Below are positions 1-63,213 of a DNA stretch of 63,213 bases, piece after piece. The notes under the pieces are model-generated. The model was not told the origin of the DNA and did no database searches. It was given only the letters and a program-made list of their open reading frames with translations. Origin of the DNA: Bryobacteraceae bacterium (GTDB taxonomy: Bacteria; Acidobacteriota; Terriglobia; Bryobacterales; Bryobacteraceae); the NCBI GenBank assembly GCA_025980665.1, contig JAICXC010000011.1:1-63213 (forward strand). The letters are read 5' to 3'. Made by a program: the position numbers and the translations under genes. Each line of letters starts with the position of its first letter. Position 1 is the first letter of the stretch.

Positions 1-614
1 AGAATGCCCCCGAAGTTTTTGTATTCGGAAGCGATCATCTCGACGGGAATGTCACCCATCTGGGTGCTGGCGACCGTGCTGAGCTTCACTTGCAGGCCAG
101 ATTTCTTCTGATAGTAGCCGATCACTGGTTGGCCTTCATCCGGCGTCATGATTACTTTGAAGCACTCCTCGCCGTCGATAAGCTCGATCCCGGCGTTTTC
201 CACTTTGGGATAGAGCTTGCGCCAATTTACAGTCGCGTTCATGTTGCCTTCGCGGATGGCCTCGGCGCGCTCCACGCCGCTCTTCAGTCGCGGTCCCAGG
301 ATCGCGCTGTTTTCCCAGGCGACGGCACCGTTGACGCCGGTTTCCATCTTGCCGATCGCTGCGATCTCCACGGTGTAGTAATATTTGTCGGGCTGGGCTG
401 CGTAGCGGGTCATCGATCCCTTAATGCCTAGAGCGGGAAATTCCACGGTTCCGTGAGCGATTTCAGTCTTGCGCTTTTCGTACGCCTGCTTACCGCCGGT
501 GACCTGGACGTAGCGGTCCAGGATGGATTCGGCCGAAGGCAGGGGATCGGCTGCAAATCCGGCCCCAGCCGCTGCAAGTAGTGCAAGTAAAAGGATCGAA
601 ACTCGACGATTCAT
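1..614 (-). CDS. Secreted protein of unknown function, C-terminus cut by window edge
   Basis: The reverse strand is open from an ATG at 614 to base 1, giving 204 visible residues and no stop. It begins with a clear signal peptide (MNRRVSILLLALLAAAGAGFAA). The mature part starts near PSAESILDRYVQVTGGKQAY, a type of opening common in Acidobacterial exported proteins that resemble outer-membrane lipoprotein-sorting domains. I infer a periplasmic or outer-membrane role from this, without a specific function. Its ATG overlaps the TGA of the upstream S41 peptidase gene (ATGA), so the two are probably translationally coupled. Confidence 0.8.
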   Translation of the reverse strand, partial: MNRRVSILLLALLAAAGAGFAADPLPSAESILDRYVQVTGGKQAYEKRKTEIAHGTVEFPALGIKGSMTRYAAQPDKYYYTVEIAAIGKMETGVNGAVAWENSAILGPRLKSGVERAEAIREGNMNATVNWRKLYPKVENAGIELIDGEECFKVIMTPDEGQPVIGYYQKKSGLQVKLSTVASTQMGDIPVEMIASEYKNFGGI

Positions 615-1867
615 GGCTTCTTCTGGCTCCTGATCCAGCTCATCGCGGCATCCACTACTGCGTCGTGGCCTGCCAGCAGCGCTGGGCGTGTTAGCTCTAC
701 CACTAGGTCGGGAGTCACACCCAACCCCTCCAGTGGCTGTCCGCCTTCGGAAATGTAGTTGGCTACGGCGTACTGGAAGCCGTCGCCGTTCGGCAGACGC
801 TCGAAGGCCGACGGCAGGGCCGCCGCGGCGGTTCTTGTGCCGAACACGCGGGCGCGTCCCAGGTCCTTCAGTCCACCCGCGAAAATCTCCGACGTCGACG
901 CAGAACAACCGTCCACCAGCACGGCGACGGGGCCAAAGAAAACATTCGCGCGAGGATTGACCACGAATTTCAGCGTGCTGTCACGTAGGTACATGGTCCC
1001 CAGGCGCTGATTGGGTTTATCGACCAGGAAACCGGCCATTCCCATGGCCATGCCCCCGATGCCGCCCGGATTTCCGCGCAAGTCGATGATCAGCCCATCG
1101 CACGTCTTGCAGGACTCCACGGCTTGCTGGAAGCTGGCCATCACCCTGGGAAGATCCAGAAACAGGTTGAAGCGGATGTATTCTGTCTGACCCATGCGCT
1201 GACTCTCGAACCAGACATACTGAGCCGGCAGATTCCCGAAGGCCGAGAGCGTGCCGCGCGGCATCGTCAGGCCCAGAGTCACATTGACTGTCTTTCCCGA
1301 CGCATCCAGGAACGCTGCGTCCAGCGTTCCGCCGACCGGTCCGCTGAGGCGCGCCAGTACGGCTCGGGTCAACTGTAGTTCGTGAATCGCCGGATTGGAA
1401 CGGGCCTGCTTAATCAGAGGTTCCAGATCGATTCCATGTGTCCGCTCAATCTGCCAGCCGGGACGGACGCCTTGCTTCTCGGCCGGGGAGCCCGGATCGA
1501 CACTTGTCACTACGGCGTGTCCGTCCAGAACCCGCGCGTCGATGCCTGTAGTACCGGGACCTTCGCCCTCGTCGTCCAGGACCGAGTAAACCGTAGCGGG
1601 AATAATCGCGAAATGGCTCTGCCCCAGGCGGCCGATCATCTCTTGGATAACGGCGCGCGCCTCGTCACGGCTTGAAGCTTTTTCGACGCGCGGCCGATAC
1701 TCATCGTGGATGGCTTGCCAGTCCAGCCCGCCCGGCTTGACCTGCCAATGCTTGTCGCGGACGGTGCTCCAGACTTTCTCGAAGGATTCCACATCGAGCT
1801 GAGTCCGCGCCTGGCCGAAGGCGGATAATGCTGCGGCGAATACGGTGATCAGGCGGCGCGCAAGCAT
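611..1867 (-). CDS. Secreted S41-family (C-terminal-processing-like) peptidase with PDZ domain
   Basis: The 418-residue protein has an N-terminal signal peptide ending near FGQA, a PDZ-like segment at about residues 105-160 (VTSVDPGSPAEKQGVRPGW) and an S41 core. The core holds the oxyanion/strand region LIIDLRGNPGGIGG and the nucleophile motif GCSASTSEIFAG. At the position where CtpA/Prc enzymes carry the catalytic lysine, 25 residues after the serine, this protein has alanine in TRTAAAALPS. It therefore belongs to the subgroup without the classical Ser-Lys dyad, or has altered chemistry. It is followed by the partial gene at 1-614 through an ATGA overlap and lies 12 bp after the beta-lactamase-fold gene, suggesting one operon of exported proteins. 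Confidence 0.88.
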   Translation of the reverse strand: MLARRLITVFAAALSAFGQARTQLDVESFEKVWSTVRDKHWQVKPGGLDWQAIHDEYRPRVEKASSRDEARAVIQEMIGRLGQSHFAIIPATVYSVLDDEGEGPGTTGIDARVLDGHAVVTSVDPGSPAEKQGVRPGWQIERTHGIDLEPLIKQARSNPAIHELQLTRAVLARLSGPVGGTLDAAFLDASGKTVNVTLGLTMPRGTLSAFGNLPAQYVWFESQRMGQTEYIRFNLFLDLPRVMASFQQAVESCKTCDGLIIDLRGNPGGIGGMAMGMAGFLVDKPNQRLGTMYLRDSTLKFVVNPRANVFFGPVAVLVDGCSASTSEIFAGGLKDLGRARVFGTRTAAAALPSAFERLPNGDGFQYAVANYISEGGQPLEGLGVTPDLVVELTRPALLAGHDAVVDAAMSWIRSQKKP

Positions 1868-1879
1868 CCTAGGACAACT

Positions 1880-2818
1880 CTATCGAACTACTGCCACGGA
1901 CTGCGGGAATCGCACGGGCAGGGATCGTTCAAGCAGTTTTTGCGCGACGGTAATCGCACTGGCGCCATCGCGATTGGCCAGGACCACAACGCCGGTGTGA
2001 AACTCGGGCGCCATGAGGATCGCGGCCGCATAACCCGGCGCCGTGCTGGTTTGCCGGATCAGGCGCACTCCGCGCGAGGCATCGGCGTCCAGCCCGTAGC
2101 CGCTATCGCTTGAAAGCTCCGCAATGACGGTCGGAGGAAGCACCTCCCGCTGATCCAATATGTCCCCCACTTTCCCATCATTCAGGAACACGCTCAGGAA
2201 ACGGCCCATATCGTTGGCGGAAGTGAATAGGCCGCCGGCTTCCATGGGCCGGGTAATCTTGCCGTCGGCGCCGTGGCCCATGGCCAGCGGATAGGTCATG
2301 GCGAGATTCGGAGCGAAGGTGGTATGCGACATGCCAAGCGGCGTGAAGATCATCTCATCCAACACCGCCGAGGCCGGGCGCGCACGAATATTTTCGATCA
2401 GGCGAGCAGCCACGGCTTCCTCCCCCGCTTCCGAGGGCGGGCTCAGCAGCTTCTGAACCGACAGCCGCGACTGCTTGTCATCTAAGCCGAACAGGTAATC
2501 GCCCGCGGGTGTCCCCAGGTTCATACGTCCCTGGCTGGATAATTCGGAGATCGCCGCCGCCAGAAACAAGCGGGCCGATCCCAACCGGAACAGCGTGTCC
2601 GATGTAACCGGAATCTTGGATTCGAGACTCGCCACGCCGAGTCCGCCCGTCCATACTACGCGGCTGTCTTTCACCACTACCGCGGCAAAGCCGGGAATCT
2701 TTTGGCGAGCGAGTTCCGAGCTTGCGATCTGGTCGAGAGCTCCAGGCAAGTCGGCTTGGGCGCTGGCGATGCCTGTGGCGACGCCTGTTAGAAGAGACAA
2801 CAGAAATAAAGCGCGCAT
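1880..2818 (-). CDS. Serine beta-lactamase-fold protein lacking catalytic motifs
   Basis: The 312-residue protein has a signal peptide (MRALFLLSLLTGVATGIASA) and the general layout of class C beta-lactamase/esterase proteins: IPGFAAVVVKD, TSDTLFRLGS, IFTPLGMSHTTF, GGLFTSANDMGRFL and a C-terminal GVVVLANRDG. The active-site SxxK motif reads S81-A-R-L84, so the general-base lysine is missing. The stretch that should hold YxN, before IFTPLGM, is shortened and has no YSN. The third motif (HxG/KTG) reads IRQTSTAPGY. The fold seems kept but hydrolysis is unlikely. It may bind a ligand or peptidoglycan. The gene is preceded 9 bp upstream by the nuclease-like gene on the same strand. Confidence 0.85.
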   Translation of the reverse strand: MRALFLLSLLTGVATGIASAQADLPGALDQIASSELARQKIPGFAAVVVKDSRVVWTGGLGVASLESKIPVTSDTLFRLGSARLFLAAAISELSSQGRMNLGTPAGDYLFGLDDKQSRLSVQKLLSPPSEAGEEAVAARLIENIRARPASAVLDEMIFTPLGMSHTTFAPNLAMTYPLAMGHGADGKITRPMEAGGLFTSANDMGRFLSVFLNDGKVGDILDQREVLPPTVIAELSSDSGYGLDADASRGVRLIRQTSTAPGYAAAILMAPEFHTGVVVLANRDGASAITVAQKLLERSLPVRFPQSVAVVR

Positions 2819-2827
2819 GCTTCCACC

Positions 2828-4213
2828 CTACAGCAATCGGCGGCGCTTGACAGTACTACGGGCTTTAGGGCTACGCGTTTTGGTTCGGGTGGCCAAACGG
2901 CGAGTCAGGCGTTGTTCGCGGCGGCGCAGCGCGGGAGAATCTTCGTGGTTCACATCCATATAGCTGAGCGCGGTACGCGTGGTCTCGAGCGCCCGCCCGA
3001 GATCTTTTTGCCGGTGCTCGTAATGCTTGGCCAGCTCTTCGAGCGCGGGGATGCGGAAGGCATTGCGGACCGCCGCCAGATCGTTCCAGATGGCCACGGC
3101 TGGCTCGTCGGCGCCCAGCTTACGCTCGATCGCAGCCAGGTCCCATAGCGTGCGGAACATCAGTTCGTCCGGCATGCTGGCGTCAACGGCGCGCCGGAAA
3201 AGCGTACGAGATTGTTCCAAGTCGCCCGCTTCCCGTAGCCAGCGCGCGATACCGGCGATTTCGGCCCCATGCTGGAAGGGCAGATTTTCTGGGTCCTTAA
3301 AGGCCAGCGGCACGATCGCTGTCAGGCACGCCAGTGTGAGGATGTCGGTAGCGTTGTGATGAAATACCGGGAGCAGCCGCGCGGCCCGGCCGGTGCGCAG
3401 ATATTCGAAGTACAGATAGGGAATCAACGCACCGGGCACATCGCCATTGCGCTCGAAACCGAGGACCTGGTTTTCCAGATCGACCAGGCGGCAGGATTCG
3501 TAACGCAATTTCCACAGCCGGCGAGCGCCGTGCAGCAGATCCAGATGTTCCAGGCTCCCGAAGGGCGTGCGGCTGCGGTTCAGGCGATAACGGGTTTCCA
3601 GCAGCGGCTGATCGAAGCTCCGGCCATTGTAAGTGATCAGGACGCGGAAAGGAGCCAGATGCCGCGTCACCGCATCCAGCAGGCTGGCCTCTTCGCAATA
3701 GTCCCGCATGAAAAACTGGCGCACGCGAAAACCTTCCGGCGTGATTCTTCCGATGCCGACCAGAAATGCGCAGGTGCCCGAGCCACCGGCCAAGCCCGTG
3801 GTTTCGGTGTCGAGAAACGCCCAATCCGAAGGAGGCGTCAGTGGCGCCGAACCGCCGGAGATCGCAGTCAGCAAATCTTCAGGCAATTCCGCCAGCGATC
3901 CGATGTCGGCGCTGCCGTGCCGGCGATGGCGTTCGTACAGCTTCTCCGACTCAAAATGACGACCGTGCGCGGTCTCGATGGTCTCTCCTCCCAGCCACGC
4001 TTCCACTGCGTTCTGGGCGCGTTCCGCGGTCTGATGCTCCGCGATCTCGTGCTCTACGGGCTCTTCGTGCCAGGTGGGCTCGCTGCTTTGCGGCACGGCA
4101 TTGCGTGCGAAAAACGGCACACCGGAAACAGCATCGTATTTCGCATCGCACTGTTTAGCGACACGCGCGACGCGTGCGCGAAGATCGGCCAGTTGCTGCT
4201 GTAAGTCGCTCAT
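2828..4213 (-). CDS. YprB-like RNase H-fold 3'-5' exonuclease domain protein
   Basis: A DEDD-type exonuclease core starts at about residue 135 with FLDTETTGLAGGSGT (the DxE motif). ITYNGRSFDQPLLETRYRLN supplies the second acidic motif and FHHNATDILTLACL the third. These match the ribonuclease-H-like proteins related to Bacillus YprB. The C-terminal about 150 residues are helical, TPR-like repeats ending in a basic tail. I chose the ATG at 4213 (MSDLQQQLADLRARV), which has an AAGG just upstream. A longer reading from 4303 is possible but adds an uncharacteristic Cys-rich segment. The substrate is unknown. The YprA helicase partner is not in the window. Confidence 0.82.
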   Translation of the reverse strand: MSDLQQQLADLRARVARVAKQCDAKYDAVSGVPFFARNAVPQSSEPTWHEEPVEHEIAEHQTAERAQNAVEAWLGGETIETAHGRHFESEKLYERHRRHGSADIGSLAELPEDLLTAISGGSAPLTPPSDWAFLDTETTGLAGGSGTCAFLVGIGRITPEGFRVRQFFMRDYCEEASLLDAVTRHLAPFRVLITYNGRSFDQPLLETRYRLNRSRTPFGSLEHLDLLHGARRLWKLRYESCRLVDLENQVLGFERNGDVPGALIPYLYFEYLRTGRAARLLPVFHHNATDILTLACLTAIVPLAFKDPENLPFQHGAEIAGIARWLREAGDLEQSRTLFRRAVDASMPDELMFRTLWDLAAIERKLGADEPAVAIWNDLAAVRNAFRIPALEELAKHYEHRQKDLGRALETTRTALSYMDVNHEDSPALRRREQRLTRRLATRTKTRSPKARSTVKRRRLL

Positions 4214-4360
4214 TCGCCTTTTGTTTGCTGGCCCAAAGAAAGCATAACATGCCTCGCGCGGAAGCGCGCGCAGATTTTCCCCGCAGCTTCCCTGTATGCG
4301 CAAAAATGATGGAGGTTCAAAAAAAACGCGGAAAACCTGGGGTTTCTTGGCAGTTTTCCC

Positions 4361-4389
4361 TTTACACCGCGCGAACGATCCCGTATGAT
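4361..4389 (+). promoter_or_regulatory. Sigma-70-type promoter of the HU gene
   Basis: TTTACA at 4361-4366 and TATGAT at 4384-4389 are separated by exactly 17 bp. The predicted start of transcription near 4396 leaves a leader of about 85 nt before the HU start codon. The rest of the gap 4214-4481 shows no gene. Confidence 0.6.
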
Positions 4390-4481
4390 GCGAATGAGCG
4401 TCCGCAGGAAAATCTACTCAGCGGCAGCTTGTACACGGGAAAGAATCGGACAAAGTTTAGGAAAAGGTACAAAGGAGATAC

Positions 4482-4775
4482 ATGGCAAAGTTGACCCAAT
4501 CGCAGTTCATGAAGGAGCTGGCGGCGGCGACCGAAGTACCCAACAAGACAGCTAAAGCCCTGGTTACGGCTTATGCAGACCTGGCAGTGAAGGAGACCAA
4601 GAAGAGCGGTATGTGCGTACTGCCTGGCATCGGCCGGCTGGTGCGCGTGGATCGTAAGGCCCGCATGGGACGCAACCCGGCGACCGGCGAAGCGATCAAG
4701 ATTCCGGCTAAGAAAGTGGTGAAGTTCCGCGTCGCCAAAGCCGTGAAGGACGCGATCGTCCCAAAAAAAAAGTAA
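4482..4775 (+). CDS. HU-family histone-like DNA-binding protein
   Basis: The 97-residue basic protein has the HU/IHF layout. An N-terminal helical dimerisation part (MAKLTQSQFMKELAAATEV) is followed by the beta-arm region GIGRLVRVDRKARMGRNPATGEAIKIPAKKVVKFR, whose GRNPATGE turn is the DNA-intercalating arm, and by a Lys-rich tail. It should bind DNA non-specifically as a dimer and compact the nucleoid. It has a strong AAAGGAG ribosome-binding site, its own promoter at 4361-4389 and a terminator at 4797-4834, so it is a monocistronic gene. Confidence 0.95.
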   Translation: MAKLTQSQFMKELAAATEVPNKTAKALVTAYADLAVKETKKSGMCVLPGIGRLVRVDRKARMGRNPATGEAIKIPAKKVVKFRVAKAVKDAIVPKKK

Positions 4776-4796
4776 CAGCGAGTTAGAACAAAAAGC

Positions 4797-4834
4797 AAAA
4801 CCCCGGATCGCTGTCGCGGGCCGGGGTTTGTTGT
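4797..4834. terminator. Bidirectional rho-independent terminator between HU and tatA
   Basis: AAACCCCGG (4798-4806) pairs with CCGGGGTTT (4821-4829) around a 14-nt loop. T-rich sequence follows on the plus strand and a T-run on the minus strand, so it can serve both convergent genes. Confidence 0.8.
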
Positions 4835-4894
4835 CTTAGTAATTTATAAAACCGAGTGAGGCCGCGCCGATACTGCTGGCGCACGCCGGAAGCC

Positions 4895-5080
4895 TTACGC
4901 CTGCTTCTTTTCGTCGGGGCGCGATGTAGGCGGTTGGTCTTCGGGACCCTTCAAGGATTCCTTGAAGTTCCGAATCCCTTCGCCTAAACCCTTTGCTAAC
5001 TCCGGAATCTTCTTGCCGCCAAACAGGAGGAGGGCGACCAGGAGGATAACCAGCAGCTCCATTGGGCCTATGTTTCTCAT
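4895..5080 (-). CDS. tatA: Sec-independent protein translocase subunit TatA/E
   Basis: The 61-residue protein has the family pattern: a short periplasmic start ([10 protein letters not shown]), one membrane span ([19 protein letters not shown]), the FGxxKxPEL hinge, an amphipathic helix ([15 protein letters not shown]) and a charged tail. It forms the pore-side component of the twin-arginine export pathway. The ATG at 5080 is preceded by AAGGAGG and is preferred to the upstream TTG at 5095. TatC is not in the window. It is divergent from the small basic-protein gene at 5108. Confidence 0.93.
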
Positions 5081-5107
5081 ATGGCCTCCTTGCAACCTGA
5101 GTGTACC

Positions 5108-5281
5108 ATGAAGAGCAAGCGCGCCAGTTCAATCCAAAAGCGTTTTAATCAGAAGAAGGACGTCCGGGCGATTGCCCGCGAGCGGGTGGGTCCGGTGAAG
5201 CCTTCGCGGCCAATTCCGCCTCCCACGGCTCGAAAAAAGCCCAAGCACAAGCGATCCCCGGAGGAGGACGTGGAAGAATAG
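5108..5281 (+). CDS. Small highly basic hypothetical protein
   Basis: This is a 57-residue ORF ([22 protein letters not shown] at its start) with about one third Lys/Arg and a Pro-rich centre ([18 protein letters not shown]), ending in an acidic patch. There are no membrane segments. The composition suggests an unstructured nucleic-acid- or ribosome-associated protein, which is inference only. It lies between tatA (divergent) and the Rieske gene, which starts 5 bp after it, so it is probably the first gene of that transcript. An in-frame ATG at 5081 is a weaker alternative start. Confidence 0.55.
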
Positions 5282-5286
5282 GGCTA

Positions 5287-5592
5287 ATGGCTTTTGTGAA
5301 GGTCGGTTCGCTCTCCAAACTGCCAGCGGGATCGGTAGTCGAGGCCCTGGTCGGAAACGGAACTTACGCCGTTTGCAACGCGGGTGGCGAAATTCACGCC
5401 CTGGACGGAATCTGTCCGCATGCCGGTGGTCCGTTGGGGCAGGGCGCCTTGCATGGCACAACGCTGGTCTGCCCGTGGCACGCCTGGGAGTATGATTGCC
5501 GCACGGGAGCGAATGAAATGGACGACGGGTTCATGGTCGCAAAAGTCCCAGTGAAAATCGACGGCGATGACATCCTGATTGATGTTCCTTAA
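5287..5592 (+). CDS. Rieske [2Fe-2S] ferredoxin-like protein
   Basis: The 101-residue protein has both Rieske cluster-binding motifs: C-P-H-A-G at about residues 45-49 and C-P-W-H about 18 residues later (LVCPWHAWEYD). This is the CxH...CxxH arrangement of small soluble Rieske ferredoxins such as the NirD/biphenyl-dioxygenase electron donors. There is no signal peptide, so it should be cytoplasmic. Its TAA overlaps the ATG of mutM by one base, indicating coupling, although the functional link to DNA repair is not obvious. The electron partner is not identifiable here. Confidence 0.9.
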   Translation: MAFVKVGSLSKLPAGSVVEALVGNGTYAVCNAGGEIHALDGICPHAGGPLGQGALHGTTLVCPWHAWEYDCRTGANEMDDGFMVAKVPVKIDGDDILIDVP

Positions 5593-6380
5593 TGCCGGAA
5601 CTGCCTGAAGTCGAAACCGTTGTTCGGTCGGTGGCTGCGCATCTGGCGGGGCGCAGAATCGTCAGCACCAGCTTCACCTCGCGCTTCGTAACTCCCGGAA
5701 GCCGCGCAAAACTTTCGCAGAGGTTAGCCGGCCGTCGCATCGAATCGGTCACGCGCCGCGGTAAATTCATTCTCATTGCGCTGGATCAAGGTACGCTTAC
5801 CGTGCACCTTGGCATGACCGGGAAACTTCTAGTCGAAGGCGAGTCCGGCGAACATACGTATGGCACCTTCCATCTGGATGACGGGTTGTTGCTCTATCAC
5901 GATCCCCGCCAGTTCGGCCGGATCGAATTCAGCGAGGGCCCGCCCCCGCGTGTGGCGCGGCTCGGTCCCGAGCCGCTGGAAATCAGTTTCGAGGATTTCC
6001 GGGCGCGGCTCAAGCGCAAGACACGCATGAAAGCCCTGCTCCTCAACCAGGCTTTCCTTGCAGGTTTGGGAAATATCTATGCGGATGAAAGTCTGTTCGC
6101 CGCGGGGATCCATCCCCTGACACCTGCTAGCAAGCTGACGGACGCCCGCGCGAAGAAACTATATGACGCGATTCGCGGCATTCTTAGGCACGCGATCCAA
6201 TTGGGCGGATCCTCTATTTCCGACTATGTAAACGGTCGCGGCGAGCGCGGCTGGTTCCAGATGGAACATCGCGTGTACGGCCGCGAAGGCGAAGCCTGCG
6301 CGAACTGCGGCCGTCCTATCCGCAAGATCCTGGTGGCGCAGCGCGGAACCCATTACTGCCCGCACTGCCAAAAGAAGTAG
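5592..6380 (+). CDS. mutM: Formamidopyrimidine-DNA glycosylase (Fpg/MutM)
   Basis: The protein starts MPELPEVETVV, which after Met removal exposes the catalytic Pro2 and Glu3 of the Fpg/Nei family. The conserved NQAFLAGLGNIYADE motif of the H2TH DNA-binding region is present at about residues 150-170. A C-terminal zinc finger follows (CANCGRPI...YCPHC). At 262 residues the length is normal. It excises 8-oxoguanine and formamidopyrimidines and nicks the abasic site. It is translated with the Rieske gene and converges on folP with a 2-bp gap. Confidence 0.96.
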   Translation: MPELPEVETVVRSVAAHLAGRRIVSTSFTSRFVTPGSRAKLSQRLAGRRIESVTRRGKFILIALDQGTLTVHLGMTGKLLVEGESGEHTYGTFHLDDGLLLYHDPRQFGRIEFSEGPPPRVARLGPEPLEISFEDFRARLKRKTRMKALLLNQAFLAGLGNIYADESLFAAGIHPLTPASKLTDARAKKLYDAIRGILRHAIQLGGSSISDYVNGRGERGWFQMEHRVYGREGEACANCGRPIRKILVAQRGTHYCPHCQKK

Positions 6381-6382
6381 GA

Positions 6383-7228
6383 TCAAACTTCGTAGCGCAG
6401 AATTTCATCGACCACTTCCACGACCGGTTTCATGGCCTTCACGTCATGAACCCGCACCAAGTGCGAGCCGTTCAGCACGCATGCGGCGACGGCTGCCGCG
6501 GTGGCGAACTCCGTGCCTTCCTGCGATTCGCGCGCCAGGAAATGTTTGCGCGACGGGCCGGTCATAATCGGCATCTCGAGGCGAGCCAGAGCATCGAGCT
6601 GGGCCAGGATCTCGGCGTTCTGTTCCTTGCGCTTTCCAAAGCCCAGGCCGGGATCGATGACGATCTGTTTCCGGTCGAGACCGGCGCGCAGTGCCCGATG
6701 CATGGAAGCATCCAGCTCCTTGACGATGGTCTGCATCACGTCCTTGAGCGGCGGCAGCTTGGTCCAGGTTTCGGGCGACCCGCGCATGTGGTTCAGGATC
6801 AGTCCGGCATTAGCCTGCCCAACAGTGCGCGCCAGATCAGGGTCGATTGTGAGCGCGCTGGGATCATTAATAATGTCCGCACCCAGTTCCAAAGCTTTTT
6901 CCGCAATGGCCGCCTTGTAGGTATCCACCGACAGCGGAATCGTCAGCTTATCGCGCAGCCGCTTGAGCACTGGGACCAGGCGGCGAAGCTCCTCGGCTTC
7001 TGAGATCCGGACAGCGCCGGGCCGCGTAGATTCCGCCCCGATGTCGATGATGTCGGCTCCCGCCTCCTCCAGCTCCACTGCGTGCGCGAAGGCCCGGTCG
7101 GGATCAAGAAATTTGCCGCCGTCTGAAAACGAGTCCGGAGTGACGTTCAGCACTCCCACCAGCAGCGTCCGCTCGCCTAATTGTAGAGTCTTATTGCGGA
7201 ACTTCCATTCAAATCGCTTCCGAAGCAT
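6383..7228 (-). CDS. folP: Dihydropteroate synthase
   Basis: The 281-residue TIM-barrel protein has the signature motifs VGVLNVTPDSFSDGG (substrate phosphate loop), IDIGAESTRPGA, IINDPSALT and DPGLGFGKRKEQN, ending in RVHDVKAMKPVVEV. It condenses p-aminobenzoate with the pterin pyrophosphate in folate synthesis and is the sulfonamide target. The usual neighbours (folK, ftsH, cdaA) are not seen, and it stands alone on the minus strand between mutM and fliS. The 71-bp gap before fliS shows nothing recognisable. Confidence 0.96.
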   Translation of the reverse strand: MLRKRFEWKFRNKTLQLGERTLLVGVLNVTPDSFSDGGKFLDPDRAFAHAVELEEAGADIIDIGAESTRPGAVRISEAEELRRLVPVLKRLRDKLTIPLSVDTYKAAIAEKALELGADIINDPSALTIDPDLARTVGQANAGLILNHMRGSPETWTKLPPLKDVMQTIVKELDASMHRALRAGLDRKQIVIDPGLGFGKRKEQNAEILAQLDALARLEMPIMTGPSRKHFLARESQEGTEFATAAAVAACVLNGSHLVRVHDVKAMKPVVEVVDEILRYEV

Positions 7229-7299
7229 GCAGAGTTAAGGGTAGCAGTACCTTGGGAAAGTGGCCAGAAATCGGCCAATCGTTATGGCAAAGGAGGCGC

Positions 7300-7884
7300 T
7301 CACGCGCTCCAGTCGCGCGACGTAACGGGTACGGCTTCCTGATAATATTCCCCCGAACGGTCGCCGGCACCTACGGGCTGTTCCTCTAGTTGCTCCGGTT
7401 CGACATGGGGGGTGGGAGGCGCGGCGGGTTGATTGGCTTTGGCTAACTCAGTGCAAACGCCGCTCCAGCCTTCCTGCAGTGTGGTCAGAAGGTTGATCGC
7501 CCGCTCCAGGGCTTCCTCGGATTTTCCTGCGTGACCCTTCAGGATCTGTTGCTGAATGTAAGCATACAGCGATGCCAGCGTTTGAGTGAAGGAAGCGCCC
7601 ACCGAGTGATCCAGCGCCGTCATCAGCTCGTTCACAGCCTCTTGCGCCCGGCTGATCTCCCCCGCGCGAGCCAGGGCATCGCCACTTTTCAGGTACCCGA
7701 TCGCCTTCTTCAAGCTTTGAATCGCGATCTGATAGAGCATCTCGACCAGCTCCGCTGGTTGGGCGGAGAGAACCCGGCTCTTCAGGTAGTCGCGTTGTGC
7801 TTGTTGCACTGGATCGGGGCTTGGCACGAACTTCATATCGCAAATGCCAAGCCGGTTTAGAAGCTTTTCGCGTGTTGATTCCAT
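7300..7884 (-). CDS. fliS: Flagellin export chaperone FliS
   Basis: Residues 30-140 match FliS: YLKSRVLSAQPAELVEMLYQIAIQSLKKA, then NELMTALDHSVGA and LASLYAYIQQQILKGH. This is the helical bundle that binds the flagellin C-terminus and prevents premature polymerisation. The protein is longer than typical FliS (194 versus about 130). It has an N-terminal extension of about 30 residues and a Pro/Glu-rich tail of about 45 residues. The ATG at 7884 lacks a clear ribosome-binding site, and a second in-frame ATG at 7836 (MKFVPSPDP) is possible. It is divergent from the sigma-54 activator. Confidence 0.85.
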   Translation of the reverse strand: MESTREKLLNRLGICDMKFVPSPDPVQQAQRDYLKSRVLSAQPAELVEMLYQIAIQSLKKAIGYLKSGDALARAGEISRAQEAVNELMTALDHSVGASFTQTLASLYAYIQQQILKGHAGKSEEALERAINLLTTLQEGWSGVCTELAKANQPAAPPTPHVEPEQLEEQPVGAGDRSGEYYQEAVPVTSRDWSA

Positions 7885-7904
7885 GGGTCAAACTGGTTTA
7901 CCTT

Positions 7905-7967
7905 AGAGGCCTCTACCCCCAAATGGGGGTGTCCTAATCCTCAAAGTCGTCCTAAGCCTTTGGCTTA
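7905..7967. promoter_or_regulatory. Cluster of three perfect dyads in the fliS/activator divergent spacer
   Basis: Three perfect inverted repeats lie close together: AGAGGCCTCT (7905-7914), ACCCCC-AAAT-GGGGGT (7915-7930) and TAAGCC-TTT-GGCTTA (7953-7967). GTCCTAA occurs twice (7931 and 7949). The divergent spacer 7885-8107 contains no gene. These could be operators for divergent control of fliS and the activator; no T-run makes any of them a convincing terminator. Confidence 0.45.
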
Positions 7968-8107
7968 TTTCTGGCGATCTCCTTCACAGGTAAGGACCTG
8001 GGTGGGCCCTGCCGGGCGAGAGAAACACGTGCAGTCGCCGGCAATGTAACAAAAGCCCTTCAGGTTCTAGGTATTAATCTCCTCGAAGAAAGTTGGGCAC
8101 AGGCGAT

Positions 8108-9478
8108 ATGCTCTGGATCAGTCTCGGCAGGGACACCGCGCTCGCAGAAGAAGTGGCGGGACACAGTGGACTGAGGGTTGTGATGGCGGCGGCCGATACA
8201 CCGGAATGGAAGAAGCGCGACACTCAGCGCTGCCGGGTGATCGTGCTTGAGCTTCCGGCGTCGTCGGCGTTCGTGCAAGAGGTGATGACTGCCACGCAGG
8301 ACGCCGTGCGTCCTCTTCCCGTCGTCATTCTGGATCGCGAAGGGGATCTGGACGAATCTCTTATCGGGCCGTCGCTCAGTTCATTTCAGCATATTATTGG
8401 GAACCCCTCACCCGAAGAGATCGCCGCCCGTGTATCGGCCGCGCTGCAAGCCGCTTCTCAGAAGTGTCCCGTCGAATCGCAGGAATCCTGGAACCGACTG
8501 CTGATCGGCGAGAGCCAGCCCATGCGGGAACTCCGCGCGATTATCCGCCTGGCGGGTCCGCGCCAGTCGACCGTGCTCATTACCGGAGAAACGGGCACAG
8601 GCAAAGAAAGAGTGGCCCAGGCCATCCACTTGGCCAGCCGCCGATCGGGAGCACCGATGGTCGCGGTCAACTGCGGGGCGCTTCCGGAACACCTGATCGA
8701 AGCCGAGCTGTTCGGCCACACGAAGGGCGCATTCACCGGCGCCATAGGAGCGCGGACAGGCCGCTTCGAGCAGGCCCATCGCGGCACGCTGTTCCTGGAC
8801 GAAGTCGGCGAAACGCCGCTCATGCTGCAACCCAAACTGCTGCGCGTGCTGCAAGAGCGTGAACTACAGCGCGTGGGCAGCTCGGAAACCGTTAAAGTGG
8901 ACGCACGTATCATCGCCGCGTCTAACACAAATTTGGACCAGGCGGTGGCGCAACGGCGCTTTCGCGAAGACCTGTATTACCGATTGAACGTGATCCCGAT
9001 TCGCGTGCCGACACTTCGCGAGCGCCGCAGCGACATCCCCCTGCTGGCTGCGCATTTCATCGAACGAGTGTGCCAGCGCGAAGACTTGCCCCAGAAAAAG
9101 CTGACCGCGGAAGCCCTGCGCAAGCTGACGGAATTCGAATGGCCGGGCAATGTCCGCCAGCTGGAGCATGCCATGGAAATGGCGGCGGCCCTGACTGGCG
9201 ACCGCGAAACCATCTATCTGGGCGACATCGAAATGCATCTGCAGCCATCGTCGCGCGAATTAAGCGCGACATCCAATGGCGTGGAATTTCCGCTGGATGT
9301 GCCTACCGACGACCTTCCGTTCGAGGATCTCATGGGCAAGGTGGAAAAGCTTCTCTTGGAGCAAGCTCTGCGACGCCACGGCGGGAACAAAGCCAAAGCC
9401 GCGAAAGCGTTGGGCCTCAAGCGCACGACGCTGCTGTACAAGCTAAAAGGTCAGGAGTGCGTGGCGGGCGCGGCATAG
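8108..9478 (+). CDS. Sigma-54-dependent transcriptional activator, flagellar type
   Basis: The order is a degenerate receiver-like N-terminus (about residues 1-115), an AAA+ domain with Walker A GETGTGKE, the sigma-54 contact loop GAFTGA and Walker B GTLFLDEVGE, and a C-terminal Fis-type helix-turn-helix (GGNKAKAAKALGLKRTTLLYKL). The N-domain lacks a recognisable phosphoacceptor Asp in the normal place, as in FleQ-like regulators. Its place just before flhA suggests that it controls flagellar operons, and a -24/-12 element precedes flgB. The ATG at 8108 is preferred, with a TTG at 8093 possible. Symbols such as flrC or fleQ cannot be assigned safely. Confidence 0.9.
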   Translation: MLWISLGRDTALAEEVAGHSGLRVVMAAADTPEWKKRDTQRCRVIVLELPASSAFVQEVMTATQDAVRPLPVVILDREGDLDESLIGPSLSSFQHIIGNPSPEEIAARVSAALQAASQKCPVESQESWNRLLIGESQPMRELRAIIRLAGPRQSTVLITGETGTGKERVAQAIHLASRRSGAPMVAVNCGALPEHLIEAELFGHTKGAFTGAIGARTGRFEQAHRGTLFLDEVGETPLMLQPKLLRVLQERELQRVGSSETVKVDARIIAASNTNLDQAVAQRRFREDLYYRLNVIPIRVPTLRERRSDIPLLAAHFIERVCQREDLPQKKLTAEALRKLTEFEWPGNVRQLEHAMEMAAALTGDRETIYLGDIEMHLQPSSRELSATSNGVEFPLDVPTDDLPFEDLMGKVEKLLLEQALRRHGGNKAKAAKALGLKRTTLLYKLKGQECVAGAA

Positions 9479-9493
9479 GTCCCGCTTAAGTAA

Positions 9494-11572
9494 ATGGCGC
9501 AAGCAACTACAGTTGCGGTAACAGCGAAACCCAAACTTCTGGCGATACCCGGTTCCCCGATCGGGTGGAGCGAGATGGCCGTCCCCCTCGCCGTGGTGGC
9601 GATCGTGATCGCGCTCATCATGCCCATGCCGTCGATGCTGCTCGATTTCCTGATCGTAGTCGACATCACTTTGTCGGTCATCGTTCTTCTGGTTTCGGTC
9701 TACATCCGCAAGGCCGTGGATTTCAACGTCTTTCCCACCACACTGCTCTTGCTGACGCTGTACCGGCTGGCCCTGAATATCTCCTCAGCACGACTGATCT
9801 TGCTAAACGGAAACACGGGAATCTCCGCGGCGGGTCATGTCATCGAAGCTTTCGGAAGCTTCGTGGTGGGCGGCAACTACATTATCGGCGCCGTGATCTT
9901 CCTGGTCTTGATCGCGATTCAATACGTCGTCATCAATCATGGCGCGGTGCGTATCTCCGAAGTCACCGCCCGATTCACGCTGGATGCCTTGCCGGGCAAG
10001 CAGATGTCGATCGACGCGGATCTCAACGGCGGACTCATTGACGAGACAGAAGCACGCAAGCGCCGCAAGCAGCTTTCGTCGGAAGCCGAATTCTTCGGAG
10101 CTATGGACGGGGCTTCGCGGTTCACGCAGCGCGACGCGATCGCCAGCATCCTGATCACCGGCATCAATATCATCGCCGGATTTTTGATCGGCGTGCTGCA
10201 ACACGGCATGGAATTGCGCCGCGCGCTCGAAACCTATACAGTCCTGACTATCGGCGATGGTCTGGTCACTGTAATCCCGGCGTTGATGATCTCGATTGCG
10301 GGCGGCTTGATTGTGACCCGCACTGCCTCGGAAGACACGCTCGGGGCTGAATTCCAGAGGCAAGTACTGGGCAACGCGCAGCCCCTGATGCTGGCGAGCG
10401 GAGTCCTGATGGTCCTGGGCCTTTTGCCGGGACTGCCGACTATTCCCTTCCTCGTATTAGGCGGCGGTGTGGGCATCGCTGCGATGCGCTTGCGTCAGAA
10501 AACTGACAGAGAAGCCGCGGTTCTGACAGCTGCTGAGCCCAAAGCCAAGGAAAATCTCGAAGGCTTGCTGAAGCTGGAGCCCCTGTCGCTGGACGTCGGA
10601 CTGGGCCTGGTGAACCTGGTGGAGCAAGGTCAGCAGTCGCCTCTTCTGCTGCGCGTGGGAGCGATCCGGCGACAGCTCGCCAGCCAGCTCGGATACTTGC
10701 TTCCCGCCGTCAAAGTGAAGGACAACGTAGCTCTCCGGTCGCGCGAATACGTGATCCAGATGCGCGGCATGGAAATCGCGCGCTTTGAGCTCATGCAAGG
10801 CCATGAACTCGCTATTTCCAGCGGTACGGCGGATACCGGGATCGCCGGCAAACCGGCGCGGGATCCGGCGTTTGGACTACCCGCGTTGTGGGTTCGGCAG
10901 GATCAGGCCGCTATGGCGCGCAGCGCCGGATATACAGTAGTCGATCCGGTCAGCATCATCGGAACACATCTGACGGAAATCGTACGCCGCCACGCGCACG
11001 AATTGTTCACGCGGCAGGACGCCAAGAACTACTGCGACCGCGTTAGCCAGGAGAATCCCAAGCTCATTGAGGATTTGGTACCCAAACTGCTCTCCCTGGC
11101 CACGATCCAGCGAGTATTGCAGAACCTGCTGCGCGAACGCGTGCCAATCCGTGACGCAGTGGGAATTCTAGAGGCCATGGGAGAAGCGGCGCAAACCACG
11201 AAGAACCCGGTGTTGCTGACGGAATACGTCCGGCAATCGATCCGGCGCGCCATCACGCAACCCCTGGTGAATGCGCAAGGCGAGCTACCGGCGTATCTGC
11301 TGGATGCGTCGCTTGATCGCGCGGTCGAATCAACGGTGGAGCACAGCGAATGGAATAGTGTCGCCAGCGTGGCTCCGGAGACCATCACGGATATTCTGAC
11401 GCGGGTGAAGCGCCGCGTGGAGAAAGCCGAATCCGCCGCCATCGTGACTAGTTCCGGAACACGCTATTTCCTGCGGCAATTGCTGGAAGCCAGTCTGCCT
11501 AACCTGACGGTGCTCTCGCACAATGAAATCCCGCCGGAAATTAAGGTGCGGTCGCGGGGAGTCATTGAATGA
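9494..11572 (+). CDS. flhA: Flagellar export gate protein FlhA
   Basis: The 692-residue protein has the FHIPEP-family layout. About eight membrane spans fill residues 25-330, with the conserved cytoplasmic segment AVRISEVTARFTLDALPGKQMSIDADLN at about 150-175. A large cytoplasmic domain then docks chaperone-substrate complexes. It is the main gate component of the flagellar type III export apparatus. It follows the activator gene by 15 bp and overlaps flhF by ATGA. The partners FlhB and FliPQR are not in this window and must be encoded elsewhere. Confidence 0.97.
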   Translation: MAQATTVAVTAKPKLLAIPGSPIGWSEMAVPLAVVAIVIALIMPMPSMLLDFLIVVDITLSVIVLLVSVYIRKAVDFNVFPTTLLLLTLYRLALNISSARLILLNGNTGISAAGHVIEAFGSFVVGGNYIIGAVIFLVLIAIQYVVINHGAVRISEVTARFTLDALPGKQMSIDADLNGGLIDETEARKRRKQLSSEAEFFGAMDGASRFTQRDAIASILITGINIIAGFLIGVLQHGMELRRALETYTVLTIGDGLVTVIPALMISIAGGLIVTRTASEDTLGAEFQRQVLGNAQPLMLASGVLMVLGLLPGLPTIPFLVLGGGVGIAAMRLRQKTDREAAVLTAAEPKAKENLEGLLKLEPLSLDVGLGLVNLVEQGQQSPLLLRVGAIRRQLASQLGYLLPAVKVKDNVALRSREYVIQMRGMEIARFELMQGHELAISSGTADTGIAGKPARDPAFGLPALWVRQDQAAMARSAGYTVVDPVSIIGTHLTEIVRRHAHELFTRQDAKNYCDRVSQENPKLIEDLVPKLLSLATIQRVLQNLLRERVPIRDAVGILEAMGEAAQTTKNPVLLTEYVRQSIRRAITQPLVNAQGELPAYLLDASLDRAVESTVEHSEWNSVASVAPETITDILTRVKRRVEKAESAAIVTSSGTRYFLRQLLEASLPNLTVLSHNEIPPEIKVRSRGVIE

Positions 11573-12810
11573 AAGACGCAAACGGCATGAAGATCAAGTC
11601 CTATTTCGCAAAGACGGTGGACGAGGCCATCTCCAAGGCCCGCGTGGAGCTGGGTTCGGAAGCGCTACTTCTGAACACCCGCAAAATCGCGGACAACGGA
11701 ATGGGCGCGGGGTACGAAGTGGTGATGGGCGTAGCCGGCTCGGCTCCAGCGTCCAAAGCCGCGGTGCCTGTGCCGACGCCTAAACTGGCGCCTGCGCCGC
11801 TGGCGTCTACCGCCCCAATCCCGCCCATCCAAGGCGCCGCGCAAAACGAGGTGGCCAACGATATGGCCAAGTTGCGGGCGCAAATGGATGAGCTGCAGAG
11901 CTTACTGGTGGGGTCCGCGAAAAACGCCTGGGCCGCGCAGCGATCGGTTCCCGAAACTGCCGAAGTCTATGCCAACCTCATCGCGGCGGAAGTGGATCCG
12001 TTTCTCTGCAAAGACATTGCCGATCGCCTGGAAGCTGCCATGGCCACCGATGCCTTCTTTCTCTTCGCTGGGCCTGAACCCGAAGGAATGCAGAATCGCT
12101 GGAAGAGCTTGAAATCCGATCCGGCTCGCGTGGAGGAATTCCTGCGCGCCGAACTGGAGAGCCGCGTGGCCCTGCGGCCGCGACTCGGTGTACCTGGAGC
12201 CAAGGGCGCAGTCGCCGCGATGGTGGGTCCGGCCGGCAGCGGAAAAACGACAAGTCTGGCTAAGCTGGCAATCGCGGCCAGCGCACAACGTGCTGTGCGG
12301 TTGATTTCGCTTGATAGGTCGCACAACGGAGCGCAGCATCTGCTTGGTTCGTTGGCCACTTCCGCGATCACGTTCTCCTCTGTCGATTCGATCGAGAGCC
12401 TGCCCAAGCTGGTAGCGAAGGCGCGGAAGAACGAGTGTGTATTGATCGATACGCCCGGCTACAGCCGCCTGCAGCAGCCTGCCGCCGAGAAGTTGGCCGC
12501 GGCCTTGGCCGCCTGTGGCGACGTCGATGTGCACCTGGTAGCTTCGGCCTATATGAAAGCTCGGGATCTGCGAAATTCCATTGAACGGTATCGCCTCTTT
12601 CAGCCTTCCAAGTTGCTCGTCACAAAGGTGGATGAGGCGGAGACCTTCGGCACTGTATTCTCGGAGGCGGCTCTGGCGGGGCTGGCTCTTTCCTTCGTGG
12701 CGAATGGAACCCGCATCCCAGACGATATTCGTGCCGCCACAGGAGAGGATCTGCTGGCGATGGCGCGGGAGCGGCAGCGCAGCCGGGCCGCATCCAATAA
12801 GGCAGCCTAA
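11569..12810 (+). CDS. flhF: Flagellar SRP-type GTPase FlhF
   Basis: The N-terminus (MKIKSYFAKTVDEAISKARVE after a six-residue lead) is the FlhF B-domain start. An Ala/Pro-rich linker at about residues 60-90 precedes an SRP54-like NG GTPase with P-loop VGPAGSGKTTSLAKLA, a DTPG motif (LIDTPGYSRLQ) and TKVDEAETFG. It governs flagellar placement and assembly. The ATG at 11569 overlaps the flhA stop; ATG 11587 would give the canonical MKIKSYF start. The usual MinD-like partner FlhG/FleN does not follow it: fliA comes next after 8 bp. Confidence 0.95.
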   Translation: MKDANGMKIKSYFAKTVDEAISKARVELGSEALLLNTRKIADNGMGAGYEVVMGVAGSAPASKAAVPVPTPKLAPAPLASTAPIPPIQGAAQNEVANDMAKLRAQMDELQSLLVGSAKNAWAAQRSVPETAEVYANLIAAEVDPFLCKDIADRLEAAMATDAFFLFAGPEPEGMQNRWKSLKSDPARVEEFLRAELESRVALRPRLGVPGAKGAVAAMVGPAGSGKTTSLAKLAIAASAQRAVRLISLDRSHNGAQHLLGSLATSAITFSSVDSIESLPKLVAKARKNECVLIDTPGYSRLQQPAAEKLAAALAACGDVDVHLVASAYMKARDLRNSIERYRLFQPSKLLVTKVDEAETFGTVFSEAALAGLALSFVANGTRIPDDIRAATGEDLLAMARERQRSRAASNKAA

Positions 12811-12818
12811 GGAAATAA

Positions 12819-13586
12819 ATGGCCAGTCTCAGCACACTCTCGTACTCCGCGCCCGAGGCCGAGCCGTCGAGCGACAGGGAACGGCTCATACTAGAGCACC
12901 TGCCCCAGGTGCGCTGGGTAGCCACGCGGATCCACGAGAAGCTTCCAGATTCCACCAGTCTCGAAGACTTGATCTCCATCGGCATCGTGGGGCTGATCAA
13001 CGCCATCGACAATTTCGATCCGCAGTTCAACGTAAAGCTCAAAACCTATGCGGAGCACAAGATCCGCGGGGCCATTTTGGACAGCATCCGTGGCATGGAT
13101 GGAATTCCGGCGCACAAGCGTAAGAACTTGAAACACATTCAGGCGACGGTCGGAGCTATGGAGCAGCGCTTGCAGCGTGCACCCGGGGAAGAAGAGATCG
13201 CGGCTGAGCTGGGAATCAGTCTGCAAGCCTATCAGGAAGCCCTGCTGGAACTCCGTGGCGTTAGCCTTGGCAGCCTGGATGCGGCCCCGCAGCGTGAGGA
13301 TTCGCGCAGCCTGATCCATTTCATCGCCACGCCCGAGGAAAACTCGCCGGCGCGTCTTCTGGAGCGCTCCGAATTGGAAAAGTTGATCGCCGAAGGCTTG
13401 AAGAAGATGCCCAAAGTGGAAGGTTTGGTGCTGGATCTCTACTACCGTCAGGAACTGGGTATTCGCGAGATTGCCCCCATACTGAAGCTACACATCACGC
13501 GCGTTTCCCAAATTAAGGCGCAGGCCATCCTGCGGCTGCGAAATTATCTGCAACGTCACTGGCCCACACCGAAGGGGACGTATTAA
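12819..13586 (+). CDS. fliA: Flagellar sigma factor FliA (sigma-28)
   Basis: The 255-residue sigma-70-family protein has region 2 (HLPQVRWVATRIHEKLP, SIGIVGLINAIDNFDP, FKTYAEHKIRGAI-type motif reading LKTYAEHKIRGAILDSIR), a short region 3 and a region 4 helix-turn-helix (ELGIREIAPILKLHITRVSQIKAQAI). It directs late flagellar genes such as fliC and is expected to be held by FlgM, encoded three genes downstream. It lies in a tight run flhA-flhF-fliA-fliN with spacings of 8 and 2 bp. Confidence 0.96.
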   Translation: MASLSTLSYSAPEAEPSSDRERLILEHLPQVRWVATRIHEKLPDSTSLEDLISIGIVGLINAIDNFDPQFNVKLKTYAEHKIRGAILDSIRGMDGIPAHKRKNLKHIQATVGAMEQRLQRAPGEEEIAAELGISLQAYQEALLELRGVSLGSLDAAPQREDSRSLIHFIATPEENSPARLLERSELEKLIAEGLKKMPKVEGLVLDLYYRQELGIREIAPILKLHITRVSQIKAQAILRLRNYLQRHWPTPKGTY

Positions 13587-13588
13587 CA

Positions 13589-14359
13589 ATGGATAAAAAC
13601 GAACTCGTCTCCGGAATACTCGACGCCTTCTCGCGCGCGGTGGGGGTGGCCCTTTCCGAAACAGGACCCGAAGCCATCCAGCTCGATTGGAGCTTGACGC
13701 CCTCTCCCGCCGCCGCAGCGGAATCCTGGACGTGGTGGTCCGGTGGACTCAGCACACATCCCGGAGCGAACTTCTTTATCGGCGCGCCGGAAGAAACTTG
13801 GGAAAAGCTCGGGCGCGGCGGTGATTCCGAGAATGCGCTAAAGAACGGCTCGGCCCTGGTCAGCCGCTGTTTTGCGAAGGCCGTGGAAGAGTATTTCGGA
13901 AATCGAGCAACGGCTCAGGACTCGGGCCCCTCGGGCGCACCCTCCGAAGAGTGGACTCGAATCGCGATCGAGATTCGTTATCCCGCCGGGCAGTGGCCGG
14001 CTGCCGGTTGCGTTCTGAGTCCGGAATTCGAGGATGCTTTGGGCAGCCTAGCGAAACCTCAGCCCGCCGTGCCCGTTCCCTCACCGGCCGGCCGGATGAA
14101 GGCCAGCGATATGCTCATGCACGTTCAGGTACCCGTGTCGGTTTCCTTCGGAGCCACCCAAATACGAATCAAGGATCTGCTGAACCTGACTGCGGGATCG
14201 GTCGTGGAACTCGACCAGGGGCTGCACGACAACGTAGAAGTTCGGGTGAACGATCGTGTGATCGCCCGCGGAGAAGTGGTGGCGGTGGATGGCCACTACG
14301 GAGTGCGCGTGCTGGAATTGGTTTCGGGAGAAAGCCCCGGAAAGGCCATCAGCTTGTGA
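13589..14359 (+). CDS. fliN: Flagellar motor switch protein FliN (long form)
   Basis: The C-terminal about 80 residues form the SpoA/FliN domain (VPVSVSFGATQIRIKDLLNLTAGSVVELDQ, VNDRVIARGEVVAVDGHYGVRV). This builds the lower C-ring with FliM. The N-terminal about 165 residues are not FliN-like and read WTWWSGGLSTHPGANFFIGAPEETWEKLG. This makes it 256 residues against about 130 in enteric FliN, a FliY-like length but without visible CheC phosphatase motifs. It follows fliA by 2 bp. Its TGA overlaps a GTG of the next small ORF. Confidence 0.9.
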   Translation: MDKNELVSGILDAFSRAVGVALSETGPEAIQLDWSLTPSPAAAAESWTWWSGGLSTHPGANFFIGAPEETWEKLGRGGDSENALKNGSALVSRCFAKAVEEYFGNRATAQDSGPSGAPSEEWTRIAIEIRYPAGQWPAAGCVLSPEFEDALGSLAKPQPAVPVPSPAGRMKASDMLMHVQVPVSVSFGATQIRIKDLLNLTAGSVVELDQGLHDNVEVRVNDRVIARGEVVAVDGHYGVRVLELVSGESPGKAISL

Positions 14360-14628
14360 TCAGGCGGATCGCAATTCTGCTGCTGGAAGGTGTCCTCGGA
14401 GGCGTACTCTGGAGAGTCGCCAAACGGGCCCGGGCGGTCCGGAAACGGCGCATACGCGTACTTGAAATGGAGCTGCGCCTGGCGGCTGGGTCGAACGCCT
14501 TACATGAGGAGGTATTCAGGCTAAAGCATTATCTAGTACTACGGCCCCACGCCTCACGGCGGGACGCCGGATTTATTCCTTCAACAAACGTGAGTTCGCT
14601 GCGATATATAAAAGGGCGCCAAAAATGA
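14356..14628 (+). CDS. Small putative membrane protein in the FliO position
   Basis: A GTG-started ORF of 90 residues overlaps fliN at its start (GTGA) and flgM at its end (ATGA), a coupling pattern that favours a real gene. It begins with a short hydrophobic segment (RRIAILLLEGVLGGVLW), followed by a very basic stretch (KRARAVRKRRIRVLEMELRL) and a less structured tail. Size, topology and position after fliN recall FliO, but similarity to FliO is too weak to claim. The last third has poorer coding character and may instead be leader DNA of flgM. Confidence 0.4.
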   Translation: MIRRIAILLLEGVLGGVLWRVAKRARAVRKRRIRVLEMELRLAAGSNALHEEVFRLKHYLVLRPHASRRDAGFIPSTNVSSLRYIKGRQK

Positions 14629-14915
14629 AGATTGACGAGCGCAAAGCCTTGAATACTCAGAAACCTCAGTCTGAGAAGGTCTACGAGACGAAGTCCGATG
14701 TCTCTTCCAGGACCGCGAAGAACGCTTCGCCGGCCCTGCAAGACGGCGTGGCCCTGCAGGGCCAGGATCAGCTTCGTGCCTTGGCGATGACTCCCAGTGC
14801 GGACGATACCAGCCGCGTGGCGCGTCTGACCCAGCTCGTGCAATCCGGCCAGTACCAGGTAGATCCTGTGGAACTGAGCGGTGCCATGGTCGCAGCCATG
14901 CTCAAAGGTTACTGA
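14625..14915 (+). CDS. flgM: Anti-sigma-28 factor FlgM
   Basis: The 96-residue, largely disordered protein carries the FlgM core at its C-terminus: SADDTSRVARLTQLVQSGQYQ followed by VDPVELSGAMVAAML. This is the FliA-binding helix pair with the typical G.Y.VD....A..M pattern. It inhibits sigma-28 until it is exported after hook completion. The gene sits between fliN and flgN/flgK, as in many flagellar operons, and is followed by the FlgN-like gene after 13 bp. Confidence 0.9.
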   Translation: MKIDERKALNTQKPQSEKVYETKSDVSSRTAKNASPALQDGVALQGQDQLRALAMTPSADDTSRVARLTQLVQSGQYQVDPVELSGAMVAAMLKGY

Positions 14916-14928
14916 GCACGGACTGGAC

Positions 14929-15291
14929 ATGACACTCAAAGAGCGCTGCCAAGCCGGTGAGGCCAAACTGGAGCGGGTTTCCAACGCGCTTCTGGATCCT
15001 CGCCCCGAAATCCTGGACCACTGCCAAGCAGAGCTCCAGGAAGTGATCGCGATCCTGGGCGGCGACTCCGTGGGGGCGCACGCGAGTCTACCTGCTTCCG
15101 GCCCTCCTGTCGCTTCCGATAGAAATGCACTGTTGCGGCTCCGGCACCGGATCCGCCTGCTCGCGCTCCAGGTGCAAAATGCCGTGAATCTCTGCCAAGG
15201 CTGGACCCAGTTGGGGGTGAGCCAGGGTTACACCGAGCAAGGAGCGCCGGCGGTGCCGCTCAGCGAGCCACTGGCCAGCTACGAGGTCTAA
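14929..15291 (+). CDS. flgN: FlgN-like flagellar export chaperone
   Basis: The 120-residue, mostly helical protein (MTLKERCQAGEAKLERVSNAL at the start, LRLRHRIRLLALQVQNAVNLCQGW in the middle) is placed between flgM and flgK. FlgN, the chaperone of the hook-filament junction proteins FlgK and FlgL, is normally found there. Sequence similarity to FlgN is weak, so the call rests on length, helicity and the flgM-flgN-flgK-flgL order. The ATG at 14929 is taken as start, since the longer open frame from 14881 runs through the end of flgM. Confidence 0.7.
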   Translation: MTLKERCQAGEAKLERVSNALLDPRPEILDHCQAELQEVIAILGGDSVGAHASLPASGPPVASDRNALLRLRHRIRLLALQVQNAVNLCQGWTQLGVSQGYTEQGAPAVPLSEPLASYEV

Positions 15292-15296
15292 TTCGC

Positions 15297-16718
15297 ATGG
15301 GTCTATTTGCAAATCTAACCTCCAGCGTCCGGGCGCTCAACGCGTTCGAACAATCTCTCGATGTCGCGCAAAACAATGTTTCCAACGCGTCCACGGCGGG
15401 CTACGCAAAACAGTTGGCGACGCTCAACGCGCTTCCGTTCCAGCCTTCGACCGGAATGCTGGGAGGAGTTCAAGCCGGCCCTCCTCAATCCACACGCGAC
15501 GAATATCTGGAGCAGGCTGTGCGTTATCAGAACGGAGTGCTCGGCAACTTCCAGGCACAGGCGCAGGCGCTGAGCGGCGTCGAGCCGATCTTCGATGTCA
15601 CGGGTCAGACCGGCATCGTTGCCTCGTTGAACAGCATGTTCCAAAGCTTTTCGGCATGGAGTACCAATCCCGATTCCGCGGCGGCGCGTCAGGACGTATT
15701 GTCCAAAGCCCAAGACTTGGGAGCCAGCTTCCAACAAGCCGCATCGGTCCTTGCAAGCGTCACAGGCAACGTCGGCAATCAGATCGATAGCACGGTTTCA
15801 CAGATCAACACCCTCGCCGCACAGGTTCAGGCCTACAACGTCCAACACAACCTGGGCGGTCCTGCCGATTCTGGAGCGGACGCCCATTTGCACGATACGC
15901 TCGAAACTCTGAGCGGATTGGCGGGCGTCACGGCGCGCTTCGAAAGCGATGGAAGCGTTACCCTTCTACTGGGCGGCCAAACTCCTTTGGTCATCGGAAC
16001 GCGCCAGTATTCCCTGCAGGCCGCTAACTTCACCCCGGCTAATCCGGTGAACCCCAATGCCACTCCGTCTGTCCAAATCCTGGATACCAACGGACAGGAC
16101 GTCACCGCTAACGTCCAGGGCGGGACTCTGAGCGGATTGCTGACGGTCCGCAACTCGGTGCTCCCCTCTCTTCAAGGCGACAGCCAGCAGGCCGGCGCGC
16201 TGAACCAGATCGCCAAGCAAGTGGCGGATCGCATAAATCAGCTTCTCGCATCCGGAACCGATCCAGCCGGGAATGCGGGCGCTCCGCTTTTTACCTATGA
16301 CTCCTCGAGCGCAGCGAACACCGCCCGCTCGCTGGCGATAGATCCGAACATTACGGTCAACACGTTGGCCGCTCTGGATCCCGGTCCGCCGCAGGTAGCC
16401 AACGGCATCGCGATATCGCTTTCTGGCTTGGGTGATTCGACCGCACCGGCGGACACCATCGGTGGCAAATCGATTTTGGACTTCCTGAATGGACAGACCC
16501 AGATCATCGGGCAGCAGGTCGCCAGCGCAACCTCGGGTCAGACGGTGGCTCAACAGTCCTTGACGCAGGCGCAAGCGATGCGAACTCAGGTATCCGGTGT
16601 CTCGCTGAATGACGAAGCCATCAACGTGATGGAGCTTCAGCGCGGTTACCAGGCGATTTCAAAGATGATCAGCGTGATCGATGGACTGACCGATACGCTC
16701 ATAAACATGGTCACTTGA
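15297..16718 (+). CDS. flgK: Flagellar hook-associated protein 1, FlgK
   Basis: The N-terminus carries the axial-protein pattern (SVRALNAFEQSLDVAQNNVSNASTAGYAKQ, with NVSNASTAGYAKQ as the signature). The C-terminus carries the matching helix GVSLNDEAINVMELQRGYQAISKMISVIDGLTDTL. The middle is a Ser/Thr/Ala/Gly-rich exposed domain. At 473 residues it is within the family range. It forms the first ring of the hook-filament junction. It lies 5 bp after flgN and 18 bp before flgL. Confidence 0.95.
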   Translation: MGLFANLTSSVRALNAFEQSLDVAQNNVSNASTAGYAKQLATLNALPFQPSTGMLGGVQAGPPQSTRDEYLEQAVRYQNGVLGNFQAQAQALSGVEPIFDVTGQTGIVASLNSMFQSFSAWSTNPDSAAARQDVLSKAQDLGASFQQAASVLASVTGNVGNQIDSTVSQINTLAAQVQAYNVQHNLGGPADSGADAHLHDTLETLSGLAGVTARFESDGSVTLLLGGQTPLVIGTRQYSLQAANFTPANPVNPNATPSVQILDTNGQDVTANVQGGTLSGLLTVRNSVLPSLQGDSQQAGALNQIAKQVADRINQLLASGTDPAGNAGAPLFTYDSSSAANTARSLAIDPNITVNTLAALDPGPPQVANGIAISLSGLGDSTAPADTIGGKSILDFLNGQTQIIGQQVASATSGQTVAQQSLTQAQAMRTQVSGVSLNDEAINVMELQRGYQAISKMISVIDGLTDTLINMVT

Positions 16719-16736
16719 GGCTAGGGAGAAACCAGT

Positions 16737-17672
16737 ATGCTGCAAGTCTTAGATCCGACGCGGAGCCAATTCCTGAACGACCTAGCGTCGCTTCAGAACC
16801 GCATGACCAAGACCCAAGCCGAGCTTACCTCGGGTATCCGGATCAGCAAACCGTCGGATGATCCGACAGCGGTGGGCGATGTTTTGCAACTCGAGTCCGA
16901 TATCGGGCGGGCCACCCAGGTGGCCAGCAATTTAAACGGCGTTAAGAGCGAAGTTGACACCGCCTCCGGTGTCGTACAGAACGCTGTATCTCTTCTGGAT
17001 CAAGCGCGTTCATTGGCAGCCCAGGGCGCTTCAACCACCATTTCGCCCACCGACCGAACGGCCATGGCGGCGCAAGCGGAGCAGATTCTCAATACGTTGA
17101 TCGACGACAGCCGAGCCACCTTCGACGGGCAGTACCTGTTTAGCGGCGACAATTCGTCGCAGCCGGCCTACTCTGTGAATCTCGCCAATCCGAACGGCGT
17201 CAACCGGCTGGTGACGGCGCCCGCCACCCGTCTTATTCAGGACTCCAGCGGCCAAACCTTCGCGGTCGCCAAGACCGCTCAGGATCTCTTCGACCACCGC
17301 AATCCCGACGACAGCCTCGCGGCCGATAACGTCTTCGCCGCGGTGAATAGCCTGCGCGTGGCGCTCGCCAATAACGATCAGGCCGGAGCGGTCGCGGCGG
17401 CCAGCGCGATTCAGACCGCGCAAGATTATCTGAACCAGCAGGGCGCCTTTTACGGTGCGGTCCAAAACCGGATCACGAATGCCTTGGACGTGGCGCAGAA
17501 GTTCCAGCTCCAGTCCCAGACTGCGCTCAGTAATGAGCGCGATACGGATGTGGCCACAGCCGCGACGGAACTGACCCAGGAGCAACTCAGCCAGCAGGCC
17601 GCCATGCAAGCCCAGGCGTCCATGCCTCGGAACAGCCTGTTCGATATCTTGAGCACTACGCCCAGCACCTGA
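16737..17672 (+). CDS. flgL: Flagellar hook-associated protein 3, FlgL
   Basis: The 311-residue protein has a flagellin-like N-terminal domain (FLNDLASLQNRMTKTQAELTSGIRISKPSDDPTAVGDVLQLESDI) and the C-terminal coiled-coil partner (ALSNERDTDVATAATELTQEQLSQQAAMQAQASM). A Gln/Ala-rich end is typical of FlgL. It joins FlgK to the filament. An AGGGAGA ribosome-binding site precedes the ATG. It ends the plus-strand run, with motB converging on it. Confidence 0.94.
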   Translation: MLQVLDPTRSQFLNDLASLQNRMTKTQAELTSGIRISKPSDDPTAVGDVLQLESDIGRATQVASNLNGVKSEVDTASGVVQNAVSLLDQARSLAAQGASTTISPTDRTAMAAQAEQILNTLIDDSRATFDGQYLFSGDNSSQPAYSVNLANPNGVNRLVTAPATRLIQDSSGQTFAVAKTAQDLFDHRNPDDSLAADNVFAAVNSLRVALANNDQAGAVAAASAIQTAQDYLNQQGAFYGAVQNRITNALDVAQKFQLQSQTALSNERDTDVATAATELTQEQLSQQAAMQAQASMPRNSLFDILSTTPST

Positions 17673-17696
17673 GGTAGCAGGGCGTAGCCGGATCTA

Positions 17697-17719
17697 GCCG
17701 CGCTCGCGGCGTCTATTTC
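17697..17719. terminator. Possible terminator between flgL and motB
   Basis: A GCCGC-GCTC-GCGGC hairpin (17697-17710) is followed by the T-rich GTCTATTTCT on the plus strand. The stem is short, so this is a modest call for the end of the flgM-flgL run. Confidence 0.4.
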
Positions 17720-18556
17720 TTATTTAGCGGGCTGGGCTTTCGCAGGCTCGGTCTTGACTGGATTGGCCCTCACCGGCTCCGTCTTGGCCAGCGCGTAGCT
17801 GTTCAGGATCACCAGATCCACGCGGCGGTTGCGGGCCCGTCCTTCGGGCGTATCGTTGTCGGCCACCGGAACGGTATCCGCATATCCGGCGATCGCCAGG
17901 CGTTGCTGAGAGATTTTAAAACGATTCGACAATACTTCCATGATGGAGATGGACCGGGCCGCGGAAAGATCCCAGTTGCTGCGGAATCGGGCGGTGTGGA
18001 TAGGGATCGAATCGGTGTGGCCCTCGATGCGAACCGGATTCTCGACAGCCCTAAGCGCCCCCGCGACTTTCTCGATCGTGGACATGGTGTCGGGCTCGAC
18101 GGCATCGGTTCCGGAAGGGAAAAAGGCCGCCTGCTTCAGGCTCACAACAATGCCTCGCGGAGTCATGCTGACCTCTACTTTTCCTTCTTTGATCTCATCG
18201 GCCAGTTGTGTCGAGAGCATCTTGAGAGAGATGCCCAGCTCCATGACTTCCGGCCGGTCTTCCTTGGCGGCCTTCTGCGCGCCACCCGGACCATGCATCT
18301 GAGCGTTCCCTTGACCTTTATCGTCTACGGTGCCGCCGAGCACTTTGGCGACCGCCGGGGGAATGCTGGTCGAAACCGAGGAGCCTTCTTTCAGGGCTTT
18401 CTCGACGGCTTCGGAAACCTGCTTCGCTTTGCCCTTGTCGGTCTGCGAGGAGGCGAACATCACCACGAAAAACGCGAACAACAGCGTGATGAAGTCTGCG
18501 TAGGAGACTAGCCAGCGCTCGTGATTCTCATGCTCAACGTGCTTGGGGCGAGGCAT
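17720..18556 (-). CDS. motB: Flagellar stator protein MotB
   Basis: The N-terminus has the MotB signature: a short cytoplasmic part, then one span YADFITLLFAFFVVMFASSQ whose Asp is the proton-conducting residue. A plug/linker of about 100 residues follows, and then an OmpA-like peptidoglycan-binding domain (VRIEGHTDSIPI, NWDLSAARSISIMEVL, GYADTVPVADNDTPEGRARNRRVDLVIL). The C-terminal tail has a Lys-Thr-Glu-Pro repeat-like end. It pairs with MotA, encoded 12 bp upstream. Confidence 0.95.
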   Translation of the reverse strand: MPRPKHVEHENHERWLVSYADFITLLFAFFVVMFASSQTDKGKAKQVSEAVEKALKEGSSVSTSIPPAVAKVLGGTVDDKGQGNAQMHGPGGAQKAAKEDRPEVMELGISLKMLSTQLADEIKEGKVEVSMTPRGIVVSLKQAAFFPSGTDAVEPDTMSTIEKVAGALRAVENPVRIEGHTDSIPIHTARFRSNWDLSAARSISIMEVLSNRFKISQQRLAIAGYADTVPVADNDTPEGRARNRRVDLVILNSYALAKTEPVRANPVKTEPAKAQPAK

Positions 18557-18568
18557 GACGTTCCGGGC

Positions 18569-19435
18569 CTAACCCTTGACCGCGGCAGGGGCGCCCGCGG
18601 GAGCTCCTGCATCGGCTTTCTTTTTAGCCTTGCCGGCATGCTGGAGAAAGGCTTCCAGCTTCACCCGGATCAGTTTAGGGTTCATCCCTTCGACGATGCT
18701 GCAGACGCCCTCCAGCAGGAGTTCTTTGTCCTGCGCGTCCTGGCGGATGCGAGCCTTCAGTTTATTCGCGGCGGGAAGGAAAACCAGATTGGAGACTGCC
18801 ACGCCATACACGGTCGCCACAAAGGCAACCGCGATTCCCTTGCCTACTTCCTCGATGTTTTCCAGATGCTTCATCACCTGAATAAGGCCCAGAACCGCGC
18901 CGATGATGCCGATGGTGGGTGCGTATCCGCCGGCTCCTTCAAATACCTTGGCGGCAGATTCCCGATGGTGTTCGGACTGCGTGATCTCGAGTTCCATCAT
19001 CTTACGCAGTTCCTGAAGATCGGTGCCATCGACGGCCAGCGATAGCGCCTTCTGGAGGAACTTGTCGCCGGCTTTCTCCAGATCTTCTTCGAGCGAAACG
19101 ATGCTGCTTTTACGGGCCTTGGTGGCGTACGCGATAATCTCATCGACGGCCGCGGCGGGGTCCAGCTTCTCTTCGAAGAATACGCCCTTCAGTCCTCCCA
19201 CCGCCGCCAGGAGCGCGGACAGCGGCGAGGTCACCATGACCGCGCCCAATGTTCCTCCCAGCACGATAATCGCGGCCGAAATCTGTATGACGTCGCTGAT
19301 CTTGCCGCCTTCCCACATGAGTCCGCCGATAATGCCGCCAAGGGCGATCAGCAGGCCCGCAAAGCTCGCGATATCCGGTTTCGAACTCTTGAGGTTGGAT
19401 TTGGGAGCGCCCGCCGCTTCCTGTTTATCTGCCAT
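18569..19435 (-). CDS. motA: Flagellar stator protein MotA
   Basis: The 288-residue protein has four membrane spans (first ones at IASFAGLLIALGGIIGGLMW and VIQISAAIIVLGGTLGAVMV), the large cytoplasmic loop with charged residues, and the late-span motif GGYAPTIGIIGAVLGLIQVMKHLEN with its conserved prolines. It forms the proton-driven torque unit with MotB. An N-terminal extension of about 22 residues and an Ala/Lys-rich C-terminus are additions to the core. The order flbD-motA-motB on one strand indicates an operon. Confidence 0.95.
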   Translation of the reverse strand: MADKQEAAGAPKSNLKSSKPDIASFAGLLIALGGIIGGLMWEGGKISDVIQISAAIIVLGGTLGAVMVTSPLSALLAAVGGLKGVFFEEKLDPAAAVDEIIAYATKARKSSIVSLEEDLEKAGDKFLQKALSLAVDGTDLQELRKMMELEITQSEHHRESAAKVFEGAGGYAPTIGIIGAVLGLIQVMKHLENIEEVGKGIAVAFVATVYGVAVSNLVFLPAANKLKARIRQDAQDKELLLEGVCSIVEGMNPKLIRVKLEAFLQHAGKAKKKADAGAPAGAPAAVKG

Positions 19436-19444
19436 GGGTGGTTG

Positions 19445-19687
19445 CTAACTCCGCGACTCGGATCCTGAGTTGTGTTCGCGAGGCGCAGTCAATCTCGCCA
19501 GATCGGGACTGAGCAGCTTTTGGCGAAAGACAATCACCTTGTCCACAACCTCTTCGGCCGATTCGAGCACCATGTACTTGTGTCCGGTTGTCAGAGTCAC
19601 CACCGTGTCGGGCGTCATGTCGATATGTTCGATCAGATCGGCGTTGAGGATCATGGGAACGTGATTTAGCCTGGTAAGTCGTATCAT
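19445..19687 (-). CDS. flbD: FlbD/SwrD-family flagellar protein
   Basis: The 80-residue protein begins MIRLTRLNHVPMILNADLIEHID and continues TPDTVVTLTTGHKYMVLESAEEVVDKVI. This is the characteristic FlbD/SwrD small-protein pattern (MI.LTRLNG..f.lN...Ie.Ie..PDT.I.L..G.k..V.Es..EV). SwrD has been linked to motor torque in Bacillus. Its position just before motA is the normal one. The annotated start is the second Met (19687), which matches the family; an in-frame ATG at 19693 is possible. Confidence 0.88.
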   Translation of the reverse strand: MIRLTRLNHVPMILNADLIEHIDMTPDTVVTLTTGHKYMVLESAEEVVDKVIVFRQKLLSPDLARLTAPREHNSGSESRS

Positions 19688-19795
19688 CGGCATTGCCCAG
19701 ATGAGGGGCAGAGTCCATATCGAGGAAAATCCAGGAAAGTTTACCTGAAGTTGACTAGGCAGGCGACCGCCTAACGGCTAAAGGAATCCCCTTAG

Positions 19796-20716
19796 GTGGC
19801 CGATGTTCTCTTAGGACCAGGAATGCTCGCCACAAGCCCTTCGGCCGGCGCCAAACAATTCGAGATTGGACAGCCGGACTCGGCCAGTCCGCGTTTCAGG
19901 ACTCTTCGTGCCGTGCATGAACGTTACGCGCCGAGCCTGGCAACAGCCTTGTCGGCATTTCTGCGCTCGGATTTCCAGGTAAGCTTCCACGATCTCTCGA
20001 TCCAGACCAGCGGTGGCTTTCAGGCCGCACTGCCAAACCCTACCTGCCTCATGGTGTTCCGGCTCCATCCGCGGGAGGAGCGCATGTATCTGCACATGAA
20101 CTGCGCCACCGTATTCGGATTGCTGGAGATGCTGCTAGGCGGCAAGTGTGGCCCTGAGCCGGCCGCCGCCAGGAACTTGACCGAGATCGAATGGAGCCTG
20201 CTGGAGGAAATTGTTCGGGTGATGGTGCGTCCTCTAGGCGAGGCCTGGCAGGCCTTTGCAACCGTCGAGTTCGAAGTAGAATCGCTGGTCAGCGAACCTG
20301 GCTTGGTCGCGCCCAACGATCCGAACCAGCCTGCGAATCAGCCCATGATCCGCTTGGCGTTCAATTTGCGGTGCGGTGAACAATCCGGGCTATTGGAGAT
20401 CGCCGCGCCACAGTCGTTTTTCGACTCTTCCGCGGGTGCAGTTCCGGACCAGAAGTCGCCGGGGGATGCGTGGGAGCCCGATGTGCAGCAGAAATTAGCC
20501 CTGCTGGACGAGGCCGGCGTGTCGCTGGAGGTCCGTCTGGACGGATCGCTCCTGCCCGTCGCCGACCTCATGAATTTAAGCCCGGGACAAGTGATCAAAC
20601 TCGACCATCCCTTGGATCAGCCCCTGTGCGGTGTAGTTAACCGAGCGCTATCCATGCAAGGTGCGGTGGTTAGTTCCGGGAAAAAACGAGCTTTCCAGAT
20701 CTCCGCGTTGCCCTGA
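19796..20716 (+). CDS. fliM: Flagellar motor switch protein FliM without CheY-binding peptide
   Basis: The 306-residue protein matches FliM through LRAVHERYAPSLATALSAFLRSDFQVSF, HLHMNCATVFGLLEMLLGGK-like text (YLHMNCATVFGLLEMLLGGK), RNLTEIEWSLLEEIVRVMVRPLGEAW and a C-terminal SpoA domain (SLEVRLDGSLLPVADLMNLSPGQVIKLDHP). FliM normally starts with an LSQxEIDALL peptide that binds phospho-CheY. Here the GTG start at 19796 follows an in-frame TAG directly, and the N-terminus (VADVLLGPGMLATS) has no such motif. It is divergent from flbD-motA-motB. Confidence 0.88.
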   Translation: MADVLLGPGMLATSPSAGAKQFEIGQPDSASPRFRTLRAVHERYAPSLATALSAFLRSDFQVSFHDLSIQTSGGFQAALPNPTCLMVFRLHPREERMYLHMNCATVFGLLEMLLGGKCGPEPAAARNLTEIEWSLLEEIVRVMVRPLGEAWQAFATVEFEVESLVSEPGLVAPNDPNQPANQPMIRLAFNLRCGEQSGLLEIAAPQSFFDSSAGAVPDQKSPGDAWEPDVQQKLALLDEAGVSLEVRLDGSLLPVADLMNLSPGQVIKLDHPLDQPLCGVVNRALSMQGAVVSSGKKRAFQISALP

Positions 20717-20719
20717 AAA

Positions 20720-21067
20720 TCAATTCCCGCGATTCAGGCCCCAGTTTTCGCGCCACAGCGATTCAATCCCGGCCAAGTGCCGCAGCAGCTTCACCGAAAC
20801 CTCCAAATCTTCCGTGGGCGCATCGCCTCCGCGGCGCAGCCAGTTCCGCATGGCATCGGCGATGGTGACCAGCATCTCCAGTCGCTCGCGCTCATCTTCT
20901 CCGGTAAGCGGCCATCCGGCCGGCTCAATCGAAATCGTGCTATGCGTGAGTGTATCCCGCAGACGCCGCAGATCACCGCTGTTCCAGGCGGAAAGAAGAA
21001 GCCTCGCGTGGTGTTCGGAGACTGCCGCCGATTTCATTTTTATCGTGATAGGCATGGACGCAGACAT
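20720..21067 (-). CDS. Hypothetical protein between fliM and fliC
   Basis: An ORF of about 115 residues (start near MSASMPITIKMKSAAVSEHHA) is predicted to be mainly helical: ARLLLSAWNSGDLRRLRDTLTH, EDERERLEMLVTIADAMRNWLRR, LEVSVKLLRHLAGIESLWR. It has no signal peptide or membrane span. It converges with fliM (3-bp gap) and sits in the flagellar cluster, so a flagellar accessory role is possible but unsupported by motif. The open frame extends up to 21127, and the true start is uncertain because no clear ribosome-binding site is seen. Confidence 0.6.
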   Translation of the reverse strand: MSASMPITIKMKSAAVSEHHARLLLSAWNSGDLRRLRDTLTHSTISIEPAGWPLTGEDERERLEMLVTIADAMRNWLRRGGDAPTEDLEVSVKLLRHLAGIESLWRENWGLNRGN

Positions 21068-21156
21068 ATCGTACTGCCGGGCGCCTAGTTTAGACTTTTT
21101 TTGGGACTTTGGCGTTCCAAGTACCAAAAGTGGCTTGTTTGCATTTTCTTAACAAA

Positions 21157-21182
21157 AAAAGTCTGAAATATTTCGCCGGTTG
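21157..21182 (+). promoter_or_regulatory. Sigma-28-like promoter of fliC
   Basis: AAAAGTCT (21157-21164, consensus TAAAGTTT) and GCCGGTTG (21175-21182, consensus GCCGATAA) are spaced by 10 bp; the usual spacing is 11. Transcription would start near 21190, giving a leader of about 80 nt before fliC. FliA and FlgM are encoded nearby. Confidence 0.5.
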
Positions 21183-21270
21183 AACGAAATGAGTAGCACG
21201 CTCCTGGAAGTAGAACCAGGCGGATTCGGCGGGAGCCGAAGATTTCAATTAGAAAAAAGGACGTGAAGCA

Positions 21271-22746
21271 ATGTCATATTCGTTTCAAACTAACGTAACC
21301 TCGTTGGTAGCTCAAGAGAATCTTCGGGTGAACAGCCAGTTCCAAAGCCAAACCATCACTCGCTTGACCTCCGGCTATCGAATCAATTCTTCCGCCGACG
21401 ACGCCGCGGGTTTGGCCGTCGCCAACGGACTCCGTAGCGATACCGCCGAACTGACACAGGGCGTTCAGAACGCCAACAACGGTGTCAGCATTCTGCAGAT
21501 CATCGATGGCGGCCTTAACAACATTTCCAACATTCTGGACCGGCTCAAGACCCTGGCGACAGAGTCTGCTTCGAGCACCTTCTCGGGCGACCGCGCCACG
21601 CTGAACAACGAATATCAATCGCTGTTGACCGAAATTACGCGGCAGGCTTCCAACATCGGCCTGTCGACCGGCACCGTCGGCGGCCGCTACAATGCCGACC
21701 TGGGCGTGTACATTGGCGGTGGCGAGGGCGTGCAGGCCAATGGCAACGTGTCCATCGATTTGAGCGGCAATACCAACCGCGTGGATGCCGGCAGTTTGGG
21801 CATCGGCTCCTCCTCCGTAAGCGGTGGTGGAACCAACCTCATCAGCGGCACTGCGGTCGATCTTCGGACCGGAACGTTCCTGACTGCCAGCACGCAGTCG
21901 TTTGTCTTCAACTTCGGGGGCACCCAGGTTACTGCCACAGTGGGCGGCGGCGCATCCGGACTCAGCGGCCAGGCGCTGGTGGACCAGCTCAATACCCAGA
22001 TCAGTTCATACGGAGTCTCAGCCTCGATCGACGCCACCACCGGCCAGCTGAACTTCAACGGCGGCTCCAACGCATTCAACGTCACAGCAGGCGCGGTCAG
22101 CGGCAGCGGAAACGTGATCGCCACCGCCGCGGGCACGGCCACCAATACTTCGCTGACCTCCGCCACCGGACAGACCTACGTCAACGTCGCGGGTGGACCC
22201 GAAGTGCTGACCTTCACGATTGGCGGCAATAACACCACCGTCAGCCTGGCGAACGGAACCACCATCGACCAGGCGATCAGCCAGATCAACGGCACCATGG
22301 GATCTCTTGGCGTGCATGCCCAGCTCGCCGCAGGCTCTTCCACCGTAATCCAATTGCAGGGGACGGCCGCCTTCACGCTCAGCTCTGCTGGCGGCGGCGT
22401 TACCGGCGCATTCGCCTCCGGCGCGGCGACGATCACTGCTCCGGTCGCCAACGCGGCGTCGAACGGCAATGCTCTGCTGGCACTGACGGCCATCACCGCC
22501 GCCATCGGCCGGCTCGGTACGGTTCAAGGTAAGGTCGGTGCGGGCGAGAACATGCTGAACTATGCCAGCCAGCTCGCACAATCGCAGATCTCCAGCTTCT
22601 CGGCCGCCCAGTCGGCGATCCGCGATGCGGACGTCGCTACCGAAGCGGCCAACCTCACCAAGGCGCAGATCCTGGAGCAATCCTCGGTCGCTGCTCTGGC
22701 GCAGGCCAATGCGGCGCCGCAAGCGCTCCTGAAGCTGCTGCAGTAA
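21271..22746 (+). CDS. fliC: Flagellin FliC
   Basis: The 491-residue protein has the invariant flagellin ends: N-terminal LVAQENLRVNSQFQSQTITRLTSGYRINSSADDAAGLAVANGLRS and C-terminal AQSAIRDADVATEAANLTKAQILEQSSVAALAQANAAPQALLKLLQ. Between about residues 175 and 395 lies a Gly/Ser/Thr/Ala-rich variable region forming the exposed D2/D3 domains, with repeated beta-strand-like segments. An AAGGACGTGAAG leader precedes the ATG. It has its own sigma-28-like promoter and a strong terminator, so it is transcribed alone. Confidence 0.96.
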   Translation: MSYSFQTNVTSLVAQENLRVNSQFQSQTITRLTSGYRINSSADDAAGLAVANGLRSDTAELTQGVQNANNGVSILQIIDGGLNNISNILDRLKTLATESASSTFSGDRATLNNEYQSLLTEITRQASNIGLSTGTVGGRYNADLGVYIGGGEGVQANGNVSIDLSGNTNRVDAGSLGIGSSSVSGGGTNLISGTAVDLRTGTFLTASTQSFVFNFGGTQVTATVGGGASGLSGQALVDQLNTQISSYGVSASIDATTGQLNFNGGSNAFNVTAGAVSGSGNVIATAAGTATNTSLTSATGQTYVNVAGGPEVLTFTIGGNNTTVSLANGTTIDQAISQINGTMGSLGVHAQLAAGSSTVIQLQGTAAFTLSSAGGGVTGAFASGAATITAPVANAASNGNALLALTAITAAIGRLGTVQGKVGAGENMLNYASQLAQSQISSFSAAQSAIRDADVATEAANLTKAQILEQSSVAALAQANAAPQALLKLLQ

Positions 22747-22793
22747 GGTGAAGCTGCGTTAAGGCAGCCTGCAGTCTAATGTTTAGAACAATC

Positions 22794-22833
22794 TGGGCCG
22801 ATTCTCTACCGAGAGCGGCCCAGGCTTGTTTTT
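22794..22833 (+). terminator. Rho-independent terminator of fliC
   Basis: TGGGCCG (22794-22800) pairs with CGGCCCA (22816-22822), with an inner CTCT/GAGAG pairing, followed by GGCTTGTTTTT. It is a strong hairpin with a T-run, 47 bp after the fliC stop. Confidence 0.85.
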
Positions 22834-22873
22834 AAGAAAGCATGGGCGCGCTGGACGCCAGAAAGATTAGAGA

Positions 22874-24220
22874 ATGAGCAGCACCTCCGCATCGACGCCG
22901 CCTTCCTCCAGTTCGTACTCCAGCGACCTGCAACAGGTGCTTAGCCGCGCCGTCGCGATCGCCTCCCTCCCGCTGACCCAGCTCGACAGTACGCTTACCA
23001 ATTTGCAAAACCGCTCCGCGGAACTGCAGACCTTGAATGGGAAGTTCTCAGCGGTTCAATCGGCCGTGCAAGCCATCTCGACTGCGGCAAGCTCGACCAA
23101 TGCGCAGGTTTCCGATAGCAGCGTGATCGCGGCCCAAAGCGATGCCACGGCGGCCGCGGGTTCTTACGCCATTCATGTCGTGAGCGCCGGCGCCCCGTCC
23201 AGCGCGCTCAGTCAGAGCACTTTACCGGTGGTTACGGACCCTTCCACGCAATCCATCTCCACCGCCACCTCGTTTACGCTGACCGTGGATAATACTCCCG
23301 TCACGATTACTCCCGCGGCCAATACCTTGAGCTCTCTGGCGGACGCCATCAACTCCTCCGGCGCGAATGTCACCGCGACCATCGTCAACTTAGGCTCGCC
23401 TTCAGCGCCGAACTATCAACTATCGCTGCAAAGCACCAAACTTGGCACTATCGCCCTTCAACTGAATGACGGATCCAACGATCTGATGGGGGCTCTGGCC
23501 GCGGGTTCGGTAGCCCAATATCAGATCAATGGGCAGCCGGCTACCCCCATTTCTTCAGATTCGAGCACCGTGACGATCGCGCCCGGGGTGACGGTGGACC
23601 TGCTCGAATCAGGCGATTCGACCGTGACGGTCGCGCAAAGCTCTCAGGCCCAGGCGAACGCGCTGTCCTCGTTTGCAACCGCCTATAACGCGGCTGTGGA
23701 CGAACTCAACGTGAATCGCGGCCAGGGCGGGGGCGCACTCACGGGAGATGCGCTGATCTACACGCTGTCACAATCGCTCCGGGATATAAGTTCGTTCACC
23801 GGCGGCTCCGGGTCGGTTCAGAACATAACAGATGTCGGCCTCACGTTCGATAAAAACGGACACCTGAATTTCGATCAAACCGTTTTTACCAACGCGGTCG
23901 CGGCTCATCCCGGTGATGTGAGCGCCTTCCTGGGATCGCCTACCACGGGCGGCTTCCTAAAGGATGCCACCGATACGATGAATGGCCTGGGCGATCCCAC
24001 CAATGGGGTCCTCGAAACGACCATAGCCAGCGCACAAACCGCGATCGACAACCAAAACCAGAAGATTTCGGACGAGCAGGACCGCATCACCGCGCTTACC
24101 ACCAGCCTGACCTCCAGGATCGATGCCGCAGATGCCTTGATCGCGTCCCTGGAGCAGCAACAAACCTACTTCACCACGCTTTTCACGGACATGAATGCTA
24201 TCAACAAGAACCAGGGATAG
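22874..24220 (+). CDS. fliD: Flagellar filament cap protein FliD
   Basis: The 448-residue protein has the FliD_N region (LSRAVAIASLPLTQLDSTLTNLQNRSAELQTLNGKFSAVQSAVQ) and a Ser/Thr-rich central beta domain (GSYAIHVVSAGAPSSA...). The FliD_C helices come last (FATAYNAAVDELNVNRGQGGG, LSQSLRDISSFTGGSGSVQNITDVGLTFDKNGHLNFD, SLEQQQTYFTTLFTDMNAINKNQ). It caps the growing filament and folds exported flagellin. The following small gene starts inside its last 26 bases. Confidence 0.95.
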   Translation: MSSTSASTPPSSSSYSSDLQQVLSRAVAIASLPLTQLDSTLTNLQNRSAELQTLNGKFSAVQSAVQAISTAASSTNAQVSDSSVIAAQSDATAAAGSYAIHVVSAGAPSSALSQSTLPVVTDPSTQSISTATSFTLTVDNTPVTITPAANTLSSLADAINSSGANVTATIVNLGSPSAPNYQLSLQSTKLGTIALQLNDGSNDLMGALAAGSVAQYQINGQPATPISSDSSTVTIAPGVTVDLLESGDSTVTVAQSSQAQANALSSFATAYNAAVDELNVNRGQGGGALTGDALIYTLSQSLRDISSFTGGSGSVQNITDVGLTFDKNGHLNFDQTVFTNAVAAHPGDVSAFLGSPTTGGFLKDATDTMNGLGDPTNGVLETTIASAQTAIDNQNQKISDEQDRITALTTSLTSRIDAADALIASLEQQQTYFTTLFTDMNAINKNQG

Positions 24221-24491
24221 CCTCCACGCCGCGATTCAATCCGGCGCATGGAGCACCGCGCAGGAACTGCTGGCATCATTTCGCCTGGAGGTGGAAACAT
24301 CCTGGCGTGCTGCCTCCACCGACCAGGAACGCCGCGCGATTTCCGACAATGTGACCGGCTTCCTAGAGTGGGCGCGGGCGATGACCATTACCTCCCGCGA
24401 ACATGCGCAGACCCGCTTGAACCGTCTGAGCCGCCGCCACGCGTACGCCGGACCGAATCCTTCCAATCCTTATCGCGGCCTGGACGCATAA
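24195..24491 (+). CDS. Small helical protein overlapping fliD, possible FliT-like chaperone
   Basis: The 98-residue ORF overlaps the fliD end by 26 bp and is followed by a gap, so it is the last gene of the fliD transcript. It is helical and charged (LLASFRLEVETSWRAASTDQERRAISDNV, EHAQTRLNRLSRR) with a Pro/Asn-rich C-terminus. In fliDST operons this position holds fliS or fliT. FliS is at 7300 here, so a FliT-like FliD chaperone is a reasonable guess from position and size alone; I see no FliT signature. Confidence 0.6.
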   Translation: MLSTRTRDSLHAAIQSGAWSTAQELLASFRLEVETSWRAASTDQERRAISDNVTGFLEWARAMTITSREHAQTRLNRLSRRHAYAGPNPSNPYRGLDA

Positions 24492-24625
24492 ACCCAGCCG
24501 AATCGACAGGCGAGACGCTTGCGGCCAAGCAAGATCGCCTGTCCCACTGTCAGGGATCTGACGGAATCGTCCGAATTGCGACACTGCGACGAAATTCTTC
24601 CCTCGGGAATCAGCGGGTTACAGCG

Positions 24626-24641
24626 TGGCAACCGAACTGCT
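24626..24641 (+). promoter_or_regulatory. Sigma-54 -24/-12 promoter before flgB
   Basis: TGGCAACCGAACTGCT matches the sigma-54 consensus TGGCAC-N5-TTGC: GG at 24627-24628 and GC at 24639-24640 are separated by exactly 10 bp. The predicted +1 is near 24652, only about 4 nt before the GTG taken as the flgB start. The gap 24492-24655 holds no gene. A sigma-54 activator is encoded at 8108. Confidence 0.55.
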
Positions 24642-24655
24642 TTAGCGCAGCTATC

Positions 24656-25018
24656 GTGTTTGAAGCCGTTGCTGGAAATCTCGAACGATACATGAATCTG
24701 CTGAGTGCCCGGCAGAAGCTGGTGGCGTCCAATATCGCCAATACCGACACACCCGGTTACAAGACCAAAGATATCGATTTTCGCGGCGAGTTCGCGCAGC
24801 AGATGCAGGAACTGGAATGCGGAGGTCCGCAAACTTTGGGTCCGCAGACGATCGAGCCGGACGGGCTGCCGGTGAAAGCCGACGGCAATAACGTGAGCCT
24901 GGATCGTGAGTCTAGGATGCTGGCGGAGAACGCCATGCGCTTCCAGGTGGCCACCAGCCTGGCCCAAGCCCAACTGCACTCCATACGGAGCGCAATGCAA
25001 GAAGGTACATCCTCATGA
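24656..25018 (+). CDS. flgB: Flagellar basal-body rod protein FlgB
   Basis: The sequence VFEAVAGNLERYMNLLSARQKLVASNIANTDTPGYKTKDIDF is the typical FlgB N-terminus with the rod signature ASNIANTDTPGYK. The C-terminus AENAMRFQVATSLAQAQLHSIRSAM is the matching helix. The GTG at 24656 gives the expected 120 residues; a start at ATG 24692 would remove part of the N-terminal helix. The long open frame upstream of 24656 is not FlgB-like. It heads an eight-gene run to fliJ and overlaps flgC by ATGA. Confidence 0.92.
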   Translation: MFEAVAGNLERYMNLLSARQKLVASNIANTDTPGYKTKDIDFRGEFAQQMQELECGGPQTLGPQTIEPDGLPVKADGNNVSLDRESRMLAENAMRFQVATSLAQAQLHSIRSAMQEGTSS

Positions 25019-25452
25019 GCCTCTTTTCAGCCCTCTCTGTAAGCGCCTCGGGCATGTCCGCCCAGCGTGCGCGCACCGAACTGCTGGTGGAAAATCTTGC
25101 CAACGCCGACACTACGCGGACTCCGGAAGGCGGTCCGTATCGCCGCAAGGACGCCGTATTCGCGGCGGACTCCGGGGTGGGCCAGTTTTCGGCGATGTTT
25201 GAATCCCAGGTGAATCCGTCCAGCTCCGGTGTGCGCGTGGCGCAGGTCATCACCGATCAGCGCGATCCCGAAATGCGCTATATGCCCGGTCATCCCGATG
25301 CGAACAAGGACGGCTACGTCGCATACCCGCGCATGAATCCGGCCGAAGACATGGTAGATCTCCTGAGCGCTTCCCGCGGATATCAAGCCAATGTGGCGGC
25401 GATCAGCGCGGTGAAAGACATGATCAACCACTCGCTGGACTTGTTCAAGTAG
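25015..25452 (+). CDS. flgC: Flagellar basal-body rod protein FlgC
   Basis: The 145-residue protein begins SLFSALSVSASGMSAQRARTELLVENLANADTTRTPEGGPYRRKDAVF. This contains the FlgC version of the rod motif, and it ends with MVDLLSASRGYQANVAAISAVKDMINHSLDLFK. It polymerises in the proximal rod with FlgB and FliE, whose genes flank it. Confidence 0.96.
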   Translation: MSLFSALSVSASGMSAQRARTELLVENLANADTTRTPEGGPYRRKDAVFAADSGVGQFSAMFESQVNPSSSGVRVAQVITDQRDPEMRYMPGHPDANKDGYVAYPRMNPAEDMVDLLSASRGYQANVAAISAVKDMINHSLDLFK

Positions 25453-25476
25453 AGAACTTTCCGATAGACGATCTCC

Positions 25477-25779
25477 ATGAACATCTCTCCCATCCAGCCA
25501 TCCAGCATCCAGCCCGTAGGGCCGATCGAAATCGGCGGAGCTGCTCCTGCGTCCGGAAGCAGCGAATTCGGAAACATCCTGCAAGGAGCGATCGACCAGG
25601 TAGAGGGCGCCAGTAACAACGCCAATCAGAGCGTGCAGCAGTTTCTGTCTGGCGACGGCGAAGATCTGCACACGACCGTGCTCGCCGTGCAGCGCGCCAG
25701 CCTCGAGTTCGACATGCTGATGCAGGTGCGCAATAAGGTTGTTTCGGCTTATCAAGAAGTCATGCGCATGCAAATGTAG
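25477..25779 (+). CDS. fliE: Flagellar hook-basal body complex protein FliE
   Basis: The 100-residue protein has a variable Pro-rich start followed by the FliE core (EFGNILQGAIDQVEGASNNANQSVQQFLSGDGEDLHTTVLAVQRASLEFDMLMQVRNKVVSAYQEVMRMQM). It links the MS ring to the rod. It lies 24 bp after flgC and 27 bp before fliF. Confidence 0.96.
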   Translation: MNISPIQPSSIQPVGPIEIGGAAPASGSSEFGNILQGAIDQVEGASNNANQSVQQFLSGDGEDLHTTVLAVQRASLEFDMLMQVRNKVVSAYQEVMRMQM

Positions 25780-25806
25780 CTGCGACTCGACTGACCTTTC
25801 ACTCCC

Positions 25807-27462
25807 ATGGATCAAGTTAAACGGATTTTTGGAACTCTCTCAGCCCGCCAGTTGACCACCATCCTCCTGGTAGCGGCGCTCGTCGCCGGGGGAATCTATG
25901 GATTCACGCAATACCAGCGCGAAGCCGGATTTCGCCCGCTATATACCACGCTGGCTCCGGAAGACGCCGCACTGGTGGTGCAGCGCCTAAAAGAAAGCGG
26001 CGTAGCCTATCGTATTTCGGCGACCGGCACGATGATTTCCGTTCCCGAAGATAGAGTCGCCGAACTGCGCCTGGATATGGCCGGTGCAGGGCTGCCCAAG
26101 AGTGGCCGGATCGGCTTCGAGATATTCGATAAAACCAACCTCGGCATGACCGACTTCGCCGAACATGTGAATTATCGCCGTGCTCTGGAAGGTGAGCTGG
26201 AGCGTTCAGTGATGGCGCTCAACGAAGTGGAGCAGGCCCGGGTTCACATCTCCTTTCCCCAGGAATCCGTATTCCAGGAGGCTCGTCAGCCGGCCAAAGC
26301 CAGCGTGCTGCTGCGTCTTCGTGGTAGCGCGCAACTTCCGGAGAGCGCCATTCCGGCAATTACGCATTTGATCTCCAGTGCCGTGGAAGGACTGGCTCCG
26401 GATGCGGTCTCGGTTCTGGACATGCGCGGCAATCTCCTGAGTCGTGCCAAACGGATTAGCAGCGATGCCGATTCCGGTTCGGGATCCTCCGAAGCCTCGC
26501 TCGAATACCGGCACTCGGTGGAACAGGATCTAACCGCCAAGCTGGACGCAACGCTCGAGCCCCTGGTGGGCGCGGGCCGATTCCGCGCCGCCGTCTCCGT
26601 CGACACCGACCTCACGAGCGGCGAGCAAAGCGAGGAACATTTCGATCCAACGCAATCCGTGATGGTGAGCTCGCAGAAGAGCGAAGATATTTCGTCTCCG
26701 TCGCACACTGCCGCCGGAATTCCCGGAACCGCTTCGAACTTGCCGGATCCGGCGCCGCCCCCTGTTTCCGTAGGCGGCGGATCTTCGCGCAAGACGGAAA
26801 GTGCCAATTATCAATCCAGCCGCACTGTGAAGCGCACGGTGCTCCCGCAAGGCGGCATTAAGCGGTTATCGATCTCCGTTCTGATCGACCACGAGGTGCA
26901 CTTTGAAGGATCAGGCGCGCAGGCCAAACGAGTGCTGACGCCGCCGACGCCGGAACGCCTCAAAGTGATTCACGATCTGGCCGCTGCCGCTGTCGGATTT
27001 AACATGGAACGCGGCGACCAGCTAATCGTCGAAAGTCTGCCATTCGAATCGACCGTTAATCTCGAGCAGCCGGGAGCATCGCCTGTCCCGGTCGAGGCGC
27101 CGTTGTCGCCGATCGAGCAACTCAAGAAGAACCCCAAGCTGCTGTACGGTGCGGCTGGAGGTGCGGCAGTCGTGCTCGCCGGCTTGTTCTTCCTGGTTTT
27201 CAAGATGCTGAAAAAATCACCGCCTCCAGCGCAAATGCGTCCGACTGAATCCCTGCCTCCGGTGGGCGCTGAAGCGGTCAGCGCACAAAAATTAGGCGGG
27301 TCGGATACCTGGGCGCCGTCCTCGTTAGGAGCTGCATCGCTACCTGCGCTCGCTCCCGCCAGGATCGAAGTCCTCACCAACCAGATTCGCGAAACTGCAC
27401 AAAAAGACGGAGAGATCTGCGCCGGAGTGTTGCGCGGATGGCTCCGCGAGGAACATAGCTAG
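25807..27462 (+). CDS. fliF: Flagellar MS-ring protein FliF
   Basis: The 551-residue protein has one membrane span near residues 15-34 and a second near 448-468 (YGAAGGAAVVLAGLFFLVFKM). Between them are the YscJ/FliF ring-building domain (YTTLAPEDAALVVQRLKESGVAYRI, GRIGFEIFDKTNLGMTDFAEHVNYRRALEGELERSVMAL) and the FliF C-domain (NYQSSRTVKRTVLPQGGIKRLSISVLID). The C-terminal tail, which normally contacts FliG, is here long and Ala/Pro-rich, ending VLRGWLREEHS. Confidence 0.96.
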   Translation: MDQVKRIFGTLSARQLTTILLVAALVAGGIYGFTQYQREAGFRPLYTTLAPEDAALVVQRLKESGVAYRISATGTMISVPEDRVAELRLDMAGAGLPKSGRIGFEIFDKTNLGMTDFAEHVNYRRALEGELERSVMALNEVEQARVHISFPQESVFQEARQPAKASVLLRLRGSAQLPESAIPAITHLISSAVEGLAPDAVSVLDMRGNLLSRAKRISSDADSGSGSSEASLEYRHSVEQDLTAKLDATLEPLVGAGRFRAAVSVDTDLTSGEQSEEHFDPTQSVMVSSQKSEDISSPSHTAAGIPGTASNLPDPAPPPVSVGGGSSRKTESANYQSSRTVKRTVLPQGGIKRLSISVLIDHEVHFEGSGAQAKRVLTPPTPERLKVIHDLAAAAVGFNMERGDQLIVESLPFESTVNLEQPGASPVPVEAPLSPIEQLKKNPKLLYGAAGGAAVVLAGLFFLVFKMLKKSPPPAQMRPTESLPPVGAEAVSAQKLGGSDTWAPSSLGAASLPALAPARIEVLTNQIRETAQKDGEICAGVLRGWLREEHS

Positions 27463-27465
27463 GCC

Positions 27466-28485
27466 ATGGCGGCTCCCGCGCACGCTCAAGTTCTCTCCGG
27501 CATTCAGAAAGCCGCAATTCTGCTGATTTCGATAGGCGACCAGGCTTCCGCGGAATTGCTCAAGCGCCTGGGTGACGATGAAGTCCAGGCAGTCACCGCC
27601 GCCATCGCAAGCCTCCCGGCTATTTCGCGGGAACAGGCGGAAGAAGTTCTGGAAGAGTTTCGGTCCGCGACTTCACAGGGGCAGGGTCACGGCGGGGTGG
27701 ATTTCGCCAAACGCATTCTGACCTCTGCATTCGGGGCCGAAGGCAGCAAGAAACACGTAGAGCGGCTTCCAAAAGCAGCTGGCCGCAGCTCCGATGCCGG
27801 CCAGCGCCTGCAAAAACTCGATCCGCAACTTCTGGCGCGTTTCGTCGAAAGCGAGCATCCGCAAACCATTGCGTTGGTTCTGGCGCATTTGAGCGCGGGC
27901 CAGTCGGCCGCGGTGCTGCGTTCGATGCCCTCCGACCTCCGAGGGGAAGTCACCATCCGGCTGGCAAGTCTGGATCAGATTTCGCCCGTGGTGATGAACA
28001 AAATCTCGGCCATCATTTCCCGGAAACTCCAAACGCTGGGCGAGGTCAAGCGCGAATCTTCCGGCGGCCTGCGCGCCGTGGCGGAGATTTTCAACCAGTT
28101 GGATGGCGAGATGTCCAACGATATTCTGTCGCAGGTGGGCGAACGCGACTCAGCTCTGGTGGAAGCCATTCGCCAGCAGATGTTCGTGTTCGACGATCTG
28201 ATGATGATCGATGCCAACGGCATCAAAGAGCTGCTGGGCCGCGCCGATCGCAAGCAGCTCACCATCGCCCTCAAAGGTAGCAGTGACGAGTTGCGCAAAC
28301 ATCTATTGCAGGGCATGTCCCAACGCGGCGCCGCCATGCTCCTCGAAGACATGGAAGCCATGGGTCCGGTGAAGATCAAGGAAGTCGAGGGTGCGCAGCA
28401 AATGATGATCGCGCTGCTTCGCCAGCTCGAGCAGGAAGGCGTCGTGAGCCTGAAGGGAGGCGGTGATGAGCAATACATCGTCTAG
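27466..28485 (+). CDS. fliG: Flagellar motor switch protein FliG
   Basis: The 339-residue protein has the three FliG regions: N-domain binding FliF (GIQKAAILLISIGDQASAELLKRLGDDEVQAVTAAIA), middle domain with HPQTIALVLAHLSAGQSAAVLRSMP (the EHPQT motif), and C-domain with the torque helix (MFVFDDLMMIDANGIKELLGRADRKQLTIALKGSSDELRKHLLQGMSQRGAAMLLEDMEAMGPVKIKEVE). It ends near GGDEQYIV. Its last 20 bases overlap fliH. Confidence 0.97.
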   Translation: MAAPAHAQVLSGIQKAAILLISIGDQASAELLKRLGDDEVQAVTAAIASLPAISREQAEEVLEEFRSATSQGQGHGGVDFAKRILTSAFGAEGSKKHVERLPKAAGRSSDAGQRLQKLDPQLLARFVESEHPQTIALVLAHLSAGQSAAVLRSMPSDLRGEVTIRLASLDQISPVVMNKISAIISRKLQTLGEVKRESSGGLRAVAEIFNQLDGEMSNDILSQVGERDSALVEAIRQQMFVFDDLMMIDANGIKELLGRADRKQLTIALKGSSDELRKHLLQGMSQRGAAMLLEDMEAMGPVKIKEVEGAQQMMIALLRQLEQEGVVSLKGGGDEQYIV

Positions 28486-29101
28486 AATCCTTCGGAACGG
28501 CGATCTTTCGGCGGTGACGCCGATGGCGTGGCGCAGCACGGAGACGCCTCCTCCGGTCCCGCGCCCCCCCCGCGCTCCGACCATGGATGCGGGCAACTCC
28601 GACGATCCGGACGCAGCCCGAAAAGAATCCTATCAGCGTGGATTTTCAGAAGGCCGCAATATCGGCCACGAACAAGCCCTCGCGGAGATCCAGCCCGTGA
28701 TGGACCGCCTTTCGCGCTCGCTGGCCGACTTGGCTACCGTGCGTTCGCGCGTACGCAAGACCGCCGAATCGGATCTGCTCAAATTAGCGATCGCCGTGGC
28801 GCGCCGCGTAATTCATCGCGAGCTGACGCTCGATCCCAGTTCCATCGAAGGGCTCATTCGCGTGGCTCTGGAAAAGCTGGAATCGCGCGAACTGTGCCGC
28901 GTGCGCGTGCACCCCGACCAGGAACCGGTTATCCGGAGTTTGCTGGCCCGCTTTTCGGCGGCGCCCGTGGAATTAATCCCCGATCCAACATTACAGTGCG
29001 GAGACCTGCTGTTTGAAACCGCCCATGGCACCCTCGACGGCTCTATCGAAGCGCAGCTTCAGGAGATCGAACGCGGTTTTGCCGACAGGATAAATCGTTG
29101 A
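28466..29101 (+). CDS. fliH: Flagellar export ATPase regulator FliH
   Basis: A Pro-rich disordered start (about 40 residues) leads to a coiled-coil region (KESYQRGFSEGRNIGHEQALAEIQPVMDRLSRSLADL). The C-terminal FliH/YscL domain follows (ESDLLKLAIAVARRVIHRELTLDPSSIEGLIRVALEKL... ELIPDPTLQCGDLLFETAHGTLDGSIEAQLQEIERGF). It holds FliI at the export gate. The ATG at 28466 has GGGAGG just upstream; the adjacent GTG 28463 is an alternative. It overlaps fliG by 20 bp and fliI by 4 bp. Confidence 0.92.
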   Translation: MSNTSSRILRNGDLSAVTPMAWRSTETPPPVPRPPRAPTMDAGNSDDPDAARKESYQRGFSEGRNIGHEQALAEIQPVMDRLSRSLADLATVRSRVRKTAESDLLKLAIAVARRVIHRELTLDPSSIEGLIRVALEKLESRELCRVRVHPDQEPVIRSLLARFSAAPVELIPDPTLQCGDLLFETAHGTLDGSIEAQLQEIERGFADRINR

Positions 29102-30441
29102 CCTTCATGAGCGCGGAAGTTCCCGATCAAGACGTGCTGGTTCCGTATCTCAAAGACTTGGAACAGCTCGATTTGCTGCCGTGGTGCGGAAAGGTTACCG
29201 CCACCGTGGGGCTGCTGATCGAATCGCAGGGACCCGCCGTGGCCATTGGCGATTTCTGCGAAGTATTCACCACCAAAGGGCACAGCATCCGCACCCAGGT
29301 GATCGGATTCCGCAACGGGCGTGTGCTCTCCATGCCTCTAGAAGAACCCGAAGGATTGCAGCTGGGCAGTAGAGTGATCGCCCGTGTGCAGGATGCACGG
29401 CTGGCGGTCGGACCCGGTCTGCTCGGCCGCGTGCTGGACGGATTCGGACAACCGATGGACGGCGGCCCTCCGGTGGAAGCCGTAGAAACGTATCCGTTGT
29501 ATGCTCCGCCTCCGAACCCGCTTTCGCGGAAGCATATCACCCAGCGCCTAGTCACCGGGATTCGTTCTATCGATAGCCTGCTGACATGCGGTAAAGGCCA
29601 GAGAATTGGCCTGTTCGGCGGCAGCGGCGTTGGAAAAAGCACGCTGCTGGGAGCCATGTCCAGGCAAAATTCGGCCCAGGTCAGCGTGATCGCGCTGATC
29701 GGCGAGCGCAACCGCGAGGTCAAAGCGTTTCTAGATCAGGAGCTCGGCCCGGACGGTATGAAACGTTCGCTGGTGGTGGCCGCGACGTCCGACCGTCCTG
29801 CGCCGTTGCGTATCCGTGCGGCCTTCGTCGCGCTGGCCGCCGCGGAGTACTTTCGCGACCAAGGTCTGGACGTGCTGCTGGTGATGGATTCAGTGACGCG
29901 GCTGGCTATGGCGCAGCGCGAAATCGGACTGGCCGCCGGCGAGCCGCCCAGCCAAAAAGGGTACCCGCCGTCTGTGTACACCTTGTTGCCCAAAGTTTTC
30001 GAACGCGCCGGGAATTTTGAATCCGGCTCGATCACCGGATTCTTCACGGTCCTCGTGGAAGGCGACGATTTCAACGAACCCATTTGCGATGCGGCGCGCG
30101 GCATCCTCGACGGGCACTTGATCCTCTCCCGCGACCTCGCCGCTACCGGGCATTATCCAGCTATTGACGTACTGAGTTCGGTCAGCCGTTTGGCGAACAA
30201 AGTCGCCACGCCGGAAGAAACCGCGGCCGCGCAGAAGATCCGCGAGGCGCTGGCGCTATACCAGCAGTCCGCGGATTTGATCCAGCTCGGTGCCCACGTC
30301 CAGGGCGCGAATCCCAAGCTGGACCAGAGTCTTCGGATGCGGCCGCAGCTTCTCGATTTCCTGAAGCAATCCCCCGACACGCACACGTCCAAGGAAGAGA
30401 CCTCCCACCGGCTGCTCGCCCTGGCTAAGGAACTTGTGTGA
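29098..30441 (+). CDS. fliI: Flagellum-specific export ATPase FliI
   Basis: The 447-residue F1-beta-like ATPase has Walker A GGSGVGKSTLLGAMS, Walker B LLVMDSVTRLAMAQREIGLAAGEPPSQKGYPPSVYTLLPKVFERAG (the DSVTR/ALxE-type region of FliI) and a C-terminal helical domain. It energises substrate release for export with FliH and FliJ. The start is a TTG at 29098 overlapping the fliH stop (TTGA), with AGGA 7 bases before it; ATG 29107 is a possible second start. Confidence 0.96.
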   Translation: MTFMSAEVPDQDVLVPYLKDLEQLDLLPWCGKVTATVGLLIESQGPAVAIGDFCEVFTTKGHSIRTQVIGFRNGRVLSMPLEEPEGLQLGSRVIARVQDARLAVGPGLLGRVLDGFGQPMDGGPPVEAVETYPLYAPPPNPLSRKHITQRLVTGIRSIDSLLTCGKGQRIGLFGGSGVGKSTLLGAMSRQNSAQVSVIALIGERNREVKAFLDQELGPDGMKRSLVVAATSDRPAPLRIRAAFVALAAAEYFRDQGLDVLLVMDSVTRLAMAQREIGLAAGEPPSQKGYPPSVYTLLPKVFERAGNFESGSITGFFTVLVEGDDFNEPICDAARGILDGHLILSRDLAATGHYPAIDVLSSVSRLANKVATPEETAAAQKIREALALYQQSADLIQLGAHVQGANPKLDQSLRMRPQLLDFLKQSPDTHTSKEETSHRLLALAKELV

Positions 30442-30902
30442 AGACTTTCCGTTTCCCGCTCCAACGAGTGCTCGAATGGCGCGCACTGCAATTGCGCGTG
30501 GAAGAAGAAAAGCTCGCTGGATTGCAACAGCATCTCGCCTCTTTGCTCCAGTTAGGAGAGAAGCTGGCAGCGGAACGGAACCGTTCCCAGGCGCAGCTCT
30601 TTTCTTCCGGTACGGCAGTCGGATCGGATCTCCAGTCTTGGGCGCTGTATCAAGCGCGGCTGGTAAAGCAGCAGGAAATCCTGAAGATCCAGCTTGCGCA
30701 GTGCGAGAAGCTGACCCTGGAACAGCGCCAGCGGTTGCTCAAGGCACGTACCGACCATCGGGTTCTCGAAAAGCTCAAAGAACGGCGCTGGCGGCAGTGG
30801 GTGTATCTCAACGATCGCGAACTGGAAGACACTGCCGCCGAAGTGTATCTATCCAAGTGGAGCCGCGAGGATCTGGAAAACAAATCGGCCGAGGTGCTTT
30901 AA
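30438..30902 (+). CDS. fliJ: Flagellar export protein FliJ
   Basis: The 154-residue, almost wholly coiled-coil protein begins MKTFRFPLQRVLEWRALQLRVEEEKLAGLQ. This is the FliJ pattern (F.F.LQ.vL..r....E......). It inserts into the FliI hexamer and contacts FlhA. The start is a GTG overlapping the fliI stop (GTGA). It is the last flagellar gene of the window and converges on the GGDEF-like gene with a 4-bp gap. FliK and hook genes do not follow. Confidence 0.9.
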   Translation: MKTFRFPLQRVLEWRALQLRVEEEKLAGLQQHLASLLQLGEKLAAERNRSQAQLFSSGTAVGSDLQSWALYQARLVKQQEILKIQLAQCEKLTLEQRQRLLKARTDHRVLEKLKERRWRQWVYLNDRELEDTAAEVYLSKWSREDLENKSAEVL

Positions 30903-30906
30903 ACTG

Positions 30907-31938
30907 CTACGCTCCTGGTTTATTCTCTGGACCTGCCATCGCCGCCGCCATCTGTTCGAGCTTCCGGTAGAATTTTGAAGGATCTGAATCCTTGCGGCGG
31001 TCTACAATCCCGCTGGAGGTTTCGACCGTAAGCATCTGGGCCACGCCGCTGGTCCATACCGGAAACGACATCGATAGCCTGCGGTTGATTTCGGCAGAAA
31101 GCGCCATCGCGCCGGAAGGATCCATATCCAGAATCGCGCTAAACACGTCTTCGCTCCAACGGCCAATCATGGCTTCCCCACCCAGAATGCTGTCGAATTG
31201 CTGGACCAGCGTACGGAGGGCATCGGTGATCACATCCGATGAGTATTGGCGTTCGAGGCGGCGCAAGTTGCGAGCGCTCACCAGCAGCACGCAGAACGAA
31301 TCGTTCCGCTGCAGCAGAAGTTCGATGCGCTCGTTGAGCTTTTGCCGGTTCCAGGCGCCGGAAACGTGGTCCCGATCCATCCGGCTGCGCTCATTGTCCA
31401 TCGCTTGGTGCAGTGTGCGGATTTCGTCCTGAAGCTGGGTCACCACCAGTTGATGGCTCCGGCGCAGTTGGCCATAGCTTCTGGCAATCGCGCTGGTTGC
31501 CGACTCAATTCCAGAGCGGATCTTTTCGATGTCGTCGCTTGCGGCTAAAGCTTCCAATTGTTCAACTTCCCGTCGAAGCTGAAGGTCGCAGTCGTTCCCA
31601 TTGGCCGAGACGCTCTCAGCGAAAACTTTCATGGCCGCCGCCGCGTTTTGCAGATCCTTACGCATCCGGCCCATCTGTTCCCGGGCCTGATCGCGATAAT
31701 TGCGGAGTTCCCCGCGCAAGGAAGCCTGGACAGCATTGTAATGCTCGGGTGCGGATGCCTGACTGCATTGCGAATCGAGGGACTGCAACCGCTGGCGGAA
31801 ATATTCGGTAGTATGCGGGTCCAGTTCCACGGCGTATTCCGAGGACGACTTAATCGCCAGTGTGTAACACTTGGCCAGCGTCTGCTGCAATTCTTCGAGA
31901 CGCTCCAATTCCGTCGCCGCTTTACGCAAAGAGATCAT
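30907..31938 (-). CDS. Coiled-coil protein with degenerate GGDEF domain
   Basis: Residues 1-185 are predicted helical and coiled coil (LERLEELQQTLAKCY, RRSHQLVVTQLQDEIRTLHQAMDNERSRMD). Residues 186-340 follow the GGDEF fold: DRDHVSGAWNRQKLNERI replaces the usual D.LTGL.NR entry, and GRWSEDVFSAIL at 259-270 sits where the active-site GGDEF should be. S262-E-D-V-F266 lacks the two glycines and the metal/base residues, so cyclic-di-GMP synthesis is unlikely. It may instead sense nucleotides or act structurally in motility, given its position next to fliJ. No I-site RxxD is visible. Confidence 0.82.
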   Translation of the reverse strand: MISLRKAATELERLEELQQTLAKCYTLAIKSSSEYAVELDPHTTEYFRQRLQSLDSQCSQASAPEHYNAVQASLRGELRNYRDQAREQMGRMRKDLQNAAAAMKVFAESVSANGNDCDLQLRREVEQLEALAASDDIEKIRSGIESATSAIARSYGQLRRSHQLVVTQLQDEIRTLHQAMDNERSRMDRDHVSGAWNRQKLNERIELLLQRNDSFCVLLVSARNLRRLERQYSSDVITDALRTLVQQFDSILGGEAMIGRWSEDVFSAILDMDPSGAMALSAEINRRLSMSFPVWTSGVAQMLTVETSSGIVDRRKDSDPSKFYRKLEQMAAAMAGPENKPGA

Positions 31939-32069
31939 AATGCGAGCTTTCTAAGCCATCGGCGGGACGATTCCCGGACTTGAGGTCCTAAGGTAAAGCG
32001 AAGACAGGAGATACGTCAAGGAGAATGCCCCGGCTGGGCCCGAGTTTTGATCACAGATTAGCCCCACCA

Positions 32070-32120
32070 ATAAAAAAGGCCGGTTCGGGACCTCGCGGGG
32101 AGCAAGATGCCGAACCGGCT
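32070..32120 (-). terminator. Terminator of the HtrA-family gene
   Basis: GCCGGTTCGG (32079-32088) and CCGAACCGGC (32110-32119) form a 10-bp stem. On the minus strand it is followed by CCTTTTTTATT. The rest of the gap 31939-32138 shows no gene. Confidence 0.88.
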
Positions 32121-32138
32121 ACTCAAGGACTGCTTATC

Positions 32139-33647
32139 TTAGACGCCCACGTAAATCGTGTGCCCGTCTCGATTCACAAGCAGAAGGGTTCCGTCTTTGG
32201 AGTTACGGACCGCAGCTTCAAACTCGGCGACATTCTTTACCGGCCGCCGGTTGACTTCCTGGATCACGTCTCCACGCTGCAGGCCGGCGCTGGCTGCCGC
32301 ACTGGCCGGGCTGACGTCGCTCACCACCACACCGGTAGCGCTGGCGGGGAGCTTAAGGTCACGCGCAATTTGTGAGGTCACGTTTTCGACCGTGACTCCT
32401 TCGAGCGCGTTATCAGAACCGTTGTCGCGGCCGTTGCCGCCCCGATTCGTCGCTTCCTCAGGGTTAAGCTCGCCGAGCGTAACCGGGAGGGTACGCTGCG
32501 CGCCGTCGCGCCAGATTTTCAGGCTCACGTTCGAATCCGGCTGCATGCTGGAAATCATGTTCCGCAGCTGGTTTGCATCGTAAACCGCATGGCCGTTCAC
32601 TTCGAGGATGATGTCGCCATTTTTCAGACCGGCCTTCTGCGCCGGGCTGTTGGCTTCCACTTCACCCACTAGGGCGCCCTGCGAATCCTTCACTCCGAAC
32701 TGCCGGGCGATGGTCGGCGTCACGTCCTGCGGCAGGATTCCCAAGCGGGCGCGGGTCACCTTGCCGTTCTTCAGGATCTGATCCATGATGTTGCGGGCCA
32801 AGTTCACAGGTACTGCGAATCCGATGCCCTGGTTACCTTCCGAGCCGTGCGCGATGATGGCCGTGTTAATACCAATCAATTCACCGCGATCGTTTACCAG
32901 CGCTCCACCCGAATTTCCTGGATTGATCGCCGCATCGGTCTGGATGAAGTCCTCATAGCCCTCAATTTCGTTGCGCATCCCGCGGTGGGTGGCGCTCACG
33001 ATACCCAGCGTTACGCTCTCGCCCACGCCAAACGGATTGCCGACGGCCAAGGCATAGTCGCCAACTTCAACTCGGTCGGAATCACCAATAGTGATGGCCG
33101 GAAGATTCCCGGCGTCGATCTTCACCAGCGCGACGTCGGTCTTGTCATCCGTCCCGATCACGCGAGCTTTATATTCTCGACGATCGGAAAGAACGACTTG
33201 CACATTCGTGGCTCCATCGACAACATGGTTGTTAGTTAGGATGTAGCCTTCCGGGCTCACGATCACGCCCGAGCCGAGCCCCTCGGACCGCTGTTCGTCC
33301 GGGATATTCGGAATAGCGAACTGGCCGCCCCCAAACTGGTCGCCGAAAAACTGGCGCAACTGATCCGGTATCTGGCCTTGATCTTGGCCCCGTTGCCCCC
33401 GGCGCGCACCGGTCTTGACCACTTTGGATGACCGGATGCTGACCACGGTCGGAACCACCGCCTTAACTACCGGCGCGAACCCTGTCCGGCTCGGCCCCAC
33501 CTTGGCATCGGTAAACTTAAACGTCGCTGGCGGATTCGCTTGTGAACCCTTTTGCGCATGCGCGACACCTAGGCCGCCCAACGCTAACCCCAACGCCACA
33601 ACTACCGCGGCGGCCACGTGCCCCCGCCCAAACGTAATCTTACTCAT
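32139..33647 (-). CDS. Periplasmic Do-like serine protease (HtrA/DegP family)
   Basis: The 502-residue protein has a signal peptide (VAAAVVVALGLALGGLGVAHA), a chymotrypsin-fold protease with His in TNNHVVDGATN, Asp in DKTDVALVKID and Ser in NPGNSGGALVND, and two PDZ domains (about 290-375 and 410-500; LGILPQDVTPTIARQFGV, KLPASATGVVVSDVSPASAAASAGLQRGDVI). The ATG at 33647 is preceded by GGAGG; upstream codons in the frame are not secretion-like. It handles misfolded envelope proteins. A Gln/Gly/Arg-rich insertion precedes the protease domain. Confidence 0.94.
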   Translation of the reverse strand: MSKITFGRGHVAAAVVVALGLALGGLGVAHAQKGSQANPPATFKFTDAKVGPSRTGFAPVVKAVVPTVVSIRSSKVVKTGARRGQRGQDQGQIPDQLRQFFGDQFGGGQFAIPNIPDEQRSEGLGSGVIVSPEGYILTNNHVVDGATNVQVVLSDRREYKARVIGTDDKTDVALVKIDAGNLPAITIGDSDRVEVGDYALAVGNPFGVGESVTLGIVSATHRGMRNEIEGYEDFIQTDAAINPGNSGGALVNDRGELIGINTAIIAHGSEGNQGIGFAVPVNLARNIMDQILKNGKVTRARLGILPQDVTPTIARQFGVKDSQGALVGEVEANSPAQKAGLKNGDIILEVNGHAVYDANQLRNMISSMQPDSNVSLKIWRDGAQRTLPVTLGELNPEEATNRGGNGRDNGSDNALEGVTVENVTSQIARDLKLPASATGVVVSDVSPASAAASAGLQRGDVIQEVNRRPVKNVAEFEAAVRNSKDGTLLLVNRDGHTIYVGV

Positions 33648-33812
33648 AGCACCTCCAGAAGAATGAGTTCCAACGGCTTGGAACCGGCCCGCAGTCGCCG
33701 GTTTCAGCCGGGATTGTGGTCTCAGTCCATTGGACGCAGGAGGAACCAAAAGGTTAGCGGAGGCTCGGATCGTCCTAAATATAGAGATATTAACGGTTTG
33801 CCGGGTCTGTTG

Positions 33813-34685
33813 TTAACGGATCACCTCAACCGAGCATTTCGCATGCAGCGCGACACCCTCGGATACGCTGCCAAGCAAAAATCGTTCGATGCCGCGATGC
33901 CCGTGCGAACCGACCACAATCAGATCCGCATCCCACTTTTCGGCTTCGTCGATAATCACCGATTTCGGTCCGTTCAGCAGTACAGAGATCGATTCGGAGA
34001 CTTTTGGAAACGTGTTCGAGAGAATCTCTACCGCGCTTGCCACCGCCTCCTCGGCGCGCTTCATGCCTTGTGCCCGCTGCAGTTCTAACTGATCGTTACC
34101 CGTATAAGGCGGCTCGAATAAAGCCTGCGCGGCTCCCAGATGCAGCTCCACAACGCTAAACACTTCGATCTCGGTGCCCGCTGGCCACGGCCGTTCCGCG
34201 ATGGATCGCGCGGCACGCTCCGAGAACTCAGACCCATCCGTCGCGAGCAGGATCTTGCGAACACCCGGAAGCTTGCCTTCCCTGATCCGAACGATCTCCA
34301 CCGAGCATGGAGCGTGGCTCAAAACAGACGCGGCGACTCTTCCGAGGAAAAATTTTGCCAGCCCCGAAGCCCCGTTCATGCCAACGAAAAGCAGATCCGC
34401 TTGTGTTTCTTTGGCTCGATCCAGGATCACGCTCCTTGCGTCGCCCTGGAGCATAATCGGAGTCGCTTCCACTCCCCGGCCGCGAAGTTCTGTCACGGCC
34501 CGATGTATCAAGCCCAGGGACTCCTGCCGGGCCTCTTCGGCCGTCTGCGATACCGCCCACAGATGAGCGTGCTCCAACACATTGAGTACTTCTATACAGG
34601 AGTTTGGCGGCCAGGGGCGCGCTGCGATTTCTTTGATTACAGCTTCGCTCGCATCGTATTGATCAATAGCTGCAAGTACTTTCAC
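33813..34685 (-). CDS. Tandem universal stress protein (two UspA domains)
   Basis: The 290-residue protein contains two Usp folds: residues 1-135 (VLAAIDQYDASEAVIKEIAARPWP ... DLLFVGMNGASGLAKFFLGRVAASVLSHAPCSVEIVR) and 145-290 (ILLATDGSEFSERAARSIAERPWP ... DLIVVGSHGHRGIERFLLGSVSEGVALHAKCSVEVIR). The second has the ATP-binding pattern G-x2-G-x9-G-(S). It follows the copper ATPase gene by 51 bp on the same strand, so metal or redox stress co-expression is plausible. The 165-bp gap towards htrA is non-coding. Confidence 0.9.
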   Translation of the reverse strand: MKVLAAIDQYDASEAVIKEIAARPWPPNSCIEVLNVLEHAHLWAVSQTAEEARQESLGLIHRAVTELRGRGVEATPIMLQGDARSVILDRAKETQADLLFVGMNGASGLAKFFLGRVAASVLSHAPCSVEIVRIREGKLPGVRKILLATDGSEFSERAARSIAERPWPAGTEIEVFSVVELHLGAAQALFEPPYTGNDQLELQRAQGMKRAEEAVASAVEILSNTFPKVSESISVLLNGPKSVIIDEAEKWDADLIVVGSHGHRGIERFLLGSVSEGVALHAKCSVEVIR

Positions 34686-34736
34686 GTTGTAGCGCTCCTT
34701 ATCAGGTCAGGTGTCCTCATGCACGCGGGCTGCCGA

Positions 34737-37016
34737 TCAGACTTTGGCGGTTCTCAGCCGCAAGGCGTTGCTGATCACCGAAACCGAGCTGAAGCTCATC
34801 GCAGCCGCGGCAAGCATCGGGCTAAGTAACAGGCCCAACATAGGATACAGCACCCCAGCAGCGATCGGCACGCCCAGGGAATTGTAGACAAACGCGAAGA
34901 ACAGATTCTGTTTAATATTGCGCATCGTAGCCCGGCTGAGTCGCCTGGCGCGCGCAATGCCGCGTAGATCCCCTTGCACCAGCGTCACCCCTGCGCTCTC
35001 CATGGCGATGTCGGTCCCCGTTCCCATGGCGATTCCTACCTGGGCCTGCGCTAAGGCCGGAGCGTCATTGATCCCGTCCCCGGCCATGGCCACGAACCGG
35101 CCGGATTCCTGAAGCTTCTGGATGTGTGCGCGCTTGTCCTGCGGCAGCACTTCAGCGATGACCTCGTCGATTCCAAGCTTCTTCCCGACGGCCTCGGCCG
35201 TGATCTGGCTGTCACCGGTCAACATGACGATCCGCATGCCGTCGGCGTGCAATTGCCGAATGGCTTCGGCACTGGTCGCTTTGATGGGATCGGCGACGCT
35301 GAGTTGTCCCGCGAACTTCCCGTCCACCGCGACAAACAGTGCGCTGGAGCCATCTATGGTCATACCGGCCTCTCGCATGAGGGCGATATTCCCAACCGCG
35401 ACGTTGGTCCCATCAACGCGCCCACGAGCGCCTTTGCCCGGAATCGCCTGAAATCCCTCCACTGTTCCGGGAGAAATGCCCCGATCCTGCGCACCGGTCA
35501 CCACTGCGTGTGCCAGCGGATGCTCGCTGGCGCGTTCCAGGCTCGCGGCCAGATACAGCAGTCGCGCTTCATCGAATCCCGGCGCGGGTTCGACAGTTAC
35601 CAATTTCGGCTTGCCCTCAGTGAGCGTGCCGGTTTTGTCCACCACCAGCGTGTCGGCCTGGTGCAGCAGTTCGATCGCCTCGGCATTTTTGAACAGCACG
35701 CCCATGGTGGCGCCTTTTCCCATCGCCACCATAATCGACATGGGTGTGGCGAGTCCCAGCGCGCACGGGCAGGCAATGATCAGAACAGCGACCGCGTTCA
35801 CCAGCGCATGCGTCAGTCGCGGCTGCGGACCCCAGACGCTCCAGACGAAGAAGGTCACGACCGCGATGGCCGCAACAGTGGGTACGAAGTAGGCGGCGAC
35901 CCGATCAGCCAGCTTCTGAATGGGCGCGCGGCTGCGTTGGGCTTCGGATACCATGCGGACAATCTGCGCCAGCATTGTTCCCGATCCAACCCGTTCGGCC
36001 TTGACGATCAAAGATCCAGTCCCGTTCACGGTTGCGCCCGTGACCTTGTCGCCGAGTGCTTTCTCCACAGGGATAGGCTCGCCGGTGAGCATGGATTCAT
36101 CCACTGCGCTCGCCCCTTCGATGACGACGCCGTCCACCGGGATCTTCTCCCCCGGCCGCACGCGCAAAGCATCTCCCACGCCGACGTGATCGAGTGGGAC
36201 ATCGGTTTCCGTGCCATCATGTGCGATAAGACGCGCGGTCTTAGGCGCGAGACCCAGTAGAGCCTTGATGGCGGCTCCCGTCCGGCTGCGGGCTTTTAGT
36301 TCCAGGACCTGCCCCAGTAGCACTAGCGTCACGATCATCGCCGCGGATTCGAAGTACACATCCAAACCCTGCTCGAAAACCACGGCGAAAACGCTATAAA
36401 GGTAGGCCACACCGACTCCCAACCCGATCAGCGTGAACATATTAAGGTTGCGCGTTAGGATCGACTGCCAGGCGCGTACAAAAAACGGCCAGCCCGCCCA
36501 TAGGACCACAGGGGTCGCAAACACCAGTTCGATCCAAGCGTTGGTCATAATATGTGCACTGTGCGGCCCCAGCATGGTCATTGAGAAAACCAACAAGGGC
36601 AGGCTCAATGCCAGGCTTATCCAGAACCGCCTCTGCATATCCACCAATTCAGGATTTTCTGTGTCCCCGGGCTGGATCTCCTTGGGTTCCAGTGCCATGC
36701 CGCAAATAGGGCAGTTCCCAGGACCTATCTGAACCACCTCGGGATGCATGGGGCAGGTATATTCGACGTCTTTGACGCTGGCAGCATGGACTGCGGGAAT
36801 CGTCGGCCTGGGCGCGAGATATTTGAGGGGGTCGGCCTGAAATTTAGCCAGACAGCTCTTAGCGCAGAAATAGTAGGTCTTGCCCTTATACTCAAAACTC
36901 CCGGCAGCGGTCGAGGGAGTAACATCCATCCCACAAACGGGGTCCTTAACTTTAGGTGCGGTCGTGCGAAGTGCGGATGAAGCGGGATGGATCTGGAACG
37001 GGTTGTTGGTGCTCAT
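34737..37016 (-). CDS. P1B-type copper-translocating ATPase with YHS and metal-binding N-domains
   Basis: In order: a YHS domain ([32 protein letters not shown]), a short heavy-metal-binding domain ([22 protein letters not shown]), eight expected membrane spans, the actuator motif TGEPIPVEK, the CPC ion-binding motif ([11 protein letters not shown]), the phosphorylation loop DKTGTLTEG, the HP motif (SEHPLAHAV) and [14 protein letters not shown] and the late-span Met/Asn/Ser context fit Cu(I) export. The classical CxxC HMA domain is absent and is replaced by YHS. It is divergent from the first cassette of exported A/B/C proteins, with a 129-bp shared upstream region. Confidence 0.93.
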
Positions 37017-37063
37017 AGCAGCCAGCCCATAATTGATGTTCGCACGACTAGTTTAGTACCGCC

Positions 37064-37101
37064 TTGACTTCGTATGTGTTTGAATGTACGATCAATGCCG
37101 G
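37064..37101 (+). promoter_or_regulatory. Promoter of first A-B-C cassette, shared with the second
   Basis: TTGACT (37064-37069) and TACGAT (37087-37092) are 17 bp apart. The -10 is embedded in GAATGTACGAT and followed by AATGCCGG (37094-37101). The same arrangement with TTGACA occurs at 42367-42405 before the second A gene. Predicted +1 is near 37099, about 47 nt before the start codon. Confidence 0.7.
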
Positions 37102-37145
37102 TATCGTGTACCCGCTTCGCCGCGGGTTAATAGGAGACTGCCAGG

Positions 37146-37988
37146 ATGCGGATTTGTCGGTTGGGAGACTGGTTGTTGGCTGGCACAGCAGGAGCAGCGC
37201 TTTTATCACTAGCCGTGCTTCCGACGCCCGCGCAGGCGCCCGCCGCCTACAAAGCTCCCAAGACCAAGGACGGAAAGCCCAACTTAAATGGCATCTGGCA
37301 GTCCAATAATGAAGCCAATTGGGACATTCGGCCACATGCTGCGTACGCCGGCCCCGTATACACACTGGGAGCTGCCTATTCGACGCCCGCTGGACTGGGA
37401 GTAGTCGAGGGTGGGGAGATTCCCTACAAGCCCGAAGCGGCTGCTAAACAGAAGGAAAACTTCACCAATCGCCTGAAGCTGGATCCTGAGATCAAGTGCT
37501 ACATGGGCGGAGTGCCACGATCCACCTACATGCCGTATCCGTTCCAGATCGTTCAGGGGACCGGTACTATCATGTTCGTGTACGAATTCGCCGGCGCCGT
37601 GCGGGTTATTAATATGGGTGCGCCTACCAAGGCCCCGGCCGATAGCTGGATGGGATGGTCGAACGGGCATTGGGAAGGCGAATCGCTGGTTGTGGACGTC
37701 ACCAGTCTCAACGATCAGACCTGGTTCGACCGTGCCGGGAACTGGCACAGCGATGCCCTGCACGTAATCGAGCGCTACACGGCCATCGGACCGGACGCGT
37801 TACAGTATGAGGCCACCATTGACGATCCGAAAGTGTTCACGCGCCAATGGAAGATGAGCATGCCGCTCTACCGGCGCTTGGAAAAGAACGCGCAGCTTTT
37901 AGAATATAAGTGTGTAGAGTTCGCTGAAGAGGTTCTTTACGGGCACCTTCGGAAGCAGCCGCTGCAAGGAAAAGGAGACAGTAAATGA
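37146..37988 (+). CDS. Exported protein, cassette type A (first copy)
   Basis: The 280-residue protein has a signal peptide (GAALLSLAVLPTPAQA). I do not recognise a characterised family. Landmarks shared with the second A gene are KDGKPNLNGIWQ, VVEGGEIPYKPEA, KCYMGGVPRSTYMPYPFQI, NGHWEGESLVVDVT, WFDRAGNW, IDDPKVFTR and LEYKCVEFAEEVLYG. The mature part has only two cysteines (KCYMGG and YKCVEF), probably a disulfide. The GHWEG core and Cys placement are shared with type B proteins, so A and B are homologous. It overlaps the next gene by ATGA and has its own promoter at 37064. Confidence 0.85.
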   Translation: MRICRLGDWLLAGTAGAALLSLAVLPTPAQAPAAYKAPKTKDGKPNLNGIWQSNNEANWDIRPHAAYAGPVYTLGAAYSTPAGLGVVEGGEIPYKPEAAAKQKENFTNRLKLDPEIKCYMGGVPRSTYMPYPFQIVQGTGTIMFVYEFAGAVRVINMGAPTKAPADSWMGWSNGHWEGESLVVDVTSLNDQTWFDRAGNWHSDALHVIERYTAIGPDALQYEATIDDPKVFTRQWKMSMPLYRRLEKNAQLLEYKCVEFAEEVLYGHLRKQPLQGKGDSK

Positions 37989-39001
37989 GACGACACGTTC
38001 TCTCTTCGCTATTTGCTCTCGTCGCCGCTGGACTACTCGTATCGGCGCCAGTATTTGCGCAGGTGCAGGTGGCCGCGAAGCCCGCTCCGGCCGCGAAGGC
38101 CTGGACCATGCCGCGAACTCCCGATGGGAAACCTGATTTGCAGGGCGTCTATTCGAACGCCACAACGATCCCCGTCGCGCGGCCCGCAAATCTGGGCGCC
38201 AAGGAATTCTACGACAGCGAAGCCGATAAGGCAGCCACCGCAGCGGCAGGCGGCGGCCGGGCCGGGCGAGGAGGAGCAGCGCGTCCCGCCGCCGATCCAG
38301 AGGGCAACGGACTCGCCGTTCACTATGACACCAGCCAGTTCGGCTTGGGTGGACCCACGGTGAAGCGAGCCGCCAGCCTGCGGACGTCGATCATTACGGG
38401 ACCCGAAGGTCGCGTGCCCCCCGTGCTTCCCGAAGTAGCAAAGGCTGCTCAAGAGCGCCGTGCATACCAGCAGGCGCACCAGTGGGACAGCGCTCAAAAT
38501 CGTCCGCTCGCGGAGCGCTGCATCACGTGGGGATTTGAGGGACCGCCGATGATGCCGGTGGGCTACAATTCTACGCTCGAGATCGTTCAGGGCCAGGGTT
38601 ACGTCGCGATTGTTCAGGAAATGATCCATGACACCCGCGTCATCCCGACCGATGGCCGTCCACATGGACCTGCGGAAATCAAACGTTGGATGGGGGATTC
38701 CGTCGGCCATTGGGAAGGCGACACGCTGGTGGTCGAAACCGTGAACTACAATCCTCAGGTGGTAATCCAGGGGCAGCAGGTTAGCGACGCCGCCAAGGTC
38801 ACCGAGCGCTTCACGCGCATCGACCCGAACACCATCCAATACCAATTCACGGTGGACGATCCCAAGACCTGGGTGAAACCATTCTCGGGTGAATACAATA
38901 TGGTTCATATCGATGGCAATCTTTATGAATACGCCTGCCATGAAGGTAACTACGGCATGGCCAATAATCTCAGCGGCGCCCGCGCCACTGAGAAAAAGTA
39001 A
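37985..39001 (+). CDS. Exported protein, cassette type B (first copy)
   Basis: The 338-residue protein has a signal peptide (SSLFALVAAGLLVSAPVFAQ) followed by RTPDGKPDLQGVYSNATTIPVARPANLGAKEF, the usual type B opening. An Ala/Gly/Arg-rich low-complexity insert lies at about residues 80-100. The conserved core comprises ERCITWGFEGPPMMP, EMIHDTRVIPTDGRPH, GHWEGDTLVVETVN, VTERFTRIDPNTIQYQFTVDDP and YEYACHEGNYGM. The only two mature cysteines are in ERCI and YACHEG. The family recurs in Acidobacteria, but no function is known to me. It is coupled to the A gene and followed after 22 bp by the C gene. Confidence 0.85.
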   Translation: MRRHVLSSLFALVAAGLLVSAPVFAQVQVAAKPAPAAKAWTMPRTPDGKPDLQGVYSNATTIPVARPANLGAKEFYDSEADKAATAAAGGGRAGRGGAARPAADPEGNGLAVHYDTSQFGLGGPTVKRAASLRTSIITGPEGRVPPVLPEVAKAAQERRAYQQAHQWDSAQNRPLAERCITWGFEGPPMMPVGYNSTLEIVQGQGYVAIVQEMIHDTRVIPTDGRPHGPAEIKRWMGDSVGHWEGDTLVVETVNYNPQVVIQGQQVSDAAKVTERFTRIDPNTIQYQFTVDDPKTWVKPFSGEYNMVHIDGNLYEYACHEGNYGMANNLSGARATEKK

Positions 39002-39023
39002 AAGGAAGTAAAGGAGCAATCCA

Positions 39024-39437
39024 ATGCGAATCAAGCTGGCTATCGTTCTTGCTGCCGCGGGAATGCTCGTGGCTGTGGCGCCGGTTTGGGCGCACCACGC
39101 TTTCGCCGCGGAATTTAACGAGAAGGCGCCGCTTAAATTGCAAGGCGTCGTCACTAAGTGGGAGTTGGTCAATCCCCACTCGTGGATTCATCTGGATGTG
39201 AAGGGCGCCGACGGCAAGGTGACCAGTTGGATGGTCGAGGGCGGCAGTCCAAATTCGCTGTTCCGCAACGGTTTCACCAAGGAATCGCTGCCGGAAGGGA
39301 CCGAGATCATCGTTGAAGGTTACCAGGCCAAGGACGGAGCCAACCGGGCCGTGGGAGCCAATCTCACCTATGCCAAAGATGGCAAGCGCCTTTTTATGGG
39401 CGGCTCGGCCCCGGGCGCGAACGGCGACGCCAAGTAG
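39024..39437 (+). CDS. Exported DUF6152-like protein, cassette type C (first copy)
   Basis: The 137-residue protein has a signal peptide whose likely cleavage (after VWA) leaves His24-His25 at the new N-terminus (HHAFAAEF). The rest is an OB-like small beta domain with LQGVVTKWELVNPHSWIHLDVKG, WMVEGGSPNSLFRNGF and VEGYQAKDGANRA. His24, His25, His52 and His56 are invariant in all three C copies of this locus. A periplasmic metal- or ligand-binding role is my inference. AAAGGAG precedes the ATG. Confidence 0.88.
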   Translation: MRIKLAIVLAAAGMLVAVAPVWAHHAFAAEFNEKAPLKLQGVVTKWELVNPHSWIHLDVKGADGKVTSWMVEGGSPNSLFRNGFTKESLPEGTEIIVEGYQAKDGANRAVGANLTYAKDGKRLFMGGSAPGANGDAK

Positions 39438-39467
39438 CCTCTCGCTGGTTGCGCGCGTTTGATTTAT

Positions 39468-39496
39468 GGGCGGCCGCCAACGCGGCCGCCTTTCTA
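39468..39496 (+). terminator. Hairpin terminator after first A-B-C cassette
   Basis: GGCGGCCGC (39469-39477) and GCGGCCGCC (39482-39490) form a 9-bp stem with a CAAC loop, followed by TTTCTACGTT. It separates the first A-B-C unit from the C-B unit. The T-run is short. Confidence 0.6.
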
Positions 39497-39561
39497 CGTT
39501 AGGGCCTGCGCCAAACCCACCGAAGGAGTAGGATGGTTCGAAGCGCGAAGGAGAGAATCTG

Positions 39562-39972
39562 ATGCGTAAAAAACTCGCAATGTTAGTGGGAATCGCCGGG
39601 CTGCTGATGGCCGCTGCGCCAATGTGGGCGCATCACGCTTTCGCCGCGGAATTCGATGCGCAAAAGCCGGTGAAGCTGCGGGGCACCGTGGTCAAGGTCG
39701 AGTTCATCAACCCGCACTCCTGGATTCACATCGACGTGAAGGACGCGGACGGAAAGGTTACACGCTGGATGGTGGAAGGCGGCAGCCCCAACGCGTTGTT
39801 CCGCCGCGGCGTCAACAAGGACGCTCTCCCGCAAGGCACCGAGATTATGGTCGACGGGTACCAGGCCAAGGACGGGTCAAATCGAGCAAACGGCAGGGAC
39901 ATTACATTCGCCGACGGTAAGAAGCTTTTCGTGGGCGGCTCGAATCCTGACGAACAGCCCAACGCGAAATGA
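39562..39972 (+). CDS. Exported DUF6152-like protein, cassette type C (second copy)
   Basis: The 136-residue protein closely resembles the C gene at 39024. Its signal peptide ends at MWA, followed by His24-His25 (HHAFAAEFDAQKPVKLRG), NPHSWIHIDVKDADGKVTRWMVEGGSPNALFRRG and DGYQAKDGSNRANGRDI. The -3 residue of the putative cleavage site is Met rather than Val, so cleavage after AFA cannot be excluded. GAAGGAGAG precedes the start. Its stop overlaps the next gene (ATGA), giving the order C-B, the reverse of the other two units. Confidence 0.88.
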   Translation: MRKKLAMLVGIAGLLMAAAPMWAHHAFAAEFDAQKPVKLRGTVVKVEFINPHSWIHIDVKDADGKVTRWMVEGGSPNALFRRGVNKDALPQGTEIMVDGYQAKDGSNRANGRDITFADGKKLFVGGSNPDEQPNAK

Positions 39973-40919
39973 GCGGCCAAGTCATCCCGCTGGCGCTGGT
40001 GATTCTGGCGGGCTCGCTTATCGGACAAAGCAGCACCGCGCAGAGCAAGTACACTCCTCCGCGCACACCTGACGGGCAACCTGATCTGCAGGGCGTGTGG
40101 ACCAACGTCACTATCACTCCACTCGAACGTCCCGCGAATCTCGCCGGCAAGGAATTCTTTAGCCCGGCGGAAGCACGCCAATACGAGAAGGATACCGTTG
40201 ATCGCAACAACGCGGATCGCCGCGACGGTGGCGCGCAGGCCGACCTCAGCCGTGCTTATAACGATGCGTGGTATGACCGCGGGACAAAGGTTGTCGAGAC
40301 GCTACGGACTTCATTGGTGATTGACCCGCTCGACGGCCGCATTCCGCGCAAGGATCAGGGCGCGCCTCTGGTTCCCGCCGGGTTCGGCAGGCCGCCTGAG
40401 GGTCCGGAAGACCGCTCGTTACCCGAGCGCTGCATTCTTTGGCCGACCGCTGGGCCGCCGATGATGCCGAGTTTTTACAATAACAACTATCAGATCGTAC
40501 AAGCGCCCGGATACGTGACCATTCTGGTCGAAATGATCCACGACGCGCGGATTATTCCCGTCGATCCGCGCCCTCATGTGGACTCAAAAATTCGCGAATG
40601 GTTGGGAGACTCGCGCGGGCATTGGGAAGGCAATACGCTGGTGGTCGAGACAACGAACTTCAACGACAAAACCCGCTTCCAACGCTCCAGCCAGAATATG
40701 AAATTAGTCGAGCGTTTCACGCGCACCGCCCCGGACACCGTCATGTATGAGTTCACCGTGGACGATCCGTCGGCATTCACCAAGCCCTGGACAGCACAGA
40801 TCCCGATGAAGAAGACTGAGGGGCCCATCATCGAGTACGCCTGCAATGAAGGCAATTACGCGATGGAAGGCATGCTGGCCGGCGCCCGCGCCGACGAGAA
40901 GAAAGCCGCATCGAAATAG
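39969..40919 (+). CDS. Exported protein, cassette type B (second copy)
   Basis: The 316-residue protein has a signal peptide (IPLALVILAGSLIGQSSTAQ) and TPDGQPDLQGVWTNVTITPLERPANLAGKEFF. Then follow ERCILWPTAGPPMMP, EMIHDARIIPVDPRPH, GHWEGNTLVVETTNFNDKTRF, VERFTRTAPDTVMYEFTVDDP and YACNEGNYAMEGMLAGARADEK. It is the shortest B copy, without the low-complexity inserts of the others. Two mature cysteines sit in the usual places. It is translationally coupled to the C gene before it and lacks an A partner. Confidence 0.86.
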   Translation: MSGQVIPLALVILAGSLIGQSSTAQSKYTPPRTPDGQPDLQGVWTNVTITPLERPANLAGKEFFSPAEARQYEKDTVDRNNADRRDGGAQADLSRAYNDAWYDRGTKVVETLRTSLVIDPLDGRIPRKDQGAPLVPAGFGRPPEGPEDRSLPERCILWPTAGPPMMPSFYNNNYQIVQAPGYVTILVEMIHDARIIPVDPRPHVDSKIREWLGDSRGHWEGNTLVVETTNFNDKTRFQRSSQNMKLVERFTRTAPDTVMYEFTVDDPSAFTKPWTAQIPMKKTEGPIIEYACNEGNYAMEGMLAGARADEKKAASK

Positions 40920-40938
40920 CAAACTTGCCGCGCCGCGC

Positions 40939-40952
40939 TATTCCATGGAATA
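40939..40952. repeat. 14-bp perfect palindrome in the B2/metalloprotease gap
   Basis: TATTCCATGGAATA is a perfect palindrome 20 bp after the B gene stop and about 75 bp before the metalloprotease start. It could be an operator; there is no T-run for a terminator. Confidence 0.4.
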
Positions 40953-41027
40953 ATCGTCTCGTATCAACGTCAGCTCCGCGTCCGGCTGCGCTGATCTTCG
41001 CGACACCAGTCGTGCAGAGAGGTTCCC

Positions 41028-42350
41028 ATGTTGCGATGGACGTGTTTCTTCATTCTGGCAGTTTCCTGTTTCGCTCAGTTTGATCCGGAGGGTGCCCATG
41101 TGGATTTGTATTTTCCACATTTGGCCGACGGTGGTCCCGTCAAAGACCAGTGGCAGACTTCTTTCATTTTCGTTAATCCCCATCCTTCGATCCCGGCTAA
41201 TGTAGTCTTGTCCATGTTCGCGGACGACGGCCAGCGGCTCAGCTTGGACCTGGGTGGCGGAGGAGCCAGCGTTCAAGCAGTTACGGTTCCCCCCTTGGGA
41301 TCGGTTACGTTGCATAGCGCGATTTCATTCGCGACCACGGTCACTGGTTATGCCATTGCGTCGTCGGATCTCCCGCTCCAGTCGACCGTGTTGTTTCGGA
41401 GAATCATGAACGGCGTGCCGCAACAAGAGATCTCCGCCGCCGCGACGCTTCCCTCGACGCAATACGTTTCGCCGGCGACGCGCGAACTGGGCATCGCGAT
41501 TGTGAACATCTACGACGTTCCCAAAAATTTCCTAATTACGGCGTTCGATTCAAATGGAGCCACGGCCGGGACAAGCGTTGTGAATTTAGCAGCGCATGCC
41601 CATTCGTCATTCGATCTCTCCGACCGGATTCCGAGCCTGCCTGCGAGTTTCACCGGTTCCGTGAAAATCACGCCCTCGACTCAGGCCACCGACGAATTCC
41701 TGGCTTGGACCCTCAAGGTCGACGGGCTCGTGACTGCATCGCTTCCGCCGGGTCGCTTGGAGTGGCCGATCTCGCATGCCGACCGGATCACGCTGGTCTA
41801 TCGCAAACTCCTGGCAGCCGCGCCCGCGGCGCTGGCCGGTCTCGACATAAACAACGTGAATCTCAATGCGTTTGGCGTCGCCACTCTGACGATCAGCCCG
41901 GAACAGATCATTAATGCTCTGGGCCGGCCCGGATTCGTGCAGATCGATTTGAGTCTGTCTCAATTGATCAGCGATTCTCCCAGTGAACTTGCGTTTATCG
42001 TGGGGCATGAGTTGGGTCACGTCGCTCAGTTGCAGCACGGGAGTACTCTGACGGCTGCGGATGGCGAGCACGACGCGGATCTTTTCGCGATGACACTTAT
42101 GATCTTGGCCGGATTCGATCCTTACGGCGGCGCCGGAGCATTGGCGAAACTGAGTATGGCGTCGGGCACGCCGAACCTCGTTGCGGCCATGTTTGACGAT
42201 CTCCCGGATCCTCATGGTTCATTCAACGCTCGCCTGAGTTCGATGATGTCCACTCTCGGCCAGGCTTGTGCACAATCCCCAGTTTCGGGGCTGTGCGGCG
42301 CGTATAAAGCCGTGATCCATCCGAACTTCCCGGCGACGGCTCCGTTTTAG
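41028..42350 (+). CDS. Secreted M48-like zinc metalloprotease with N-terminal beta domain
   Basis: The signal peptide (MLRWTCFFILAVSCFA) precedes about 230 residues of beta-rich sequence (YFPHLADGGPVKDQWQTSFIFVNP...), a fold of unknown role also seen in Acidobacterial exported proteins. The C-terminal about 190 residues form the peptidase: H327-ELG-H331 in IVGHELGHVAQ and the third zinc ligand E347 in GEHDADLFAM, as in M48 family members. No membrane span is seen apart from the signal. It sits between the cassette units on the same strand and might process or control the exported A/B/C proteins, which is inference from position. Confidence 0.88.
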   Translation: MLRWTCFFILAVSCFAQFDPEGAHVDLYFPHLADGGPVKDQWQTSFIFVNPHPSIPANVVLSMFADDGQRLSLDLGGGGASVQAVTVPPLGSVTLHSAISFATTVTGYAIASSDLPLQSTVLFRRIMNGVPQQEISAAATLPSTQYVSPATRELGIAIVNIYDVPKNFLITAFDSNGATAGTSVVNLAAHAHSSFDLSDRIPSLPASFTGSVKITPSTQATDEFLAWTLKVDGLVTASLPPGRLEWPISHADRITLVYRKLLAAAPAALAGLDINNVNLNAFGVATLTISPEQIINALGRPGFVQIDLSLSQLISDSPSELAFIVGHELGHVAQLQHGSTLTAADGEHDADLFAMTLMILAGFDPYGGAGALAKLSMASGTPNLVAAMFDDLPDPHGSFNARLSSMMSTLGQACAQSPVSGLCGAYKAVIHPNFPATAPF

Positions 42351-42366
42351 ACCGTACCGTCGATCA

Positions 42367-42405
42367 TTGACACCGGATTGGTTCGAATGTACGATTGAAT
42401 GCCGG
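42367..42405 (+). promoter_or_regulatory. Promoter of second A-B-C cassette
   Basis: TTGACA (42367-42372) and TACGAT (42390-42395) are 17 bp apart. GAATGTACGAT (42385-42395) and AATGCCGG (42398-42405) repeat the block upstream of the first A gene, although surrounding bases differ. Predicted +1 near 42402, about 44 nt before the ATG. Confidence 0.7.
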
Positions 42406-42445
42406 CGGCGCACCCACGCGCCGCAGCGGACATCTCGACTCCAAT

Positions 42446-43294
42446 ATGCGCAAAACGTTCACCTTCCTGTCTACAGCCGCTGCTGCGGTTGTGTGTATCC
42501 CGCTCACACTAACACCCGGCAAAGCCCAGGCTCCAACCACTCCCGCGAAAGCGGTTGCCAAGGCAGTCGGGAAGGGCTCCCGGATGCCCGACGGCAAGCC
42601 CAATCTGAACGGCGTGTGGGAGTACATTGGCACGGCCAACTGGGACATCCAGGATCATTCTCCGGCACCCGGCCCGATGTGGCAACTCGGCGCAATCGGA
42701 GCGATTCCAGCCGGTCAGGGCGTGGTCGAAGGTAATGAAATCCCCTACAAACCGGCGGCGGTAGAACAGAAAAAGAAGAACAAAGCCAACTGGCCGGCCG
42801 ACGATCCGGAAGCCAAGTGCTACATGCCTGGGATCCCCCGCGCGACGTACATGCCGTTCCCTTTCCAGGTCATCCAGTCCAACAAGGACATCCTAATGGC
42901 ATACGAGTATGCCAGCGCTAACCGCCTCATCAATATGGGGAAACCGATCGAAGCCGGATCGGACACATGGATGGGAACTTCGAACGGCCATTGGGAAGGC
43001 GATACCCTGGTCGTGGATGTCACGGGATTGAACGGGCTTAGCTGGTTCGACCGGGCAGGGAACTTTGCTAGCGACAAGCTGCATGTAGTGGAGCGTTTCA
43101 AGCGCCGAAGTAATGACGTCATGGACTATGAGGCGGCCATTGACGACCCGAGCGTGTTTACCAGGCCGTGGAAGATCAGCTTGCCGCTCTACAAGCGGGC
43201 CGAGAAGAACGCGCAGATCTTGGAATTCAAGTGTGTGGAGTTCGCCGAGGAACTGCTGTACGGTAAGTACAAGAAGCAGCCGACTAGCAAGTAA
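42446..43294 (+). CDS. Exported protein, cassette type A (second copy)
   Basis: The 282-residue protein starts at MRKTFTFLSTAAAAVVCIPLTL, a signal peptide; a longer frame from 42395 would begin inside the promoter and is rejected. It shares with the first A protein MPDGKPNLNGVWEY, VVEGNEIPYKPAA, KCYMPGIPRATYMPFPFQV, NGHWEGDTLVVDVTGLNGLSWFDRAGNF, IDDPSVFTRPWK and KNAQILEFKCVEFAEELLYG. Two mature cysteines are in the matching places. It is followed after 11 bp by a B gene with a TAAGGAG ribosome-binding site. Confidence 0.86.
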   Translation: MRKTFTFLSTAAAAVVCIPLTLTPGKAQAPTTPAKAVAKAVGKGSRMPDGKPNLNGVWEYIGTANWDIQDHSPAPGPMWQLGAIGAIPAGQGVVEGNEIPYKPAAVEQKKKNKANWPADDPEAKCYMPGIPRATYMPFPFQVIQSNKDILMAYEYASANRLINMGKPIEAGSDTWMGTSNGHWEGDTLVVDVTGLNGLSWFDRAGNFASDKLHVVERFKRRSNDVMDYEAAIDDPSVFTRPWKISLPLYKRAEKNAQILEFKCVEFAEELLYGKYKKQPTSK

Positions 43295-43305
43295 GGAGAC
43301 CACGA

Positions 43306-44349
43306 ATGAGTCAGCGTGTCCTGACCTCTCTGATAGTGCTCTCAGCGGTGCTGGCTTCGGTATTGCTGGTAACCCTGCCCGTGATCGGCCAGTCTCCCGC
43401 TACGAAATCCAAAAAGTCTACCTACACGCCGCCCAAGCTGCCCTGGGGTGATCCGGACCTCCAGGGCCTGTGGCCTGGAACCGACCTGATCGAGGTGCCT
43501 CTCCAGCGGGATGCTAAGGCGGGCGAACGTACCGAGGTTACACAAGAAGAGTTCGCCCAGCGGCAGGCCAAGGCCGAACGCACTGCCGAGAATGACAAGG
43601 TGGCGTACGTCGCCAAGGATTCGAAGGTCGGGATCAATCCTCCTGGATACTGGCTAGAGCATGGAAAGCCGCAGAAGATCACCTCGTTGGTGGTCGATCC
43701 GCCGAATGGGAGAATCCCCGAGCTGACCCAGCAAGCCAAGCAGAAGGCGGCGCAAGCCAAGCAGGCCAAGCAGGGTCACGGTCCTAACGAAACGTGGGAG
43801 GACCAGAGCCTGTATGACCGCTGCATCTCGCGCGGCGTTATGGGATCCATTCTGCCGGTGATTTACAACAACGGAACGCAGATTGTGCAAGGCCCGGGCT
43901 ACGTCGCGATCCGCTACGAAATGATTCATGAGACCAAGATCATTCCACTTGACGGGCGTCCGCATCCAGGTTCGAACATCAAGTCCTACATGGGCGATTC
44001 GCGCGGTCATTGGGAAGGCAACACGATGGTGATCGAAACCACCAATTTCCTCGGCGACAAGAACGGAATCGGGTTGAATGGCGGAGGCACTCCCCATAGC
44101 GCGGACATGGTGCTTACGGAAAAATGGACCCGCACTGCACCCGACATGATGGAATACACGGCGACCATCAACGATCCAAAAACGTGGGTCAGGCCGTGGA
44201 CCATCCGGATGCCGCTGCGGCTGAATCCGGAATTCCCACTGTATGAGTATGCCTGCCACGAAGGCAACTACGCGATGTTCAACATGCTGAAGGGTGCTCG
44301 GGCGGAAGAGAAGGCCGCGGAGGAAGCGGCTAAGACCGGTAAGAAATAA
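43306..44349 (+). CDS. Exported protein, cassette type B (third copy)
   Basis: The 347-residue protein has a signal peptide (SLIVLSAVLASVLLVTLPVIG). It carries type B landmarks YTPPKLPWGDPDLQGLWPG (a variant of the PDGxPDLQG opening), DRCISRGVMGSILP, EMIHETKIIPLDGRPH, GHWEGNTMVIETTNF, KWTRTAPDMMEYTATINDP and YEYACHEGNYAMFNMLKGARAEEK. A Lys/Ala/Gln-rich insert (QQAKQKAAQAKQAKQGHG) lies at about residues 145-162. Two mature cysteines are kept. It is the most divergent B copy and comes 15 bp before the third C gene. Confidence 0.86.
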   Translation: MSQRVLTSLIVLSAVLASVLLVTLPVIGQSPATKSKKSTYTPPKLPWGDPDLQGLWPGTDLIEVPLQRDAKAGERTEVTQEEFAQRQAKAERTAENDKVAYVAKDSKVGINPPGYWLEHGKPQKITSLVVDPPNGRIPELTQQAKQKAAQAKQAKQGHGPNETWEDQSLYDRCISRGVMGSILPVIYNNGTQIVQGPGYVAIRYEMIHETKIIPLDGRPHPGSNIKSYMGDSRGHWEGNTMVIETTNFLGDKNGIGLNGGGTPHSADMVLTEKWTRTAPDMMEYTATINDPKTWVRPWTIRMPLRLNPEFPLYEYACHEGNYAMFNMLKGARAEEKAAEEAAKTGKK

Positions 44350-44364
44350 ACAGGAGACGATCTC

Positions 44365-44784
44365 ATGCGAAAAATTCTCTCAGTCTCAGCGGCTCTAATA
44401 GGATTGCTGGTGGCCGTGTCGCCGGTGCGCGCCCATCATGCCTTCGCGGCCGAATACGACGGCAAGAAGCAGGTCCACCTTGAGGGAGTGGTCACGCAGA
44501 TGGAATGGATCAACCCCCATACCTGGATCCACATCGACGTTACCGAACCAGACGGTAAGGTAACGAGCTGGATGGTCGAAGGGGGCAGTCCGAATATTCT
44601 CCTGCGCCGCGGCTTCAACAAGGGTTCGCTCGAAAAGGGCCAGAAGATCGCGGTCGATGGCTTCCAGGCCAAGGATGGGTCGAATCGCGCGAATGGCTCG
44701 AACATCACCTATCCCGACGGGAAGAAACTGTTCCTGGGATCATCGGGTACCGGCGCTCCAGCAGATCCTGGTCCAAATAAATAA
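44365..44784 (+). CDS. Exported DUF6152-like protein, cassette type C (third copy)
   Basis: The 139-residue protein has a signal peptide ending VRA and then His24-His25 (HHAFAAEYDGKKQVHLEG), NPHTWIHIDVTEPDGKVTSWMVEGGSPNILLRRGFNKG, VDGFQAKDGSNRANGSNI and a Pro/Gly tail. The four histidines at 24, 25, 52 and 56 are conserved, with one extra His38. ACAGGAGACG precedes the ATG. It is followed by the MmgE/PrpD gene after 16 bp. Confidence 0.88.
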   Translation: MRKILSVSAALIGLLVAVSPVRAHHAFAAEYDGKKQVHLEGVVTQMEWINPHTWIHIDVTEPDGKVTSWMVEGGSPNILLRRGFNKGSLEKGQKIAVDGFQAKDGSNRANGSNITYPDGKKLFLGSSGTGAPADPGPNK

Positions 44785-44800
44785 GCTCAGGTAAGTAGCC

Positions 44801-46090
44801 CTGACACTTTCGCGAAAGCTAGTACGCTCGGCGCGGGGTTATACCGATCCATCGCCCGAAGCGATCGACAAAGTCAAAATCGCGCTGCTGGATTTTCTCT
44901 CCTGCGCCTATGAATCGCGGGATCTTCCTCCCAGCCGGCAGGCAATCGAGGTCGCGGGGCGAGCGGGCGGCGGCCAAGCTTCGGTCATCGGCACACAAGT
45001 GCGTGCGTCGGCCGCGGAGGCCGCATTCGCGAACGCTGTCCTGGGCCATGGACTGGTCCGGGAAGACATGCACACCGGCTCGGTCAGTCACCTGGGAATC
45101 GTCATCTTCCCGACGTTGCTCGCGCTGGCGCAGACGCGAAGAGTGACGGGACCACAGTTTATCCGAGGAGCCGTGTGTGGCTATGAAGTGGGCGCAACCG
45201 TCGGCCGCGCGCTCATGGATCAGGAGACGGTGCAGATCTTCCGGCCTACGGGTATTACGGGACCAGTAGGCGCGGTCGTGGCTGGAAGCGTGATGCTCGG
45301 GTTCAGCGAAGACTCTGGCGTGAGTGCGCTCGGTCTCGCGGCGAATGCAACAGGCGGCTTGAACGAATGGCCGGCTTCGGGCGCCGACGATATGTTCTTT
45401 CACGCAGGATTCGCCGCGCGTAACGCGGTCACCGCGGTGGAACTGGCGGACCTGGGGGCGTTCGGATCGGAAACGGCTTTGGACGGGCCCGCGGGATTAT
45501 TCGCCGCGCTGCGGCGACGCGATCGGATCGAGCGAGTCACGCCCTTCACCGGAGAGCTAGAAATTTTCTCGGTTTATCACAAACCCGCTCCAGCGTGTAA
45601 CTATGCGCAGACGGCCTGCCAAGCCGCGTTGGCAATCGGCGTAGACAGTCAAGAGATAACGAGTGTTCAAGTGAAGTGCTCGGCCGCGGCGATCAATTAT
45701 CCTGGCTGCAACGCGCCGGGTCCGTTCCGGCGGATACTGCAAGCCAAAATGAGCATTCACTTTTGCGTCGCGGCTACGCTGGCAAGGCTGTCCATCGAAG
45801 AGAACAACTATCGCCGCCTTGACGATCTTGAGATCGCGCGGTTGATCGGCGTCACGAAACTGGAAGAAGACCCGGAGTTCACGCAGGCGTATCCAGGAGT
45901 ACAGGGCGCGGAGGTGATCGTCACTTTACGCAATGGCAGAGTGCTGCGAAAGAGAATGTCCGACTTGGTTCCAGCCACGCCCGAACAAATTCATGCGCGA
46001 TTCAGGAACGCAGCGGGCGCGGGGGCAACAGGGATCGAGCAGGCGGTGGACAACTTGGATCAGCTAGAAGATGTCGGGTCGATTCTCTAG
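44801..46090 (+). CDS. MmgE/PrpD-family protein (2-methylcitrate dehydratase-like) with non-standard start
   Basis: The reading frame opens after a TAA at 44792 and contains the family N-terminus: LSRKLVRSARGYTDPSPEAI, then KIALLDFLSCAYESRDLP and ANAVLGHGLVREDMHTGSVSHLG (HGLVREDMH is the active-site region). No ATG, GTG or TTG occurs in frame before GTG 44999, which would cut off 66 conserved residues. The best start is CTG 44801, with AGG about 9 bases before it. The C-terminal lid domain (VQVKCSAAAINYPGCNAPG, SIHFCVAATLA) is intact. It probably dehydrates a hydroxy-polycarboxylate; the substrate is unknown. It is last in the cassette transcript. Confidence 0.85.
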   Translation: MTLSRKLVRSARGYTDPSPEAIDKVKIALLDFLSCAYESRDLPPSRQAIEVAGRAGGGQASVIGTQVRASAAEAAFANAVLGHGLVREDMHTGSVSHLGIVIFPTLLALAQTRRVTGPQFIRGAVCGYEVGATVGRALMDQETVQIFRPTGITGPVGAVVAGSVMLGFSEDSGVSALGLAANATGGLNEWPASGADDMFFHAGFAARNAVTAVELADLGAFGSETALDGPAGLFAALRRRDRIERVTPFTGELEIFSVYHKPAPACNYAQTACQAALAIGVDSQEITSVQVKCSAAAINYPGCNAPGPFRRILQAKMSIHFCVAATLARLSIEENNYRRLDDLEIARLIGVTKLEEDPEFTQAYPGVQGAEVIVTLRNGRVLRKRMSDLVPATPEQIHARFRNAAGAGATGIEQAVDNLDQLEDVGSIL

Positions 46091-46725
46091 CGGCCGTGCT
46101 CGGCGGTGCGAGCGGCAGGGGCGACGCGTAACTGGGCTTCTTCCAGGAGCTTCGCTTCCTGAAAAGTGAACACCATGCGGTGGACCACAGTCAGATTGCC
46201 CAGTACCGCGATCACCCACAACACGGGAGCCATCCGGTCGAACAGCGCGCCGATGATGAGCAGCACCACACGCTCAGGCCGTTCCATGAAGCCGACCTTG
46301 CACTTGGGAATCGAGTTTTCCGCCCGCGCGCGAGCGTAGCTGATCATTACGGACGCCGCCATGACGAGGGCCGTCAGGACTACATAGAAGGGCCGGTTGA
46401 TCGATCCATACCAGACCAGCAAACCCATGAGAAGAGCCAGATCCGAATAGCGATCCAGAACCGAATCGAAGAAGCCGCCGAAGCGCGTGACGCGGTTGGT
46501 CTCGCGAGCCACGCGGCCATCCACCATGTCGAACAGGCCCGCACCGATAATCACCACGCCAGCCCAGCGGAATTGTCCCGAGGCCAGCAGAACCGCCGCG
46601 GCAACATTGATCACCAGGCCCAGGAACGTGAGCACGTTGGGATGGATCTTGGAGAGCGCAAGCCCTCGCACAATCAGCCGGATGACCTTGTTGCACGCCC
46701 AGCCGATGCCACCGGTCCAACTCAT
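46087..46725 (-). CDS. CDP-alcohol phosphatidyltransferase-family membrane enzyme
   Basis: The 212-residue membrane protein carries the full family motif D-x2-DG-x2-AR-x8-G-x3-D-x3-D in LFDMVDGRVARETNRVTRFGGFFDSVLDRYSD. Membrane spans surround it (LTFLGLVINVAAAVLLASG, FYVVLTALVMAASVMI). It transfers a phospho-alcohol to a CDP-activated lipid, or the reverse pairing, in phospholipid synthesis. The head group (glycerol-phosphate, inositol or other) cannot be read from the sequence. It converges on the PrpD gene with a 4-bp overlap and follows greA by 3 bp. Confidence 0.9.
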   Translation of the reverse strand: MSWTGGIGWACNKVIRLIVRGLALSKIHPNVLTFLGLVINVAAAVLLASGQFRWAGVVIIGAGLFDMVDGRVARETNRVTRFGGFFDSVLDRYSDLALLMGLLVWYGSINRPFYVVLTALVMAASVMISYARARAENSIPKCKVGFMERPERVVLLIIGALFDRMAPVLWVIAVLGNLTVVHRMVFTFQEAKLLEEAQLRVAPAARTAEHGR

Positions 46726-46728
46726 CGA

Positions 46729-47205
46729 CTACTTTGCCCCCGCTTGCTGATGAATTGTGATCAGCTCCACGATCTCCATTTCGCGGGCGCCGCCCGGAAT
46801 CTGGATTTTCACGGTGTCCCCAACGTTCTTACCCAGAAGGCCGCGACCTATAGGAGATGTGGTGGAAATCATACCGTTCTTGGCATCCACGTCTTCGCTC
46901 GTCACTAGCTTATAACGGATCTTCTCGTCTTTGTCGAGGTCCAGCACGACGACCGTCGAGCCCAGCCCCACACGGTCGTGCGGGATCTTGGACATATCGA
47001 TCATCGAGAGTTCCCGGAGCCGGGCGTTGAGCTGATTAAGGCGGGCGTTGACCATGCCCTGGCGTTCCTTGGCCGCGTGATACTCGGCATTTTCTTTCAG
47101 GTCGCCGTGAGCACGGGCTTTCAGGATCTCCCGGGGGAGCTCAACGCGAAACTCGTTCTCGAGCGCCGCGATCTCGTCCTGCAATTTCTTGATGAGCTCT
47201 TGCAT
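46729..47205 (-). CDS. greA: Transcription elongation factor GreA
   Basis: The 158-residue protein has the N-terminal coiled coil with the acidic tip (LPREILKARAHGDLKENAEYHAAKERQGM) that enters the RNA polymerase secondary channel. The C-terminal FKBP-like domain follows (LGSTVVVLDLDKDEKIRYKLVTSEDVDAKNGMISTTSPIGRGLLGKNVGDTVKIQIPGG). It stimulates transcript cleavage in stalled complexes. The lead MQELIKKLQDEIAALENEF is the shortened start of the normal GreA coiled coil. Confidence 0.95.
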   Translation of the reverse strand: MQELIKKLQDEIAALENEFRVELPREILKARAHGDLKENAEYHAAKERQGMVNARLNQLNARLRELSMIDMSKIPHDRVGLGSTVVVLDLDKDEKIRYKLVTSEDVDAKNGMISTTSPIGRGLLGKNVGDTVKIQIPGGAREMEIVELITIHQQAGAK

Positions 47206-47248
47206 ACCGCTTCAGGTAAATTATAGCGCGCGACGCGGTTTAAAACCC

Positions 47249-48541
47249 CTAAACGAAGAGATTCCCCTGGCCTAGCAACTGTTGCGGGTCGAAACGGCGC
47301 TTGACTGACTGCATGGCCTCGATTTCCGCCGGATTATATTGGAGCGACAGAAGATGGGCCTTGCGCTTGCCCAGGCCGTGCTCGGCGCCGACGGTGCCCC
47401 CCATGGCCACGACCTCTTTGGCCAAGTCGACGGCGATGTCGGTGGCCCGCTTCCATTCCTGTTGTGTCTCCGGCAAGACTTCGGTGTGGACATGCGCGTC
47501 GCCGATGTGTCCGAACATCACGAATTTGTCACCGAAGTTTTGGGTGAGTACGCGGCGGTAAACTGCAAGGATATCGCGGTTGCGCTCCAGCGGCACCGCA
47601 TAGTCAGTGGCTAGAACCATGAATCCACCGCGGCGCAGGCGCTCATGAATACGCTCCGGCAAGCGATGACGGAACTGACGGAATCTCTCGCGATCTGCGG
47701 CGGACGATCCGAACCAGGACTCGTTTTCGAGAGCGCCTGACATATCTAATTCGGCTTCGCCTTCCAGTTCCAGCAGGACCGCCGCTCCGTAGGGTTGCTC
47801 CATCAGCTGGATGGAACGCGAATCCAGGAATTCGAGCATCCGCAACCCTGGCGCCGGCCGCCAGCGGTCGACCGCATCGAGCGCGGCTTCTTCCGAGGGG
47901 AAGAAAACCACGCCGCCCAGAATTTCGCCGGGCGCAGGCAGCAACTGAAGCTCGGCTTCCGTCACCACGCCTAGTGTCCCTTCGCTGCCGATGAACAAAT
48001 CGACGAAATCCATTCCCGGCTCGAGACGATAGCCAGCCGAATGCTTGCGCGTTCGCGGCAAAGGAATGCGTGGGACCTCGAAGTCGACTTTTTCGCCGCG
48101 CCGGTACTCGATAATCCGGCCGTCCATGTGGACCACCCTCACTGCTTGAATATGCCGTCGGGTAGCCCCGTAGCGGAAACTGCGTGAACCGCTGGCATTG
48201 GCTCCGATGTTGCCTCCGATCGAAGACGTATTCTCGGTAGGATCCGGCGCGTAGAATTGTCCCGAAGCGGCGGCAGCGGCCTGCACCTCGCGCAGCAAGA
48301 CTCCAGTCCCCACACGGGCGTTGCGCGGGAACACTTCCAACTTGCGGAACTGCGCCATGGAGATCGCCCATCCGCTTTTCGGCACGGCGCCGCCGGCCAA
48401 GCCGGTGAGCGCGCCCATCACAGTTACGGGAACGCCTTCCGAGGAAGCTCTGGAGAGAATGGCGGCGATTTCTTCTTCGCTGCGAGGAGTGAAAACCTGG
48501 TCAGCCCGGCCCGCATAGCCGGAAGCGTCGGTGATTTCCAT
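47249..48541 (-). CDS. FAD-linked oxidase (glycolate/D-lactate dehydrogenase GlcD-like)
   Basis: The 430-residue protein has an FAD_binding_4 (PCMH-type) domain (VFTPRSEEEIAAILSRASSEGVPVTVMGALTGLAGGAVP, TENTSSIGGNIGANASGSRSFRYGATRRHI, FIGSEGTLGVVTEAEL). A C-terminal FAD-oxidase domain follows (MFGHIGDAHVHTEVLPE, VGAEHGLGKRKAHLLSLQYNPAEIEAMQSVKRRFDPQQLLGQGNLF). It should oxidise a 2-hydroxy acid such as glycolate or D-lactate. No GlcE/GlcF partners are adjacent. It lies 5 bp downstream of the hypothetical gene at 48547. Confidence 0.93.
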   Translation of the reverse strand: MEITDASGYAGRADQVFTPRSEEEIAAILSRASSEGVPVTVMGALTGLAGGAVPKSGWAISMAQFRKLEVFPRNARVGTGVLLREVQAAAAASGQFYAPDPTENTSSIGGNIGANASGSRSFRYGATRRHIQAVRVVHMDGRIIEYRRGEKVDFEVPRIPLPRTRKHSAGYRLEPGMDFVDLFIGSEGTLGVVTEAELQLLPAPGEILGGVVFFPSEEAALDAVDRWRPAPGLRMLEFLDSRSIQLMEQPYGAAVLLELEGEAELDMSGALENESWFGSSAADRERFRQFRHRLPERIHERLRRGGFMVLATDYAVPLERNRDILAVYRRVLTQNFGDKFVMFGHIGDAHVHTEVLPETQQEWKRATDIAVDLAKEVVAMGGTVGAEHGLGKRKAHLLSLQYNPAEIEAMQSVKRRFDPQQLLGQGNLFV

Positions 48542-48546
48542 TTGGG

Positions 48547-49464
48547 TTAGACTGCCTTGCGCTGGCGGGTCAGGCCTTCGAGCAGCATGCCCGCGATCTG
48601 TTTACCGTTGTCGAAGGCGTCTTCATAGGCGCTGCGCCGCTCGGCACGCGTGAAACCGTACCCCAGGCGATACAGTCGCTCGAGCGATAGCCCGGCTACG
48701 AAGGTTCCCGTCCAGGCGATGGCCGCTTTGGGAATCAGCCCGCCGCCGAAGGGTACTTTCCCGACCAATTCGCGCGCCAATGCTCGCCACCCAAATGCGC
48801 CCATGCCAATCGAAGCGATTTCCGATCGCTGCTCGCGATATCCCACCGCACGGTCGCTGGCCGCAGCCAGCAGGAATCCCATGCGGATCTGGTTCATCGT
48901 GAGAAACGCCGCATCGGACCCGTACTCTCCCACAGCCCATGGCAGCGACGCCAAACTGGGGACTACATCCGGCAGCGCAGTCACCAGCGCGAATAGAGCA
49001 TTTTCTTTGGCGACAGTGCGGATTACGTGATGTGAGGCTTCCTTGCGAAAAGGGTCCAGGCGCCGCGCCAGGGTAAGCATCAAATCCTCGCGCTTGCGGA
49101 CGATGCGCCGGACGCAATCCTCGGGGCTTTCCGGATCAAAGGAAAATGCATGCGCGGGCCGCAGCAGGGAAGATTCGTAGATGTGAACGTCGCAGGAGGG
49201 GCCGCCTCCTCGGATCAAAATCTGGACCGCTTCCGCCCGGCGTTCTGGAGATAGGTGGGGCGGCGCGAAGAACTGCTCCATCTGGCCGAGCGATTCGCGG
49301 GAGGCTGCTACCAGGCCTACGCGCACTGGTAGGTCAGCTTGTGCCCGCACTTCCGCGGGATTCAGATTCACGAGCGCTTGTCGTATCTGCCGGAAGACTG
49401 CGAGGGCCATAGCTGCAACAGGGCTGACGGAACCCGAAACATTACCCGTAGCTCCTGTCTCCAT
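48547..49464 (-). CDS. Uncharacterised protein with C-terminal hydrophobic segments
   Basis: I do not recognise the 305-residue protein with confidence. The N-terminal half is polar (FRQIRQALVNLNPAEVRAQADLPVRVGLVA, ESPEDCVRRIVRKREDLMLTLARRLDPFRKEA). The C-terminal half has amphipathic and hydrophobic helices (NALFALVTALPDVVPSLASLPWAVG, IPKAAIAWTGTFVAGLSLERLYRLGYGF) recalling DUF697/YcjF-like membrane-associated proteins. The first 97 bases overlap the end of the PD-(D/E)XK-like gene on the same strand. An internal Met at 49410 would shorten the overlap to 43 bp. Confidence 0.7.
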   Translation of the reverse strand: METGATGNVSGSVSPVAAMALAVFRQIRQALVNLNPAEVRAQADLPVRVGLVAASRESLGQMEQFFAPPHLSPERRAEAVQILIRGGGPSCDVHIYESSLLRPAHAFSFDPESPEDCVRRIVRKREDLMLTLARRLDPFRKEASHHVIRTVAKENALFALVTALPDVVPSLASLPWAVGEYGSDAAFLTMNQIRMGFLLAAASDRAVGYREQRSEIASIGMGAFGWRALARELVGKVPFGGGLIPKAAIAWTGTFVAGLSLERLYRLGYGFTRAERRSAYEDAFDNGKQIAGMLLEGLTRQRKAV

Positions 49465-50879
49465 TGTATCCCGACACCGACGCGTTCCACTTGGACCTCG
49501 GTGGAAAAGTACCGCAGTACCGTCTCATTGGCCGGATGGAACTCGAGGGCTGGTGCGACTAGCAATAGTCGGGGCGGATCGGTACGCAGCGAGACGCCGG
49601 GGAAGTATCCGCGGCCTTCGAACTCACCGCGCTCCAAGTGCCACTTCACGCGCATCCAGTAATCCAGGGCCTGGAGCGGCAAGTGGATGTCTTCACTGGC
49701 CTTTACCTCGATCACGACCAACCGGCCATCGTGGTCGACGGCGAGGAGATCCAGAATCCCACGGGAGCCCGCCGCGAACTGCGGGGCTTGGCCGTAAAGT
49801 GGCGTGTCACGTATACTGGCGTCGATATTGCATACAGAGGCACGTACGCGGGCTTCGAGCCAGGCTTCGGGATGACGCAGGTACAGGGGATTTGTCCGGT
49901 CGGCCGCGCTGGCGTTACGGAGACGCGTAAGCCCGCGCGCCAGAGCTTCGACCTCGGACATTTGGCGTGAACTTGCCGGATGGCGTTGGTCGATGCCGAA
50001 CAGCAGAGTGGATCCGGACGTTCGCGCGAACTCCAGGCCCCGTACCGCCATACTGACGGACCCATCCGGGCGTGGCCGGCGCTCAACGCCTTCGATCGCT
50101 TCGAGACGTTCTATCCAGCCAGCGAGTTCTGGACCGGGGACCGGCGCGCAAAACGGTTCGAGCCGGGTAGAGAAGTTGGTATAGTCGCCGGGCTCGACGG
50201 GTTCTTCCAGAATGCCGGAACCGTGGACGAAGACCCGGTATTGGGCGGCCTCGCGGTTCAGATAGCGGACCCGATGGCAGGTGGTATTTTCGGCGCCAAT
50301 GGGAACGAACACGGCAAGCGTGCCGACCGATAAGCGCGTCTCGCGTTGGCGCAAGTAGTCCAACCAAATCAGCCCGAAGCTCAGCACGCCGTCTGGGTCG
50401 ATAGCATCCTCGCCGGCGCCGATCGCCGCAATCGCCTGATTACCGCGGCGCAGCAGAGCCCTTGGATATGCCGGCGACAGGCTGTGTTGGAGGTCGGGTT
50501 CGGTGCTCAACTCCACCAGCTTCCAGCCGCTGAATTGGCGGCGCAGCGACATCCGGAACTGCTCGCGATACTTTAGCCTGGCCCCATGCCTCGCAGCGGG
50601 AGTGTTCGAGGCTTGCGCCAGATCGATCATCAGCAACGAGCCGGTGCGTCCTCCGAATCTTTCGACTTCCAGTTCCAGGAACCCTCGCCGAGCTTTGCCA
50701 ACCGCGCGGATCCGGCGCACCAGGTTGCGAGTCTCATCCCAGCATTCGAGCGTGCACATGTCGGCGCGAGTGCCGATCGCGAATTTGCCGGCGGAAATCG
50801 GCAGCGGATCTTCGCCAGGTTCGATCAGGACCGGCTGCGCGGCGGTCTTCAAAAACTCTTCGATGGCATCGCGAACCAC
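49368..50879 (-). CDS. Uncharacterised protein with C-terminal PD-(D/E)XK-like nuclease core
   Basis: The 503-residue protein is unknown in its first 330 residues, which are rich in beta/alpha segments with no clear motif. At about residues 370-395 it reads GSRGILDLLAVDHDGRLVVIEVKAS. The Asp before a strand and the E-V-K triad match the PD-(D/E)XK fold of NucS-like and Holliday-junction-type nucleases, followed by the helix LPLQALDYWMRVKWHLERGEF. DNA or RNA cleavage is inferred from that core only. The C-terminus runs 97 bases into the next gene. Confidence 0.75.
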   Translation of the reverse strand: MVRDAIEEFLKTAAQPVLIEPGEDPLPISAGKFAIGTRADMCTLECWDETRNLVRRIRAVGKARRGFLELEVERFGGRTGSLLMIDLAQASNTPAARHGARLKYREQFRMSLRRQFSGWKLVELSTEPDLQHSLSPAYPRALLRRGNQAIAAIGAGEDAIDPDGVLSFGLIWLDYLRQRETRLSVGTLAVFVPIGAENTTCHRVRYLNREAAQYRVFVHGSGILEEPVEPGDYTNFSTRLEPFCAPVPGPELAGWIERLEAIEGVERRPRPDGSVSMAVRGLEFARTSGSTLLFGIDQRHPASSRQMSEVEALARGLTRLRNASAADRTNPLYLRHPEAWLEARVRASVCNIDASIRDTPLYGQAPQFAAGSRGILDLLAVDHDGRLVVIEVKASEDIHLPLQALDYWMRVKWHLERGEFEGRGYFPGVSLRTDPPRLLLVAPALEFHPANETVLRYFSTEVQVERVGVGIQWRQELRVMFRVPSALLQLWPSQSSGRYDKRS

Positions 50880-50914
50880 GGCAAATTAGTGGCGGCCGCG
50901 TTCCAAAAATATCC

Positions 50915-52384
50915 TCAGAATGTCAGTTCTTTTTTCGACGAGGCGTGTTTTTCGAGTTCCTTGCGGTCTCCGAAATACGTGGGCTTGGCGATTCCCTTGC
51001 TAAATAGGTCGCGGGCCTGATCGTCGAAGTGCGGGGAGTCGGACCGGTCGCTTTCTCCTGGGACCAGGATCGAAACAGCGTTGGGGAGCTTCGATAGTTC
51101 CACGATCTGCGTCGCGGTTTGACCGCCTGTACCCATCATGACTGCGCCCCGGCGCTCAAACGTTATCGCTCGAGGAGTGATCATCCCAGCTTCCGGTACC
51201 ATTCCGCCGGCGGCCGGCGTGGACCGTGATGCGCCATCGCGAGCCACGCGAAACATGGTTCCGTAATCCGCGTGATAGGGAAGCTCGGTTTCAACGTGAT
51301 CCTGAGCTTTGCGGAGCGCTGCACGGATGCGATTGTTGCTGAGCGAATCCGGCGGCTCGAGCGCCGAGGCTTCGGGCTTGCCCAGAGCCATCTTGAACAG
51401 ATAAAACGCCAACGCTTCCATGGAAGTTGCATCGCTACGGCGGCTCCAGCCGGTCAGCATCTGGACGAAAGGCAGCTCCGGCGCCACCTTAACCAATCGC
51501 GCCTGCCAGGTTTCCGCCTTGTATAGGGTCGTCGAGAACGCTACATCCACGGCGCGTCCGAAGGGCCAAGTGTTTTGCGCGGCCAGGAGCTGAATAGTCA
51601 TTGCTTCTGACTGCGGCACGATTCGTTGGCGCAGCAGTATTCCGTCCTCCGGCATCCTTCCCGAGGTGTCGAATATTTCGCCCTGCACAGTCCCGACCAG
51701 CGCACTGCCCAGGATCTGTCCTATCCCAAGTGAAGCTTGCACCTCGGCGAGACTGCGGGCAGTGATCACCGTCCAAGCTTCGTCCAGCATCCGCGGACCG
51801 GCGGTTTCGGTCGAACCACTCCAGCCCACGGCCAAGAAAGCGCTGTGACCAACCAATGGAAAAGGAATCCCCGGAGGCGCGACGCCCGACAGCGCAATCT
51901 GCTCATCCGATGCGTACCAACGCATCTCATAAGGACGTCCATCGTCATTCCATCCGCTAAGAGGATCCAGAATGGCGATGACGTTTCCGGAGGTACTGCG
52001 GGCCGGACCAATCAACACATCATTCGATCCATGGATGCTCGCGAACGCGCGGCGGCTGAAGGCCACCACCATCGCAGGGCTAACCGGGGACTCCGGCGAG
52101 CCGGAGGCTTCGGAAAGATAACGGTTGATACCGGCGCAAAATGCCTCGACGATTGCGTTCACCCGCGGCGAAAGCGCTACATCTTGTGCCGTTCCGGCGC
52201 CTCGAAGATTACGCAGCAGAGCATCCTTGCGGTCTTCGGCCTGGGCGTATCCGGCGGCATAAGCGGCTCCGTCGGAGGTGCGGGCGAAGATGTGAGGAGT
52301 CCCGAAATTATCGCGGACAATTTCTACGTTTTCAGCGCCGAAAGCGCTGAGGCCTGTCATCAGGCACAAGAGGAGAAGACGCAC
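50915..52384 (-). CDS. Short penicillin-acylase-like Ntn hydrolase, secreted
   Basis: The signal peptide (MRLLLLCLMTGLSAFGA) is followed by VEIVRDNFGTPHIFARTSDGAAYAAGYAQAEDR, the penicillin amidase alpha-chain opening. S120 in IHGSND fits the autocatalytic N-terminal serine of the beta chain, followed by GNVIAILDPLSGW and VGHSAFLAVGWSG. The C-terminus has PGESDRSDSPHFDDQARDLFSKG, another family hallmark. At 489 residues it is much shorter than the usual 700-800, mainly through a reduced alpha chain and loops. Its substrate (acylated amine or homoserine lactone) is unknown. The 137-aa gene precedes it on the same strand, 8 bp upstream. Confidence 0.85.
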   Translation of the reverse strand: MRLLLLCLMTGLSAFGAENVEIVRDNFGTPHIFARTSDGAAYAAGYAQAEDRKDALLRNLRGAGTAQDVALSPRVNAIVEAFCAGINRYLSEASGSPESPVSPAMVVAFSRRAFASIHGSNDVLIGPARSTSGNVIAILDPLSGWNDDGRPYEMRWYASDEQIALSGVAPPGIPFPLVGHSAFLAVGWSGSTETAGPRMLDEAWTVITARSLAEVQASLGIGQILGSALVGTVQGEIFDTSGRMPEDGILLRQRIVPQSEAMTIQLLAAQNTWPFGRAVDVAFSTTLYKAETWQARLVKVAPELPFVQMLTGWSRRSDATSMEALAFYLFKMALGKPEASALEPPDSLSNNRIRAALRKAQDHVETELPYHADYGTMFRVARDGASRSTPAAGGMVPEAGMITPRAITFERRGAVMMGTGGQTATQIVELSKLPNAVSILVPGESDRSDSPHFDDQARDLFSKGIAKPTYFGDRKELEKHASSKKELTF

Positions 52385-52392
52385 GGACGCCC

Positions 52393-52806
52393 TCAGCGGC
52401 TGTCGTCGTCGATGGCGATCTTTAACGCACGCAGGAATTTCTGATCCTGCGAAGTGAGCTGTATCTTTCCTACCCGGCGGCGACGTCCAGTTTCCGGTTG
52501 GGATTCCAGTTCCACCGTCTCTTCGGACTCGTCGTTCTCTTCGCCTTCCGCGCGTTTGTTGAATCCGATGGTGGCTTCCAGGACCAGGAAGACGTCGTAA
52601 CCGGCGCGTTTGATCTCCCCAATCGCGGCGGCTATACGGTCGGAATCAGAAAGCGACTCGTTGATCGCGTTCCCCAATTCCTGCATGAGATCTCGCAAGC
52701 GATCGTCCAATTCATTCCTCGTTTCTACCGAGCGAACCCACCTACCGGGTCCTATGCCACCTTCAGCATACCACCCGTTTTTCGGGGGGTCGAACGGTTG
52801 CATCAT
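52393..52806 (-). CDS. Hypothetical acidic protein
   Basis: The 137-residue protein starts MMQPFDPPKNGWYAEGGIGPGRWV. A helical segment follows (TRNELDDRLRDLMQELGNAINESLSDSDRIAAAIGEIKRAGYDVFLVLEATIGF), then a very acidic stretch (EGEENDESEETVELESQ), and it ends with the basic QDQKFLRALKIAIDDDSR. It has no signal or membrane segment. I do not recognise a family. It lies 8 bp upstream of the acylase-like gene on the same strand and is divergent from the membrane-protein gene at 52858. Confidence 0.65.
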   Translation of the reverse strand: MMQPFDPPKNGWYAEGGIGPGRWVRSVETRNELDDRLRDLMQELGNAINESLSDSDRIAAAIGEIKRAGYDVFLVLEATIGFNKRAEGEENDESEETVELESQPETGRRRRVGKIQLTSQDQKFLRALKIAIDDDSR

Positions 52807-52857
52807 ATCTCAATATCGGCTGCCAGGACACGGTCTGTTAGGATGAGGGTGCGGCCG

Positions 52858-53133
52858 ATGAAAATCGACAAGCATAGCAAAGCGGGGCGGTTTCTCGAGC
52901 ATGTAGTGCCTGGCGTGGTGCGACCTTTGCGCGTGCTTTGGAACGAGATTATCGGCTTTGTTTTCCTTTGCCTGGCCGCTTGGGCTGTGCCTTCTGCGAT
53001 CCGCAATGTGCGCACTATGCAAACCCAGGAGAGCGGTCTCGGTCGAGTGGCGCTCTCGGTCGGCTTCTTTTGCCTAATGGCGTATTTCGGAATTTCTTCC
53101 TTCCTGCGAGCCCGCAAAATCTCTCGATCATGA
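52858..53133 (+). CDS. Small membrane protein coupled to methylmalonyl-CoA mutase gene
   Basis: The 91-residue protein has a basic N-terminus ([17 protein letters not shown]) and two hydrophobic spans: [19 protein letters not shown] and [20 protein letters not shown]. It ends with a basic tail. An AGGATGAGGG element precedes the ATG. Its TGA overlaps the mutase ATG (ATGA), so translation is coupled. The function is unknown. Confidence 0.75.
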
Positions 53134-54629
53134 GCGATCCCGCTGAGTTGCCGGGCCAATTTCCGTTCACGCGCGGCATCCATCCCGGCATGTATCGCAG
53201 CCGGCTTTGGACCATGCGCCAGTACGCCGGATTCGGATCGGCCGAGGAAAGCAACCGCCGCTACCGATTCCTTCTGGGGCAGGGGATCACCGGACTTTCT
53301 GTGGCGTTCGATCTACCAACGCAGATGGGTATGGATTCGGATCATGCTCTGGCTGCGGGCGAAGTCGGTCGGGTGGGTGTCGCGATCTGTTCCCTGGCCG
53401 ACATGGAAACGCTGTTTGAGGGAATCCGTCTGGATCAGGTCACGACGTCGATGACCATTAATTCCACTGCGGCGATTCTGCTCTCGCTGTACGCACTGGT
53501 GGCTCGGAATCAGGGAGCCGATCTCAAGAAACTATCGGGGACGGTGCAGAACGACATTCTGAAGGAATACATCGCGCGCGGGACCTATATCTATCCGCCA
53601 CGCCCGGCGATGCGCATCGTCACCGACCTGTTCGCCTGGGCGGGCACGGAACTTCCGGAGTGGAACACGATTTCGATCAGCGGCTATCACATTCGCGAAG
53701 CCGGATCGACGGCAATCCAGGAAGTGGCGTTCACCCTGGCCAACGCCATCGCTTATATAGAGGCTGCCGTCCGCGCGGGCCTGGGCGTCGACGCGTTTGC
53801 ACCGCGAGTTTCTTTCTTCTTCAACGCGCACAGTGATTTTCTGGAGGAAATCGCCAAGTATCGCGCGGCTCGGCGGCTCTATGCGCACATCATGAAGGAA
53901 CGCTTCGGGGCGAAGGATCCAAGATCGATGATGATGCGGTTTCACACCCAGACCGCCGGGTCGACGCTTACCGCGCAACAGCCCGACGTGAACGTGGTAC
54001 GCGTGGCGTTGCAGGCGATGTCCGCCGTGCTGGGCGGCACGCAATCGCTGCACACAAATGGGCGCGATGAGGCATTGGGCTTGCCCACCGAGGAGTCGGC
54101 GCGTCTTGCGCTACGCACGCAGCAGATCATCGCTCATGAGAGCGGGATCACTAAGGTGGCCGATCCGCTGGGCGGCAGCGTTTACGTCGAAGATCTGACC
54201 GACAAGATCGAGCGCGGGGCCCGGGAGTATCTTGAGCGCATTGACGGCTTAGGCGGGACGTTGGCGGCAATCGAGAAGGGCTGGATTCAAGCCGAGATTC
54301 AGAACGCGGCATATGAATTCCAGCAACAGGTGGAGCGCGGGGAAAAGATCGTGGTGGGCGTCAACCGGTTCCAGCAGCAAAACGAGCACTCCGTTGCGGC
54401 TTTGCATATCGATTCGACGATCGAGCAGCAGCAAGTGGAGCGCTTGCGCCAGGTGCGGGGATCGCGGGATAACGCAGAGATAGCGGCGCGCCTTGGCGCG
54501 CTGGAAAATGTCGCGCGCGGTTCCGACAATCTGATGCCCAAGATCCTCGCGGCCTGCGAAGCCTTCGCGACGGTCGGCGAAATTTCGGATTGCCTGAGAA
54601 AGGTTTTCGGCGAGTATCGTGAGGGCTGA
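53130..54629 (+). CDS. Methylmalonyl-CoA mutase large subunit (catalytic domain only)
   Basis: The 499-residue protein matches the mutase TIM-barrel domain: [106 protein letters not shown] and [32 protein letters not shown]. The cobalamin-binding domain is absent, as in enzymes with a separate small B12 subunit, which is not adjacent. It isomerises a short-chain acyl-CoA (methylmalonyl, isobutyryl or ethylmalonyl type). The GTG of trmFO lies inside its last 11 bases. Confidence 0.92.
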
Positions 54630-55944
54630 AGTCCATATCATCGGCGGCGGCCTGGCAGGCTGTGAGGCGGCTTGGCAAGTGGCTCGCGCGGGGGGGCGCG
54701 CGGTCCTCTACGAGATGCGGCCTGTGCGATCGACGCCGGCACATAAGACGAATGCATTGGCGGAACTGGTGTGCAGCAATTCCCTCAAGAGCGAGCAGGA
54801 GCATGGCGCTCCGTGGCTGCTTAAAGAAGAACTGCGCCGCTTGGGATCGCTGTTAATCAAGGAGATCGCCCCGAGAACGCGAGTGCCCGCCGGCCACGCC
54901 CTGACGGTAGATCGCGACCTGTTCGCGGCCGAGGTCACGCGCGCTCTCGAAGCGGATCCGGCCATCGAAATCCGCCGCGAAGAAGTTACGACACTCAATC
55001 CCGAGCATATCTGGATCATTGCGAGTGGACCGCTGACATCCGACGTGCTCGCTGCGGAGATCGGGCTGCTGACGGGGTCGCAACGGCTGTTCTTCTACGA
55101 CAGCATCAGTCCGATTGTCGACGCGGAGTCAATCGACATGTCGATTGCGTTCGCGGCGTCACGCTACGGTAAGTCGCTGGACGGCACCGACGACTATCTG
55201 AACTGTCCTTTTGACAAAGCCGAGTACGAAGCTTTTCTCGACGTGCTGCTGGCGGCAGAGAGCGTACCCGCACATATCGGCGAAGACAAAGTGAACTACT
55301 TCGAAGCCTGCCTGCCGATCGAAGAGATCGCCCGGCGTGGTCGCGACACATTGCGCTTCGGGCCCATGAAACCCATGGGATTGACCGATCCGCGCACTGG
55401 ACGTCGGCCTTACGCTGTGGTCCAGCTTCGGAGTGAAAACGCGCGATCGGGAAGCTTCAATCTGGTCGGATTCCAGAATCATATGCGTTTCGGCGAGCAA
55501 CAGCGCGTGCTGCGGATGATCCCGGGACTCCAGAACGCCGAGTTCTTGCGTTTTGGCCAGGTGCACCGCAACACATATATCAACGGACCTGCTTTGCTAA
55601 CCTCCGCGCTGCAACTGCGGACGCGTCCAAATATTTTCTTCGCCGGGCAGATTTCGGGCGTCGAAGGATATGTGGAGTCCATCGCTACGGGCTTAGTAGC
55701 TGGCCGGGGAGCGGCGGCTTTAGCTGCCTCTGAAGATGTTCGCGCGTTCCCGCGCGAAACGGCAATGGGATCGCTGTGCGCCTACGTGTGCGGAGCCGAT
55801 CCAGCCAATTACCAGCCCGCGAATATCACCTTCGATTTGCTGCCGAAGCTTGAAAATCCGCCGCGCGATCGCAAAGTGCGGCACGCGGAAGTCTGCCGGC
55901 GGGCACTGGCCGCACTCGAACAGCACCTTTACTCGCATGCCTGA
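54619..55944 (+). CDS. trmFO: Methylenetetrahydrofolate-tRNA-(uracil-54-C5) methyltransferase TrmFO
   Basis: The 441-residue flavoprotein starts with the FAD dinucleotide motif [19 protein letters not shown]. It continues with [27 protein letters not shown], the TrmFO/Gid signature. Further landmarks are [49 protein letters not shown] and [17 protein letters not shown]. It makes ribothymidine 54 in tRNA using methylenetetrahydrofolate. The start is GTG 54619 within the mutase gene. Its end overlaps the Xer gene, the same trmFO-xer order as in Firmicutes. Confidence 0.96.
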
Positions 55945-56857
55945 AGCGCCGGCTTCCGAGCTAACGAGAGCAATCGGCCGCTATCTCGCCGATCTGCGTT
56001 TGCAAAACGCCTCGCCGCACACGCTACGCAACTATGCGAGCGATCTGGAACAGTTTGCGGCCTATTTCACGCCCCCGGGCCAGCAACCGCCCGCCCCCGC
56101 CGAGCTTACGGTGCTGCAAATCCGCGAATGGTTGGGCGATCTTTACCATCGCCGTTTAAGCCCTCTTTCCGTCCGGCGGAAGCTGGCGGCAGTGCGCTCG
56201 CTGTTTCAGTATCTTGCTAAGCAAGGCAGCGTTCCATCTAATATCGCGCGGCTCGTAAAAACTCCCAAAGCCCCGCAACGCCTGCCGGCGGTTCCGACGG
56301 CCGAGCAGACCAACGACCTCATCAACGCTGTCGCCGAGGATCGTCTGGAGCGTCCGTTCCCGGAGCGCGATCGGCTGATTTTCGAGCTGCTGTACGGCTG
56401 CGGCCTGCGCATCAGCGAACTCGTCGGGCTGGATCTGGACGATTTCGATTATCGTGAGCAGTGGATTCGCGTGCGTGGCAAGGGCCGCAAAGAGCGCCAG
56501 ATTCCGTACGGCGCCACCGCCGCCGTGGCGCTCGAAAAGTATCTCGCAGTGCGCTCCGTTAAATCGCGCGAAAAAGGATTGTTCGCGAATCACTTGGGCA
56601 CGCGGCTTTCCGATCGCGGCGCACGCGGCATCGTGAAGCTGTACGCGCGTCTGGTATCGGGCGATGCCTCCATGCATCCGCACAGCCTGCGGCACGCCTT
56701 CGCGACCCACCTGCTGGCGGATGGTGCAGATCTACGCGCGATCCAGGAACTGCTGGGGCACGCGCGCCTCGCGACCACGCAGAAATACACCCAGGTTTCG
56801 CTGACAGATTTGATGGCGGTGTACGATCGCGCGCATCCGAAGGCTAAAAATCGATGA
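55937..56857 (+). CDS. Xer-type tyrosine recombinase
   Basis: The 306-residue protein has the SAM-like core-binding N-domain (ELTRAIGRYLADLRLQNASPHTLRNYASDLEQFAAYF). The tyrosine recombinase domain has Arg in YGCGLRISELVGLD, Lys in VRGKGRKERQIP, the HxxR box in HPHSLRHAFATHLLADGADLRAIQELLGHARLATTQKYTQV, and the nucleophilic Tyr at KYTQV. XerC and XerD cannot be separated by eye. It resolves chromosome dimers at dif. The start is ATG 55937 inside the trmFO end; upstream frame is trmFO shadow. No dif-like site was found. Confidence 0.93.
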   Translation: MPEAPASELTRAIGRYLADLRLQNASPHTLRNYASDLEQFAAYFTPPGQQPPAPAELTVLQIREWLGDLYHRRLSPLSVRRKLAAVRSLFQYLAKQGSVPSNIARLVKTPKAPQRLPAVPTAEQTNDLINAVAEDRLERPFPERDRLIFELLYGCGLRISELVGLDLDDFDYREQWIRVRGKGRKERQIPYGATAAVALEKYLAVRSVKSREKGLFANHLGTRLSDRGARGIVKLYARLVSGDASMHPHSLRHAFATHLLADGADLRAIQELLGHARLATTQKYTQVSLTDLMAVYDRAHPKAKNR

Positions 56858-56879
56858 GGACGCTACAATCGAGGTGAGA

Positions 56880-57441
56880 ATGCTGACAGCCGCCGCCTAC
56901 GATATTCATGTGGAGCAGCTCCTGCAGAAGATGCGGCGTTTCCATGCCACGCTCAACGCCGCCGGTATTCCATACCGGATCATCGACGGATTGGCAGTGT
57001 TCATTCACGTGTTTGAAAAAGATCCTCTCAGAGCGTCTTACCAACGATGTAGACGCTGCGGTGCATCGGTCAGATTTACCTCGCATTAAGGCCGCGGCGG
57101 AGATGGCAGAGTTCCGATTTAGGCATGTCGCTGGCGTTGACATGTTAGTTGACAAGGAAAAACCCCAGGCCCGGTCGGCTGTTCATCTCGTGTTTGTAAA
57201 TGAAAAGGTCAGAACTGAGTACCTGGAGCCTGTTCCCGCATCCGAACCGGTGCGGACGAAAGAAGGCATCCTCATCGCCCCCGTCGCCGACCTCGTCCGC
57301 ATGAAGCTCACCAGTTTCCGGCTGAAAGATAAAGTCCACATTCAAGACCTGGATGGCGTGGGACTAATTACTCAAGAAATTGAGAAGAGCCTATCTGAGC
57401 CCTTGCGCCAGCGGCTGGCGGAAGTGCGCGCGACCGAATAA
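56880..57441 (+). pseudogene. Frameshifted nucleotidyltransferase-like gene
   Basis: The first frame encodes MLTAAAYDIHVEQLLQKMRRFHATLNAAGIPYRIIDGLAVFIHVFEKDPLRA. The next frame continues RLTNDVDAAVHRSDLPRIKAAAE through AVHLVFVNEKVRTEYLEPVP, KEGILIAPVADLVRMKLTSFRLKDKVHIQDLDGVGLI and ends LAEVRATE. The join falls at GCG/CGT near 57033-57036, consistent with loss of 2 bases from a GCGC repeat. The fused sequence looks like a complete minimal nucleotidyltransferase (GLAVFIH, DVDAAV catalytic Asp pair). Either it is a recent pseudogene or a sequencing indel. The first frame alone stops at 57089. Confidence 0.8.
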
Positions 57442-57554
57442 CGTCCCACTCACGCGCACGGGTTCCCATAGCCGGACACTCCCTTCCGGTCAGGCACGCT
57501 GATTTCAAGGGATTTTTCGCGGCACGAAACCTGCCTCAACTCCGTCAGTACATT

Positions 57555-58709
57555 ATGCAGGCAAGTTTGGAATCTCCGGTCATGGCAGTTCCCGCCGCGG
57601 CACGACCTTATCGCGTTCTGGTCTGTGACGATCAGCCCGACGTACTGCACGCCCTGCGGCTTCTGCTCAAAGGCCAGGGGTACGAAGCCGTGACGGTGGA
57701 TTCGCCTCGCGCGCTGCTGCGGGAGGCCCGCTCCGACGAATTCGATCTGATTCTGGCTGATTTGAATTACACGCGCGATACAACATCGGGTGAAGAAGGA
57801 TTAGACCTGCTCACAGGATTGGAATCGCAGGGGAACACCGCGCCAGTAATCGTGATGACCGCGTGGGGAAGCATCGACCTCGCCGTCGAAGCCATGCGGC
57901 GCGGCGCTTGCGATTTCGTCCAGAAGCCTTGGGACAACGACCGAGTGCTCGCGGTGATCCGCAAACAGGCAGATTCGGAACGGCGCAGGAAGTCGGAACT
58001 CGAAATCGCGGCGACCGTGCAGCAAAAATTGTTTCCGCGGGAGATGCGGCACTTGGGCACGATCGACTACGCTGGTCAATGTCTCGCGGCACGGGGTGTC
58101 GGCGGCGACTACTACGATTTTCTCGACCTGGGTGATCACTCCCTTGGTTTCGTGCTCGCCGATGTAGCCGGGAAAGGCGTCCCCGCGGCCCTGTTGATGG
58201 CGAATCTGCAAGCTTGCTTCCGGACACAAGCTGCCAGCGGCGTGCATCGGCTGGCCGAGCTGCTCGACGCTGTCCACAAGCACTTCTATTCCTCGACCGG
58301 ATCCGACCGATTCGCCACACTCTTTTTCGGCTCCTATGACGACCGCACGCGGCGAATGCATTACGCCAATTGCGGTCACTGCGCGCCTAGTCTATTGCGA
58401 GCGAATGGCGAGATGACACGGTTGGACTCAACGGCGACTATGCTGGGCGCATTCGAGGAATGGAACTGCGCCGAGGAAGAAGTGAGCCTCGACCCAGGCG
58501 ATACTCTGCTGCTTTATTCGGACGGCGTCACCGAGGCCGCCAACGCGACCGGCGATGAATTCGGCGAGGATCGTCTGGCTCGGACGCTTCGCGAAAACAG
58601 CTCCTTGACAGCGGCAGATCTGGTGCGTGAGATCGTCGACGCGGTCTCGGCCTTCAGCGGTCCTTCGAGGATGGACGATATCACCGTCGTGGCGATTCGC
58701 GGCGTGTGA
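57555..58709 (+). CDS. Response-regulator-linked PP2C (RsbU-like) phosphatase
   Basis: An N-terminal receiver domain at about residues 20-140 has VLVCDDQPDVLHAL, phosphoacceptor Asp in LILADLNYTRD, and KPW near its end (CDFVQKPWDN). A linker helix ELEIAATVQQKLFPREM, typical of RsbU proteins, leads to a PP2C/SpoIIE domain (GGDYYDFLDLGDHSLGFVLADVAGKGVPAALLMA, LLLYSDGVTEAAN). It probably dephosphorylates an anti-sigma-factor antagonist in response to a histidine kinase; neither partner is in the window. The ATG at 57555 is used; ATG 57582 (MAVPAAARPYRVL) is an equal alternative. Confidence 0.9.
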   Translation: MQASLESPVMAVPAAARPYRVLVCDDQPDVLHALRLLLKGQGYEAVTVDSPRALLREARSDEFDLILADLNYTRDTTSGEEGLDLLTGLESQGNTAPVIVMTAWGSIDLAVEAMRRGACDFVQKPWDNDRVLAVIRKQADSERRRKSELEIAATVQQKLFPREMRHLGTIDYAGQCLAARGVGGDYYDFLDLGDHSLGFVLADVAGKGVPAALLMANLQACFRTQAASGVHRLAELLDAVHKHFYSSTGSDRFATLFFGSYDDRTRRMHYANCGHCAPSLLRANGEMTRLDSTATMLGAFEEWNCAEEEVSLDPGDTLLLYSDGVTEAANATGDEFGEDRLARTLRENSSLTAADLVREIVDAVSAFSGPSRMDDITVVAIRGV

Positions 58710-58712
58710 AAC

Positions 58713-59273
58713 TTACGCGCGTGCTTGATACGAGGCGTCCGATGTGGACACCCGGATCTTCTCGCCCTCGTTGATGAACGGGGGGACTTGCACCACGAGA
58801 CCCGTCTCCATCTTCGCGGCCTTGGTGACGTTTGAAACCGACGCCCCCTTAATTCCTGGTTCAGTTTCCTTCACCGTCAGATCTACAGTAGCCGGAAGCT
58901 CCACGCTGATGGGCTTGCCTTCGTAGAACTCGACCAGCACCTTGAGATTCGGGGTCAGATAATCGGTCGCGTCCCCAAGCAGGTCCTTCACCAGGTGCAT
59001 CTGCTCGAAACTCTCCGTGTTCATGAAATAGTAGTACTCGCCGTCGTCGTACAGATACTCCATCTCCTGCTCATCGAGCGACGCCTTCTCCACCTTGTCT
59101 TCCGATGAGAACCGGTGCTCGATCATCGTGCCCGACTTGAAGTTGCGCATCTTCACCTGGACGAAACCGCGCAGGTTGCCCGGCGTGCGGTGTTCCATCT
59201 TGAAGACCGAGAACAGGTCGTTGTTGAACTTCACCACCATGCCCGGGCGGAGTTGTGTTGCGGCGATCTGCAT
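58713..59273 (-). CDS. efp: Translation elongation factor P (EF-P) with Asn at loop tip
   Basis: The 186-residue protein starts MQIAATQLRPGMVVKFNNDLFSVFKMEHRTPGNLRGFVQVKMRNF. It continues through three EF-P/eIF5A barrels (EYLYDDGEYYYFMNTESFEQMHL, VELPATVDLTVKETEPGIKGASVSNVTKAAKMETGLVVQVPPFINEGEKIRV). At the tip of the first loop, where EF-P normally has PGKG or PGRG with modified Lys/Arg, this protein reads PG-N33-LRG. It relieves polyproline stalling. The upstream in-frame Met at 59312 is rejected as start. It is convergent with the PP2C gene. Confidence 0.94.
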   Translation of the reverse strand: MQIAATQLRPGMVVKFNNDLFSVFKMEHRTPGNLRGFVQVKMRNFKSGTMIEHRFSSEDKVEKASLDEQEMEYLYDDGEYYYFMNTESFEQMHLVKDLLGDATDYLTPNLKVLVEFYEGKPISVELPATVDLTVKETEPGIKGASVSNVTKAAKMETGLVVQVPPFINEGEKIRVSTSDASYQARA

Positions 59274-59325
59274 ATAGGGAAGTCTCAGTTTAGCAAACAC
59301 GCCGACTTTCACCCCAATTTTCCCC

Positions 59326-59355
59326 TTGACGATGTATTAGTAGACTAGTACACTA
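59326..59355 (+). promoter_or_regulatory. Promoter with overlapping dyad operator of the GntR gene
   Basis: TTGACG (59326-59331) and TACACT (59349-59354) are 17 bp apart. An 18-bp dyad, TAGTAGACTAGTACACTA at 59338-59355 (14 of 18 positions symmetric), covers the spacer and the -10. The predicted +1 (about 59361) is only about 5 nt before the GntR start. This layout fits autorepression. Confidence 0.7.
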
Positions 59356-59365
59356 TTCAATAGAT

Positions 59366-59773
59366 ATGACTAGGACGGCGCCTTTTACCTTTCGCCTGGA
59401 TGCGCGCAGCGGCGTGCCGGTCTACCGCCAGCTCATCGACCAGGTACAGGCCGGAATCGCCTCAGGCAAGCTGGCCAGCGGGGAGCAGATCCCGACCGTC
59501 CGACAGGTGGCTGTGGACTTGGAAATTAATCCCAACACGGTGCTGCGGGCCTACCGGGAGCTCGAAATCCGCGGAGTGCTGGATACGCAGCAGGGCACCG
59601 GCACGTTCATTTCGGACCGTAAGGTCACGCAGGACGACGCGGAGCACGATCGGCAGCTGGAGCAACTGGTGAGCGAGTTCGTAGCGCGTGCTGGCGTTGG
59701 CGGATTCACGGTGAAAGAGTTGATGGACAGGTTACGGGAACGAATAACCGAACCGGAAAAGAGGACCAAATGA
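59366..59773 (+). CDS. GntR-family regulator, YtrA-like subgroup
   Basis: The 135-residue protein has a winged helix at about residues 10-78 (GVPVYRQLIDQVQAGIASGKLASGEQIPTVRQVAVDLEINPNTVLRAYRELEIRGVL) and only a short helical effector/dimer tail (LEQLVSEFVARAGVGGFTVKELMDRLRERITE). This is the YtrA type. Such regulators usually control ABC transporters; here the coupled gene (ATGA) is a slipin. Its own promoter contains a dyad, indicating autoregulation. Confidence 0.92.
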   Translation: MTRTAPFTFRLDARSGVPVYRQLIDQVQAGIASGKLASGEQIPTVRQVAVDLEINPNTVLRAYRELEIRGVLDTQQGTGTFISDRKVTQDDAEHDRQLEQLVSEFVARAGVGGFTVKELMDRLRERITEPEKRTK

Positions 59774-60651
59774 CCTTCCCACCTTCGACGAAAATGCAGA
59801 ATGTCCCAACTAGCGGTCCCGGGACGGTTTTGTTCGTGGTTTTCATACTGGGCGGCGTAGCGGCGGCAGCAGTGGTGCGCAATCCCATTCCGGCGTTCGC
59901 CGGCGCGCTCCTCGGATTCTACTGCCTGTTTTCGGTGAAGGTCGTCAACCAGTGGGAGAAGGTAGCAGTGCTGCGCTTCGGCAAATTCAGACATCTGCAG
60001 GGTCCCGGCATTTTCTGGCTGATTCCCGTAGTCGATACGCTGAGCGCCTACGTGGACCAGCGGATCAGAGTCACCAACGTCTCGGCGGAATCGACGCTGA
60101 CCCGCGATACGGTGCCCGTCAACGTGGACGCGATTGTCTTTTGGATGGTGTGGAACGCGGAAAAGTCCATCTTCGAAGTATCCAGCTACGTGGACGCGAT
60201 TACACTGAGCGCGCAAACCGCGCTGCGGGAATCGATCGGCCGCCACAACCTGGCGCAGATGCTATCGGAGCGGGAAACACTTGGCAAAGAGCTGCAACGT
60301 ATCTTGGATGCGAAGACGAATCCGTGGGGTATCACCGTGCAGTCGGTCGAGATCCGCGATGTCCAAATCCCGCAGGCGCTTCAGGACGCGATGTCGCGCG
60401 AGGCGCAGGCCGATCGGGAACGCCATGCCCGCATCATACTCGGCGAGGCCGAGACGCAGATCTCTGCCAATTTCGCAAAAGCAGCAGAGGTCTATCGCGA
60501 TAATCCTGTCGCGCTGCACTTGCGCGCCATGAACATGCTGTATGAAGCGATCAAAGAGAAAGGCGCGATGGTGATCGTGCCTTCCTCGGCGGTCGACACC
60601 ATGGGCCTGGGCGGTATGCTGGCCACCACGTCGTTAGCCAAGAACCAGTAG
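59770..60651 (+). CDS. Slipin / stomatin-like SPFH membrane protein
   Basis: The 293-residue protein has two N-terminal hydrophobic segments (GTVLFVVFILGGVAAAAVV, PAFAGALLGFYCLFSV). The band-7/SPFH domain follows (VNQWEKVAVLRFGKFRHLQGPGIFWLIPVVDTLSAYVDQRIRVTNVSAESTLTRDTVPVNVDAIVFWMV). Next come the coiled region (VQIPQALQDAMSREAQADRERHARIILGEAE) and a C-terminal oligomerisation segment. It scaffolds membrane domains. No NfeD partner follows. It is coupled to the GntR gene by ATGA. Confidence 0.93.
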   Translation: MTFPPSTKMQNVPTSGPGTVLFVVFILGGVAAAAVVRNPIPAFAGALLGFYCLFSVKVVNQWEKVAVLRFGKFRHLQGPGIFWLIPVVDTLSAYVDQRIRVTNVSAESTLTRDTVPVNVDAIVFWMVWNAEKSIFEVSSYVDAITLSAQTALRESIGRHNLAQMLSERETLGKELQRILDAKTNPWGITVQSVEIRDVQIPQALQDAMSREAQADRERHARIILGEAETQISANFAKAAEVYRDNPVALHLRAMNMLYEAIKEKGAMVIVPSSAVDTMGLGGMLATTSLAKNQ

Positions 60652-60675
60652 GAAAATTACCGATAGGAGGCGGCC

Positions 60676-60828
60676 ATGACGACGCTCAGAACTTTGATCC
60701 TCCTGGTGCAAAGCCTGGTGGTTCTGACGATCGGCGTGGCAGGAGCAGCGGTGATAGATTCACTCCTCACCGAAAGCTGGCACGGCATGGTGGTCTCCAT
60801 TTCACGCGCATACCGAACGACAAGGTAG
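60676..60828 (+). CDS. 50-residue membrane mini-protein in GntR/slipin operon
   Basis: ATG 60676 is preceded by TAGGAGG, 5 bases upstream. The ORF encodes 50 residues with one hydrophobic span (LILLVQSLVVLTIGVAGAAVI), then DSLLTESWHGMVVSISRAY and a basic end, stopping at TAG 60826-60828. It lies 24 bp after the slipin gene and 8 bp before the next small membrane gene. The function is unknown, and a regulator or partner of the slipin is a guess. Confidence 0.65.
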   Translation: MTTLRTLILLVQSLVVLTIGVAGAAVIDSLLTESWHGMVVSISRAYRTTR

Positions 60829-60836
60829 GGGGAAAT

Positions 60837-63213
<2,377 letters not shown>

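Follow-up and report, generated by a model that had tools for sequence, protein, structure and literature searches.

Duplicated cassettes of a predicted calycin-barrel family and DUF6152 in an Acidobacteriota genome, and their possible joint system with DUF6644

The window analysed here is the whole stretch of 63,213 nucleotides, which is contig C84 of a Bryobacteraceae genome of 5.04 Mb (214 contigs, 89% complete). It carries eight genes of three types, A, B and C, all on the + strand and arranged as A1-B1-C1, C2-B2, a gene for a protein with a HELGH motif, A2-B3-C3 and a MmgE/PrpD-like reading frame, and according to the ORF coordinates the eight genes, their order and their single strand are real as the first-pass annotation described them. 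In detail, A1 (37146-37988, 280 aa) and B1 (37985-39001, 338 aa) overlap by ATGA, as do C2 (39562-39972, 136 aa) and B2 (39969-40919, 316 aa); C1 (39024-39437, 137 aa) lies between the two pairs, and A2 (42446-43294, 282 aa), B3 (43306-44349, 347 aa) and C3 (44365-44784, 139 aa) follow the HELGH gene, with remaining gaps of 11 to 124 bp through C3. Judged by eye from their signal-peptide-like N-termini, the A, B and C proteins are likely exported. As to the HELGH protein (41028-42350, +), the motif itself is present, but its description as a metalloprotease finds a less clear footing, since the M48-like match scores 20.2 bits, just under the cut-off of 20.3. The MmgE/PrpD-like frame (44999-46090, +) begins 214 bp after C3, and about 68 N-terminal residues of what looks like PrpD are apparently encoded upstream at 44795-44998 in a frame without ATG, GTG or TTG, which suggests either an unusual start codon or a decayed gene. 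Elsewhere on the same contig, a large flagellar gene cluster was recognised by eye at about 7300-30441 of the window.

Two near-identical sigma-70-like, promoter-like elements precede the two A genes, namely TTGACT-N17-TACGAT before A1 (37064-37092, +) and TTGACA-N17-TACGAT before A2 (42367-42395, +). Both are kept in locus L051, the nearest relative, where the second ends in TAGGAT. Position 37064, at which the block had been supposed to begin, thus falls on the -35 box of the first element and is unlikely to be a gene start; moreover, with such an element before each A gene, the block 37064-46090 probably consists of two transcription units. The duplicated promoter was also considered as a genome-wide operator and rejected, as its 11-base core GAATGTACGAT was found only in the window, in L051 and once in L077, in a search that covered the fetched loci (L001-L005 being the window's own stretch).

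The A and B proteins, jointly named X here, align over their full length in all five cases, and the GHWEG motif, two cysteines (C118 and C256 in A1 numbering), the Glu within ER(F/Y) and the DP within DDP do not vary among the five, so that the homology of A and B proposed from GHWEG, the ERF/ERY...DDP block and the cysteines is confirmed. A1 and A2 are 56% identical, and A1 shares 31-34% with the B proteins; in a tree of 187 X, the clade holding A1 and A2 is separate from the B proteins. No credible Pfam or NCBIfam match was obtained for these five or for the 121 diverse X members that include them, none of the 121 matches a lipocalin-type Pfam family at E 0.1, and a PDB sequence search gave nothing below E 0.5. 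Calycins are often too divergent to be recognised by sequence. The AF2 model of B2 (from 40044, pLDDT 89.7) shows an up-and-down beta barrel, and X is thereby predicted to be a barrel of the calycin (lipocalin/FABP-like) kind, a prediction that extends to A1 by its homology to B2. Nine polar residues are conserved over the 121 members (Q153, E163, R169, E223, R224, Y235, D241, E264 and E269 in mature B2), and no histidine reaches 85% conservation among them. Double X domains occur in one frame on contigs C105, C7 and C64 (L044, L020 and L046), in open frames of 531, 564 and 541 residues respectively, and these may be natural double barrels. Besides, a different family of small proteins, exported as it seems and marked by a GTW motif near the N-terminus (GHPLTGTW...), lies beside X at two loci of the own genome, L031:6411-6785 and L033:3687-4136, and it may be a second barrel family.

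The C proteins belong to DUF6152. The resemblance suggested before is borne out by PF19649, which matches C1, C2 and C3 at 108, 117 and 114 bits, far over the cut-off of 27, and matches all 39 aligned C proteins. The AF2 model of C2 (39631-39969) has a barrel of five strands, with a helix placed between the third and the fourth, from which C is predicted to have an OB fold; CusF and CopC are not among the matches listed in the fold comparison, which is no argument against either. Among 62 C proteins, NPH is present in every one, and His-His stands right after Ala at the expected end of the signal peptide in 58, a count that is slightly low because the start of L074:8741-9295 was called too far upstream and an earlier HH was scored, the true pair there also following Ala. 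Over 39 C proteins the His, the NPH, a W and an E are invariant. Reading the end of the signal peptide by eye, mature C likely begins with His-His, which in C2 would be at 39631.

The cassettes of the window are a small part of a much larger set. DUF6152 is found in 47 stretches of this genome, and a profile built from the five X proteins of the window gave 127 matches, which merge into 107 domains on 55 contigs; this count may be low, since the profile scored only the best 150 of 190 candidates and a few ORFs carry two domains. Such a scale of duplication, about a hundred X genes in one 5 Mb genome, was absent from the first-pass annotation. Seven relatives chosen for high copy number have at least 127 to 204 X matches each, some genes giving two, and in the 4.2 Mb genome G252, 20 control stretches of 9 kb avoiding the listed matches still contained 12 X genes. 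As for proximity, an X on the same strand lies no more than 600 bp away from 34 of the 47 C, with 0.9 expected under uniform placement, and three natural C-X fusion proteins exist. As to the idea that homologues scattered singly would speak against a system, 32 of the 107 X have a C in this range and orientation and 75 have none, so many X do stand alone.

Across genomes the two families are patchy in distribution yet joined. In the order (81 genomes), DUF6152 is present in 37 and X in the identical 37, which at the genus level are the same 11 of 35 genera; in the class of G028 (100 genomes), DUF6152 is present in 43, of which 41 have X (G229 and G240 have C only), and X occurs in none of the other 57. 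In a sample of the phylum DUF6152 is found in 6/99 genomes, and in the own genus in 11/11. Fisher values for such tables overstate independence, as the surveyed genomes are related. The order A-B-C is seen at 13 of the 80 named loci. Three of these (L093, L104 and L109) bear a Proteobacteria or Gammaproteobacteria label, which can be wrong because these are metagenome bins, and the rest are Acidobacteriota. The A1/A2 clade has 28 genes in the 80 loci, and a B directly follows 21 of them and precedes 3. Altogether the expectation that A, B and C belong together is supported, by the loci with this order, by the C genes close to X and by the near-perfect co-occurrence of X and C in 181 genomes. 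A further X pair, in L089, is labelled as a Klebsiella pneumoniae MAG and arranged like that of L088 (Gammaproteobacteria), and its bin is probably mislabelled.

A third member, missed by the first-pass annotation, is DUF6644, a small membrane protein distributed like X and C. It lies near X/C genes in 5 of 100 loci and occurs in 36 of the 81 genomes of the order, all inside the 37 that are positive for C and X, only G122 being without it; in the class of G028, 40 of the 43 genomes with C and 1 of the 57 without it carry a DUF6644 over the cut-off, numbers that rise to 42 and 5 when weaker matches are added. Moreover, the copy numbers of C and DUF6644 are correlated over the 37 genomes (Spearman 0.75, with C counted among the matches listed, up to 53). 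In 20 stretches around high-scoring DUF6644 genes, a tandem pair or more is seen in 17; 13 of the stretches carry C and 10 carry X, 9 having both and 6 neither, and in 7 the distance from DUF6644 to C is no more than 500 bp. With D for DUF6644, the gene orders include D-D-X-X-C (L135 and L139), D-X-X-C (L142) and D-D-C (L146 and L148). In the own genome, none is on the window's contig among the matches listed (10 of 16).

Concerning its affinities, seven DUF6644 proteins were scanned, and DUF2214 (best E 4e-5), UPF0093 (0.003) and CopD (0.006) were matched by two proteins each, with best scores below the cut-offs (24 against 34.1, 18.4 against 34.2 and 17.3 against 32.1 bits, respectively); one of the seven, from L035, matches DUF6644 itself at 0.18 only. 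The likeness to CopD and HemJ may be chance and serves as a lead only, since unrelated families reach similar E-values, namely TumE (0.003), DUF2631 (0.004) and NrsF (0.005). In 51 DUF6644 sequences a His and a Lys are conserved at 100% and an Arg at 98%, and about four hydrophobic stretches are seen in the three members examined. UPF0093 we take to be HemJ, presumably with four membrane spans and functional His, Arg and Lys. Perhaps DUF6644 is a distant relative of the DUF2214, CopD and HemJ-type membrane proteins.

The HELGH protease, the PrpD enzyme and a divergent copper ATPase had been tied to the system, and all three are rejected as members: in the 80 named loci, whose flanks extend up to 8 kb with many contigs shorter, their relatives are found in 1 (L060, at some 5 kb from the X gene there), 0 and 1 (L051) respectively, so that the HELGH and PrpD-like genes probably lie outside the system. 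PQQ dehydrogenases were also tried as a fourth member and rejected, for PF01011 is present in 79 of the 81 genomes of the order regardless of X and C and is not clearly enriched near them, even though its 92 matches in the own genome, about 59 distinct places after merging, are a striking expansion for 5 Mb, and a protein cluster with a PQQ representative recurs in 22 of 100 loci (one representative scanned). The 105 operonic neighbours are mixed, with PF13442 in 6 and PF00034 in 6 (cytochromes c), NHL in 4 and PQQ in 3. In G252, no clear enrichment was seen among the 25 families listed each for 63 neighbours and 63 control genes (drawn at random from 112), the control stretches being those which themselves included the X genes mentioned above. 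No substrate could be deduced from the neighbours. In 9 of 100 loci a protein of the outer-membrane barrel type stands near X (one representative scanned). DUF1552 and a planctomycete-type cytochrome (DUF1585-1595) stand side by side near X in L036, L040, L068, L071, L101, L116 and L128; their clusters each appear in 8 of 100 loci (one representative each scanned).

Since X, C and DUF6644 occur almost only together in the 181 genomes, they likely make up one system. We tentatively favour, with a probability of roughly 0.42, a periplasmic system that captures and processes small organic molecules, the main rivals being an enzyme family and copper handling. In the periplasm the X barrels would bind the ligand, a small organic molecule, with A and B possibly acting as a pair; C would dock on X as a common OB-fold partner and may carry a metal via its N-terminal histidine; and the DUF6644 pair would connect both C and X with the inner membrane, for the transfer of electrons or ligand. 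Duplication and divergence of X would then give many specificities per cell, as in other expanded families of binding proteins.

The same observations can be read differently. The X proteins could instead be calycin-fold enzymes with many substrates, C being a common subunit and DUF6644 a redox anchor, which we consider doubtful though it deserves to be kept in sight: the polar set conserved over the 121 X would suit an enzyme as well, but its role may be a structural one, or the binding of a head group common to the ligands, and the operonic neighbours, which include cytochromes c, NHL and PQQ proteins, are not clearly enriched over the control. Less probable still is a copper module in which C binds copper, DUF6644 is its CopD-like membrane partner and X receives, stores or uses the metal. 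It agrees with the His-His after Ala (58/62), the NPH (62/62) and the invariant residues of C, with the closeness of DUF6644 genes to C (no more than 500 bp in 7 of 20 loci) and with the weak matches of DUF6644 to DUF2214, UPF0093 and CopD, although these may be chance as TumE, DUF2631 and NrsF score alike. The divergent copper ATPase beside the cassette in the window and in L051 points the same way, as does the precedent of YcnI, in passages of PMC8424229 a former DUF with an N-terminal histidine brace beside YcnJ. On the other hand, the copper ATPase adjoins X in a single one of the 80 other loci, X has no histidine conserved at 85%, and one metal hardly explains about a hundred X per genome.

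The wider form of that idea, an undescribed copper-dependent periplasmic system in which an OB-fold histidine-brace protein, a CopD/HemJ-like membrane pair and at least about a hundred calycin receptors per cell are combined, seems to us quite improbable; if true, it would mean a vast unnamed repertoire of small-molecule receptors or enzymes in Acidobacteriota, common to some Gammaproteobacteria. Finally, there may be no joint system at all, the three families following a shared life style with their genes selected or moved together. The patchy distribution (DUF6152 in 6/99 of the phylum sample versus 11/11 of the own genus) and the many X standing alone would fit this, and yet we consider it very unlikely: three C-X fusions exist, the A-B-C order persists on contigs assigned to different phyla, and DUF6644 is present in almost the same set of genomes, in contrast to PQQ dehydrogenases with 79/81.

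The folds predicted for X and C are of known kinds. DUF6152, PF19649 and DUF6644 are named in no paper found in the open-licence PMC literature, the papers found there on lipocalins and the periplasm of Acidobacteria seem unrelated, and to our knowledge no system built from X, DUF6152 and DUF6644 has been described. A likely exported, nameless family without a model, linked to two DUFs, is a sizeable gap in what is understood of Acidobacteriota biology. With candidate partners, cassettes (A-B-C and D-D-X-X-C), predicted folds and low-copy genomes that carry a reduced set at hand, its function becomes directly testable.

Several known systems can be compared with this one. With the lipocalins and FABPs (calycins) X shares a predicted eight-strand barrel, a G-x-W motif near its start and a helix at the C terminus, and it differs from them by a long insertion after the first strand, by two conserved cysteines and by having neither a credible Pfam match (121 members) nor a PDB sequence match. 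SusC/SusD-type expansions consist of recurring cassettes of several genes that presumably serve many substrates, and the A-B-C cassettes recur in a like manner; here, however, an outer-membrane barrel lies near X in 9 of 100 loci, and its membership is putative. The TTT/Bug solute-binding proteins, which work with a TctA/TctB permease, show a similar expansion, with 434 TTT proteins given for one Rhodoplanes genome in a passage of PMC5994714. Like them, X is an exported binding family at very high copy number with a genome-wide spread, its ligand binding being putative, but X is unrelated by sequence (no Pfam match to such a family), has a predicted calycin barrel and is partnered by DUF6152 and DUF6644 instead of the permease.

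On the side of C, the comparison is with copper proteins. CusF is a periplasmic copper chaperone with an OB fold, and YcnJ carries a CopD domain. The site of CusF contains a Trp, and the operon of YcnI, whose brace was mentioned above, is common to the putative copper importer YcnJ (both from passages of PMC8424229). As in CopC/CopD and YcnI/YcnJ, C is small and likely exported, probably has a mature N-terminal histidine and is often near a small, possibly CopD-like membrane protein, though the likeness of DUF6644 to CopD is not significant and the metal in C is putative; C also departs from YcnI in its predicted OB fold, as opposed to a cupredoxin fold, and in its tie to the large X family. 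With CusF, finally, C, whose metal ligands are putative, shares the small size, the export, the predicted OB fold and a conserved His and Trp.
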